From Akkermansiaceae bacterium (GTDB lineage: Bacteria > Verrucomicrobiota > Verrucomicrobiia > Verrucomicrobiales > Akkermansiaceae): a stretch of 43,356 nt of DNA. Under the pieces are notes generated by a model, which was not told the DNA's origin, made no database searches, and saw only the letters and a program-made list of their open reading frames with translations. Location of the stretch: positions 1-43,356 of the forward strand of contig JALZUC010000030.1 of assembly GCA_023301765.1 (NCBI GenBank), written 5' to 3'. The position numbers were made by a program, and so were the translations under genes. Every line of letters starts with the position of its first letter. The stretch's first letter is position 1. Below, piece by piece: positions 1 to 43,356 of this stretch.

Positions 1-1218
1 ATTGGTAATACCGTGGTGGTTGTGGAGCATGATGAGGATACCATCCGTGCCGCTGATTGGTTAATAGATATAGGCCCAGGAGCCGGAGCTCGGGGAGGGG
101 AACTTCTAGCAGAGGGGACTCCCACAGCGGTGTCTAAGATAAAGCAGTCGGTCACTGGTAAATGGCTAAAGTCAGGGGCGGAGAGAGATTTTAAAGAAAT
201 GCGAAAAGCTATCACTGAGGTCTCCTGTGAATTAGTGATTAAAAACGCCCATGAGCATAATCTGCAAGGTATTGATGTTACCATTCCTCTTGGCCTGATG
301 GTCTCCGTTACAGGTGCTAGTGGATCTGGGAAATCAACACTGATTGATAGTATTCTACGCAGAGCTCTAGCGAGACATTTCTACCGCGCTACCAGCACAC
401 CTGGTAAGCATGACAGTATTCAGGGGATAGAGCACCTAGATAAGGTAGTAGTCGTGGACCAGAAGCCACTTGGCAAAAGCCCCCGTTCTAATCCCGCGAC
501 CTACACTGGAGCTCTGGATCATATACGCACGCTATTTGCGAAACTCCCCATGGCACGCCAGCGTGGCTATAATGCTGGGAGGTTTAGTTTTAATATCAAA
601 GGCGGACGCTGTGAAAAATGTCAGGGAGACGGCTCCATCCGCATCGATATGCATTTTCTAAATGATGCCTACGTGCCATGTGACTCCTGTGCTGGGAAAA
701 GGTATAATCGTGAAACTCTAGAGGTTACTTATAAGGGGAGAAACATCTCTGAAGTTCTAGAAATGACTGCCGAGGAGGCCGCTATCTTTTTTACCAATGT
801 ACCTAAGTTAAACCGTATCCTTAATGCATTATGTGATGTAGGTCTTGGCTACGTAAAGCTGGGGCAGCCGGCGAATACACTCTCCGGTGGAGAAGCTCAG
901 CGTGTGAAGCTAGCTGATGAGCTATCTCGGCCAAACAGCGGCCACTGCCTCTACTTACTGGATGAGCCGACTACTGGCTTACATTTCACAGATGTTCAGG
1001 TGTTACTAGATGTTTTGATCAGCCTTCGTGATGCTGGTAACTCATTGATTATTGTTGAGCATAATCTAGATGTCATCCGTGCTTCAGACTGGATTATAGA
1101 CCTCGGTCCAGGTGGTGGGAAACATGGTGGTAAGGTAGTGGCGCAGGGGACTCCTGAGGCAGTTGCTAGTGAGGTCGAATCACTTACTGGGCAGTGGATT
1201 AAAGAGTCTTTGCTGTAA
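1..1218 (+). CDS. uvrA: Excinuclease ABC subunit A (UvrA), 3' part
   Basis: Damage-recognition ATPase of UvrABC nucleotide excision repair. The frame is open from base 1, so the gene begins upstream of the window. The visible 405 codons start at the end of the first ABC module (VEHDEDTIRAADWLIDIGPG). They then hold a complete second module: Walker A GASGSGKST (about bases 313-339), the CxxC...CxxC zinc finger (CEKC and CDSC, about 610-690), the signature LSGGEAQRVKLADELSR, Walker B LYLLDEPTTGLH, and the closing IIVEHNLDVIRASDWIIDLG. The C-terminus is of normal length, so the transposase relic just downstream did not truncate it. Only the 3' part is visible, so a UvrA paralogue or tandem-fused UvrA cannot be excluded. 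Confidence 0.95.
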   Translation: MGNTVVVVEHDEDTIRAADWLIDIGPGAGARGGELLAEGTPTAVSKIKQSVTGKWLKSGAERDFKEMRKAITEVSCELVIKNAHEHNLQGIDVTIPLGLMVSVTGASGSGKSTLIDSILRRALARHFYRATSTPGKHDSIQGIEHLDKVVVVDQKPLGKSPRSNPATYTGALDHIRTLFAKLPMARQRGYNAGRFSFNIKGGRCEKCQGDGSIRIDMHFLNDAYVPCDSCAGKRYNRETLEVTYKGRNISEVLEMTAEEAAIFFTNVPKLNRILNALCDVGLGYVKLGQPANTLSGGEAQRVKLADELSRPNSGHCLYLLDEPTTGLHFTDVQVLLDVLISLRDAGNSLIIVEHNLDVIRASDWIIDLGPGGGKHGGKVVAQGTPEAVASEVESLTGQWIKESLL

Positions 1219-1269
1219 GCTTGTTATCGAGCAGGGTAGATTCACTTGGGGGGTGTGAAACTTCATAAT

Positions 1270-1525
1270 GAGTATCCCTAAAACTCTAGATGTTAGTTTT
1301 CCTAAATTGATAATAATGAATTAAGGAACACAAATATTTAAAAGACACACCTTCGTCATAGTGAAAAACTCAAAAAGGAAGTCATCTACTAGTTCTTAAA
1401 CAGCGCTAAATCTATCATTCAGATATACACGGAGTTGAGCTGCTCACTTTGCCAGTAATGATTCAGCGAAGAAACCCCACGGGGATAAGAGTATAAGAAC
1501 GAGCCGGAAGCGAGATAGTGCGCTT
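1270..1525 (+). pseudogene. Decayed IS3-type orfA relic, matching the element at the right edge
   Basis: From about 1302 to 1433 the DNA aligns almost base for base with 43224-43356, including the leader (TCCTAA..TTGATAA..AAGGAA..CAAATAT) and the first 32 codons of the transposase gene. Here the start codon is ATT, the next codon is TAA, and TAG interrupts the frame at codon 19. Shared translation includes TxxxRHSExxKKEVI and FLxSxKSI. Weaker similarity reaches back to about 1270. Downstream, a KNEPEA-like stretch near 1500 fits the usual end of an IS3 OrfA, but frameshifted. No orfB is visible. Boundaries are approximate. Confidence 0.75.
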
Positions 1526-1548
1526 TATTGATGTGCCTAGACTAAAAG

Positions 1549-1583
1549 AAAACGCCCATAGCGGTGTGCGCAATGGGCGTTTT
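1549..1583. terminator. Bidirectional intrinsic terminator between uvrA/relic and acnB
   Basis: A perfect 11-bp stem (AAAACGCCCAT / ATGGGCGTTTT) encloses a 13-base loop, with A and T runs on its two sides. It lies 28 bases beyond the acnB stop and so serves the minus-strand gene. It can also stop transcription from the left. Confidence 0.85.
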
Positions 1584-1610
1584 GAAATACTAGTAATGTA
1601 TTACTCAGTG

Positions 1611-4382
1611 CTAGGCGCTCATAGCCTCCACTGGTGGGGCGAAGGTGGTAAGAGGGATGTCTTTTACTGCGGCTTTGTATTCTTCCATAGTTGGAGTTCT
1701 GCCGAGAATGGCTGAGAGCACTACGACTGGAGTGGAGGAAAGAAGGGACTCTCCTTTTTTACGGTCTGAATCTTCTACCACGCGACCTTGGAAGAGACGG
1801 GTAGATGTAGCCATTACCGTATCACCTTTTTCGGCCTTTTCTTGGTTACCCATGCAGAGGTTACAGCCGGGGCGCTCGAGATACATCATGTTTTCGTATT
1901 CGGTGCGTGCTGCGCCTTTGGGGGCGTTATCGTCGAACTCGAAGCCAGAGTATTTTTGGAGCATATCCCAGTCACCTTCTGCCTTGAGTTCATCAATGAT
2001 GTTGTAGGTTGGTGCGGTGACTACAAGAGGGGCATTAAACTTCACTTCACCTTGAGTCTCTTCTAAGTTACGCAGCATCTTAGAAACGATCTTGAGGTCG
2101 CCTTTGTGAACCATGCAGGAGCCAACGAAGCCGAGGTCGATTTTCTTGGTGCCTTCATAATAGGAAAGTTCGCGAATGACATCATGGGTGTAACGCTTGG
2201 AGACGTCATCATTGTGCACATCTGGATCAGCGATCATTGGCTCATTGATGATATCTAGATCGACAATCATTTCAGCGTGATACTTGGCGTTTGCATCCGG
2301 GGCGAGCGGCAGGGCTTCGCCAGAGTTGATCTCATTGATACGCTTGTTGGCGATATCGATGAGGCCTTGTAGGACGCCTTGTTTGTTGTCCATACCCTTG
2401 TTGATCATGATTTGGATACGTGATTTAGCGATCTCGAGGGACTCGATGAGGGTGTCTGGCTGGGAAATACATATGGAGGCCTTCGCCTTCATTTCAGCAG
2501 TCCAATCAGTGAAGGTAAAAGCTTGGTCAGCTAGCAGGGAGCCGAGGTGAACCTCGATGATGCGGCCTTGGAAGACGTTGTCACCGCCAAATTGATCAAG
2601 CATCTGTGACTGAGTTGCGTGGACAACGTCACGGAAGTCCATGTGCTCTTTAAGGCTGCCTTTAAAGGTGACTTTGACAGACTCAGGGATGGGCATGGAG
2701 GCTTCACCTGTAGCGAGGGCGAGAGCTACGGTGCCGGAGTCGGCTCCGAAGGCAACGCCCTTAGACATACGCGTGTGTGAGTCTCCCCCTATGATGATGG
2801 CCCTATCGTCGACTGTAAGATCGTTAAGCACCTTGTGAATAACATCCGTCATGGGGTGATACTCCTCTTTGGGGTCACGACCGGTGATGAGGCCGAAGTC
2901 GTTCATGAATTTCATGAGTTTAGGTGTATTTTCCTGAGCTTTTTTATCCCATACTGAGGCGGTGTGGCAGCCGGACTGGTAGGCACCGTCTACGACGGGT
3001 GAGATAGTGGTGGCTGCCATGGCCTCTAGCTCCTGCATGGTCATGAGGCCTGTGGTGTCCTGTGAGCCAACGATATTAACTTCTACACGTAGATCTGAGC
3101 CTGCGTGTAAGGTGACGCCAGGTGTGGTTCCTACTGCATTTTTGTTAAAGATTTTCTCCACAGCTGTAAGGCCCTGGCCTTCGTGTGAGATTTCTTTTGA
3201 AGGGGAGAAGATGATTGGAGCTTCGATACCCAGAGTTTTGGCAGCGAAGGTCTGTAGTTTTTTACCGAAGACAATGGCGTAAGAGCCACCAGCCTTCATG
3301 AACTCCATTTTCTGTGGAGTGAAAGCTTTGGAAATATCTCTGAGTTCTTTACCGTCTTGGTAGAGTTTTTTATCCCTTGTGTTGATGGTGAGGATGTTGC
3401 CAGTGTCGATAGAGTAGGCTTGCTCTAGTATTGGTTCATCATTTTCATCTAGGACAGTGTTACCATCTGCATCTTTCTTTTTAACCCAGTTCTGAAGGTC
3501 GAGGCCGATGCCTCCGGTAACATCTACTGTGGTGAGGAAGATAGGCGAGATACCATTTGTTCCGGCCACGATGGGGGCGAAATTAACAAATGGGACGTAT
3601 TGGGAGGCTTGTTTACCAGTCCAGAGTGCTACATTGTTTACACCAGACATACGGGAGGAGCCTACGCCCATGGTGCCTTTTTCCGCGATGAGCATGACGC
3701 TCTTATCAGGGTGTAACTTCTGGAGAGCTTTTATTTCCTGTTGCGCTTCTGGGGTGATGAGACATTTGCCGTGGAGCTCGCGGTCGGCACGAGAGTGAGC
3801 TTGATTACCTGGGGAGAGGAGATCTGTGGAGATGTCACCTTCTCCAGCAACGAAGGTGACGACTTGGATTTCTTCTTGTATATCGGGGAGCTTGGTAAAG
3901 AACTCAGCTTTGGCGTAGCTCTCTAGAAGGTCTTTGGCGATGATATTACCTGCGTTATAGCCAGCGGCTAGTTGCTCCATATCAGCTTCGTAAAGAAAGA
4001 CTTGGGTTTTGAGGACTTTGACTGCTTTTGCGGCAATGTCAGAGTCTTCACCGAGTGCGAGGTTTAGGAGCACTTCCATGGATTGGCCGCCTTTCATATG
4101 CGAGAGAAGCTCGAAGGCAAATTCCTGACTGATCTCAGGAACGCTCTCCTGATCAAGGATGATTTGCTGAAGGAAATTGGCCTTTTCTATTGCTGCGGAG
4201 GTAGTTCCGGGGAGAGTATTGTATATGAGATGCTGAAGTGAGCTCTCGCGATGTTTATTGCTAGAGTCTTTAATCTGAGCGATAATCTCGGTAACTAGTG
4301 CACCACTATCGATGGGCTTAGGGTGGAGGTCATGACCTTTGCGTTCTTCAATTTCGTTTAGGTATTCTTGATACAGGCTCAT
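1611..4382 (-). CDS. acnB: Aconitate hydratase B
   Basis: Cytoplasmic [4Fe-4S] enzyme that interconverts citrate and isocitrate in the TCA cycle; AcnB enzymes can also hydrate 2-methylaconitate. The 923 residues begin with the HEAT-like helical N-terminus typical of AcnB (MSLYQEYLNEIEERKG...LHPKP). They continue through the swivel domain and the DSHTRMSKG active-site region. Cluster cysteines are seen in VGSCMVHKGD and in RPGCNLCMGNQ. It is longer than the roughly 865 residues of the E. coli enzyme; part of the extra length lies in an acidic stretch around residue 300. It is transcribed alone, with its own terminator and a candidate promoter upstream. Confidence 0.96.
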   Translation of the reverse strand: MSLYQEYLNEIEERKGHDLHPKPIDSGALVTEIIAQIKDSSNKHRESSLQHLIYNTLPGTTSAAIEKANFLQQIILDQESVPEISQEFAFELLSHMKGGQSMEVLLNLALGEDSDIAAKAVKVLKTQVFLYEADMEQLAAGYNAGNIIAKDLLESYAKAEFFTKLPDIQEEIQVVTFVAGEGDISTDLLSPGNQAHSRADRELHGKCLITPEAQQEIKALQKLHPDKSVMLIAEKGTMGVGSSRMSGVNNVALWTGKQASQYVPFVNFAPIVAGTNGISPIFLTTVDVTGGIGLDLQNWVKKKDADGNTVLDENDEPILEQAYSIDTGNILTINTRDKKLYQDGKELRDISKAFTPQKMEFMKAGGSYAIVFGKKLQTFAAKTLGIEAPIIFSPSKEISHEGQGLTAVEKIFNKNAVGTTPGVTLHAGSDLRVEVNIVGSQDTTGLMTMQELEAMAATTISPVVDGAYQSGCHTASVWDKKAQENTPKLMKFMNDFGLITGRDPKEEYHPMTDVIHKVLNDLTVDDRAIIIGGDSHTRMSKGVAFGADSGTVALALATGEASMPIPESVKVTFKGSLKEHMDFRDVVHATQSQMLDQFGGDNVFQGRIIEVHLGSLLADQAFTFTDWTAEMKAKASICISQPDTLIESLEIAKSRIQIMINKGMDNKQGVLQGLIDIANKRINEINSGEALPLAPDANAKYHAEMIVDLDIINEPMIADPDVHNDDVSKRYTHDVIRELSYYEGTKKIDLGFVGSCMVHKGDLKIVSKMLRNLEETQGEVKFNAPLVVTAPTYNIIDELKAEGDWDMLQKYSGFEFDDNAPKGAARTEYENMMYLERPGCNLCMGNQEKAEKGDTVMATSTRLFQGRVVEDSDRKKGESLLSSTPVVVLSAILGRTPTMEEYKAAVKDIPLTTFAPPVEAMSA

Positions 4383-4452
4383 AGTGTAAAGTGATAAGTA
4401 TGGTGCGCAATGCCCCCCTGTGGTTTAAAGGCGGGGGAGGTGGAGGCGCAGG

Positions 4453-4482
4453 AGGGTAGTGCGCGTAGCACTGATTTGTCAA
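4453..4482 (-). promoter_or_regulatory. Candidate acnB promoter with a dyad in the spacer
   Basis: Read on the minus strand, a perfect -35 hexamer TTGACA (4477-4482) is followed after 18 bases by a poor -10, TACCCT (4453-4458). The inverted repeat AGTGC-5-GCACT (4458-4472) fills the spacer. Good -35, weak -10 and a dyad between them suggest a regulated promoter. The start point is about 70 bases upstream of the acnB ATG. This rests on motif inspection only. Confidence 0.35.
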
Positions 4483-4525
4483 GAATCCTACTAATCCAGC
4501 TGATGGGGTGTCTTTTTTATAAGGA

Positions 4526-5005
4526 TTACTTGAGGCTTATAGTTTCAAGTTTCCATAGATTCTTGCTCGTTTTGATCCAGACCATAGCGGCCTGTGATGA
4601 TTCAGTGTATGTTCTGTCACCAGGCATGACGATTGTGACTTTAAATAGAGCCTCAATATTTGCTAAGGAGTCTGTTTTGGAAGTGATGTTAATATCGCTG
4701 ATACTAGCTTTGGATGTTTCGCAGTTGTGAGCGAAGTATTGATGGCCAGTGACAGCGTCAGTGAAGGAAATCTGACCTGAGTAAGCATCCAGATCCAATG
4801 AGCCAGAGAAATTCGCTGCGAGCAGGGTTGTAAAATTATTGTTTTTTAGAGCGCGGGTGCTTTTTGCATCCGTTGTATCAATGATAAAGTTTTCAGCTAG
4901 AGCTTGAGTCTGGCGTTTTAGCACTTGGTTATCGCTGAACCACCAGAGTAGTGTACCTGCTACAATTAAAAATATGCTAAGAAATATGAGTGTTGTTTTT
5001 TTCAA
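4526..5005 (-). CDS. Small membrane-anchored protein of unknown function
   Basis: I do not recognise a family. The 159-residue product starts with a hydrophobic segment (KKTTLIFLSIFLIVAGTLLWWF), followed by about 135 residues predicted to lie outside the cytoplasm, with alternating short hydrophobic strands. The chosen start is TTG; no ATG lies in frame near the hydrophobic segment. The gene is 30 bases downstream of the repeat-protein gene on the same strand, so the two are probably co-transcribed. The C-terminal part (TKSDSLANIEALFKVTIVM...VWIKTSKNLWKLETISLK) has the look of a small NTF2-like or lipid-binding-like beta domain, but this is a guess. Confidence 0.65.
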   Translation of the reverse strand: MKKTTLIFLSIFLIVAGTLLWWFSDNQVLKRQTQALAENFIIDTTDAKSTRALKNNNFTTLLAANFSGSLDLDAYSGQISFTDAVTGHQYFAHNCETSKASISDINITSKTDSLANIEALFKVTIVMPGDRTYTESSQAAMVWIKTSKNLWKLETISLK

Positions 5006-5035
5006 AATAAGTTTAGGGGGGGGCTGAGGGTAACG

Positions 5036-6280
5036 TTATCGATTACGAGTAGCACGTAGACGCATTTCTTCAGAGATGTTGTTAGTTTGCATCCATGCGG
5101 CTGCGGCATTTGCATCTCTGTTGTGCCATCGGTTTAAAATACGTTCGTAGTAACGGTTGTGGGTTGATGTGTCTTGGAGAGTAGCGATCTTAGCAAGTGA
5201 GAGTTCCGGGCTCTGGTTTGCTGTGCTCCAGATGAACCTTGTAGCCACTTCGTCATAGCCATCAGTGCCTGAGAAGGTGTTGAGCCATGTATCTGCTTGC
5301 TCTGGGTTTTCATTTGCGTATTCACTAATGAGTTCTCTGGCTGCACGTGTCTTATCTTTACCGCTGAGAGTTTCTGTCCATGCTACTGCAGAGGCTACAT
5401 CTTGATCCGCCCATGTGTCTGCCACTTCGCCAATAGCGTTGTTTCTACTATCTTCAGATCCGAGAGATGAGGCCCAAGCTGCGGTGGCTCTGGGGTCCTT
5501 GCGGGCTAATTGCTCAGCTACGCGACCGACGGCACTGATTTTTAGTTTGTCATTTTCAATAGTGCCTATCCATGCAATCGCTTTTTCTGGACTTAGACGA
5601 GTGAGATATGGAGTGATGGATTGCAGTGCGGCACTTTGTGCGGCTCTGGAGTCCAAGGAGTTCATGATCTCAGTAGCTTTTTGAGGGTTTGAGTCGACGA
5701 GACCTTTGATAACACCAACTAGTAATAGATTTGCCCCATTACCTGTGTGGTTTGATTTGGCCCATTGAATGGCTGCTTCAGGGTTATCTGTAGCCCAGCT
5801 GGCAAGGATGGCCTGACGGGCGAAACTTGTTCTGGTGTTCTCTACGGCATAGTCAAGTGCTGAGAGCGGATCTTCTTTTGCCCACGCATGCAGGAGCATG
5901 GAGTATTCACTCATGCGTGATCTTGTTAAACCTGTGGCGCGGAAGTCTGCGACAGTTTGCTCAAAGTCTTCGGGGCTAATTTCCTGAATGAGTGCTAGGA
6001 GGTTGTTTATACGAGCTATGGGGTCTTGCTGTAACAGGATAGATACTACGTTTTGTTGTGAGTTTTTATTTTTATTAGCTGAAGTTCGAGGCCCTGCCTT
6101 GGTCTGAGAGTTCAGTGACGAGGGACTGTTTTTTTTACGATATAATGGTCTAGTGTTGTTAAGGAGGTCATTAGATTGGGCTGTTGCCTGAGTGGGAGAG
6201 CTGATTTTAGTGCCTATGATGTAGGCCGCGCTTAAGCTGATTATCCAGAATACTAAGAGGATGATGAGGTTAGGCTTCAT
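5036..6280 (-). CDS. Membrane-anchored protein of nine ~32-residue helical repeats
   Basis: The 414-residue product has one N-terminal transmembrane segment (residues about 4-23), a Ser/Asn/Lys-rich linker to about residue 80, and then a helical solenoid. At least nine tandem units of 31-33 residues run to the C-terminus. Each has an approximate consensus W/LA..dP..A..Wa..l...., seen for example as WAKEDPLSALDYA, WATDNPEAAIQWA, LARKDPRATAAWA and YANENPEQADTWL. The pattern implies a helical-hairpin repeat used for protein binding in the periplasm or at the membrane surface. Solenoids of this style are common in Verrucomicrobiota and mostly unnamed. It sits 30 bases upstream of the small anchored protein at 4526-5005. 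Confidence 0.75.
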   Translation of the reverse strand: MKPNLIILLVFWIISLSAAYIIGTKISSPTQATAQSNDLLNNTRPLYRKKNSPSSLNSQTKAGPRTSANKNKNSQQNVVSILLQQDPIARINNLLALIQEISPEDFEQTVADFRATGLTRSRMSEYSMLLHAWAKEDPLSALDYAVENTRTSFARQAILASWATDNPEAAIQWAKSNHTGNGANLLLVGVIKGLVDSNPQKATEIMNSLDSRAAQSAALQSITPYLTRLSPEKAIAWIGTIENDKLKISAVGRVAEQLARKDPRATAAWASSLGSEDSRNNAIGEVADTWADQDVASAVAWTETLSGKDKTRAARELISEYANENPEQADTWLNTFSGTDGYDEVATRFIWSTANQSPELSLAKIATLQDTSTHNRYYERILNRWHNRDANAAAAWMQTNNISEEMRLRATRNR

Positions 6281-6469
6281 TTTGATTGAGTTCTTAATAG
6301 TGAAAAATGAGTGAATTGAGTAAGGTCTTGCTGGAGGCTTTCAGAGGGCATTATTAGCATAAACGTTTCAATAGCTTATGTTTGTGAGGGAAATATTCAA
6401 TTAGTTAAGAAAATATAAAATTTGTAGCTAGAAGGTTGCAAAAGGCAGGGAGAGGATATAAATAAAGGC

Positions 6470-6892
6470 ATGAGTTTATTAACGAAAGATTCGGCTGTCA
6501 TGGAAAAAACTAAAGATCTTTGTGAGGCAATCTCACAGGATATCGAATTTGTGGCACTTCAGGGGCAAGTTGAGCGTTTCTTAGAAGATGACGGAGCTAA
6601 ACTGCAGTATCAATCTGTGCATGAGCGTGGCGAAGAGCTGCATCAAAAACAGCAAGCTGGAGTAGAACTAAATGAACGTGAGATTCAAGAGTTTGAAGAA
6701 GCACGCACGCAGTTGATGGAAAACGATATTGCTAGCGACTTTATGGATGCTCAGAAGAGCCTTCAGGAGATTCAGCAGACAATTAGTAAATACGTTTCTA
6801 TGACTATGGAGTTAGGACGTGTGCCTGGCCCTGAAGATATGGAACAGCAAGGCGGTGGCGGTGGCTGCTGCGGCGGTGGTTGCGGTTGCTAA
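6470..6892 (+). CDS. YlbF/YmcA-family protein with Gly/Cys-rich tail
   Basis: The 140-residue product is all-helical over residues about 8-115 and fits the YlbF/YmcA (Com_YlbF) family, with the characteristic stretch GVELNEREIQEFEEARTQLMENDIASDFMDAQ. It ends in MEQQ followed by a tail of only glycine and four cysteines (GGGGGCCGGGCGC). In Bacillus, YlbF, YmcA and YaaT form a complex that carries Fe-S clusters and affects RNA processing and competence. The cysteine tail makes metal or cluster binding plausible here, but that is inference. A purine-rich RBS (GGGAGAGG) lies upstream. No YaaT homologue is in the window. Confidence 0.8.
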   Translation: MSLLTKDSAVMEKTKDLCEAISQDIEFVALQGQVERFLEDDGAKLQYQSVHERGEELHQKQQAGVELNEREIQEFEEARTQLMENDIASDFMDAQKSLQEIQQTISKYVSMTMELGRVPGPEDMEQQGGGGGCCGGGCGC

Positions 6893-6961
6893 CCTTAAAT
6901 TTTAGCTTCAGCTAAATTAGGCCATTTTAGGCTAATCTGAAATTAGGGGTAACCATTATTT

Positions 6962-8551
6962 ATGAATAACGGAAACGAGAGGCGTGACACGTTCAATGAG
7001 CAAATGAACGAATGGGTTGCCCGGCAGGGACTCTGGTTTCAGCTTAAACATGCTGCAGATGGACAGTCTTTGACTTCGCGCTTCATTGGGTTATCCCTCC
7101 GTGGATCAGTTTTATTAATTATCATAGCCCTAGGGGGCTTAGTTTATCTTAGTAAGCGTGTTGGTAGCGATAGCTTTAGAGAGGATGTAAGGTTATCGAT
7201 AGAGCTTACATTGAAGGCTGAGGAGTGTGAGATAGGGGCCTTTAGAAAAGAGAATAAAACTGTTAAATTAGGCTATCTTAAAATAAAAGGTGGCGATAAG
7301 TCATTCTATCACAATCTGGATGCTCAGGGCATACGGATGGGCATGGGGCTTACGGATAGTTACAAGGCTATTTGGGACGCTAAGAGTTTGGTGATTGATA
7401 AGCTTGAGGCTCAAGTGAAAGCTGGAGATTCTGATGATCAGAGTGCTGCGGAGGCCTTTGGGTCTCTCTTTGTAGCTCATGAGGGCTTTAAATTTGACCG
7501 TATTGAGATTAAAGATACCACCATAGGTTGGGGTTATTCAGAGCGTAATCAGGGGGCTATATCAGGCAGTCTCCTGACAGGTTCTCGGGTGAATGGTGGT
7601 TGGCGTCTAGAGCTGGTGGGGGGAACGTTTGATCAAAGCTTTTTAAAAAATCTGGTAATCAATAAAATGGTAATTCTTTGTGATCCTTCGGGTGTGAGCA
7701 TTGAAGAGGCTGATTTAAGTACTAGTGATGGGGGTGGCTCGTTTTCCTACCAAGTGAAGGTTGGGTCTGGAGCTCAACCAAGTGTGGAGGGCACGATAGA
7801 AATGAAGAATATAGCCATAGACTCATTACTTTCGGAAAAATTTGCCCCATGGGTACAGGGTAATATTTCAGCTAAAGGTGTGATAAGTGGTTCTACCAAT
7901 AGCCAAGAAGGTATTGAGCTAAATCTTGGGGTAGAGTTCCAAGATGGTAATATAATTACATTGAGAGACAATATACCGCTTTTATCCACTCTTACTGTGG
8001 TAGACCCTTATAATAATTACCGAAAAGTCTCCTTTACTAAGGGTTCATTCCGTATTCAAACTGGTGGAGATGTAATCATAATTAGTGAGCTTAACCTCAT
8101 AGCTGAGGACTTAGTTCACCTCAAAGGCAGTTTGTCTGTCAGGCCGCCCACCCATCAGGAAATAGCCGAAGCTCTTGATATCTCCTCTGTAAATAAGGTG
8201 AATGAAATTCTAACAAGTAATTGGTTAATCAATAGTAACGAGGTAAAGAAAACGGAAGCAACTAAAAGTAGCTCCGGATATCTTTCCTCTTCCTCTGAAG
8301 ATCTGGTTAATAGTGTTTTAAGATCCTCTATATTCACTGAGTTAGCTGTTAAAAGGTATGATGGAAATCTTATATTTGGACTCAAACCCGAGGCTTTTAA
8401 TAAGTCAGAGAAGCTTAAAATAGCTCACCCTGTAGACACAGACACAAATAAAATCTGGCTTGAGGTTCCTCTTAATAGCCGATTGCAAAAGCTCACCTCA
8501 GAGCAAGCAGCACGAATTTATGCTTTGGGTCTGAAGGCTGTGGCTGAATAA
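6962..8551 (+). CDS. Membrane-anchored AsmA-like protein, unknown function
   Basis: The 529-residue product has one transmembrane helix at about residues 49-66 (LRGSVLLIIIALGGLVYL). A long, mostly beta-strand extracytoplasmic region follows. Repeated short strands and phrases such as GNISAKGVISGSTNSQEGIELNLGV and a C-terminal LTSEQAARIYALGL recall AsmA/DUF-type proteins that bridge or traffic lipids to the outer membrane. I cannot identify a catalytic motif. It follows the YlbF-family gene by 69 bases, a spacer holding the small dyad TTTAGCT-TC-AGCTAAA. The two may share a transcript. Confidence 0.6.
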   Translation: MNNGNERRDTFNEQMNEWVARQGLWFQLKHAADGQSLTSRFIGLSLRGSVLLIIIALGGLVYLSKRVGSDSFREDVRLSIELTLKAEECEIGAFRKENKTVKLGYLKIKGGDKSFYHNLDAQGIRMGMGLTDSYKAIWDAKSLVIDKLEAQVKAGDSDDQSAAEAFGSLFVAHEGFKFDRIEIKDTTIGWGYSERNQGAISGSLLTGSRVNGGWRLELVGGTFDQSFLKNLVINKMVILCDPSGVSIEEADLSTSDGGGSFSYQVKVGSGAQPSVEGTIEMKNIAIDSLLSEKFAPWVQGNISAKGVISGSTNSQEGIELNLGVEFQDGNIITLRDNIPLLSTLTVVDPYNNYRKVSFTKGSFRIQTGGDVIIISELNLIAEDLVHLKGSLSVRPPTHQEIAEALDISSVNKVNEILTSNWLINSNEVKKTEATKSSSGYLSSSSEDLVNSVLRSSIFTELAVKRYDGNLIFGLKPEAFNKSEKLKIAHPVDTDTNKIWLEVPLNSRLQKLTSEQAARIYALGLKAVAE

Positions 8552-8552
8552 C

Positions 8553-8577
8553 CTGCTGAGTTAGTCTGCTGAGTTAG
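8553..8577. repeat. Tandem 12-13 base duplication across the metF stop
   Basis: CTGCTGAGTTAG occurs at 8553-8564 and again at 8566-8577, one base apart. It covers the last codons and stop of metF (minus) and the short convergent gap after the AsmA-like gene. Confidence 0.85.
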
Positions 8578-9469
8578 CTAATCCCAGTGAGGCGTAGACT
8601 TCACGGGTGGCTTTACTTTGATTTAGTGTGTAAAGGTGAATACCATCTACATCATTGTCTAGTAAACCTAAACATTGTTCAGCAGCATGGTGGATACCCA
8701 CGCGCTCGACAGCCTCTTGATTGTCACCAGCACGGCGTAATGCACGAAGCAATCTAGCTGGAAAGTGGGCACCTCCAGCGAGCTCTGCCATACGGTTAAT
8801 ACCTTTAGCTGATGTTATAGGCATTATACCTGCGATGATAGGAATATTTATGCCAGCAAGACGGCAGCGGTCTCTAAAGTCAAAAAAGTCATGGTTATCA
8901 AAAAAGAGCTGAGTGCAGATATAGTCTGCGCCGGCATCTACTTTTTCTTTGAGATAGTCCATTTCCTTTAGCCTGTTTGGGGTGTCTGGATGACCTTCTG
9001 GGAAAGCAGCTATACCTATGCCAAATCCACGCGAATCAGGGTGAATACCTGTTACATTAAATTCTTTGATATGCCTTACTAAGTCAGATGCGTAAAAAAA
9101 TGCATCTGATGAGCGGTCATAGTTTGTCATATTTGCTGGAGGATCACCTCTGAGGGCAAGAATATTACCAATACCTGCTTTAGCGTAACGCTCTAGGGTT
9201 TGTGTAATTTCATCTTTACTATGTGCCACACAGGTCAAGTGAGGGATAGGAGGGATGTTTGTAGTTTCTTTAATTTTAAGAACTAGGTCATGAGTAAGTT
9301 CGCGTGTAGATCCGCCGGCGCCATAGGTAACACTGACAAAGGATGGATCATGAGATGCTAGGCTAAGAATAGTGTCATAGAGTGCGCTAGCTGTTTTTGG
9401 ATTTTTTGGAGGGAAAAATTCAAAGGAAAAGGTAGGACGCTGGCGTTTGAAGATGTCTTGGATATGCAT
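8561..9469 (-). CDS. metF: Methylenetetrahydrofolate reductase
   Basis: FAD-dependent TIM-barrel enzyme that reduces 5,10-methylene-THF to 5-methyl-THF for methionine synthesis. The 302 residues match the usual bacterial MetF length. Family hallmarks in order: FSFEFFPPKNPKT near the N-terminus, VSVTYGAGGSTRE, HLTCVAHSKDEI, NILALRGDPP, GADYICTQLFFDN and IPIIAGIMPI. It is transcribed alone, divergently from the EF-hand gene and convergently with the AsmA-like gene. The two convergent genes are separated by only 9 bases. Confidence 0.96.
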   Translation of the reverse strand: MHIQDIFKRQRPTFSFEFFPPKNPKTASALYDTILSLASHDPSFVSVTYGAGGSTRELTHDLVLKIKETTNIPPIPHLTCVAHSKDEITQTLERYAKAGIGNILALRGDPPANMTNYDRSSDAFFYASDLVRHIKEFNVTGIHPDSRGFGIGIAAFPEGHPDTPNRLKEMDYLKEKVDAGADYICTQLFFDNHDFFDFRDRCRLAGINIPIIAGIMPITSAKGINRMAELAGGAHFPARLLRALRRAGDNQEAVERVGIHHAAEQCLGLLDNDVDGIHLYTLNQSKATREVYASLGLANSAD

Positions 9470-9689
9470 GACTGGAAGGACTTATCTTTGATTAGAACCA
9501 GAAACGAAATAAAAAAATATTTTATCCACAACTATCAGCTAGAATGGGTGTTTCTATAATTAGTCAGTAAATGTAGTAGCCTCATAAGTTATGACTAGAT
9601 GGGATCCGTTAATTTTGATTTCGTTATCTGATTTTTAATCAATCCCTGTTGTGTAAGACTATTGCTATCACTTAATTATATTATTTATT

Positions 9690-10508
9690 ATGAAACTAAC
9701 GACTTCTCTTATAGCATTATTACTAGCGCTCTGGTCTACGTCTATGATTCTGGCATCGGAGAAAGTCCGTGAGGCAGGGCGAGAGGACCGTAAGGGAGCT
9801 AAACATAAAGGGCCTATAGGTGATGTTAAGGGGGGGGCACGTTCTAAAAATAGAGGGGATGTATTTAGAAAGCTTGATCTAGATCAAAACGGCATAATAA
9901 GTTTTGATGAGTTCTCAAAAGCGGAACGCTTGATGTTACTTGAAGAGGATAAACGCAGGAAGCTGTTTAACTTTCTTGACCATAATAAGGATGGAGATCT
10001 TCAAAATATAGAACTGATGCCTCGTGAACGTCACTGGCTAGATAGCTTAAAGAAGAATTTGTCAAAGCTTGATACAGATCAAGATGGTAAATTAAGTTTT
10101 GTAGAGTTTTCGAAGGCTAAGTTTAACTCAGATAAAGCTGAAGCTGAACAGAGGGAGATCTTTAATAAACTGGACAAAGATCAGAGTGAAAAAATTGATT
10201 CTAGTGAACTTAACAATCGAGTCAGACGTCAGATTAAACCTGATTTCGATTTTAAAAAACATGATTTAGATCAAAGCGGAGGATTAAATTATAGTGAATA
10301 TTCTAGTTTGCCGTTTGTAGATAGATTCCCAGAGGATCGTAAAAGGGCTAATTTTGCACGCATGGATGTGAATGCCGATGGTGAGGTGTCCGAAGATGAA
10401 ATAGGCGCAGCTCATCAGCGCCGTTCAAACCGCGGTAGTCTCGACCAAGGGTTACGTGGAAAACGTAGTGGAAAGCGTGAAAATAATAGTAAATCCACTG
10501 AGTCTTAA
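9690..10508 (+). CDS. Secreted protein with six EF-hand calcium loops
   Basis: The 272-residue product has a signal peptide (KLTTSLIALLLALWSTSMILA, cleavage near residue 22). A basic Gly/Lys/Arg-rich stretch follows, then six canonical 12-residue EF-hand loops at about residues 63, 97, 128, 162, 192 and 226. All have Asp at position 1 and Glu at position 12 (for example DLDQNGIISFDE, DTDQDGKLSFVE, DVNADGEVSEDE); the fourth has Glu in place of the usual Gly at position 6. The C-terminus is again Arg/Lys/Ser-rich. It probably binds calcium in the periplasm or outside the cell. No enzymatic domain is seen, and the upstream region has no clear Shine-Dalgarno. Confidence 0.9.
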   Translation: MKLTTSLIALLLALWSTSMILASEKVREAGREDRKGAKHKGPIGDVKGGARSKNRGDVFRKLDLDQNGIISFDEFSKAERLMLLEEDKRRKLFNFLDHNKDGDLQNIELMPRERHWLDSLKKNLSKLDTDQDGKLSFVEFSKAKFNSDKAEAEQREIFNKLDKDQSEKIDSSELNNRVRRQIKPDFDFKKHDLDQSGGLNYSEYSSLPFVDRFPEDRKRANFARMDVNADGEVSEDEIGAAHQRRSNRGSLDQGLRGKRSGKRENNSKSTES

Positions 10509-10628
10509 GCTTTGATCTAATTTGGGGTTGGTGAGGGATCTGCTAATATAAAATTATCTGTTAGAGGGAAAACAGATACATAGATAGCTTGTCAGAAGGC
10601 TTAAAATGGGTTCTTTTACTCGGGCATA

Positions 10629-11654
10629 ATGAATGATGGTAGCCAAAATGATCAAAGTGGAGAAAGTAATGAAGGGGGTACCCAGCTGGATCCAGTAAAT
10701 GAGCACACTGGCAGTAGCGTGGTGGGAGATCAGGCTACGTTTGAAAACCTGGAAGAACCAATGGAGCACGCTCAACAGCAGGAGGAGCTGTGGAATGATA
10801 ACTCGCCAAGGGTGGGGGAATGGATGTTGATCTTTGGGGGGGGAGTTATCCTAGCTATAATAGCTGCCGTGGTATTGAGCAGCTTTATTGAAATGGATAG
10901 AGGGGAGGTTGTGACAGAGTCGGAGATTGAATTAGGTCCAATAGACTATTTTGAAGGAACTCCTGAGCAATGGTTTAGGCAGCGCGAAGCGAGCCTTCCA
11001 AGACAGGCCGTTGAGCTACTGAAGGCCTACCGGTCAGCGCCCAATAAGGAAGCAAAGAGTAAATTTGTTAGGGATCCTGAAGGCTATTTAAAGAAAGAGG
11101 GTCAATGGGGGAAGGTTTTAACTCCTAGGCTAGATAACTTAAGATCACAGTATTGGAAGGTGCTGAGTAATGAGAATATGGCTTGTTTTGTATTGCTCAC
11201 TCATGATGAAGAGTTTCTACCTACCAAGATCTTTTTTGTTCAAAAGGGAGGGACGCTGAAGCTTGATTGGGAAGCGTCTGTTGTGTGGTCTAGTTATACT
11301 TTTGAGGGAGCTAAGGCAGCAATAGCGGCTAAAGAGGGGGAATTAGATAAAGGGATTTTGATGCGTTGTTTACTTCGCCGAAAGAATGAATTTTATGCTG
11401 GGCCGTACAACGACCAGGAGCACTCTGCGTATATGGTCTCGTCCTCAGATAAGAATCATTACTTTTGGGCTTATGTAAAACGAGGATCAGACTTGGACAC
11501 CAAACTCAGGGCACAGCTAAATCATGGAAGTTTTATCGTTAATTTAAAACAGGATATTCCGGTGACTTTACGGTTAAAACGCGGAAAAAAAGGTGCCTTG
11601 CCAGTGCAGCTAGAAGTCATGGAGCTGATGCACCCTGAGTGGGTGAGTCCATAG
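10629..11654 (+). CDS. Single-pass membrane protein of unknown function
   Basis: The 341-residue product has an acidic, Gln/Asn-rich cytoplasmic N-terminus of about 60 residues, one transmembrane helix at about 67-89 (WMLIFGGGVILAIIAAVVLSS), and a 250-residue extracytoplasmic domain with mixed strands and helices. The domain ends in a stretch that may bind a partner (IPVTLRLKRGKKGALPVQLEVMELMHPEWV). I recognise no family. It is 120 bases downstream of the EF-hand gene and convergent with aroE. A small dyad (ATCTGTT / AACAGAT) lies in the upstream gap but lacks a T-run. Confidence 0.7.
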   Translation: MNDGSQNDQSGESNEGGTQLDPVNEHTGSSVVGDQATFENLEEPMEHAQQQEELWNDNSPRVGEWMLIFGGGVILAIIAAVVLSSFIEMDRGEVVTESEIELGPIDYFEGTPEQWFRQREASLPRQAVELLKAYRSAPNKEAKSKFVRDPEGYLKKEGQWGKVLTPRLDNLRSQYWKVLSNENMACFVLLTHDEEFLPTKIFFVQKGGTLKLDWEASVVWSSYTFEGAKAAIAAKEGELDKGILMRCLLRRKNEFYAGPYNDQEHSAYMVSSSDKNHYFWAYVKRGSDLDTKLRAQLNHGSFIVNLKQDIPVTLRLKRGKKGALPVQLEVMELMHPEWVSP

Positions 11655-11697
11655 GCTCCTGTGCTAGTAATATGTCAGATAGGGATGCCTCGTTTAA

Positions 11698-12606
11698 CTA
11701 GAGTGTAGATAGCAAGCCCTGGCGCATATTGGCCAGAGGTAATTTGTTAGGGAACCAATGTTCGTAAGCAATTACTCCTTGGTGTAGGAGCATTGATAAC
11801 CCGTTGGCCGTGAGTGCGTTTTGTGATTTAGCTTCTTTAAGTAATCGTGTTTCCGCAGGTTTATAAATGGCATCATAAACCATATGGTTAGCGGTGAGAT
11901 ATACAGTGGGAATAGGAGTATTATCAGTAGACTGCATACCTAAACTTGTCGCGTTGATGATGAGATCTGTTTGTTTAGCAGCATTTGCTAATTCCGCACT
12001 ATCATTGGATAGAGGGGTGTAACGCCCTTTATTATACTTTTTAAGATCCAGTGCGAGCTGTTGAGCTTTTTCTTGAGTGCGGTTGATAAGCCAAATCTGA
12101 GGGCAACCGAGCCTAGCACATTGTGTGGCGATTGCCTTCCCTGCGCCACCACCCACGCCGAGGATCATCACACGCTGCTTAGCTAGTTCTGTGTTAAATT
12201 CTTCAAGAATAGCACGCTCTAGCCCAGGGCCATCGGTATTATGGCCCTGAATATGTGTACCGTCTTCTGAGAAGGTAATGGTGTTTACTACACCGATAGC
12301 GCGAGCGTCTTCTGTGAGGGTATCACAGCACTCGATGGCCTCGAGTTTATGAGGGACTGTGACGTTACAGCCTACAAAGCCAAGTGCTGCCATGCGGCTA
12401 AATGCTTCAGCCACCTCACCAGGTGCTACTTCCAGACGGATGTAACGTATATTCATACCATCTGCATCTAAAGCAGCCTGGTGCATCACTGGTGAGGCAG
12501 AGTGAGCCACGGGGTTTCCGATCACTGCTACACGCGCAGGTTTTGAAGCTCCGGCATCAAGTGTAGCGCGATCACATAGATCAGAGATTTGATAAACGGC
12601 CTTCAT
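11698..12606 (-). CDS. aroE: Shikimate dehydrogenase
   Basis: NADPH-dependent reduction of 3-dehydroshikimate to shikimate in aromatic amino-acid synthesis. The 302-residue product shows the substrate loop NPVAHSASPVMHQ, the catalytic lysine in NVTVPHK, the aspartate in NTDGPG, the Rossmann loop GVGGGAGKA, INATSLGM, and a C-terminal GLSMLLHQGVIAYEHW. About 20 extra residues precede the usual start. The ATG overlaps the gltX stop by four bases (ATGA), so translation is probably coupled to gltX. It converges with the unknown membrane-protein gene. Confidence 0.96.
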   Translation of the reverse strand: MKAVYQISDLCDRATLDAGASKPARVAVIGNPVAHSASPVMHQAALDADGMNIRYIRLEVAPGEVAEAFSRMAALGFVGCNVTVPHKLEAIECCDTLTEDARAIGVVNTITFSEDGTHIQGHNTDGPGLERAILEEFNTELAKQRVMILGVGGGAGKAIATQCARLGCPQIWLINRTQEKAQQLALDLKKYNKGRYTPLSNDSAELANAAKQTDLIINATSLGMQSTDNTPIPTVYLTANHMVYDAIYKPAETRLLKEAKSQNALTANGLSMLLHQGVIAYEHWFPNKLPLANMRQGLLSTL

Positions 12607-13931
12607 GAGAGCATTTCTAGAGTTCTCTTAAGTCTACGCACGCACTCTTCTTGACCTAAGATACTGAGAATAGCACCAAGGTCTGGGCCTCCACTCTGGC
12701 CACTGAGGGCTACCCGGGTGGGGAACATAAGTTGTCCAGGTTTTGCTCCATTTGCTTTAGCTGTGGCAGCAATGGATTCTTTTGCCGTAGCCCAGTCCGA
12801 TATTTGAGAAAAAGTCTCTGCTAGTTTTGTTAGGAGCTCAGCGGCAGTTTCATTGGCACGAACTTTATCTAGTGCGGAGACATCGTAACTATAATCAGAA
12901 TTTAGGTAAAATGATATGGCAGCAGGCACCTCAGTGAAGAGTTTGACCTTTTCCTGAACAGATGCTGCGATCACTGGGTAGCTCTCTGTGATTTCTTGAC
13001 CTGCTGCCTGCACATAGGGTTCTGATTTTTCAGCAAAGACTTCAGGTGGGAGTGCCATGAGGTGCTGTTGGTTAATCCATGCACACTTTTCAGCATCAAA
13101 CTTAGATGGAGATCTATTAACACCCTCTAGGCTGAAGCGGTTAATAATTTCATCTATAGGGAAAATTTCTGTTTCATCCTTTGGTGACCAGCCTAAGAGG
13201 GCTAGGAAATTAAAGACAGCCTCTGGTAGAAAGCCATCCTTGATGTAGCCGTCTACGGCAGCACCTTGGTCACGTTTTCCCATTTTAGAACCATCCATAT
13301 TAAGGATCAACGGAATATGCCCATACTGTGGTGGCTCCACTCCGAAGGCCTCGAATAGCTGCAGATGTTTAGGCGTATTCATTAGGTGATCTTCGCCCCG
13401 TATAGCGTGAGTGATTTTCATTTCTATATCATCCACTACATTGACAAAATGGAATACGTAAGAGCCATCTGAACGGCGCACTACCATATCAGGGGTATTA
13501 GATTCATCACGGTAGTCGATGGTAACTTCACCACAGATTATGTCTTGCATGGTGATAGGCTTACGTTCGAACTTAAAGCGCCAGGCTCCGTCTTCCTCGT
13601 ATACGCGGTTATTATCTACTAGTTTTTTAAACCACTTATTATATGAGTCTTGTCTTTGGCTTTGATAGTAAGGGCCGAATTCTCCTGTAGTGGAGCCATC
13701 AGGTCTAGGGCCTTCATCCCAATCTATACCAAGCCATAGCATGGCATCAAAGATGGCCTGTCTGGACTCTGCTGTATTCCGTGTTTCATCGGTATCTTCC
13801 ACCCGAAGCACAAATGTGCCACCTAGCTTACGGGCTAAGAGCCAGTTAAATAATGCCGTTCTTGCTCCTCCTACATGAAGGTAGCCGGTAGGAGAGGGGG
13901 CGAAACGTGTCCGCACTTGAGATGCTTTCAT
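12603..13931 (-). CDS. gltX: Glutamate-tRNA ligase
   Basis: Class I aminoacyl-tRNA synthetase that charges tRNA-Glu. The 442-residue product starts RTRFAPSPTGYLHVGGARTALFNW, with the HIGH-type motif as HVGG, then RVEDTD and the substrate-binding HFVNVVDDIEM...HAIRGEDHL. The KMSKS-type loop reads SKMGKRDQGA, with Gly where Ser is usual. The C-terminal anticodon-binding region is shorter than in the common 470-500 residue enzymes but ends normally (GPDLGAILSILGQEECVRRLKR). It is the first gene of a gltX-aroE pair. Discrimination between tRNA-Glu and tRNA-Gln cannot be judged from sequence. Confidence 0.95.
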   Translation of the reverse strand: MKASQVRTRFAPSPTGYLHVGGARTALFNWLLARKLGGTFVLRVEDTDETRNTAESRQAIFDAMLWLGIDWDEGPRPDGSTTGEFGPYYQSQRQDSYNKWFKKLVDNNRVYEEDGAWRFKFERKPITMQDIICGEVTIDYRDESNTPDMVVRRSDGSYVFHFVNVVDDIEMKITHAIRGEDHLMNTPKHLQLFEAFGVEPPQYGHIPLILNMDGSKMGKRDQGAAVDGYIKDGFLPEAVFNFLALLGWSPKDETEIFPIDEIINRFSLEGVNRSPSKFDAEKCAWINQQHLMALPPEVFAEKSEPYVQAAGQEITESYPVIAASVQEKVKLFTEVPAAISFYLNSDYSYDVSALDKVRANETAAELLTKLAETFSQISDWATAKESIAATAKANGAKPGQLMFPTRVALSGQSGGPDLGAILSILGQEECVRRLKRTLEMLS

Positions 13932-14047
13932 ATGGGCGGTTTAACGCTATAACCTTAACTGCGCAAGTATGGAGCTATGAGAAAATAAATTTAACGTAAG
14001 TGTATAGATTATGAAATAAGGGGAACTATTACCGCGTATAAGATCTT

Positions 14048-15967
14048 ATGTATGAAACAGACTCCATTTGGAAAAACTGGCTGACGCCTGGAGCTGTAGT
14101 ATTGGTTCTTACATTTGGTGTTTATTTCGCGGCTAGTAGCGTATTTTTCTATGATAAAGAGAAATTAGATGAGAAAGGGGCTAGGCTGTCAGTTCGAAAT
14201 GCTGGATTAAATCAAAGGTATGCTTCAGCAGATGGAGATCAAAGTGCTGCGGAGAATAAATCAGGGTCTAGGCAAGTTTATGAAAGCCCAGATACGGAGG
14301 AGGGTAGTGCTAAGACTGCGGTGGATCTGGCGAGGAATTATAGCGCTTCTAAATTAGCCCGAACTTCAGCTGGCACTACAGAAGATAGCGGCCGATCAAA
14401 AGTAGCGGGTAAAAGCTCTGCGCTGGATATGTTCAAGCGCAGTGAACACTTACGTGCAAAAATCTTAAGTGAAGCGCACAAGACAGCACTACATAGTAAG
14501 GAGCCATGGAGAAATCTAATTATTATTTCTCAAGAGTATTATCTGCAGAGAGAGCGAGCTAAAGCGAGAGAAATACTCTCAACGGCAGCTAAGCTTGCTG
14601 TAGATCCAGATGACCTTACGGCATCATCAGTCGCCGTGAGATCTGTGGTAAAGGCAATGCTGGGACAAAAAAATCATGATGATGCGATGCAGGCGTTACA
14701 AAATATTCCAGATGCAAATGAGCGGGAAAAGGCGATCTCTGAGGTGGCTGCCTGGGCTGCACGTGGAGGGGATTTAGATGTTGCTAAGAATATGGTGAAT
14801 CAGATTTCCAAAGCGAGTAACCGTGATGTAGCTCTGGGCGCGATAGCTGAGAGTCAGGCTTCTTACGAGGGGCTAGAGGCAGCATTCAGGACGGCTGAAA
14901 GTGTTAATCAGCTTAAAAAACAAGATGATACTTACCGACGTATCGCTCTAAAACGAGCTAAACTTCATAAGTTTACAGACGCGCAAGAAGCTATTGATCG
15001 TATTAATAATAATAAATTAAAAGATTCAGCATTAAGTGTACTAGCAGGTTATCACGCCCGAAGTGGTGACCTAAAAGGGGGCTTGCAGACACTGCAGGAT
15101 GTGAGTGACCCAGCAGCAGCAGATGAATCGTTACGTTTTTTCTCAGATGACTTGGCTAAGGCTGGCTGGTATAGAAGTAGTGCTTATGTGACTACTCGGA
15201 TAGATGGTGCTAAGGAGAGGTCCTATGCTTTACAAAAACTTTCAGAAGAATTGGCTAAGTCTGGTGACGTAAGTTTATCACTCGTACAGGCGGATTCGAT
15301 CCCGATAAATAGTATTAAAGAGCGAACTCTGCGTAAAGTATCTACTGTGACGGCACAGCAAGGTGCACCAGCTAGAGCTAGGAATGTGGCACTGAGAATA
15401 CCACCAGGAAGCCTGAGAGATGGTGCATACCGTGATATCGCCCAAGCCTCTGCCCGGAAAGGCAATCACGTGGATGCGTATAATACTCTTCAGAATATTA
15501 GTTTACCAAAAGACAAAGCACTCGCGATGGTATCGCTCGCTAGAGTTTTACAGAAAGATGGTAGAAATAGAAAGGCACAAGCAATGCTAGATGGTGTAGG
15601 ACGAACTACGCATGACCTCAGTCCTAGAAATCTGGATCTTGTGAATAGTAGTCTTGCGTTAACTTACGCTGAGGGCTCCCAGTCTGAGCGCTCGATAAAG
15701 ATTGTGGATAGTATGACGGATACTCGCCTACGGGATAAAGCATATCAGAATCTCGCTAAAACAATGGCTAAAAATCGTGATGTTTCATTATCACAGAGAT
15801 CGCTACTTTCTATCAGCTCTGATCAGCAAAGGCGCCTTGCTGAAGATTCAGTAGCTAAAACACTAGCTCTCCAGACGCCCCCTAAGAAGGCGATTAGTTC
15901 ATCACGTAAGCTTTTAACAGGGCGGCAGAGAGTCGTCTTTCTCTTAGAGGTTGCGAAGCGGAAGTAG
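14048..15967 (+). CDS. Large membrane-anchored helical-repeat protein
   Basis: The 639-residue product has one N-terminal transmembrane segment (LTPGAVVLVLTFGVYFAAS, about residues 12-30) and a low-complexity polar linker to about residue 130. From about residue 150 to the end it is almost purely helical, with degenerate TPR-like units of about 33 residues. Their pattern is A...l..i.d...+d.al..la...a..gd (for example DDAMQALQNIPDANEREKAISEVAAWAARGGDLDVA and later units). It probably acts as a scaffold outside the cytoplasm. The repeat consensus differs from that of the protein at 5036-6280, although the overall design is the same. It lies divergent from gltX and 64 bases upstream of the symporter gene. 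Confidence 0.75.
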   Translation: MYETDSIWKNWLTPGAVVLVLTFGVYFAASSVFFYDKEKLDEKGARLSVRNAGLNQRYASADGDQSAAENKSGSRQVYESPDTEEGSAKTAVDLARNYSASKLARTSAGTTEDSGRSKVAGKSSALDMFKRSEHLRAKILSEAHKTALHSKEPWRNLIIISQEYYLQRERAKAREILSTAAKLAVDPDDLTASSVAVRSVVKAMLGQKNHDDAMQALQNIPDANEREKAISEVAAWAARGGDLDVAKNMVNQISKASNRDVALGAIAESQASYEGLEAAFRTAESVNQLKKQDDTYRRIALKRAKLHKFTDAQEAIDRINNNKLKDSALSVLAGYHARSGDLKGGLQTLQDVSDPAAADESLRFFSDDLAKAGWYRSSAYVTTRIDGAKERSYALQKLSEELAKSGDVSLSLVQADSIPINSIKERTLRKVSTVTAQQGAPARARNVALRIPPGSLRDGAYRDIAQASARKGNHVDAYNTLQNISLPKDKALAMVSLARVLQKDGRNRKAQAMLDGVGRTTHDLSPRNLDLVNSSLALTYAEGSQSERSIKIVDSMTDTRLRDKAYQNLAKTMAKNRDVSLSQRSLLSISSDQQRRLAEDSVAKTLALQTPPKKAISSSRKLLTGRQRVVFLLEVAKRK

Positions 15968-16031
15968 GTGAATTCAGAAAGTCCTAATTTGCAGGCTTCA
16001 CTTTCTGAGTGTGCGTCATTAGCATATAGGC

Positions 16032-17390
16032 ATGACAAAGGAAAAGAATAGGCTAGCACCACATTGGCAGATCTTGATCGCTCTGATCCTTGCCACCGGT
16101 ACTGCAGTGGTATTTCGTAATATCATCCAGACAGTATCTGATGGTTCATCAGCAGCGCAGTTTATTCAGCTTGTTCTTACTGTTTGTAGCTTTGTGGGGA
16201 ATCTTTTTATTCAGGCGCTAAAAATGATTATTGTACCGCTGGTGGTAAGCTCCATCATCGCGGGGATAGCTGGCCTTGGGGGGATGGATGGCTTTGGTAG
16301 GCTAGGTCTTAAAACGCTATTATTTTATACTGGTACTTCGCTATGCGCCGTGCTTGTAGGCTTAACGTTAGTAAATACTATTCAGCCTGGCCTTGATGAT
16401 AAGGGCCGAGCTAATACAGAGATTTTAGCGGCATTACAGAGTCAGTCTGATGGGGCTAGTAGTGAGCAAAAAGCAAAGGTAGAAGCCGCAGCGGAACGTA
16501 AACCAGGGGATTATGCAGATTTATTTAAAAAGATGATTCCACCCAATATTTTTAAAGCAGCTTCTGATAATGGACAGCTTCTTGGAATGATATTTTTTTC
16601 CATCATATTTGCCTTGGCGATGACGAGGCTACCTGAGGATGGTATGCGGCCGCTATTAGGTTCTGTGCAGGGAGTGAATGATGTGATGATCAAAGTGACA
16701 CAGTGGATTATGCTCTTTGCTCCTATCGGTGTATTTGGTCTGCTTTTACCTACTGTTTATAATACAGGGCCAGAGTTATTTTTGTTGTTAGGGAAATATT
16801 TTATTACTGTGCTGCTAGCTCTAGCGATCCATATGTTTATTATTATGCCCTTAATTCTCCACTTGGTGGGTGGAGTTAATCCATGGGCGCACTTCCGTGC
16901 TATGCGGATGGCGTTACTCACCGCATTCTCTACAGCTTCATCCGCAGCTACATTACCGCAGACGATGCACTGTGTGCAGAAGAATGCTGGGGTGTCTAAG
17001 CGTGTTACTAGTTTTACACTACCTCTGGGTGCTACGGTAAATATGGACGGCACGGCACTCTACGAGTGTGTAGCAGTGCTCTTTGTCGCGCAAGTGATGG
17101 GTATTGAGATGAACGTAGCGGCACAGCTGGCTGTGGTAGTAACTGCATTACTCACAAGTATTGGTGTGGCCGGCGTGCCTTCTGCAAGTTTGGTGGCGAT
17201 ATTACTTATCTTGAATAGCTCTGATATTCCTAAAGCCAATATGGCGGTGGTGGCACTGCTTGCTGTAGATCGCTTACTAGATATGAGTCGCACAGCGGTA
17301 AATGTCTTTGGAGACTCCTGCGCGGCAGTCTGCGTGGCACGCACTGAGGGTGAAAATGCCCTGGCTTCAAACGTGAAGTTTTCTGAATAA
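16032..17390 (+). CDS. Dicarboxylate/amino acid:cation symporter (DAACS family)
   Basis: Inner-membrane secondary transporter of the GltP/DctA type, importing glutamate, aspartate or C4-dicarboxylates with Na+ or H+. The 452-residue product has about eight hydrophobic helices. It carries the conserved serine-rich re-entrant loop TAFSTASSAATLPQTM and the NMDGT cation/substrate motif in LGATVNMDGTALYE. A second re-entrant region, TSIGVAGVPSASLVAI, precedes the last helix with LLDMSRTAVNVFGDS. The substrate cannot be told from sequence alone. It is the last gene before a bidirectional terminator. Confidence 0.93.
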   Translation: MTKEKNRLAPHWQILIALILATGTAVVFRNIIQTVSDGSSAAQFIQLVLTVCSFVGNLFIQALKMIIVPLVVSSIIAGIAGLGGMDGFGRLGLKTLLFYTGTSLCAVLVGLTLVNTIQPGLDDKGRANTEILAALQSQSDGASSEQKAKVEAAAERKPGDYADLFKKMIPPNIFKAASDNGQLLGMIFFSIIFALAMTRLPEDGMRPLLGSVQGVNDVMIKVTQWIMLFAPIGVFGLLLPTVYNTGPELFLLLGKYFITVLLALAIHMFIIMPLILHLVGGVNPWAHFRAMRMALLTAFSTASSAATLPQTMHCVQKNAGVSKRVTSFTLPLGATVNMDGTALYECVAVLFVAQVMGIEMNVAAQLAVVVTALLTSIGVAGVPSASLVAILLILNSSDIPKANMAVVALLAVDRLLDMSRTAVNVFGDSCAAVCVARTEGENALASNVKFSE

Positions 17391-17485
17391 GGAGCCTGTA
17401 TTCATCCGGCGTTTTGAGCAATACCGAGTAGAGGAAATGCTGCTTTGATTGCCGCGCGTGGCTATTATAACAATACCTTATAGAC

Positions 17486-17512
17486 GCTTATTGCCCGCAT
17501 TCAGTAATAAGC
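17486..17512. repeat. Inverted repeat downstream of the symporter gene
   Basis: GCTTATT and AATAAGC form a 7-bp stem with a 13-base loop and no T-run. It may be an mRNA-end structure upstream of the true terminator. Confidence 0.5.
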
Positions 17513-17556
17513 ACACTTACACGAGAGTGAGTATCACTGGTTATACATCTACAGAC

Positions 17557-17594
17557 AAAAAAAATGAGGTAGCTAAAACTACCCCATTTTTAAA
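17557..17594. terminator. Bidirectional terminator between the symporter gene and sufT
   Basis: AAAATGAGGTAG pairs with CTACCCCATTTT, with one mismatch and a 6-base loop, flanked by A and T runs on both sides. It lies between two convergent genes and serves both. Confidence 0.8.
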
Positions 17595-17615
17595 AACTTT
17601 ATCTCGATAGATACA

Positions 17616-18161
17616 TTAGACCATACCCAGCTTCATACGGCCTTCCTCGGAAATCATATCTTGATTCCATGGTGGATCCCATACGAGGTCTACATTGGCT
17701 TCATCGATACCTTTAATGGTCATCACACGAGCCTGAGCATCAGCTGCGATAACAGGACCCATGCCGCAGCCTGGTGCTGTGAGAGTCATCTTGATATTAG
17801 CAGCATTTTTACCGTCTGCTTCTTCTATGCTGCAGTCATAAACTAGTCCGAGGTTCACGATGTCAACGGGGATCTCAGGGTCAAAAACTTGTTTCAGCTG
17901 GTGCCATATCTGATCCTCTTGACTAGCATCATCAGGTAGGGAGTCAGCACTATTACTGCTTTCTTTTTCATTAGGGTCAATACCGAGAGCGTCGGCATCA
18001 TCAGAGGAAATACGAGCTAGCCCTGACTGCGTAGCCACTGTATATGAGCCGCCCAAAGTCTGGGTGATGATAACGGCGGTGCCAGCGGGTAGAGTGAAGG
18101 GGTCACCGCTAGGAATCTGAACGGCATTTACCTCACGGTTAGTTATGATCTCGGTCTGCAT
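17616..18161 (-). CDS. sufT: Fe-S cluster assembly protein SufT (long form)
   Basis: The 181-residue product fits the long SufT type. An N-terminal domain of about 75 residues is followed by an acidic linker (EKESSNSADSLPDDASQED) and a DUF59/MIP18-like domain. The latter has DPEIPVDIVNLGLVY, the conserved cysteine in TLTAPGCGMGPVIAAD, and the signature end VWDPPWNQDMISEEGRMKLGM. SufT assists maturation of [4Fe-4S] proteins. No other suf gene is in the window, so it stands apart from the main SUF operon. A 432-base non-coding stretch lies upstream. Confidence 0.92.
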   Translation of the reverse strand: MQTEIITNREVNAVQIPSGDPFTLPAGTAVIITQTLGGSYTVATQSGLARISSDDADALGIDPNEKESSNSADSLPDDASQEDQIWHQLKQVFDPEIPVDIVNLGLVYDCSIEEADGKNAANIKMTLTAPGCGMGPVIAADAQARVMTIKGIDEANVDLVWDPPWNQDMISEEGRMKLGMV

Positions 18162-18593
18162 ACAGAAGTGTTCCCATGTAATGTTAATTTGTCAACTAAA
18201 GCGAGGGAGAATCCAGTGGGAACTTACTATGAGCTGTATGATTATTATAAATAATTAGATTTATACACTATGCACCGTGTTTCATACTGGCTGGGCGTGT
18301 AGGAAAGCCAGAGCTATGAACCGTGCTCCGGAGGGCGTTATCCGGGTATTGAGGTCTTTGAGCTTTTTGATCAGCTACATGCAATAGTTAGGCAAGGTAA
18401 TGTAACTCCGAACGGTGCACCTCTATGAAAGATTGTGTTAATTTTATTGAAGACAGATACAAGTCTCAAAGAGACTGCAGGTATGGGCCGTCTTTGTAGA
18501 ATCTTTGGCTAAAACATACTTTCACAGATAATCAAAATCAAGAGGCTGTAACTAAATAAGCCTTGGTTATGAAGTGGTTAAACTGGAAGTAAT
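18162..18593. other. 432-base gap between HPr gene and sufT with nested inverted repeats
   Basis: No gene with a recognisable product was found. The middle (18271-18419) is rich in pairing segments, described as a separate element. The remainder (18420-18593) is AT-rich with nothing I can name. On the minus strand one frame reads open for about 40 codons, but it has no start, no family and contains a stop upstream. Confidence 0.6.
18271..18419. ncRNA. Candidate structured RNA element (strand unknown)
   Basis: Distant arms TGCACCG (18271-18277) and CGGTGCA (18413-18419) could close a multibranch structure. Inside are a hairpin with arms TTCATA-CTGGCT and AGCCAG-agc-TATGAA (about 18281-18320), a CCGGA/TCCGG hairpin (about 18329-18345), and AGTTA/TAACT (about 18387-18406). 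The 5' arm GCAC can instead pair with GTGC at 18323-18326, giving two mutually exclusive folds. It fits no RNA family I know. It lies 110-260 bases upstream of sufT, so on the minus strand it could be a leader. Confidence 0.3.
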
Positions 18594-18857
18594 TTAGTTT
18601 TCGAAATTGCGCTCGATGAGTTCACCAAGGGCAGTTAGTGCCTGCTCGCTATCGTCACCATTGGTGCTAATACTGAGAACAGAGCCATGGCCAGCAGCTA
18701 GCATCATTAGACCCATAATTGACTTTCCATCAGCTTGTTCATCGTCTTTTTCCACTTGGATCTCACATGAGAATTGGCTGGCAGTTTTAACGAATTGGGC
18801 TGCAGGACGAGCATGGATACCAAGTTTGTTAGTGACGGTAAATTTGCGTATGGGCAT
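18594..18857 (-). CDS. HPr-family phosphocarrier protein
   Basis: The 87-residue product is a complete HPr. The phosphorylatable His15 sits in KLGIHARPAAQF and the regulatory Ser46 in GKSIMGLMMLAAGHGS, the site that HprK acts on. It follows hprK by about 115 bases on the same strand, which supports a kinase-substrate pair. No enzyme I or sugar-specific EII is in the window. The protein may therefore act in a regulatory rather than sugar-uptake PTS, as proposed for other bacteria with HprK and few EIIs. Which role applies here is inference. Confidence 0.95.
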   Translation of the reverse strand: MPIRKFTVTNKLGIHARPAAQFVKTASQFSCEIQVEKDDEQADGKSIMGLMMLAAGHGSVLSISTNGDDSEQALTALGELIERNFEN

Positions 18858-18972
18858 AGTAATCGATTGGGTTAATCGCTAGAGAGGAGCGTTGTGTGCG
18901 GGGGGACATTAGCGCGCTGTATCCCGCGGGGGAAGGGATTTTTTAGCAATTTTCTATCTGGGTGAAATCTCG

Positions 18973-19959
18973 CTAAGGAGCAGGGGCTCCTAGTGGGCCG
19001 ACGCGGTCAGGCGACATCTTATCTAGCAGGCGTTGATTAAATTCTTCAGCCATATCATAGCCCAGCATACGCAGCTGGTGTTCCAGGCAGGTGATGGCTA
19101 CTAGTCGAGCTGTGTCACGGCCAGGTGCTACGGGGATTTCTACATGGGTAACGTCTTTACCTAGAATGCGGTAGGTCTCCCTGTTTACGCCGAGTCTATC
19201 TACGTTATTTAGGTCAGAGTGTGGCTTGAGTGTAATTACTAGATCTAGGCGTTTATCTGGCCTGATACTTCCGAGGCCAAAGATATTTCCGACGTTGATG
19301 ATACCAATACCACGCATTTCAATAAACCCTCTGGAGAACTCCTTGGTGCTGGCACTGAGTTCACCTCCCATTTTTTTTATGGTTACCATGTCATCTGCTA
19401 CTAGTGCGCCGCCGCGTTCTAGGAGCCCGATGGCTACTTCGCTTTTTCCCGCCCCACTTTTCCCCATGATGAGTACTCCGACTCCGCGAAAGTCTACCAT
19501 ACAGCCGTGGAGCATGGTGGATTCAGCAAAGTCACTTTCTAGGCGGATAGTGGCTTCGTTGACAAATTTCATGGTTACCATGGAGGTGCTGAAAACAGCA
19601 ATACCGTGGTCATTGGCTACTTTGAGCAGGTCAGGGGTAAGTTCTTTACCGCGTGATGTGACAATACTGGGGGTAGCGCGCTGGCAGATCATGCTAAAGC
19701 GCTGGATACGTTCTTCTTCAGAAAGTTTATTAAGATAAGACTGCTCGGAGTTACCTAGTACTTGCAGTCGCTTGTAGGCGAAGTAGGAGAGAAAGCCTGC
19801 CAGAGCTAGTCCGGGGTGATTGATGGTAGGTTCTAGAATTTTACGTTCATAGCCGACACTTTCACCCTGAAGTTCTAGATTAAGAAATTCGCCGTGGCGC
19901 TCGTAGAACTCTCCCACAGTGAGGTGTGAGATACTTTTTCGTTTATGTTTCTTCATCAT
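18973..19959 (-). CDS. hprK: HPr kinase/phosphorylase
   Basis: Bifunctional enzyme that phosphorylates HPr on Ser46 and removes the phosphate again. Hallmarks: the N-terminal DRTGG-like region, LHGCMVDFRGVGVLIMGKSG, Walker A GKSGAGKSE, the catalytic loop RGGALVADDMV, the signature EMRGIGIINVGNIFG, and a C-terminal ATCLEHQLRMLGYDMAEEFN. The frame is open nine codons further to a TTG at 19986, but I chose the ATG at 19959 because homologues begin near MMKKHKRKSISHLTVGEF. The HPr gene follows directly. A hairpin at 20051-20071 separates it from the gene upstream. Confidence 0.95.
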   Translation of the reverse strand: MMKKHKRKSISHLTVGEFYERHGEFLNLELQGESVGYERKILEPTINHPGLALAGFLSYFAYKRLQVLGNSEQSYLNKLSEEERIQRFSMICQRATPSIVTSRGKELTPDLLKVANDHGIAVFSTSMVTMKFVNEATIRLESDFAESTMLHGCMVDFRGVGVLIMGKSGAGKSEVAIGLLERGGALVADDMVTIKKMGGELSASTKEFSRGFIEMRGIGIINVGNIFGLGSIRPDKRLDLVITLKPHSDLNNVDRLGVNRETYRILGKDVTHVEIPVAPGRDTARLVAITCLEHQLRMLGYDMAEEFNQRLLDKMSPDRVGPLGAPAP

Positions 19960-20050
19960 ATGGGAAATGCTTTTAGCTAATCTCAACTATGATGCCACGT
20001 CCGACAACCAATTTCTCTAATGGAATGAGGGTAATTATTTTTAAAAGATA

Positions 20051-20071
20051 CACTATCTAGTCCAGATAGTG
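20051..20071 (-). terminator. Hairpin after the UbiA-type gene
   Basis: CACTATCT / AGATAGTG forms a perfect 8-bp stem with a 5-base loop just beyond the minus-strand stop at 20078. It is followed on that strand by an imperfect T-rich stretch, so termination is likely but possibly weak. Confidence 0.55.
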
Positions 20072-20077
20072 GCTAGG

Positions 20078-21178
20078 TTAGGTGGCTGGTGCGACCCTCT
20101 GGAGTAGTAGGGCAAGACCAAAGCAGGTAAGACAGATAAGGGGGATAGTGGGCGAGTAGGTAGCGGCAAAGCAAGCGTCTAGTAGGCAAAATCCTGCAAG
20201 AGCACGTGAGACAAATACTGGTTTATCTCCCGGTAGAGCTCTGAAGGCATAGATCATCCAGCCGGAGTAAATTATTATACTCGCTAGAAGGTAATTAAGG
20301 ACTGTAGCTGGTGAGTATGTTTCCGAGGTGAGATGCTGGTGGTTTAGGAGCGGTGAGTGCTGAGTGTTCTTTATGGTAAGGGCAGCTACCGCGATTAGAG
20401 GAAGGAGGAGCATACTGCCTTTGAGTAATATGGAGAATTTAATCTTATTTTTGTTAGATTCAGTGGCCGCCACGCTGGCAAGAAGCAGTGTGTAGATGCC
20501 TACAGAGGTAGCTATAATAATCACTGAAGGGCAAAGCCAGGTATAGTGAAGGAGGGGAGATGAGGGGGTGTAAAATAGCGGGGTGGCTAAGACTGCGGCA
20601 AAAATGATCAATTGTGTGCGGCACATGGCCATGTTCGCTAAGGCAAATGGGCGTGATCGTTTATGAAACAGTGCGTAAATAATTATAAAGATAACTAGTA
20701 GGCTTAGTAGAGCTACGTTAGTTACTTGTAGCATGGTCATCAGGTCTGTTAGGCCCACTAAAAGGAGGTTTTCTAATGGCGTGTTATAGGTGATGAGTGT
20801 TGCTGCTGCATTACTTAGCCCTCCTACAGTGAGACCTAGTAGTAGGAGTGAGAGTGCGCTTATACAGATAGTTTTAGGTTTTAGTAACCCCGTGATGAGG
20901 GGTCTTCCTGGCCGGTGCTGGCGATCAAAGTTTATATCGCGATAGTCACCCAGCATACAGCCGCCGACGTAGAGGCATGATGTAGTTATACATGCGAGGA
21001 TAAGAATCCAGATATCGAAGTTGTTTTTAACAGTATCAGGAGCCCTAGTGCCGGGAAATGTCAGATTGGCTGCGAAGTAGAATGCAACGATAACGTTACT
21101 CCATACGGTGGGCAGGTTTGCTACTCGTCCCGTTGCTAGAACAGCGCGGAATTTTTCACCAAAACTGTGATTGGCCAT
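20078..21178 (-). CDS. UbiA-family prenyltransferase
   Basis: The 366-residue polytopic membrane protein has about nine hydrophobic helices. The first aspartate-rich motif of the family is clear (DYRDINFDRQHRPGRPL, about residues 77-93). Members move prenyl groups from a diphosphate donor to an aromatic or sugar acceptor. A second DxxxD motif is not obvious, which leaves the substrate and even activity uncertain. It is the last gene of a likely minus-strand operon, 41 bases after the porin-like gene, which itself follows the PatB-type gene. That company does not point to a quinone pathway. Confidence 0.78.
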   Translation of the reverse strand: MANHSFGEKFRAVLATGRVANLPTVWSNVIVAFYFAANLTFPGTRAPDTVKNNFDIWILILACITTSCLYVGGCMLGDYRDINFDRQHRPGRPLITGLLKPKTICISALSLLLLGLTVGGLSNAAATLITYNTPLENLLLVGLTDLMTMLQVTNVALLSLLVIFIIIYALFHKRSRPFALANMAMCRTQLIIFAAVLATPLFYTPSSPLLHYTWLCPSVIIIATSVGIYTLLLASVAATESNKNKIKFSILLKGSMLLLPLIAVAALTIKNTQHSPLLNHQHLTSETYSPATVLNYLLASIIIYSGWMIYAFRALPGDKPVFVSRALAGFCLLDACFAATYSPTIPLICLTCFGLALLLQRVAPAT

Positions 21179-21219
21179 AGGATAGTATTTTTACCAGTGA
21201 GAAATCAGTTTCTACTGCG

Positions 21220-21936
21220 CTAAAAGCGTACAACAAACCAGAGTCCAGCAAAGGTGCTGTCGTCATTGATTATACCTGGCTCAGTGCTGTCATCATCTAT
21301 GAGGAGGGAGGTGCCTAGGTAGGGCGTTAGTGAGACTGTCTCTGAGATGTGGTAGGTGTATGATAAACGGGCATAGATGTCATTGATGCCATCACGTCCG
21401 TAGTAATCGTTTACGTAACTGACACCAGTCTTGAGTGAGATGTAGGATTTATCAGTGATGGTTTTGGACCAGTTACCTTCTATATTGGCGTACCAAGCAT
21501 TGGCGCCGAAGTCGTAGTAAGCGCCTGTGTGAATGGCATAGTCCTTATTAAACTGGTAGGTGCCGTATATCCCGAGGTCTACATCGCTCTTAAAAAATGA
21601 GCTATTAAAGTCGCGGTAGCTCGCGCTGAGGCCCAAGGTTAGTTTATCAGATTGCTGATAGTTTAATTTGGCGAAAAACCCTGACTCGTCGTAATCGCCG
21701 TCACTAGTTTCTGTGGCATACCAGGTACCTAAGTGAAGATAGGTGGAATCATTGAGCGTAACCTCAGTTTCTAGCTGGAAGTCAAGAACGCTGTCTTCTG
21801 CTAGGGTAAAGCCACGGTAGATATATTCACTACGGATACCGGTGACTGCCTCTATGCCGTAGGGGATTTCATTTTCCACATCAGCGGATAGCTGGATGGG
21901 GAGGCTGCAAGCTAGGAGTGAAAGGAGAAACTTCAT
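21220..21936 (-). CDS. Outer-membrane beta-barrel protein, TorF-porin-like
   Basis: The product begins with a signal peptide (MKFLLSLLACSLPIQLSA). It continues as amphipathic beta strands with many aromatic girdle residues (GIRSEYIYRGFTL, YLHLGTWYATE, YAIHTGAYYDFGANAWYANIEG) and ends in a terminal Phe (LWFVVRF), typical of outer-membrane barrels. The early RSEYIYRG resembles the start of TorF-type putative porins. The frame is open 13 codons further to 21975, which overlaps the upstream gene; I chose 21936 for the signal peptide. The substrate is unknown. Confidence 0.65.
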   Translation of the reverse strand: MKFLLSLLACSLPIQLSADVENEIPYGIEAVTGIRSEYIYRGFTLAEDSVLDFQLETEVTLNDSTYLHLGTWYATETSDGDYDESGFFAKLNYQQSDKLTLGLSASYRDFNSSFFKSDVDLGIYGTYQFNKDYAIHTGAYYDFGANAWYANIEGNWSKTITDKSYISLKTGVSYVNDYYGRDGINDIYARLSYTYHISETVSLTPYLGTSLLIDDDSTEPGIINDDSTFAGLWFVVRF

Positions 21937-21967
21937 CGTAAGTTGGTAGATTATAATTTTTAGTGTT

Positions 21968-23119
21968 TTAGGCAATGAGATTAGCTAGTTTCTCAAGGCC
22001 TTCTATTACACGGGCGTGTGGACATCCATAGTTAAAGCGGATGTGGCCGGGGGCGCCGAAGTAGGCCCCGTCTGAGAGGTAAAGCGCAGCTTCTTTTTCT
22101 AGGAAGTCAGCAGGGTTCTCTATCTCCAGTGCGCGGCAGTCTATCCATGCTAGGTAAGTAGCTTCAATATCAGGGATGATACAGCCTGGTAAACGCGTGC
22201 GTATGAAGTCAGTTACGGTGTTACGGTTTCTTACTAAATAGTTGATTAACTCTTGGCGCCATGGCTCACCGTGGCGGTAGGCTGCCTCGGCCGTGTAGTA
22301 GGAAAGACAGCCGATTTCAGGCTGGGTGTGCCCTTTTGCCTGGGTGAACTTTCTCCGTAGTGAGTCATCACGGATCACGGCAAAGGCGTAGCCCATACCA
22401 GCGATGTTATACGTTTTACTGGGTGCGAGCAGGGTGATGATACGCTTTTGTAGCTCATCTGGAAGCCCTGCTGCACAGATGTGGGGGGTGGCTACCTCAT
22501 CCAGAATGAGGTCACAGTGAATCTCATCTGAGACTAGCACCATGTCGTGGCGATCACAGAAAGTGGCTAGCTGCTCGATCTCATTATAGGTGAAGGCTCG
22601 GCCAAGTGGGTTCTGTGGATTACTTAGGAGGAAAATCCCAGTGTCTGGTGTGACGGCGGCTTCCATGGCCTCCCAGTCGAACTCCCAGCGGCCATTTGCC
22701 TGAGTATGTGGTACGGTGATACATTTTTTATCCGCATCATGATGGACACTGATAAATGGAGGGTAAATCGGAGTGCAGGTCATGATTTTATCACCAGGTT
22801 TACCAATAGCCTGAGCGACCATTGAAAGCGCGCAGACGAGGCCGCCTAGATGCACGATTTCTTGTTCTTTAACTATTAGTCCGTGACGCTTCTGCATGTA
22901 GTCTAAAAGAGCCTCCATCAGGCCGGCATGCGGTAGAGCGTAACCTAGTACACCGTGTGCTACCCGCTCCTGGAGTGTATCCAATACTGCTGGTGGCGCA
23001 GTGAAGTCCATATCAGCTACCCAGAACGGGTCTAGGGTAGGAAATTTATCCCATTTCAGAGAGCCTGTGCCACGGCGCGTAATCACGCGGTCAAAGTCAT
23101 AAGCAGATGCCATACGCAT
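21968..23119 (-). CDS. PatB/MalY-type PLP-dependent C-S lyase
   Basis: Fold-type I aminotransferase-like enzyme of the MalY/PatB group, which cleaves cystathionine or other cysteine conjugates to a thiol, pyruvate and ammonia. The 383 residues show the characteristic start YDFDRVITRRGTGSLKWD followed by FWVADMDFTAPP, then LSNPQNPLGRAF, VSDEIHCDLIL and the PLP lysine in APSKTYNIAGM. A C-terminal HIRFNYGCP supplies the carboxylate-binding Arg. It heads a minus-strand operon with the porin-like and UbiA-type genes. Cystathionine beta-lyase in methionine synthesis is possible but unproven. Confidence 0.9.
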   Translation of the reverse strand: MRMASAYDFDRVITRRGTGSLKWDKFPTLDPFWVADMDFTAPPAVLDTLQERVAHGVLGYALPHAGLMEALLDYMQKRHGLIVKEQEIVHLGGLVCALSMVAQAIGKPGDKIMTCTPIYPPFISVHHDADKKCITVPHTQANGRWEFDWEAMEAAVTPDTGIFLLSNPQNPLGRAFTYNEIEQLATFCDRHDMVLVSDEIHCDLILDEVATPHICAAGLPDELQKRIITLLAPSKTYNIAGMGYAFAVIRDDSLRRKFTQAKGHTQPEIGCLSYYTAEAAYRHGEPWRQELINYLVRNRNTVTDFIRTRLPGCIIPDIEATYLAWIDCRALEIENPADFLEKEAALYLSDGAYFGAPGHIRFNYGCPHARVIEGLEKLANLIA

Positions 23120-23447
23120 GTGCTAGCGGACGGACTTCAATCTGGCGAGAATTATCCTGAAATCTGAACCGTTCGGTATGTTCAAAATTATGATTACCAG
23201 CTTTTCCCAGTGTCTCTAAATAGCCGTAGTCTGGCAAATTTATCGTTTAAAGGTTGATGGGAAGTTGTGATAGGATGTTTTGAACCTTTAGCATTCTGTA
23301 TAGAGTGCTACAGCATTAATTTAATGCACTGTTGATCTCACCAAGAGTCAGGCTATGCTACTTTCTTAGAAATTCAGGTTATTACCACTTTACCTGATAA
23401 GTTGATTTACTAGAGTGGGGCTGTATTTATCTATCTGATATTTTCAA
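23120..23447. other. Divergent intergenic region upstream of the MoxR operon
   Basis: No gene is seen. It holds the promoters of the PatB-type gene (minus) and the six-gene operon (plus). An inverted repeat with arms ACAGCATTAA and TTAATG-ca-CTGT lies at 23310-23332. A weak plus-strand promoter candidate (TTGATT at about 23403, 16-base spacer, TATTTA) ends about 20 bases before the RDD start. Confidence 0.5.
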
Positions 23448-24173
23448 ATGAGCAGACGTAATGAACCTCGATTAGACACTTTGCAGAGCATCGAGCTTGC
23501 AGAGGGTGTGGAGATTCAGCTCCGGACGGCTGGCCCTTATGTTAGAGTGCTTGCTTATTTATTGGATTTTCTGATCCGCGTGGTCATTTGTATAGCCATT
23601 TATTTGTTGTTGATGCTGATAGGATTGATTGCTGGATTGAATGTGATGCAGGGCTTAAGTATGCTGCTGATGTTCTTTTTGATGTTTTTCTATTACATCA
23701 TTTTTGAGGCTGGAAAAAGGGGAGCATCTCCGGGGAAGAGAGCAATGGGGCTGAGAGTTGTGGATACCTCTGGCGCTCCTATTTCCTGGGGGCAGGCATT
23801 TATCCGGAATATTTTGAGGTTTGCGGATGGCATGCCGATTTTCACCTATGGTTTTGGGCTTTTTAGCACGCTGATGACTAAGAAGTTTCAGAGGCTAGGA
23901 GACTTGTTAGCAAATACGGTGGTGGTGTATGATCGGCAGCCTATTATCCACCAGGCGTCATTACCTCCTGCTATGTCAAGTATAGCACCTGGTATACCTC
24001 TTACACGTGAGGAGCAGGCGGCTATCATAGGATTTAAAGAACGTGGTGGTATGTGGTCTGAGTCTCGTAGAGTGGAGCTGGCAAATCACGCTAGTGAACT
24101 GAGTGGCGGAGAGGGTGTGAAGGGGATGACTAATTTACTGGGTATGGCTCAGTGGCTAGGAGATAGACGGTAA
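23448..24173 (+). CDS. RDD-family membrane protein
   Basis: The 241-residue product has the RDD domain at about residues 27-165: RVLAYLLDFLIR in the first helix, two further hydrophobic helices, and the conserved GASPGKRAMGLRVVDTSG and QAFIRNILRFAD motifs. A soluble tail of about 80 residues follows. RDD proteins are membrane proteins of poorly known function. It is the first gene of the six-gene operon; SpoIIM follows by 21 bases. The tail might contact the MoxR ATPase, which is only a guess. Confidence 0.93.
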   Translation: MSRRNEPRLDTLQSIELAEGVEIQLRTAGPYVRVLAYLLDFLIRVVICIAIYLLLMLIGLIAGLNVMQGLSMLLMFFLMFFYYIIFEAGKRGASPGKRAMGLRVVDTSGAPISWGQAFIRNILRFADGMPIFTYGFGLFSTLMTKKFQRLGDLLANTVVVYDRQPIIHQASLPPAMSSIAPGIPLTREEQAAIIGFKERGGMWSESRRVELANHASELSGGEGVKGMTNLLGMAQWLGDRR

Positions 24174-24194
24174 GCTATAACAGCTGGTGACGCT

Positions 24195-25190
24195 ATGCAG
24201 GGTAAACAATTTGAAGAAAAGAACTCAAGGCGCTGGGCTGAGTATGAGGAGACCTTAAATAAGGTGGATAAAAAGGGGCATGATCTCGATGTCTCTAGAG
24301 TGCCTACGATGTTCCGGGAGATGTGTGCGGATCTTGCGCTGGCACGTCACCGTATGTATGGCATGCCCATGAATGAGCGGCTCAATGAGCTGGTGATCCG
24401 CGGGCATAAGATCATTCACCGTAGGGCGGGTGGAACGTGGGAGGTGTTATTTCGTTTTATAGCAGTTGATTTCCCAGTGTCTGTTAGATCTGAGTGGCGG
24501 CTACTTATCATTGCTACGTTATCATTTATAGTGCCGTTAATAGGGGTGGCTGTAGCGGGGTTTTATTGGGCGGATTTCTCATGGATACAGGCGGTGCTGG
24601 GGCCTCAGATGATGGGGCAGCTAGATATGATGTATGGCAGTGAGGATGATCAGATTTCTAATCTTAGGAGTGAGTATGGATCTAACTTCATGATGTTCTG
24701 CCATTATATATTAAATAATATAGGAATTGATTTTAGGATTTATGCCGGGGGGATTCTGGCTTGTCTGGGGAGTTTGTTTTTTCTGGCATTTAATGGTGTC
24801 TACTTTGGTGCGGTGGTGGCTTACATTCACACTGCGTGTAGTACAGAGGCTTTTTATACTTTCGTAGCTGGGCATTCTTCTTTTGAGCTGATTGCTATGG
24901 TGATCGCGGGTATGGCGGGGCTGCGTATCGGTCTGGGTTTGCTACATCCGGGGAGAAAGACACGGAGCCGCTCACTGATGGATGCGGGTATAAAGTCATT
25001 GCCTCTGATTATTGGTGCTGCACTGATGACTTTTGTAGCTGCAGTTATTGAGGGGTTTTGGTCGGCTCAGGATATACCGGCTATGGTGAAGTATTCAGTG
25101 GGTATAGCATTCTGGATCCTTTGTTTTCTCTACCTCGGCTTAGCAGGTAGAGGGGTTAATTACGAGAAAGGGGGACAGAGTGCAGCTTGA
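24195..25190 (+). CDS. SpoIIM/DUF95-family membrane protein
   Basis: The 331-residue product has a soluble N-terminus of about 100 residues, a first transmembrane helix (LLIIATLSFIVPLIGVAVAG), and four to five further helices. These include the DUF95 hallmark NNIGIDFRIYAGGILACLGS and HSSFELIAMVIAGMAGLRIG. In Bacillus SpoIIM works in engulfment; in non-sporulating bacteria homologues occur beside MoxR and DUF58 genes. Nothing suggests sporulation here. Its end overlaps the next gene by 11 bases. Confidence 0.9.
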   Translation: MQGKQFEEKNSRRWAEYEETLNKVDKKGHDLDVSRVPTMFREMCADLALARHRMYGMPMNERLNELVIRGHKIIHRRAGGTWEVLFRFIAVDFPVSVRSEWRLLIIATLSFIVPLIGVAVAGFYWADFSWIQAVLGPQMMGQLDMMYGSEDDQISNLRSEYGSNFMMFCHYILNNIGIDFRIYAGGILACLGSLFFLAFNGVYFGAVVAYIHTACSTEAFYTFVAGHSSFELIAMVIAGMAGLRIGLGLLHPGRKTRSRSLMDAGIKSLPLIIGAALMTFVAAVIEGFWSAQDIPAMVKYSVGIAFWILCFLYLGLAGRGVNYEKGGQSAA

Positions 25191-26700
25191 GAATGTAACG
25201 GCAGAGATCCGGCCACGTGCGCCATGGGAATCGATAGATCTGGGCTGTTCCTTAGCACGTAAGCATATAGGGGTCATCTGGAAGGCGTGGGCAGTGACTG
25301 TTTTTCCTTTATGGGCGGTATTAGCTGTATTGCTACAAAACCATCCTATTTGGTTATTACTGTGTATCTGGTGGCTGAAGCCACTCTATGATCGAGTGCC
25401 TTTAATGGTGTTGAGCCGCTCTCTTTTCGGTGCGGAGCCTACGGTGTTAGAGGTGATGAAAGCTTGGCCAAAGATGCTGGTGCGTAGGCTTTTCTTTGCA
25501 TTGTTTATTGGGCGTTTTTCTCCAGCTAGGAGTCTTAGTTTACCTGTAGCCGAGTTGGAAGGTCTCAGGGGTAGAGCCTACTCACAGCGTGTTAACTTGC
25601 TGGAGCGAAATGGTGGTGAGGGTGCTACGATGGCGACTTTATCTGGTATATTGTTAGAGCTGGTGACTGGGTGTGGGATCGTTATGCTGGCGATGATGAT
25701 GGTGCCCGGGCATACAAGTGCTGAGTGGAGTGAGGGGGTATCTGAGTTTTTTATACATGATAATATATCAGAGATTTCACTGGGTTTTTTCTGGTTAGCG
25801 GTGGGTGTGTATATGTTTTCCATCACGGTGATGGAGCCATTTTATGTAAGTGCAGGATTTGCGCTCTACATTAATAGTAGGACATTAACAGAGGGCTGGG
25901 ATATTGAGCTGGCTTTTAAACGTCTGAGCATACGCATCAAAAAAATGAAATCAGGCGTGGCAGGTAAGGGCACTGCGTTGATTTTACTAACTATGCTGGG
26001 AGTGGGGAGCAGCCAAGATGCCTATGCTACGGGTGCTGGGTATAGGGAGTCTGCGCAGCAGGTTCTCTCTGATGATGATTTTACGATTCATTATAAAAAC
26101 GTGGAAGTACCTGTGAAAAAGGCTGATGGTGCTGATGGTTTACCAGAGTGGTTAGAAAGGCTTTTGGGCGGCGGGGGGTCGGCTTTCTTTATGGGGACAC
26201 TGAGTGTTATTATTTTTTGGACTATACTGGCTGTGGTCGTAGGAGGGCTGATTTATTTAATTATTAAAAATAGGCATAGCTTTAGCGGTGGTATTGGTGG
26301 CTCTAGCGCTAGGGTGAGTATTCCTAAAACAGAAGTAGTGATGGGTATGGATATCCGCCCTGAATCTTTACCTGATGATGTGGTGAATGCTGCTAGAGCT
26401 GCGTGGCGTGATGGTGATAGTCATCTAGCACTGAGTTTACTCTATCGAGGTTCTATCACTTGGTTTGTGCATCGTGGGGCGCTACCAATTGCGGAAAGCG
26501 ATACTGAGGGAGATTGCCTACGCCGAGTGCAGGAGGTGTCTGAGAGTGAGTATGCCCCGTATTTTTCTAGTCTCACCAAGGTATGGGTAAATACAGCCTA
26601 TGGGGAAAATGAGCCAGAAGACAGTCGTGTGGTAGAGCTTTGTGATACTTGGCCGTTTGGCCTAATTACAGCGCCTGGAAAAGGAAGGGGCAGTAGATGA
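25180..26700 (+). CDS. Polytopic membrane protein with C-terminal DUF4129
   Basis: The 506-residue product starts at a GTG (25180) with a good RBS (AAAGGGGGA), inside the end of the SpoIIM gene. Residues about 30-55, 155-175, 195-225 and 340-365 are hydrophobic. The segment between about 275 and 335 is extracytoplasmic. The C-terminal 110 residues (DDVVNAARAAWRDGDSHLALSLLYRG ... ESDTEGDCLRRV) match DUF4129, a cytoplasmic domain usually found beside transglutaminase or MoxR/DUF58 genes. The stop overlaps the next start by four bases. Confidence 0.85.
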   Translation: MQLENVTAEIRPRAPWESIDLGCSLARKHIGVIWKAWAVTVFPLWAVLAVLLQNHPIWLLLCIWWLKPLYDRVPLMVLSRSLFGAEPTVLEVMKAWPKMLVRRLFFALFIGRFSPARSLSLPVAELEGLRGRAYSQRVNLLERNGGEGATMATLSGILLELVTGCGIVMLAMMMVPGHTSAEWSEGVSEFFIHDNISEISLGFFWLAVGVYMFSITVMEPFYVSAGFALYINSRTLTEGWDIELAFKRLSIRIKKMKSGVAGKGTALILLTMLGVGSSQDAYATGAGYRESAQQVLSDDDFTIHYKNVEVPVKKADGADGLPEWLERLLGGGGSAFFMGTLSVIIFWTILAVVVGGLIYLIIKNRHSFSGGIGGSSARVSIPKTEVVMGMDIRPESLPDDVVNAARAAWRDGDSHLALSLLYRGSITWFVHRGALPIAESDTEGDCLRRVQEVSESEYAPYFSSLTKVWVNTAYGENEPEDSRVVELCDTWPFGLITAPGKGRGSR

Positions 26701-27959
26701 GGTTAATACTGTGGACGTTATTTATCTGTGTTTTTTGTAGTGCTTGTCAGGAAACTGAAATTAAGAGTCGAACTGTAGGCTATAAGGGGAAAGCAAAATT
26801 AAATCCGTTTCTAGCAGCTGAGAGATTACTCACCAAAGAGGGCTTTGAGGTATTTTCTGAACACGGTGTAGGAAGACTTGATTATGAAACGACTACTCTA
26901 TTCATACCAACATCTTCATTAAATACTGTGGGGCGCACTAAGAGGCTACTGGAGTGGGTGGCATCTGGTGGGCACCTGGTGCTGATGTTAGAGGGAGGAG
27001 AAATGGGCGGAAATGACTTTGTGATCACGCCGAGAAAGTATCACTGGCAAGATGAGCCAACAGAGGGCGTGCAGTATCTCTTAGATGAGGTGGGGGTAAG
27101 CTATGAATTAAAGGAAGAGGAATCACCTACTATGACTACTGAGGTGGACGACGACACTACTGAGGCGGAGGATGACACTACTGAGGCGGAGGATGATAGG
27201 ACTGAGGTGGAGCTTGATGAGTGGGAGTCGATGGAGGAAAAAGATCGAGTATTGTTAGGCTCTGAGGAGTCTGCTATTAATCTAGGTTCTGGTGAATTGG
27301 TCATCCATCACTGGTCTGATATTCTTCTAGAATATACGGTATGGGATGAAGGAGACTACGGGAGTGGTGACTCCGCTGAGCATAGGCATCATTACTTAAG
27401 TTTAAGTCATGAGTATGGGCGCGTTTCTCTACTGTCAGATGCTAGGCTACTGCGTAACCGTAACCTAGCTTATAGCGATCATGCGGAGTTTCTAGTAACT
27501 TTAGTAGAGCTGTCAAATTCCGGACGGACAGTTTTCTCCAGTGGTGATGGAGATAGTTTTTTTGCCATGTTATGGCGGCACTTTAAGATGGGTGTTATTG
27601 GTCTGCTGGTGGTGGTTGTTTTCTGGTTATGGCGGCACCTACCTCGCTATGGGCCTGCCGAAGATATTGGGGATGGGAATACGCGAGAGTTTACTGAGCA
27701 GCTAAGAGGTGTCGGGCGTTTTCTATGGAGGCATAAACGAGACGATAGCTTACTGAACTCACTACGTGGGCATGTAAATCGAGCTTTATCCTTACAGCCT
27801 AGCGGCAGTGATGAGGGCGTGTTTGAACAAATTGCTGAGAAAACAGGAATGCCAGTAACATCTGTTTCCGAGGCAATGACTCGTGAGCAAATTACTGAGC
27901 CCGCGGTGATGGTGAGAGTGACCCAGAACCTTCAGAAAATTTTAAAACATATTAACTAA
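26697..27959 (+). CDS. DUF4350-type protein with lipoprotein-like start
   Basis: The 420-residue product begins MRLILWTLFICVFCSACQ, which reads as a lipoprotein signal with Cys near residue 17. It continues with a DUF4350-like domain (NPFLAAERLLTKEGFEV ... LFIPTSSLNTVGRTKRLLEWVASGGHLVLMLE). An acidic linker built of a 21-base tandem repeat follows. Near residue 300 a transmembrane helix (FKMGVIGLLVVVVFWLW) precedes a basic soluble tail. Having both a lipid anchor and an internal helix would be unusual; the N-terminus may instead be an uncleaved anchor. It starts inside the DUF4129 gene (ATGA overlap). Confidence 0.8.
   Translation: MRLILWTLFICVFCSACQETEIKSRTVGYKGKAKLNPFLAAERLLTKEGFEVFSEHGVGRLDYETTTLFIPTSSLNTVGRTKRLLEWVASGGHLVLMLEGGEMGGNDFVITPRKYHWQDEPTEGVQYLLDEVGVSYELKEEESPTMTTEVDDDTTEAEDDTTEAEDDRTEVELDEWESMEEKDRVLLGSEESAINLGSGELVIHHWSDILLEYTVWDEGDYGSGDSAEHRHHYLSLSHEYGRVSLLSDARLLRNRNLAYSDHAEFLVTLVELSNSGRTVFSSGDGDSFFAMLWRHFKMGVIGLLVVVVFWLWRHLPRYGPAEDIGDGNTREFTEQLRGVGRFLWRHKRDDSLLNSLRGHVNRALSLQPSGSDEGVFEQIAEKTGMPVTSVSEAMTREQITEPAVMVRVTQNLQKILKHIN
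27135..27212 (+). repeat. In-frame 21-base tandem repeat in the DUF4350 gene
   Basis: Three full units (27135-27155, 27156-27176, 27177-27197) and a partial fourth encode the acidic heptad TTEAEDD and close variants. The unit length is a multiple of three, so copy-number change would alter linker length without a frameshift. Confidence 0.9.
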
Positions 27960-27972
27960 CTGTATTTATATC

Positions 27973-28983
27973 ATGAATGAACAACAACCAGCAGCAGAGC
28001 AACAGACTCCACTGTCCTCAGAGCCATCTTCTCCTCAATCAGGAACGCAGGCGGCACAGCTATGCCAACAGATCTACGGGGAACTTAAAAAAGTATTCTT
28101 TGGGCAAGATCAGGTAGTGAGCCAAGTTCTGGCATCACTCCTATCAGGTGGTCACGTTTTGTTAGAAGGTAAGCCGGGGCTGGGTAAAACGCATCTAGTT
28201 CTAGCGCTGGCAAATACCTTTGGCGGAGACTTTGGCCGTATTCAGTTTACCCCAGACCTTATGCCTACTGATGTCACGGGCTTTACGCTTTTTGATATGA
28301 AGAGTCAGACCTTCCAGATGCGTAAAGGCCCGGTGTTTACTAATCTACTGCTGGCTGATGAAATTAACCGTGCCCCAGCTAAAACTCAGGCATCTCTGTT
28401 AGAGGTGATGCAGGAGCAGCAGGTGACTATTGATGGGCAGAGTATCAAGCTTGATGCTCCCTTTATGACATTGGCTACGCAGAACCCTATCGAGCAAGAG
28501 GGGACCTATCCGCTACCCGAAGCGCAGCTAGATAGATTTATTATGAAGGTGGTCATTGACTACCCAGATCAGGCTAGTGAGGAGCAGATCACAGCGATGG
28601 TTTCTGGTAATGGCTTACAGACGGAGGCGGTAAACCAAGTCTGTGGTAGAGATGATATTATCAACGCGCAGCAGGAGTGTGCAGCTATCCGTGCAGTGCC
28701 AGAGGTGGTAAGTTACGCTGTGAATATCTGCCGTGCTACACGCGGTGCACAGGGAATTAGCCTAGGAGCCGGAACTCGTGGCGCGATCAGTTTAATCCAA
28801 GTGGCTAAGGCCTATGCTCTGATGGATAGTAGAGACTTTGTAACGCCTGATGATGTAAAGTCTGCCTCATTACCGGTATTACGCCACCGTGTGCAGCTGG
28901 CACCTGAGCTGGCTATTACTGGTCAAAATATAGATGATACCTTGGCCGGTATCGTTAATTCTGTGGAGGCTCCACGTATTTAA
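27973..28983 (+). CDS. MoxR-family AAA+ ATPase
   Basis: Cytoplasmic chaperone-like ATPase. The 336-residue product has Walker A GKPGLGKTH (residues about 65-73), Walker B LLLADEINRAPAKTQ, the MoxR stretch LLEVMQEQQVTIDG, sensor 1 in MTLATQNPIEQEGTYPLPEAQLDRF, and a helical lid ending DVKSASLPVLRHRV. The first 30 residues are a Gln/Ser/Pro-rich disordered tail. It lies 13 bases after the DUF4350 gene and 20 before the DUF58 gene. MoxR proteins are thought to remodel or load cofactors into partner proteins, often with DUF58 or VWA domains. Confidence 0.95.
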   Translation: MNEQQPAAEQQTPLSSEPSSPQSGTQAAQLCQQIYGELKKVFFGQDQVVSQVLASLLSGGHVLLEGKPGLGKTHLVLALANTFGGDFGRIQFTPDLMPTDVTGFTLFDMKSQTFQMRKGPVFTNLLLADEINRAPAKTQASLLEVMQEQQVTIDGQSIKLDAPFMTLATQNPIEQEGTYPLPEAQLDRFIMKVVIDYPDQASEEQITAMVSGNGLQTEAVNQVCGRDDIINAQQECAAIRAVPEVVSYAVNICRATRGAQGISLGAGTRGAISLIQVAKAYALMDSRDFVTPDDVKSASLPVLRHRVQLAPELAITGQNIDDTLAGIVNSVEAPRI

Positions 28984-29003
28984 AATAGTAACTTATTTTT
29001 CCT

Positions 29004-30302
29004 GTGCAGCCAACACGCCGCCTCGTCACGATCGCTATTCTCTGGGCCTTGCTCGGATTTAGCGCGAGTTTGTTACCCCCACTGGTACCGGTGTGGCTGT
29101 GGGGTGGCGCTGTGATGCTGGTGATACTGTTCGTTGATGGTATTATTAATCGGTTATGGCCGCTACCTACGGTGGAGCGGAGTCTGCCTGGTAGATTTGC
29201 TATTGGTATAGAGCAGTTGGTGCCCATTACTTTGCATAATTCAGGCTCTATGGGATTACGTGTGCAGTGTTATGATGGTCTGCCTGCTGATGCGGTGAGT
29301 ACTGAAATGCCGTGGACCGGGAGACTGCCAGCACGCGGCCACACGGCGCTGAAATATCCGGTGACTATTTCCGAGAGGGGGATGAAGGAGTTTGAGGCGG
29401 CACATTTTCGAGTATTTTCACCACTAGGGCTATGGACACGTAAGTGCCGGAGTGGAGAAACTCAAACCACGCGAGTGTACCCTAACTATGAGCCAGTGCT
29501 ACGCTATGCTCTATTAGCCATGGATAATAGGGCTGAGCAGATGGGTATCGTGAAAAAAAATCGAACGGGGATGAGCCGCGAGTTTCACCAATTACGTGAT
29601 TATCATCTGGGTGATCAGCTATCAAAAATCGATTGGAAAGCTACGTCAAAGCGGCGCTCTCTCATCAGTCGTGACTATCAAGAGCAGAGAGATCAGACGG
29701 TGATTCTAGCCGTAGATTGCGGTAGGCGTATGCGTGCTCTGGATGGTGGGGTGCCACAGTTTGATCATTGTTTAAATGCTATACTACTTCTAGCTTATAC
29801 TGCACTTAGACAGGGTGATCATGTAGGTATTATCGGGATCGGGGGCTCAGACCGCTGGCTGCCACCAGTGAAGGGGGTGCAGTCTATGACCACTATTTTA
29901 AATCATCTCTATGATTATGAAACCTCCTCAGCCCCCAGTGATTTTACTGAAGCGGCTGAGCGACTCCTTACACGCCAGCGCCGGAGAGCTCTAGTGGTGA
30001 TACTTAGTAATATCCGTGGTGAAGATGGGCATCAGCTAATTGAACCGCTACGTATGATCCGTCGGCGACATGTCACTATTCTGGCCTCACTTAAAGAGGA
30101 GAGTGTAGCCATGCGTATGGCTGAACCAGCAACCTCGTTAGATGACGCCCTCGAAGTAGGAGCTATGGCGATTTATCTGGAAGAAAGAGCAAGGGTGCTG
30201 GGAGAGCTCCGCCAGCATGGTGTTTTTACTGTAGATAGCCTGTCTAAGGAGTTACCAGTGGCGATGGCTAATGCCTACCTTGGTGCGCGTGAGATGGTTT
30301 AG
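29004..30302 (+). CDS. DUF58-family protein
   Basis: The 432-residue product starts at GTG. Two N-terminal hydrophobic helices (VTIAILWALLGFSASLLPPLV and VWLWGGAVMLVILFVDGI) are followed by a beta domain. The DUF58 core comes next (REFHQLRDYHLGDQLSKIDWKATSKRRSLISRDY), then a VWA-like fold in which the metal site is degenerate (LAVDCGRRM rather than DxSxS). DUF58 proteins are usual partners of MoxR ATPases. It is the last gene of the operon; the dNTPase gene starts 53 bases on with its own RBS. Confidence 0.93.
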   Translation: MQPTRRLVTIAILWALLGFSASLLPPLVPVWLWGGAVMLVILFVDGIINRLWPLPTVERSLPGRFAIGIEQLVPITLHNSGSMGLRVQCYDGLPADAVSTEMPWTGRLPARGHTALKYPVTISERGMKEFEAAHFRVFSPLGLWTRKCRSGETQTTRVYPNYEPVLRYALLAMDNRAEQMGIVKKNRTGMSREFHQLRDYHLGDQLSKIDWKATSKRRSLISRDYQEQRDQTVILAVDCGRRMRALDGGVPQFDHCLNAILLLAYTALRQGDHVGIIGIGGSDRWLPPVKGVQSMTTILNHLYDYETSSAPSDFTEAAERLLTRQRRRALVVILSNIRGEDGHQLIEPLRMIRRRHVTILASLKEESVAMRMAEPATSLDDALEVGAMAIYLEERARVLGELRQHGVFTVDSLSKELPVAMANAYLGAREMV

Positions 30303-30355
30303 ATTTTGATTGAATAAATGGAATATGTGACGAGTAAATACCTTGAGGAAAAACG

Positions 30356-31639
30356 ATGAATAACCAATTTTACAACAGCTTTGATACTGAGCGACTATCG
30401 GCTTGGGAGTCAGGTGAGGATTACCGCACACCATTTCAGATGGATAGAGACAGGGTGCTACATACTCCGGCTTTTCGGAAGCTGCAGAGTAAGACACAGG
30501 TCTTCTGGAGTGGTGAGTATGATTTTTACCGAACACGTCTAACCCATTCATTGGAGGTTGCGCAGATTGGGCGTTCGATTAGCCACTGGCTAAAGGTTGA
30601 TTCTGACTTGCTAGGTGATGATTATTTTATCGACCCCGAGTTAGTGGAGGTGATTTGTCTCTCTCATGATCTAGGGCACCCGCCATTTGGTCATGCAGGT
30701 GAGAGGAGTCTTAATACTCTGATGAAAGATTACGGTGGTTTTGAAGGGAATGCTCAGACGCTTAGGCTCCTTGCTGAGAGAATTTTTTCTGTAAAACGCA
30801 CAGGGATGGATCCTACTAGGGCATTTCTAGACGGGGTGCTGAAGTATAAAACACTCTGGAGTGAACTGGTCAAAGATGGCCAGACGCCTAAGAATCATTT
30901 CGTTTATGATAAGCAAAATAGTTACTTGGACTGGGCGATGGGTGGGCGTGATTTCCCCATTGAGTTAATACCTGGGAAAGAGCGAGATAGTTTTAAATCC
31001 ATTGAGTGCCAGGTGATGGACTGGGCAGATGATACTGCCTACTCTCTTAATGACTTAGCAGATAGTGTTAGAGCTGGATTCCTCTCGATTCACCGTATTG
31101 AAAAGTGGTCAGAGAAAGTGGGAGAGCCGTGTGGTGAGGGGTCACCTCTGGGAGATCTTATTAAAGCTATACGAGGAGACCGTGTAGAGCCGTTTGCTGG
31201 TAAGCGTATAGGCCAGTATATTCAATCTGCGCGTCTGATAGAGGATACTAACTGCATGAGTGCGCTGACTAACAGGTATCGGTATCAGTTACATGTAGAT
31301 GAAGAGATCAGAAAAGAGTCTGAGGTGTTTAAAAAACTAGCGTATGAGGTGGTTTTTCTTTCACCAGAATTAAAGCAGTTAGAACATAAGGGTAACTATA
31401 TGTTAGAACGTCTCTGGGGAGTACTGAAGCAACGTTACATCGATGGTGATACTAATAACGGCCAAGATTTTCAAATCCTCCCACCACAGGATGCTAGTGA
31501 GATAGAAGCCACACCAGACATGGATGATCGTGCACGTCTGGTGTGTGATTTTCTAGCAGGTCTTACAGATGGTTCTGCAGTAAGGCTTTATAAGCGCTTA
31601 TTCATCCCTGACTTTGGCTCCATTGGCGACCTTGTGTAA
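30356..31639 (+). CDS. Deoxyguanosinetriphosphate triphosphohydrolase-like protein
   Basis: HD-domain enzyme that hydrolyses dNTPs to deoxynucleoside and triphosphate, affecting nucleotide pools. The 427 residues carry the opening YRTPFQMDRDRVLHTPAFRKLQSKTQVF, the metal-binding H...HD...D set in RTRLTHSLEVAQIGRS, ICLSHDLGHPPFGHAGE and MDWADDTAYSLNDLAD, and a C-terminal helical region. The length fits the shorter Dgt-like group (about 380-450) rather than E. coli Dgt (505). GAGGAAAA upstream serves as RBS. It may be transcribed with the MoxR operon or from its own promoter. Confidence 0.93.
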   Translation: MNNQFYNSFDTERLSAWESGEDYRTPFQMDRDRVLHTPAFRKLQSKTQVFWSGEYDFYRTRLTHSLEVAQIGRSISHWLKVDSDLLGDDYFIDPELVEVICLSHDLGHPPFGHAGERSLNTLMKDYGGFEGNAQTLRLLAERIFSVKRTGMDPTRAFLDGVLKYKTLWSELVKDGQTPKNHFVYDKQNSYLDWAMGGRDFPIELIPGKERDSFKSIECQVMDWADDTAYSLNDLADSVRAGFLSIHRIEKWSEKVGEPCGEGSPLGDLIKAIRGDRVEPFAGKRIGQYIQSARLIEDTNCMSALTNRYRYQLHVDEEIRKESEVFKKLAYEVVFLSPELKQLEHKGNYMLERLWGVLKQRYIDGDTNNGQDFQILPPQDASEIEATPDMDDRARLVCDFLAGLTDGSAVRLYKRLFIPDFGSIGDLV

Positions 31640-31659
31640 GGGGCTAATAGAGAGAAGTG

Positions 31660-32115
31660 TTATTTTTTGTTATAAGCCGCAGTGAAGGCATTAAGAGCAG
31701 TGTGTAACTGCTTGGCCGTGGCTTCATCGGTAGTCTGCTTGCACTTCATAGCGAGGACGATGATCTGGTGGCTTAGAGTGAGTTTTTTGAGGTAAGCTTC
31801 TTTGCTGCTCTCCATTTCGGCAGGCTTTAGTCTCTGCGCGAGGAAGTAGTCCAGCATAGTAGTCTGGATCTTAGCAGCGTGTGACTCTTTGTTGCTTACC
31901 CAGCGGCTGATTTGATTGGCATTTTTACCGGCGTCCTTCGATAGCTCATTGATTTGAGCCATAGCTTTGGCGATAGTCTGCTGGTGAGTCTGAAGGTCTT
32001 TGAGTACCGTATCATCTGTGTAGATTCCGCAAGGAACTTGGCAGTGTGCAGATACAGGCTGAGAAGCTGAGAATGATAGGAGTGCGGCGGTAGCGATAAT
32101 AAGGTATGTTTTCAT
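31660..32115 (-). CDS. sodN: Nickel superoxide dismutase, exported
   Basis: Removes superoxide using nickel bound by the first residues of the mature chain. The product starts with a Sec-type signal peptide (MKTYLIIATAALLSFSA.., ending PVSA). Directly after it comes the Ni-hook HCQVPCGIY (His24, Cys25 and Cys29 of the precursor), which matches the HCxxPCxxY family motif. The mature 128 residues are helical, as in NiSOD. Cleavage after VSA would expose His1, which is needed for nickel ligation. The frame is open to a GTG at 32136, but I chose the ATG at 32115, which starts the signal peptide. It lies 53 bases after argH. No sodX-type protease gene is seen nearby. Confidence 0.9.
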   Translation of the reverse strand: MKTYLIIATAALLSFSASQPVSAHCQVPCGIYTDDTVLKDLQTHQQTIAKAMAQINELSKDAGKNANQISRWVSNKESHAAKIQTTMLDYFLAQRLKPAEMESSKEAYLKKLTLSHQIIVLAMKCKQTTDEATAKQLHTALNAFTAAYNKK

Positions 32116-32168
32116 CTTGGAAATAATTCTAATCACGGATTTTTACCCTCGCACGTAAAAACTGCCAA

Positions 32169-33521
32169 TCAGAGAGATGTTTTCCAGCGAGCTACCTCTG
32201 CTTTGACGTTTTCAATGCTAGGTGAGCCTTGGTTTGTGCGTGCAGCGAGGGCTGTCTGGAGGTTAAAAACATCTTGAGCGTCAGCTCCGTAGTGCTCAGA
32301 GATAGTTGTGAGGTCTAGTTTATCGAGTGGGGTGCCGGTGGTGACACTTGCAGCTACAGCTTGGCCAACGAGTTCATGAGCTTGACGGAAGGGGACGCCA
32401 CTTTTCACTAAGTAGTCGGCAAGATCTGTGGCGAGTAGCAGTGGGTCTGAGGATGCTGCTTGGCAGGTCTCTACATTGATGACCATTTCGGTGATCATTT
32501 CTGTATTTACGGAGAGAGCTATCTTGAGGGTGTCTATGGAGTCAAAGAGTGGTTCTTTATCCTCCTGAAGGTCACGGTTGTATGTAAGTGGGAGGCCTTT
32601 GGCTGTGGTTAGCAGAGCGATGAGGTTACCGTAGAGTCGGCCAGTTTTACCACGCGTCAGCTCACAGACATCTGGGTTTTTCTTCTGTGGCATAAGTGAG
32701 GATCCAGTTGTGTGTGCATCACTTAATGAGGCAAAGCCGAACTCTGAGCTACACCAGAGGATGAGATCTTCTGAGAGGCGTGAGAGGTGAGTGCCAATGA
32801 GTGCCATGGAAAATAGAAACTCTGCAATGTAGTCACGATCAGAGATGGCGTCCATGGAGTTGGTAGTCACGGAGTCAAAGCCTAGCTCTTCTGCGATCTG
32901 CTGACGGTCTAGATTTATAGTTGAGCCAGCAAGGGCTCCAGAACCGAGAGGGGATACGTTTAACCGCTTGCGAGTATCTGAAAGTCTGGATTTATCACGG
33001 TCTAACATCTCAACGTAAGCGAGGAGATGGTGGCCTACGGTAACAGGCTGGCCGCGCTGAAGGTGAGTGTAGCCAGGTATTATAGATGCTGCGTGCTGCT
33101 CAGCCTGGGCTAGTAGCGCCGCCTGTAAACCACTGAGAAGTACCGTTAGGCTGTCTATTTCTTCACGGCAATAGAGACGTGTATCTGTGGCCACCTGATC
33201 ATTTCTTGAGCGGGCGGTGTGTAGTTTGGCTCCTGCTGCACCGATTTTTTTAGTCAGTGCGGACTCGATATTCATGTGGATATCTTCCAGCTCAATAGAA
33301 AAATCAAAATTCCCATTAGTGATCTCGATTTCTACTTCATGGAGGCCTTTTTCAATACTTGAGAATTCCTCGTCATTGAGTAGACCCGCTTTAAGTTGGG
33401 CGCGGGCGTGTGCGATGGAGCCAGCAACATCATGTTTATATAATCTCCAGTCATACGAAATAGATTCTCCATACTGCTGTACGAGATCTGCGGTAGCTTT
33501 AGCGAATCGTCCTTTCCACAT
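32169..33521 (-). CDS. argH: Argininosuccinate lyase
   Basis: Final step of arginine synthesis: argininosuccinate to arginine and fumarate. The 450-residue product has the standard start MWKGRFAKATADLVQQYGESI, the region EDIHMNIESALTKKIG, ARSRNDQVATD, YTHLQRGQPVTVGHHLLAY and the superfamily signature GSSLMPQKKNPD. It lies downstream of the GreA-like gene (64 bases) and upstream of sodN on the same strand, so all may be one transcript. No other arginine gene is in the window. Confidence 0.97.
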   Translation of the reverse strand: MWKGRFAKATADLVQQYGESISYDWRLYKHDVAGSIAHARAQLKAGLLNDEEFSSIEKGLHEVEIEITNGNFDFSIELEDIHMNIESALTKKIGAAGAKLHTARSRNDQVATDTRLYCREEIDSLTVLLSGLQAALLAQAEQHAASIIPGYTHLQRGQPVTVGHHLLAYVEMLDRDKSRLSDTRKRLNVSPLGSGALAGSTINLDRQQIAEELGFDSVTTNSMDAISDRDYIAEFLFSMALIGTHLSRLSEDLILWCSSEFGFASLSDAHTTGSSLMPQKKNPDVCELTRGKTGRLYGNLIALLTTAKGLPLTYNRDLQEDKEPLFDSIDTLKIALSVNTEMITEMVINVETCQAASSDPLLLATDLADYLVKSGVPFRQAHELVGQAVAASVTTGTPLDKLDLTTISEHYGADAQDVFNLQTALAARTNQGSPSIENVKAEVARWKTSL

Positions 33522-33585
33522 AGCGGGAGTCTTAACTGGTATGATGGGTTTTGCAAACCACGGAATACTCGAATGGTCGATTTAA

Positions 33586-34044
33586 TTAGCTGATCTCAAG
33601 TATCATCATACCATTGTGCTCGATAATATCTCCTGCCTGTAGCCCTACCAGGTTTTTAAAAAGAGGGGCCTCCGGTGATAGTGTAGTAATCTCGCCAGCC
33701 TCATAAGGAATAGTAATACCTCCGGCACATGGTGTGAGGAGGTAATAGCTGATAGCGCCATTAAGTTCTGTTTCTACCAGAGCCCCGGGAGCTATGATAG
33801 CGTCTGGGGTAAAATCATCGAGTTCAAGCTGCTCAAAAATGTGAAGAGCTTGGGCGAGTGCTTGGCTTTGCTCAGCTTGCGCACCAGCTAGGTAGGAGGC
33901 TTCTAGTGCTCTTGTATCGTATTTACTTTCCTGCTTTCCGTCATCACCAGTGGCTGCGGCATGCGTGGCCTTGGCGGCTTCTGTCATAGTATCTAACTGC
34001 TGCCGCAGTCTCGCTGTGATCTGCATGACGAACTGGTCTTTCAT
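33586..34044 (-). CDS. GreA/GreB-like transcription factor
   Basis: The 152-residue product has a helical N-terminal half with the stretch KYDTRALEASYLAGAQAEQSQAL, which resembles the coiled-coil-to-domain junction of short GreA/GreB-like proteins. It ends in a C-terminal beta domain (GALVETELNGAISYYLLTPCAGG ... LSPEAPLFKNLVGLQAGD) of the Gre FKBP-like fold. Such proteins bind RNA polymerase in its secondary channel, but acidic tip residues typical of true cleavage factors are not clear here. I chose the ATG at 34044; the frame is open to a TTG at 34053. It follows the zinc-ribbon gene by 27 bases. Confidence 0.65.
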   Translation of the reverse strand: MKDQFVMQITARLRQQLDTMTEAAKATHAAATGDDGKQESKYDTRALEASYLAGAQAEQSQALAQALHIFEQLELDDFTPDAIIAPGALVETELNGAISYYLLTPCAGGITIPYEAGEITTLSPEAPLFKNLVGLQAGDIIEHNGMMILEIS

Positions 34045-34071
34045 GGAGGCCAAAAGAGAGTGTGGGGGAGA

Positions 34072-34305
34072 TCAGTGGAGATCTTCAGAGGTAACGGATG
34101 TTTGCTCACGACAGCCTAGCCAGACTGCCTGATCAACCACGCGGGCCGCTGCGGTATCGAAGCGATAGCCGTGGCAGTTAGGGCAGATGATGGTGCTGGA
34201 CCCTACGATAGAGTCACAGCCTTCACAGACCTTGTAATCGCCGGGGTTATTGGCGATTTCCTTGGCCTTATCGAGTCTGGTTTGTTGATGAGTGCTGGAT
34301 GTCAT
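34072..34305 (-). CDS. Small zinc-ribbon protein
   Basis: The 77-residue product has two CxxC pairs, in VCEGCDS and ICPNCHGYRF, which make a zinc ribbon. Flanking charged helices have no clear catalytic residue. The wording KVCEGCDSIVGSSTIICPNC resembles small ribbons that bind RNA polymerase or nucleic acids. It heads a likely operon with the GreA-like gene (27 bases) and argH, which agrees with a role in transcription, but this is inference. Confidence 0.75.
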   Translation of the reverse strand: MTSSTHQQTRLDKAKEIANNPGDYKVCEGCDSIVGSSTIICPNCHGYRFDTAAARVVDQAVWLGCREQTSVTSEDLH

Positions 34306-34385
34306 CCTTATAGGGAATGTTGTGCCTCTATGGTTACTTGTCTAGAAAAAATGTAAATATCCTATATATGCTCATTTTAAAGCAT

Positions 34386-34415
34386 AAAAAAACGGCACCG
34401 ATATTACCGGAGCCG
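34386..34415 (-). terminator. Intrinsic terminator of rpsT
   Basis: On the minus strand CGGC-t-CCG and CGG-t-GCCG form a 7-bp stem with a T:A-type pair and 7-base loop. It is followed by a run of seven T, and lies about 30 bases after the rpsT stop. Confidence 0.88.
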
Positions 34416-34446
34416 CTTTAGAGAAAATTGGAACCGTAATCGGTAA

Positions 34447-34704
34447 TTAGCTTACGAGGTGCTTCTGAGTCTTGCTCTTTAGGTTAGCAGCCTTGTTTTT
34501 GTGAATGATATTGTTCTTAGCACATTTATCGACAGCGGAAGAGAACTCGGAGAAGCTCTTCTGGGCTACGTCTTTATCACCAGCCTCAGCAGCAGCGAGA
34601 GTCTTCTTACGAAGGGTCTTCATGCGGCTTGAAAGAGTTTTGTTACGAACGGCGCGAGTCTCGTTTTGACGGACACGCTTGAGTGCTGATTGTGAGTTGG
34701 CCAT
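34447..34704 (-). CDS. rpsT: 30S ribosomal protein S20
   Basis: The 85-residue product is a basic, all-helical S20: it starts MANSQSALKRVRQNETRAVRNK and ends NIIHKNKAANLKSKTQKHLVS. It binds 16S rRNA early in 30S assembly. The length is normal. It is transcribed alone, with a promoter candidate at 34758-34785 and its own terminator. Confidence 0.97.
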   Translation of the reverse strand: MANSQSALKRVRQNETRAVRNKTLSSRMKTLRKKTLAAAEAGDKDVAQKSFSEFSSAVDKCAKNNIIHKNKAANLKSKTQKHLVS

Positions 34705-34757
34705 GGTAGGAATGTAAAAAAGTGTTTTGAGAGACGAAAGAGCCTTCGTGGAGGGTG

Positions 34758-34785
34758 AAACTATCTATTTTCGGCAGTCTGTCAA
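34758..34785 (-). promoter_or_regulatory. Candidate sigma-70 promoter of rpsT
   Basis: On the minus strand a perfect -35 TTGACA (34780-34785) is followed after 16 bases by TAGTTT (34758-34763). The rpsT start is about 50 bases downstream. The -10 is weak and the spacer one base short. Confidence 0.4.
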
Positions 34786-34843
34786 GCTTCTAGGCGAGGA
34801 AAAACTAAAGTTTTTTGAAGTAATAGAGGTGTTTTTGTGGGGG

Positions 34844-35449
34844 CTAGTTTCCTGCCGCCGGAAGGTAGCGAGAGCGAGATGCCATGTAGCTTTTCCCCGG
34901 GTTTGTGGTAGCTAGAGCACCTCTTATTACGCGAACTTCAGAGCCTACGCCTAATTCTTTATAGAGAGCGATGACGTCACGTGATTTCATACGGATACAG
35001 CCGTAGCTGCGAGGCCTGCCTATGGTGTATTCCTCGGGCGTGCCGTGGATGTAGATGTAACGGCGGAAGGTATTTCGTGTGCTGCTTTGTTTACCTCGGA
35101 GCCATAGGATACGGGTAACTATGGGGTCACGGCCAGGGGCATTTGGGCGTAGAATTTCGCCTGTGCGCCTTCTGCTTTTGAAGACGGCTCCAGAGGGTGC
35201 GCCGCCACCTATTTTTTTAGCGACTTCCATGCGGCCTACTGGGGTGCGGTTACTTCCGCGAGTATCGCCAAGGCCAAACTTTGAGGTGGAAACAGGGTAG
35301 CTTTTTACGGGTATGCCATTTCTGACTAAGAGCATACGCTGGTCTTTTACACTAACGATAACACCGTTACGCGGGCTACCATTTCCACAGCTACTGAGAA
35401 TAGATGTTACTACCAGAGCCGCAAGCACGAGGCTGAAGCTTCGGAGCAT
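34844..35449 (-). CDS. L,D-transpeptidase (YkuD) lipoprotein
   Basis: Peptidoglycan cross-linking or protein-attaching enzyme of the envelope. The chosen start (ATG, 35449) gives a lipoprotein signal, MLRSFSLVLAALVVTSILSSC, with the lipidated Cys near residue 21. Other in-frame starts lie at 35464 and 35536; the last would overlap the upstream gene. The YkuD catalytic region is clear: YIYIHGTPEEYTIG followed by SYGCIRMKSRDVIALY, with the nucleophile Cys in YGCIRM. It follows the GT2 gene on the same strand and is probably co-transcribed with it. Confidence 0.9.
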   Translation of the reverse strand: MLRSFSLVLAALVVTSILSSCGNGSPRNGVIVSVKDQRMLLVRNGIPVKSYPVSTSKFGLGDTRGSNRTPVGRMEVAKKIGGGAPSGAVFKSRRRTGEILRPNAPGRDPIVTRILWLRGKQSSTRNTFRRYIYIHGTPEEYTIGRPRSYGCIRMKSRDVIALYKELGVGSEVRVIRGALATTNPGKSYMASRSRYLPAAGN

Positions 35450-35501
35450 GATGTTATCGATCATAATTCTTGTTAGGTGAATAAGGTAACACTTAAGTAA
35501 T

Positions 35502-37010
35502 TTACTTATTAACAGTTTCTTTATCAGAGCTAGCAAGGAGGCTAGGTAGCTGTTGGCTCAGGGAGCTAAGTGAGGTGTAAAAGAATCCAACAGGGAATGG
35601 CATGAGCAGAATGGTTGCTATCCAGTTAGCATTGAGTGCATTATCCACTACTACTATGGTAAAGAAGATACCAAAGGCAAGTTCTACAAAAGGGGTGAGG
35701 GACTTGATTGCCTTATAGCGGCTTTTCTTAAATGCGGCTTTTTCTTTTTTCTGACTGCCGTTGATCCCGTGCTTAGGTGTGCGTACGAAGCTGGTCTCAT
35801 GGTTAAAGATAGCTTCCATAACTGCTTTGGCATTATTCACTGACATACCAATGCCGAGAGCGAGTAGGAGTGGGAGGTAGAGAATATCTTTAAGCCATGT
35901 TGTAGGACGGAGTGCTTTCTGGCTCATAACGTAGAACAGAGCTACGGATACAGATCCAAAGAAGAAGATGGGGAAATTAAGCAAGTGTTCAGAGATGCCG
36001 TTTTCTGCAAACCATGTGAGCTCTGAGTGTTGTTTCGGGTAGATGAGGAAACAGAGTAGGAAGAGGAGGAGGTAGGCAAAGTTAGAAGTCAGGTGTGCTG
36101 TGGCTTCCATTTTACAAACAAGAGGGGCGTCACTTTTCCAGATATCAAAAAGGATTTTCTTGCAGACTTGAATAGAGCCTTTGGTCCAGCGGTGCTGCTG
36201 GCTCTTAAAGCCTTCCATGTCTACTGGCAGCTCAGCAGGGGTGGTGACGTTATTGAGAAATACAAATTTCCAGCCTTTCAGCTGCGCGCGGTAGCTGAGG
36301 TCCATGTCTTCGGTGAGGGTGTCGTGCTCCCAGCCACCAGCATCTGCGATACATGATTTACGCCATATGCCTGCTGTGCCGTTAAAGGTAAAGAAACGGC
36401 CGCTGCGGTTACGTGCAGTCTGCTCTAGTTCAAGATGGCCATCGAGGAACATGGCTTGAACACGTGTGAGGGCGTTGAAGGTGCGGTTGATGTGTTCCCA
36501 GCGAGTTTGAATCATACCGATCTTACTATCGGTAAAATAATGGATGGTTTTTTTCAGAACATCAGAGTCTGGGACGAAGTCTGCATCTAGGATAAAGAGA
36601 TACTCACCCTTGGCAGACTCTGTGCCATTCTCTAGTGCTCCGGCCTTGTAGCCAGTGCGGTCTGTGCGGTGGATGTGTTCAGCATCAAAACCACGCTCAA
36701 CTAATTTAGCGACTTCTACTTTACAAATTTCTGAAGTTTCATCAGTGGAGTCGTCCAGAACTTGAATCTGGAGTTTATCTTGCGGGTAATCAATGGCAGA
36801 TACTGAGTCTAGGAGGCGTTCCATAACATGCATTTCATTGAAGCATGGCAGCTGGACTGTAACGAGGGGGAGGTCTTCGAACTGTTTTAGTGGTTCCGGA
36901 TGATTACGGGAATACTTTAGATACAGTGCGAGAATCATCAGGCGGTGGAATCCGTAGCCGGATAAGCCAATGAGTACGAGGAAGTATGCAGAATACCAGA
37001 GCCAGTCCAT
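35502..37010 (-). CDS. GT2 glycosyltransferase, cellulose-synthase-like
   Basis: Processive membrane glycosyltransferase. The 502 residues comprise one N-terminal helix (residues about 5-30), a cytoplasmic GT2 domain, and about four C-terminal helices. The catalytic D,D,D,QxxRW set is complete: VLDDSTDET, ILDADFVPD, TLTEDMDLSYRA and SQQHRWTKGS. The closest general match is glucomannan or beta-glucan synthases and ceramide-glucosyltransferase-like enzymes. The product (exopolysaccharide or glycolipid) cannot be decided. No PilZ domain or BcsB-like partner is adjacent. A lipoprotein L,D-transpeptidase follows. Confidence 0.9.
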   Translation of the reverse strand: MDWLWYSAYFLVLIGLSGYGFHRLMILALYLKYSRNHPEPLKQFEDLPLVTVQLPCFNEMHVMERLLDSVSAIDYPQDKLQIQVLDDSTDETSEICKVEVAKLVERGFDAEHIHRTDRTGYKAGALENGTESAKGEYLFILDADFVPDSDVLKKTIHYFTDSKIGMIQTRWEHINRTFNALTRVQAMFLDGHLELEQTARNRSGRFFTFNGTAGIWRKSCIADAGGWEHDTLTEDMDLSYRAQLKGWKFVFLNNVTTPAELPVDMEGFKSQQHRWTKGSIQVCKKILFDIWKSDAPLVCKMEATAHLTSNFAYLLLFLLCFLIYPKQHSELTWFAENGISEHLLNFPIFFFGSVSVALFYVMSQKALRPTTWLKDILYLPLLLALGIGMSVNNAKAVMEAIFNHETSFVRTPKHGINGSQKKEKAAFKKSRYKAIKSLTPFVELAFGIFFTIVVVDNALNANWIATILLMPFPVGFFYTSLSSLSQQLPSLLASSDKETVNK

Positions 37011-37171
37011 GATGTTGCGTTGTTAGGTGTGGTGAGGAGCATTACCTAGTGTAGAGCTCTTCATGGTAGCCGTTGTGGCTAGTGGGCGGTTCTTATTGGC
37101 TAGTAGGGCATGTGTCAAGGATGGATGCGGTCATCGCTGAGTCCTTAGTGTAAACCATTTAAGTAAGTAAA

Positions 37172-37200
37172 AAGAGGTAGCACGTTATATGCTACCTCTT
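37172..37200 (-). terminator. Terminator of the glycine-zipper gene
   Basis: A perfect 11-bp stem (AAGAGGTAGCA / TGCTACCTCTT) has a 7-base loop and a T-run on the minus strand, 24 bases after the stop. It also separates this gene from the GT2 gene. Confidence 0.9.
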
Positions 37201-37224
37201 AATAAATTTCTGAAGGTTAGGGGC

Positions 37225-37470
37225 TTAGTTGCCGCTAGCTGTGTTTTCTTTATTACGTCCGACAGCGTAGCCAAGACCTGTGCCAGCGGCGGCACCGAGG
37301 AGCGCTCCTTGGCCAGCGTGGTCAGATTGATTACCGATGACGGCACCTAGGCCAGCACCTAGGGCAGCACCTACAGCGGCATCTTGATGTGCTGAACGAA
37401 CATTTGGACCACAGCTTGAGAGTGCGATGGCAGAGACAGATACGGTGAAGAGAGTTAGTAATTTTTTCAT
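37225..37470 (-). CDS. Small glycine-zipper lipoprotein
   Basis: The 81-residue product has a lipoprotein signal (MKKLLTLFTVSVSAIALSSC, lipobox LSSC). A glycine-zipper segment follows (AAVGAALGAGLGAVIG and GALLGAAAGTGLGYAVG), separated by a short polar loop. It is probably an outer-membrane or periplasmic structural lipoprotein. It stands alone between two non-coding stretches. Confidence 0.85.
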   Translation of the reverse strand: MKKLLTLFTVSVSAIALSSCGPNVRSAHQDAAVGAALGAGLGAVIGNQSDHAGQGALLGAAAGTGLGYAVGRNKENTASGN

Positions 37471-37628
37471 GATGATTTCTTTAGATGTGGAGGTTTTAGT
37501 ATGGGTATTACATACTAAACACTGGTAAAGTTAATATAGGTATAGATTTTCTCAAGTAATATTTAAGATTAATTAATTAAATATTACTCTGTGTTGTAAG
37601 TGGGTTAAATAGTGGTTATTTTTTTATT

Positions 37629-37955
37629 ATGGATTTCACCGAGATAGACCGTGAGGATTTTAGGAATTTATTAGGAGAGATAGGTGCTGTGATGATGCCT
37701 TTTGGCCGTTTTGGTCCGGAGAAATTCCCGCCGCATGGCATACCAATTATGGATTTACCACCCGAATATCTTGAGTGGTTTCGTGAGAGAGGATTTCCAA
37801 AGGGTAGGCTAGGGGAGCTAATGGCTTCCGTTACGGAGATTAAGGCTGTGGGTATGGATAGTGTTTTTGATCCACTGCGTGCGGCCAGAGGTGGGCGTAA
37901 AAGTGTGCGTGTGCGCCGGAATAAACGTGGAGATTCTGTAGATTTTGAGAGCTAG
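37629..37955 (+). CDS. DUF3820-family protein
   Basis: The 108-residue product matches DUF3820: MPFGRFG near residue 22, then IMDLPPEYLEWFRERGFPKGRLGELMASVTEIKAVGM. The core differs from shorter members by a Pro/His insertion after MPFGRFG and a basic tail (RKSVRVRRNKRGD). The family function is uncertain. The stop codon falls inside a 6-base tandem repeat. Confidence 0.85.
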   Translation: MDFTEIDREDFRNLLGEIGAVMMPFGRFGPEKFPPHGIPIMDLPPEYLEWFRERGFPKGRLGELMASVTEIKAVGMDSVFDPLRAARGGRKSVRVRRNKRGDSVDFES

Positions 37956-37983
37956 AGCTAGAGTTAGAGCTAGAGCTAGAGTT
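37948..37983 (+). repeat. Six-unit AGAGCT/AGAGTT tandem repeat over the DUF3820 stop
   Basis: Units AGAGCT, AGAGCT, AGAGTT, AGAGCT, AGAGCT, AGAGTT follow without a gap. In the gene's frame every unit contains TAG, so several stop codons are in series. The stop of the gene is the first of them. Confidence 0.92.
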
Positions 37984-38075
37984 TGCAGTGTGTGTTTGGT
38001 ATCGCTTACGTTGCTTTTGGTGTTATGATTTTTTATTCTATTGTATGTGTGTTGTCTATATAAGCCATTGATTTT

Positions 38076-40559
38076 ATGATGATTAACTATCAAATTAGCT
38101 GTTTTATTATATCGAGCCTGTGTGTCATTTCTGGGCTCATAGCTCAAGAGCCTAATATCAAAGTGCCAGAGGGGTTTAAGGTAGAAAAACTCTATCAAGT
38201 GAAGGGTAAGGAGCAGGGCTCGTGGGTAGCGATGGCGTGGGATGATAAGGGTAGGCTAATCACCTCTGATCAGTATGGTGGGCTTTTTCGTATTACTCTA
38301 AATCCATTTAAGGTAGAGGCTTTAAAGGTGAAAACGGGAGGGGCTCAAGGCCTACTCTGGCACCAGGGGGCTCTCTATGCCTCTGTGGCAAATAAGACGA
38401 TCACACCAGGGGGGATCTATAAACTTACAGATACCAATAATGATGATCAGCTCGATAAGGTAGAGCTGCTTACTGAGCTAAACACAGGTGGTGAGCATGG
38501 GCCTCACTCATTGGTAGCCTCTCCAGATGGAAAGTGGATCTACATGGTGGCAGGTAATTTTACTAAACTACCGAAGCAGGTAAATCATTTCCCAGCGACT
38601 AATAATTGGGGTGAAGACCATCTACTACCACGGATGGCGGATGGTAAAGGTCATGCAAATGGGCTTAAGGCTCCGGGGGGGTGGATTATTCGCTTTACGC
38701 CGGATGCTAAAACTTGGGAACTAGTTAGTAGTGGCTTCCGTAACCCTTATGATATGGCTTTTAATGAGCATAACGAGCTGATGACTTATGATGCGGATAT
38801 GGAATATGATTTTGGCTCGCCATGGTATCGGCCCACACGGATCTGCCATGCCACGAGTGGTGCGGAATTTGGCTGGCGCCATGGCACGGGGAAATGGGCG
38901 GAGTATTATTTAGATAGCACACCGGCAGTAGTGGATCTTGGCCCTGGCTCGCCGACGGGTGTAGTGGCTGGTCTAGGAGCGAAGTTTCCCGGGCGGTATC
39001 AGCGTGCTATTTTTGCACTAGATTGGACATTTGCTACGATGTATGCAGTTCACCTCCAGCCCAGTGGCTCTAGCTACAAGGGGACGCGAGAGCAGTTTTT
39101 ATCAAGTGCGGGGCTTCCTCTTACAGATGCTGTGATTGGTGATGATGGTGCTATGTATTTTATAGTAGGCGGGCGTAGGGCTGGCTCTGCTCTGTATCGT
39201 TTAACATATGAGGGCGAAGAGAGCACGGCCAAGATTTCCCCATCGCCCTTACCTAAGGATTTTACGTTACGCAGGAGACTGGCAGCTATGCATTTGGGCG
39301 GGGAGAGAGACTTGGCTGTGATCTTATCTAGCCTTAGTCATGATGATCGAATCATCCGCTACACTGCACGTGTGGCTCTGGAGAAAGTTCCTATAAGCGA
39401 GTGGGTAGGTAAGATGGCTGAGGGGAAGGATGCGCGGCCACTCTGTCAGATGGCGGTGGCTATAGCGCGCCAAGGGAGTAAAAAACAATCTCATGCTGCG
39501 CTGAAACAACTAGCTAGACTGGATTTCACACAGCTTAGTAAAGAGGGGAAGCTAGAACTCCTGCGGGCAGAGGCTCTGCTGATGGCTCGCCATGGTAAAT
39601 CCAGCACCGATTTGTTAGGCCAATTAGAGGAGCATTTCCCAGATCAGGATGATCAGGTTAACCGTGAACTGTGTAGGATTCTTTGCTATCTAGATGCACC
39701 TAGTGTAATAGCTAAAACTCTCGCTCTGATGGCACAGCCAAAGGAGATGACACCTCCAGACTGGGTAACCCTTGCTGGGAGAAATGAGCGTTATGGGCGA
39801 GATATAGTGAACATGCTCAGAAACCTGCCTTCTACAGATAGCCTCCACTATGCCTATTGCTTACGTGTGGTAAAAGCAAAATGGACAGAGGGCCAACGTA
39901 GACAGTACTTCACGTGGTTTAGTGATGCTGTAAAAAAAGATGGGGGTAGGAGCTATAAAATATTTATTACTAATATCTACAAGGAAGCGCTGGCGAATAG
40001 CTCAGAAGCCGAGCAGAAGATGGTCACATCATGGAAGCTGGATATGAGTAAAGAAGATCCATTTAAGGATCTCCCCATACCTGAGGGACCAGGGGAAAAC
40101 TGGACCGTAGCAGATGTAAGGGCATTAAACCTCGATAAGGTAGACTTGGTGAATGGTGAAAAGATGTTTCGAGCTAGTTACTGTGCCGCGTGTCATGAGG
40201 TGAAGGGGCAAGGTGGCGGTTCTGGACCTGATCTAAGCCACGCTGCTGGGCGCTTTCAGCTAAAGGATCTAGCAGAGGCTATTCTAAATCCTAGTGACGT
40301 GATTTCTAATCAATATGAGTTTAACGTAATCAGTAAAAAGGACGGCTCCACTGTCACAGGTAGGATCCTTAAGGAAAAAGATGGAGTGCTGGTAGTGGCG
40401 GTCAGTGCCTTTGACTTTGATAAAACTGTCGAGGTCAATGAGGTGGATATAGAGAGTATTAAGCCATCAGCAGTCTCTCCTATGCCGCCGGCTCTGATAG
40501 GTAGACTTAATGAACAAGAGGTAAAAGACTTGATGGGTTATCTGCTAAGTCTGAAGTAA
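38076..40559 (+). CDS. Exported beta-propeller protein with PVC-type c-heme domain
   Basis: The 827-residue product starts with a signal peptide (MMINYQISCFIISSLCVISG, cleavage near AQE). A propeller-like domain of about 350 residues follows (EGFKVEKLYQ, DDKGRLITSDQYGGLFRI, GHANGLKAPGGWIIRF, GFRNPYDMAFNEHNELMTYDADMEYD). A helical repeat region comes next. The C-terminal heme domain has CAACH (Cys703, His707), and KGQGGGSGPDLSHAAGRF and ILNPSDVIS after it, as in the Planctomycetes/Verrucomicrobia-type heme-binding domain. It probably oxidises an extracellular substrate and passes electrons on, but the substrate is unknown. It ends 13 bases before a bidirectional terminator. Confidence 0.93.
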   Translation: MMINYQISCFIISSLCVISGLIAQEPNIKVPEGFKVEKLYQVKGKEQGSWVAMAWDDKGRLITSDQYGGLFRITLNPFKVEALKVKTGGAQGLLWHQGALYASVANKTITPGGIYKLTDTNNDDQLDKVELLTELNTGGEHGPHSLVASPDGKWIYMVAGNFTKLPKQVNHFPATNNWGEDHLLPRMADGKGHANGLKAPGGWIIRFTPDAKTWELVSSGFRNPYDMAFNEHNELMTYDADMEYDFGSPWYRPTRICHATSGAEFGWRHGTGKWAEYYLDSTPAVVDLGPGSPTGVVAGLGAKFPGRYQRAIFALDWTFATMYAVHLQPSGSSYKGTREQFLSSAGLPLTDAVIGDDGAMYFIVGGRRAGSALYRLTYEGEESTAKISPSPLPKDFTLRRRLAAMHLGGERDLAVILSSLSHDDRIIRYTARVALEKVPISEWVGKMAEGKDARPLCQMAVAIARQGSKKQSHAALKQLARLDFTQLSKEGKLELLRAEALLMARHGKSSTDLLGQLEEHFPDQDDQVNRELCRILCYLDAPSVIAKTLALMAQPKEMTPPDWVTLAGRNERYGRDIVNMLRNLPSTDSLHYAYCLRVVKAKWTEGQRRQYFTWFSDAVKKDGGRSYKIFITNIYKEALANSSEAEQKMVTSWKLDMSKEDPFKDLPIPEGPGENWTVADVRALNLDKVDLVNGEKMFRASYCAACHEVKGQGGGSGPDLSHAAGRFQLKDLAEAILNPSDVISNQYEFNVISKKDGSTVTGRILKEKDGVLVVAVSAFDFDKTVEVNEVDIESIKPSAVSPMPPALIGRLNEQEVKDLMGYLLSLK

Positions 40560-40571
40560 GATAACAAAAAA

Positions 40572-40594
40572 ACGCCGATCTAGCTGATCGGCGT
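40572..40594. terminator. Bidirectional terminator between the heme-propeller and TIM-barrel genes
   Basis: ACGCCGATC / GATCGGCGT forms a perfect 9-bp stem with a 5-base loop, flanked by A and T runs, between convergent genes. Confidence 0.92.
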
Positions 40595-40628
40595 TTTATT
40601 ACAGAGAGGTGGAATTTAAGCTGAGTGT

Positions 40629-41525
40629 TTAGGCGTCGATCTTACGGTATGCCGAAACTAGGTTGTTTAGTCCCTGGGGCCCTTTGCCTTTAGCCTTATG
40701 CTCCATACCGATGATGCCCTCATAGTTCTTTTTACGGAGCCAGTTGGTGACAGTTGCTAAGTCTAGTTTTCCTGTTCCTGGTTCTTTACGACCGGGGCTA
40801 TCCGCATATTGTACGTAGGTAACTTGATCCCAGACTTTCTCTGCGATTTCTATAAGCCTGTCGCCATGGCCAATTTGCCCCTCGTGGTAGAAGTCAGCAA
40901 GTAGTTTACAGGACTTACGGTTGACTTTTTCACATAGCATATGGCCATCTTCAAAAGAGCGGAGTAGTGGATCTTTCTTTTTGATAGGATGGGAAACTGG
41001 CTCTAGGGCGAGAATGATACCGTGTTCCTCTACGATATCACAGCAGCGCGTCATGGTATCCACGCTTTTGGTAATTTGATCTGCTACAGGCATTTTGTTA
41101 CGAGATCCGGGGAGGAAAGTCATATTTGTCTGCCCGGTAGCTTTGGCTAGATCTATACCTCCGTTTAGATCAGCGATGAGATGTTTCATGCCATCTTCAC
41201 TAGGGTTAGAGAAGTCGAGGCCATGGCCAATTGATATAACAGAGACACCAAGGGACATATTTTTGTCCTTACAGAACTCTGCTATCTTGGGCCATAGCTT
41301 TTTATCACGCCTTATAAGCCAGTTATCCTCCCATGCGCGGAAGCCGAGATCATAGGCGAATTTAAGCTGATCAAGGTAGTCTTGGGGGGCGGTGGGAAGC
41401 TGGCCAAATGTAGGGGCAAACTTTGCTTTGAATGGCTCTATGGTATACTCTTCAGCGAATGCCCTCGATGTTGTGGCCAGAAACGTACTAGCTAAGCTGA
41501 TCTGGGTAAATTTTCTACGGTGCAT
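40629..41525 (-). CDS. Exported TIM-barrel sugar isomerase/epimerase-like protein
   Basis: The 298-residue product fits the AP-endonuclease-type (xylose-isomerase-like) TIM barrel, close to hydroxypyruvate isomerases. Likely metal/substrate residues are seen in ILALEPVSH, KLLADFYHEGQIGHGD, QYADSPGRKEPGTGKLD and GIIGMEHKAKG. The N-terminus reads MHRRKFTQISLASTFLATTS, a twin-arginine-like signal although the motif is not perfect. The protein is probably folded before export. The substrate is unknown; its convergent neighbour is an exported heme-propeller, so both may act on carbohydrates outside the membrane. Confidence 0.82.
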   Translation of the reverse strand: MHRRKFTQISLASTFLATTSRAFAEEYTIEPFKAKFAPTFGQLPTAPQDYLDQLKFAYDLGFRAWEDNWLIRRDKKLWPKIAEFCKDKNMSLGVSVISIGHGLDFSNPSEDGMKHLIADLNGGIDLAKATGQTNMTFLPGSRNKMPVADQITKSVDTMTRCCDIVEEHGIILALEPVSHPIKKKDPLLRSFEDGHMLCEKVNRKSCKLLADFYHEGQIGHGDRLIEIAEKVWDQVTYVQYADSPGRKEPGTGKLDLATVTNWLRKKNYEGIIGMEHKAKGKGPQGLNNLVSAYRKIDA

Positions 41526-41551
41526 GTACTGATATTGTGTAAGTTAGAGGT

Positions 41552-42772
41552 TTATTTCATGCGGTAGTATCCGTCTTTGTTATAGAGGAAGTAACAGTCC
41601 TTTGGGGTGAGTCTGGGGAGATACATGCAAGGTTTACCTTTTTCATCAGCAGACTCTTGAAGCCCACTAGCGGAGGCCATTGGGCTGGACGTTTTTTTAC
41701 TGTCTGGATTTTTTAGCAATGAAGTCTCATGGATGCGCTCCACGATGTGATCCACCCATTTTAGCTTTTGTGCTTCGGTGCCAAATTCTGTCCAGTCGCC
41801 AGAGGTGGTGTTATCATACATTTTCTGAATAAATTCATCCGTGCTGATACCCATTTTTTCAGCAATGGGAGTGGCTAGACGTTGCCACCATTTTTGTGAT
41901 TCTTGATAGAATTCCTTCTGCTCTGTGAGATTGAGATTAGCGAACATGATGGTGGCACTAATCTGGTGGTGAAGGATTACGGAGTTTGGATAAGCATATG
42001 ACTTTTCAGCTAAGGTGCAGAGGGTAGCTGCCATAGATGCTGCAAATGACTTAACTACCACGTAGACGGGGGCAGTGCTGCCTTCCATAGATTTTAGAAT
42101 GCGGTAGCCAGCCATTACAGACCCACCGGGGGAAGCATCAATGACAATGAAGATAGGCTGATCAGGGTTTTTATTATTAAAGTAATTAATACGTGTGGTG
42201 ATGTGGTCAGCTGTTCCCATAGTGACTGGGCCATTCATGCTGATACGGCGATCAGAGATGACTAAGGTGCCGTCATCGGTGAGAGGATTTTCTAGGTAGA
42301 TAGGTTTGGCATCTGCGTAGACGGCGCGCTTTTTAGCAGACTCTAGAGCTTTGATTTCGCCTTCGAGTTTAGCAGTTTTCATACTGGACTCAGTTTGGAG
42401 AATCTTTAGCTGGCTAGATGCTTGCGCGGCTTTTTGTTTGGCGATTTCAGCTGCCTGCGAGAGAGATTTTTGTTGAGCAAGAAAGTTAGCATCTGCCTCT
42501 TGTGAAGATTTTTTTTGTTTCAGTGCAGCGAGTGCGAGTTCCTCTGAGAGGACTTCTTTTTCTAGCTTGAGCTTGGTAACTCTGGTTCGGATTTCTGCGA
42601 GTTCTTTTTTGAGTTTTTCAGCAGCCAGAGTGTTATCGGCAGTTAATTTTTCGAGAACAGAAGTTTCTTTAACTTGTGCGGTTTCTTGCATGGTGACTTC
42701 AGCGGCCTCTTGGGCAAATGATCCGCTGTTAAGTGCAATAATAGTGGTAGTGGCTAGTAATCGTTTTTTCAT
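41552..42772 (-). CDS. Secreted coiled-coil protein with ClpP-like protease domain
   Basis: The 406-residue product has a signal peptide (MKKRLLATTTIIALNSGSFA), a Lys/Glu/Ala-rich coiled coil over about residues 35-155, and then a ClpP/crotonase-fold domain. The domain carries the oxyanion segment DASPGGSVMAG and the nucleophile in KSFAASMAATLCTLAEK (Ser246). The active-site His is in ILHHQIS (His269) and a probable Asp in MYDNTTSGDW (Asp320). A Lys/Pro-rich tail with two Cys ends the chain. It is a serine peptidase with ClpP-like geometry outside the cytoplasm. The frame is open to a TTG at 42790; I chose the ATG of the signal peptide. Confidence 0.85.
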   Translation of the reverse strand: MKKRLLATTTIIALNSGSFAQEAAEVTMQETAQVKETSVLEKLTADNTLAAEKLKKELAEIRTRVTKLKLEKEVLSEELALAALKQKKSSQEADANFLAQQKSLSQAAEIAKQKAAQASSQLKILQTESSMKTAKLEGEIKALESAKKRAVYADAKPIYLENPLTDDGTLVISDRRISMNGPVTMGTADHITTRINYFNNKNPDQPIFIVIDASPGGSVMAGYRILKSMEGSTAPVYVVVKSFAASMAATLCTLAEKSYAYPNSVILHHQISATIMFANLNLTEQKEFYQESQKWWQRLATPIAEKMGISTDEFIQKMYDNTTSGDWTEFGTEAQKLKWVDHIVERIHETSLLKNPDSKKTSSPMASASGLQESADEKGKPCMYLPRLTPKDCYFLYNKDGYYRMK

Positions 42773-43080
42773 AAAAATGCTTAAATCCAATAAGTAATCA
42801 AACTAAACGAGGTTATGAATATGGCAATGAACATTTTAAAACGCCTCTGAAATTTAACTGAATCTAACATATTTTATGTTTCCTGATTATAGCTTTTACA
42901 GTGATGGTTGATAATTTATCACTGTAGAGGGAAAAGTGCGAAGCTGCTTTGAAATAATATAAGTAACTTAGGGTTAATGCTTGGTGGCGTTATACTGGCT
43001 ACAAACGGGATCGTAGCTTCTTGTTTCCTCCTTTGCTGGGGCGCTTGATCGCTAAACTCTATGGCTAAACGTGCTAATAA
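42773..43080. other. Non-coding stretch before the right-edge IS element
   Basis: No gene is seen. It holds the promoter region of the ClpP-like gene and one perfect 9-bp inverted repeat, TACAGTGAT (42897-42905) / ATCACTGTA (42918-42926), with a 12-base loop and no T-run. Confidence 0.5.
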
Positions 43081-43356
43081 TGGTCCCCAATTTTGAATGG
43101 GCACCGTCCACTTTATCCCCGTTCGATGCTAGAGTGGAGCTTTTCTCATAGAAAGGCTTTATCCGTTCGTTGAGTGATGCCTTGATCAGGCTTGAGCTTC
43201 CCCAAAATCCTAGCCTGCGGTTCTCCTAATTGATAACAATCAATCAAGGAAACCAAATATGAAAAAGACATACCGCCGTCATAGCGAAGAATTCAAAAAG
43301 GAAGTCATCGACTACTTCTTAAGCAGCTCCAAATCGATCACTCAGATTTGTAAGGA
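43081..43356 (+). mobile_element. Left part of an IS3-type insertion sequence (runs off the window)
   Basis: The presumed left end begins with TGGTCCCCAATTTTGAATGG at 43081, 178 bases before the orfA start. The left end is chosen on the TG start and distance only and could be a few bases off. The right end is outside the window, so the target duplication cannot be seen. Confidence 0.6.
43259..43356 (+). CDS. IS3-type transposase OrfA, 5' part
   Basis: The visible 32 codons read MKKTYRRHSEEFKKEVIDYF and continue LSSSKSITQICK. This is the start of an IS3-family OrfA, whose helix-turn-helix binds the element ends. AAGGAAACC upstream can serve as RBS. The gene continues past the window and orfB should follow with a -1 frameshift. 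It appears intact, unlike the copy at 1270-1525. Confidence 0.82.
   Translation, partial: MKKTYRRHSEEFKKEVIDYFLSSSKSITQICK

What the first reader, a model, noticed from the sequence alone, without database searches (positions are those of the whole stretch)
41552..42772. Exported ClpP-like serine protease fused to a long coiled coil
A signal peptide, about 120 residues of coiled coil and a ClpP-fold domain with Ser246, His269 and a plausible Asp320 occur in one chain. ClpP normally works in the cytoplasm with an AAA+ unfoldase. An extracytoplasmic version has no ATP-driven partner; the coiled coil may instead order a barrel or bind substrates, as in SppA-type enzymes.
Basis: partly seen in the sequence, partly recalled or inferred. 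Interest (0 to 1): 0.6.

Follow-up and report, generated by a model that had tools for sequence, protein, structure and literature searches.

The report
Exported ClpP-like protease with two-faced helix
Verrucomicrobia, and a few sulfur bacteria, carry a ClpP-type protease that is sent out of the cytoplasm, appears to have lost the docking site for its usual ATP-driven partner, and instead carries a 120-residue helix with two opposite sticky faces; this family has no dedicated Pfam or NCBIfam model and I found no paper on it.

Summary
The gene at 41552-42772 (-) encodes 406 residues: a Sec signal peptide, one continuous helix (36-154) and a ClpP (S14) domain (Pfam CLP_protease E 7e-19; AlphaFold match to ClpP, Z about 22). 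The triad is Ser246/His269/Asp326, not Asp320: S 81, H 81 and D 77 of 83 family members. The family is orthologous and patchy across Verrucomicrobiota (44 of 98 close relatives; 33 of 387 sampled in the phylum) and was passed to Thioploca-like gammaproteobacteria. Every member with a known start looks exported. The same genome keeps an ordinary clpP-clpX pair. New findings: (1) the family has lost the ClpX-docking pocket (positions 28, 48, 82, 92 become R, N, G, K) and the ring-ring arginine sensor (Gly in all 46 members first aligned); (2) the helix is not an ordinary heptad coiled coil: it has two hydrophobic seams 179 degrees apart, so it is built to be sandwiched between two neighbours; (3) one tandem paralogue is catalytically dead. 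Best reading: an ATP-independent envelope ClpP whose apical helices form a wall or stalk that replaces the unfoldase. Sequence facts are firm; assembly, activity and substrate are inferred. New variant of a known kind.

The parts
41552..42772 (-). Gene for the exported ClpP-like protein, 406 aa plus stop
   Evidence: full-length homologues in 43 other relatives and 34 public loci
42713..42772 (-). Sec signal peptide, residues 1-20 (MKKRLLATTTIIALNSGSFA), likely cut before Q21; no lipobox
   Evidence: Sequence; comparable N-termini in the other members with a known start. No signal-peptide program was available
42311..42667 (-). Single long helix, residues 36-154, with two hydrophobic seams about 180 degrees apart
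   Evidence: AlphaFold; periodicity analysis
41726..42268 (-). ClpP (S14) domain, residues 169-349
   Evidence: Pfam PF00574; structure matches
42035..42037 (-). Catalytic Ser246
   Evidence: Invariant in 46 of 46, 81 of 83 in the wider set; aligns with E. coli Ser97
41966..41968 (-). Catalytic His269
   Evidence: Invariant in 46 of 46, 81 of 83; aligns with E. coli His122
41795..41797 (-).
   Evidence: 45 of 46, 77 of 83; aligns with E. coli Asp171
41555..41620 (-). Conserved C-terminal tail, residues 385-406 (LPRLTPKDCYFLYNKDGYYRMK), absent from ClpP
   Evidence: Conserved columns L385, P386, P390, D392, N398, Y403
42886..42914 (-). Promoter-like site TTATCA-17-TATAAT upstream (weak evidence)
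   Evidence: pattern only, no more such sites than in shuffles
40629..41525 (-). Exported xylose-isomerase-like TIM barrel protein, 26 nt downstream on the same strand, probably cotranscribed in this genus
   Evidence: PF01261 E 3e-32; same order in L032 and L036
40569..40597 (-). Terminator-like hairpin (12 pairs, T tail) closing the two-gene unit

Best explanation
It is an exported, ATP-independent relative of ClpP. The signal peptide sends it across the inner membrane and is removed, leaving a soluble envelope protein (inferred from sequence). The ClpP domain folds like ClpP and keeps a Ser246-His269-Asp326 triad and oxyanion glycines, so it should cleave peptides (shown for predicted fold and residues, inferred for activity). 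It is not expected to use ClpX/ClpA: there is no ATP outside, and the pocket that the unfoldase loop binds has been replaced by R, N, G and K. The 119-residue helix leaves the ClpP domain from the N-terminal side, where ClpP's axial loops and the unfoldase would sit, and it has two opposite hydrophobic seams. I infer that helices of neighbouring subunits pack side by side into a wall or stalk around the axial entrance, which orders the ring and lets only unfolded chains or peptides reach the active sites by diffusion, as an envelope clean-up protease.
For: Signal peptides across the family. ClpP fold and domain. Triad conservation 81/81/77 of 83. Docking pocket lost, while the ordinary ClpP of the same genome keeps it almost entirely. 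That genome's ordinary clpP lies directly before clpX, so this gene is an extra, separate protein. Helix with two seams: family power 14.6 at period 2.27, permutation p below about 1/3000, seen in both halves and on three scales, in most members from further lineages, seam separation 179 degrees, bootstrap 173-180. Two-stranded MukB segments mostly show the single-face signal instead, while the HflK/HflC helices lean the same way as this family.
Against: No activity, localisation or oligomer data. The Arg sensor that stabilises the ClpP tetradecamer (PMC6110781) is Gly in all 46 members first aligned, so the ring state may be a single heptamer or something else. A 7-helix barrel would put the seams about 129 degrees apart, not 179, so a simple seven-helix tube over the pore does not fit well. 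The loop next to the catalytic Asp has pLDDT under 50. HflK/HflC as control is suggestive only; trimeric Lpp also has a strong second harmonic, though with a strong first one.
Confidence: 0.5

Rival explanations
1. It is a membrane-linked processing protease that works with an envelope scaffold, like the NfeD1b-stomatin pair: the helix docks on a membrane or SPFH partner rather than on its own neighbours.
For: In the Akkermansiaceae and a second family a membrane protein with an extracytoplasmic domain (two TM segments in most) lies directly upstream (found in 20 loci by clustering). In one Thioploca contig HflK and HflC are directly upstream, and a stomatin-like gene lies three genes downstream in L056. 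NfeD1b proteins join a ClpP-type domain to SPFH partners (PMC2636767).
Against: The membrane neighbour also occurs in many genomes without the protease and lies elsewhere in the window's own genome. SPFH genes were seen near only two of the gammaproteobacterial loci. NfeD1b_N scores 14 bits against a cut-off of 40.
Confidence: 0.25
2. It is a scaffold or binding protein in which the ClpP domain mainly supplies an oligomer, and proteolysis is secondary or lost in some members.
For: One tandem copy has lost all three triad residues (L117, G-S-E), and a few have Asp to Asn or Glu. Helix and tail are conserved.
Against: Ser and His are retained in 81 of 83 members and the oxyanion region is invariant in the 46 first aligned, which implies selection for catalysis in nearly all.
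Confidence: 0.15
3. The start is misread and the protein is an ordinary cytoplasmic ClpP paralogue with an N-terminal extension.
For: Localisation rests on sequence alone.
Against: Signal peptides are present across the family and differ in sequence while keeping their form; the unfoldase pocket is lost.
Confidence: 0.05

Closest known systems
ClpP, MEROPS S14 (Pfam PF00574)
   Same: Fold, Ser-His-Asp triad in register, oxyanion glycines, handle region of similar length
   Different: Exported; 119-residue helix in place of the axial loops; extra C-terminal tail; ClpX-docking pocket and Arg ring sensor lost; all ClpP equivalog models far below cut-off
NfeD1b N-terminal ClpP-class protease (stomatin partner)
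   Same: Extracytoplasmic ClpP-superfamily serine protease without an ATPase
   Different: NfeD1b has membrane helices and a Ser-Lys dyad (own knowledge); here there is a His-Asp triad and no TM segment after the signal peptide; model score below cut-off
SppA (S49)
   Same: Envelope protease of the ClpP/crotonase superfamily, ATP-independent
   Different: SppA uses a Ser-Lys dyad and a membrane-anchored octamer (own knowledge); SppA model scores 17.7 against a cut-off of 155
HflK/HflC (SPFH) cage helices
   Same: Helices packed side by side; a similar two-seam trend in the periodicity control
   Different: No sequence relation found; no SPFH domain here

Membership tests
ClpP / S14 superfamily | CLP_protease domain and ClpP fold | tested here: met
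   68.8 bits against 20.2, 26 of 26 members; Z about 22
ClpP / S14 superfamily | Ser-His-Asp triad in register | tested here: met
   S246/H269/D326 align with E. coli S97/H122/D171; 81/81/77 of 83
ATP-dependent ClpP (equivalog) | Passes a curated ClpP equivalog or subfamily model | tested here: not met
   Best 60.7 bits against 228
ATP-dependent ClpP (equivalog) | Hydrophobic pocket for the unfoldase IGF loop | tested here: not met
   E. coli V28, L48, F82, M92 correspond to R, N, G, K in the window (K in 46 of 46 at 92); ordinary ClpP of the same genome has I, L, F, I. Pocket role: PMC9823225, PMC6110781
ATP-dependent ClpP (equivalog) | Arg sensor before the catalytic Asp, needed for a stable tetradecamer | tested here: not met
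   Gly in 46 of 46; role from PMC6110781
ATP-dependent ClpP (equivalog) | Forms a tetradecamer with peptidase activity | not testable with these tools
   Only a monomer could be predicted
SppA (S49) | SppA model | tested here: not met
   17.7 bits against 155.45
NfeD1b | NfeD1b N-terminal domain model | tested here: not met
   14.2 bits against 40
   p 0.18 (window), 0.93 (family mean); a two-seam pattern instead

The most novel reading that the evidence does not exclude
A self-compartmentalising envelope protease that replaces the AAA+ unfoldase with its own helical wall: ClpP-type rings whose N-terminal helices pack side by side into a large closed wall or cage, in some lineages mixing active and dead subunits, giving ATP-free gated proteolysis outside the cytoplasm.
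Probability: 0.2. Interest if true: 0.8.

Novelty: new variant of a known kind. Interest (0 to 1): 0.5.

Why it matters
ClpP is the textbook case of a protease that needs an ATP-driven unfoldase for protein substrates. A conserved, exported family that kept the catalytic machine but lost the docking site would show how such a chamber can be regulated without ATP. The two-faced helix makes a definite, testable prediction about assembly. The family has no model of its own in Pfam or NCBIfam, and none of the papers searched describes it.

Tried and rejected
Asp320 as triad acid: rejected. Phage prohead protease or mobile element origin: no full-length match in phages or plasmids, only ClpP-domain similarity under about 32%; viral contigs give the ClpP domain only. 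Obligate partnership with the upstream membrane protein: rejected as a rule, since it occurs in many genomes without the protease; its predicted fold had no significant match (best E 6e-3, E. coli lipoprotein YceB). Simple 7-helix tube over the pore: does not fit the 179-degree seam separation, although the model assumes point seams. Papers on extracytoplasmic or secreted ClpP, or Verrucomicrobia ClpP-like proteins with signal peptides: none relevant found. VIA-align rows were all ClpP, so the SppA and NfeD folds were not compared structurally.

Full report
What is there. The minus-strand ORF at 41552-42772 encodes 406 residues. Residues 1-20 form a type I signal peptide by sequence; 36-154 form one continuous helix in the AlphaFold model (pLDDT mostly 70-92); 169-349 are a ClpP domain; the last 20 or so residues are a conserved tail not found in ClpP. 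Foldseek and VIA-align match the domain to ClpP of many species at Z about 22.

Active site. The acid is Asp326, in a conserved xGDW motif; Asp320 is not conserved. In an alignment with E. coli ClpP, checked as identical to PDB 1tyf, these three fall on Ser97, His122 and Asp171. In a wider set of 83 members Ser is kept in 81, His in 81 and Asp in 77; some of the rest are fragments, and one tandem copy (L117) has lost all three (G, S, E), recalling inactive ClpP paralogues that join mixed rings.

Family. 44 of 98 close relatives carry a full-length homologue and 33 of 387 genomes sampled across the phylum; one genus of the same family, with many nearly complete genomes, lacks it. It also occurs in Thioploca-like gammaproteobacteria, in several as two copies. 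A tree places these as one clade nested among verrucomicrobial sequences, plus one separate sequence within the Akkermansiaceae; this fits horizontal transfer, though the root is a midpoint and mis-binning of single contigs cannot be excluded. Members with a complete N-terminus have Sec-type signal peptides and no lipobox.

Not an ordinary ClpP. The same genome has a normal ClpP directly before ClpX. Compared with it and with E. coli, the family has changed the pocket for the unfoldase's IGF loop (positions 28, 48, 82, 92 to R, N, G, K in the window) and has Gly in place of the arginine that bridges the two rings. The role of both sites is documented (PMC6110781, PMC9823225). Curated ClpP models score far below their cut-offs.

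The helix. A normal coiled coil shows hydrophobic power near 3.5 residues; this one does not. The family mean instead peaks at 2.27 residues, the second harmonic of a helix with 3.58 residues per turn, with power 14.6 and permutation p below about 1/3000; the signal is present in each half and on three scales. Members from other verrucomicrobial lineages and from gammaproteobacteria mostly show it too; two (L106, L107) do not. A two-harmonic fit puts the seams 179 degrees apart (bootstrap 173-180); the harmonic ratio matches a nearly flat wall or a ring of about 24 helices better than a 7-helix barrel. As controls, MukB segments mostly show the one-face signal; HflK and HflC cage helices lean to two faces; Lpp shows both. 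The 11-residue deletion in two Thioploca sequences is close to three helical turns, which keeps the phase. The step from two seams to a wall is inference.

Context. In the window the gene is followed after 26 nt by an exported xylose-isomerase-like TIM barrel protein (PF01261) and then a terminator-like hairpin; the order is kept in two congeners. In many Akkermansiaceae and in one further family the gene upstream encodes a membrane protein with an extracytoplasmic domain of unknown fold, but that protein also occurs without the protease. In one Thioploca contig HflK and HflC precede it.

Verdict. A real, conserved and apparently undescribed exported branch of the ClpP superfamily. Shown: domain, triad residues, loss of docking and sensor residues, two-faced helix, distribution. 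Inferred: export itself, proteolysis without ATP, lateral packing of helices, envelope clean-up as the role.

Noticed in passing
window 40629-41525 (-): Exported xylose-isomerase-like TIM barrel protein 26 nt downstream of the protease gene, same order in L032 and L036; why these two should be co-expressed is unexplained.
   Followed up: partly
L065:3099-5209 and L056:3791-4663: SPFH genes (HflK-HflC; a stomatin-like gene) near the ClpP-like gene in two gammaproteobacterial contigs, recalling the NfeD1b-SPFH pairing.
   Followed up: partly
L117, minus strand, ORF 4260 (reverse-strand offset) beside the intact copy: Tandem paralogue with all three catalytic residues replaced (G, S, E) next to an intact copy; other genomes of that family carry two tandem copies with intact triads.
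   Followed up: partly
L037:4893-5747 and relatives (alignment A2): Widespread family of membrane proteins (two TM segments in most) with an extracytoplasmic domain, no Pfam match and no significant structural match; present in 77 of 98 relatives.
   Followed up: partly
window 38076-40559 (+): 827-aa exported protein with a C-terminal cytochrome c domain, of a type common in Verrucomicrobia and Planctomycetes (the last point from own knowledge).
   Followed up: no
window 25180-26700 (+): 506-aa protein without a Pfam match, directly upstream of a DUF4350 gene.
   Followed up: no
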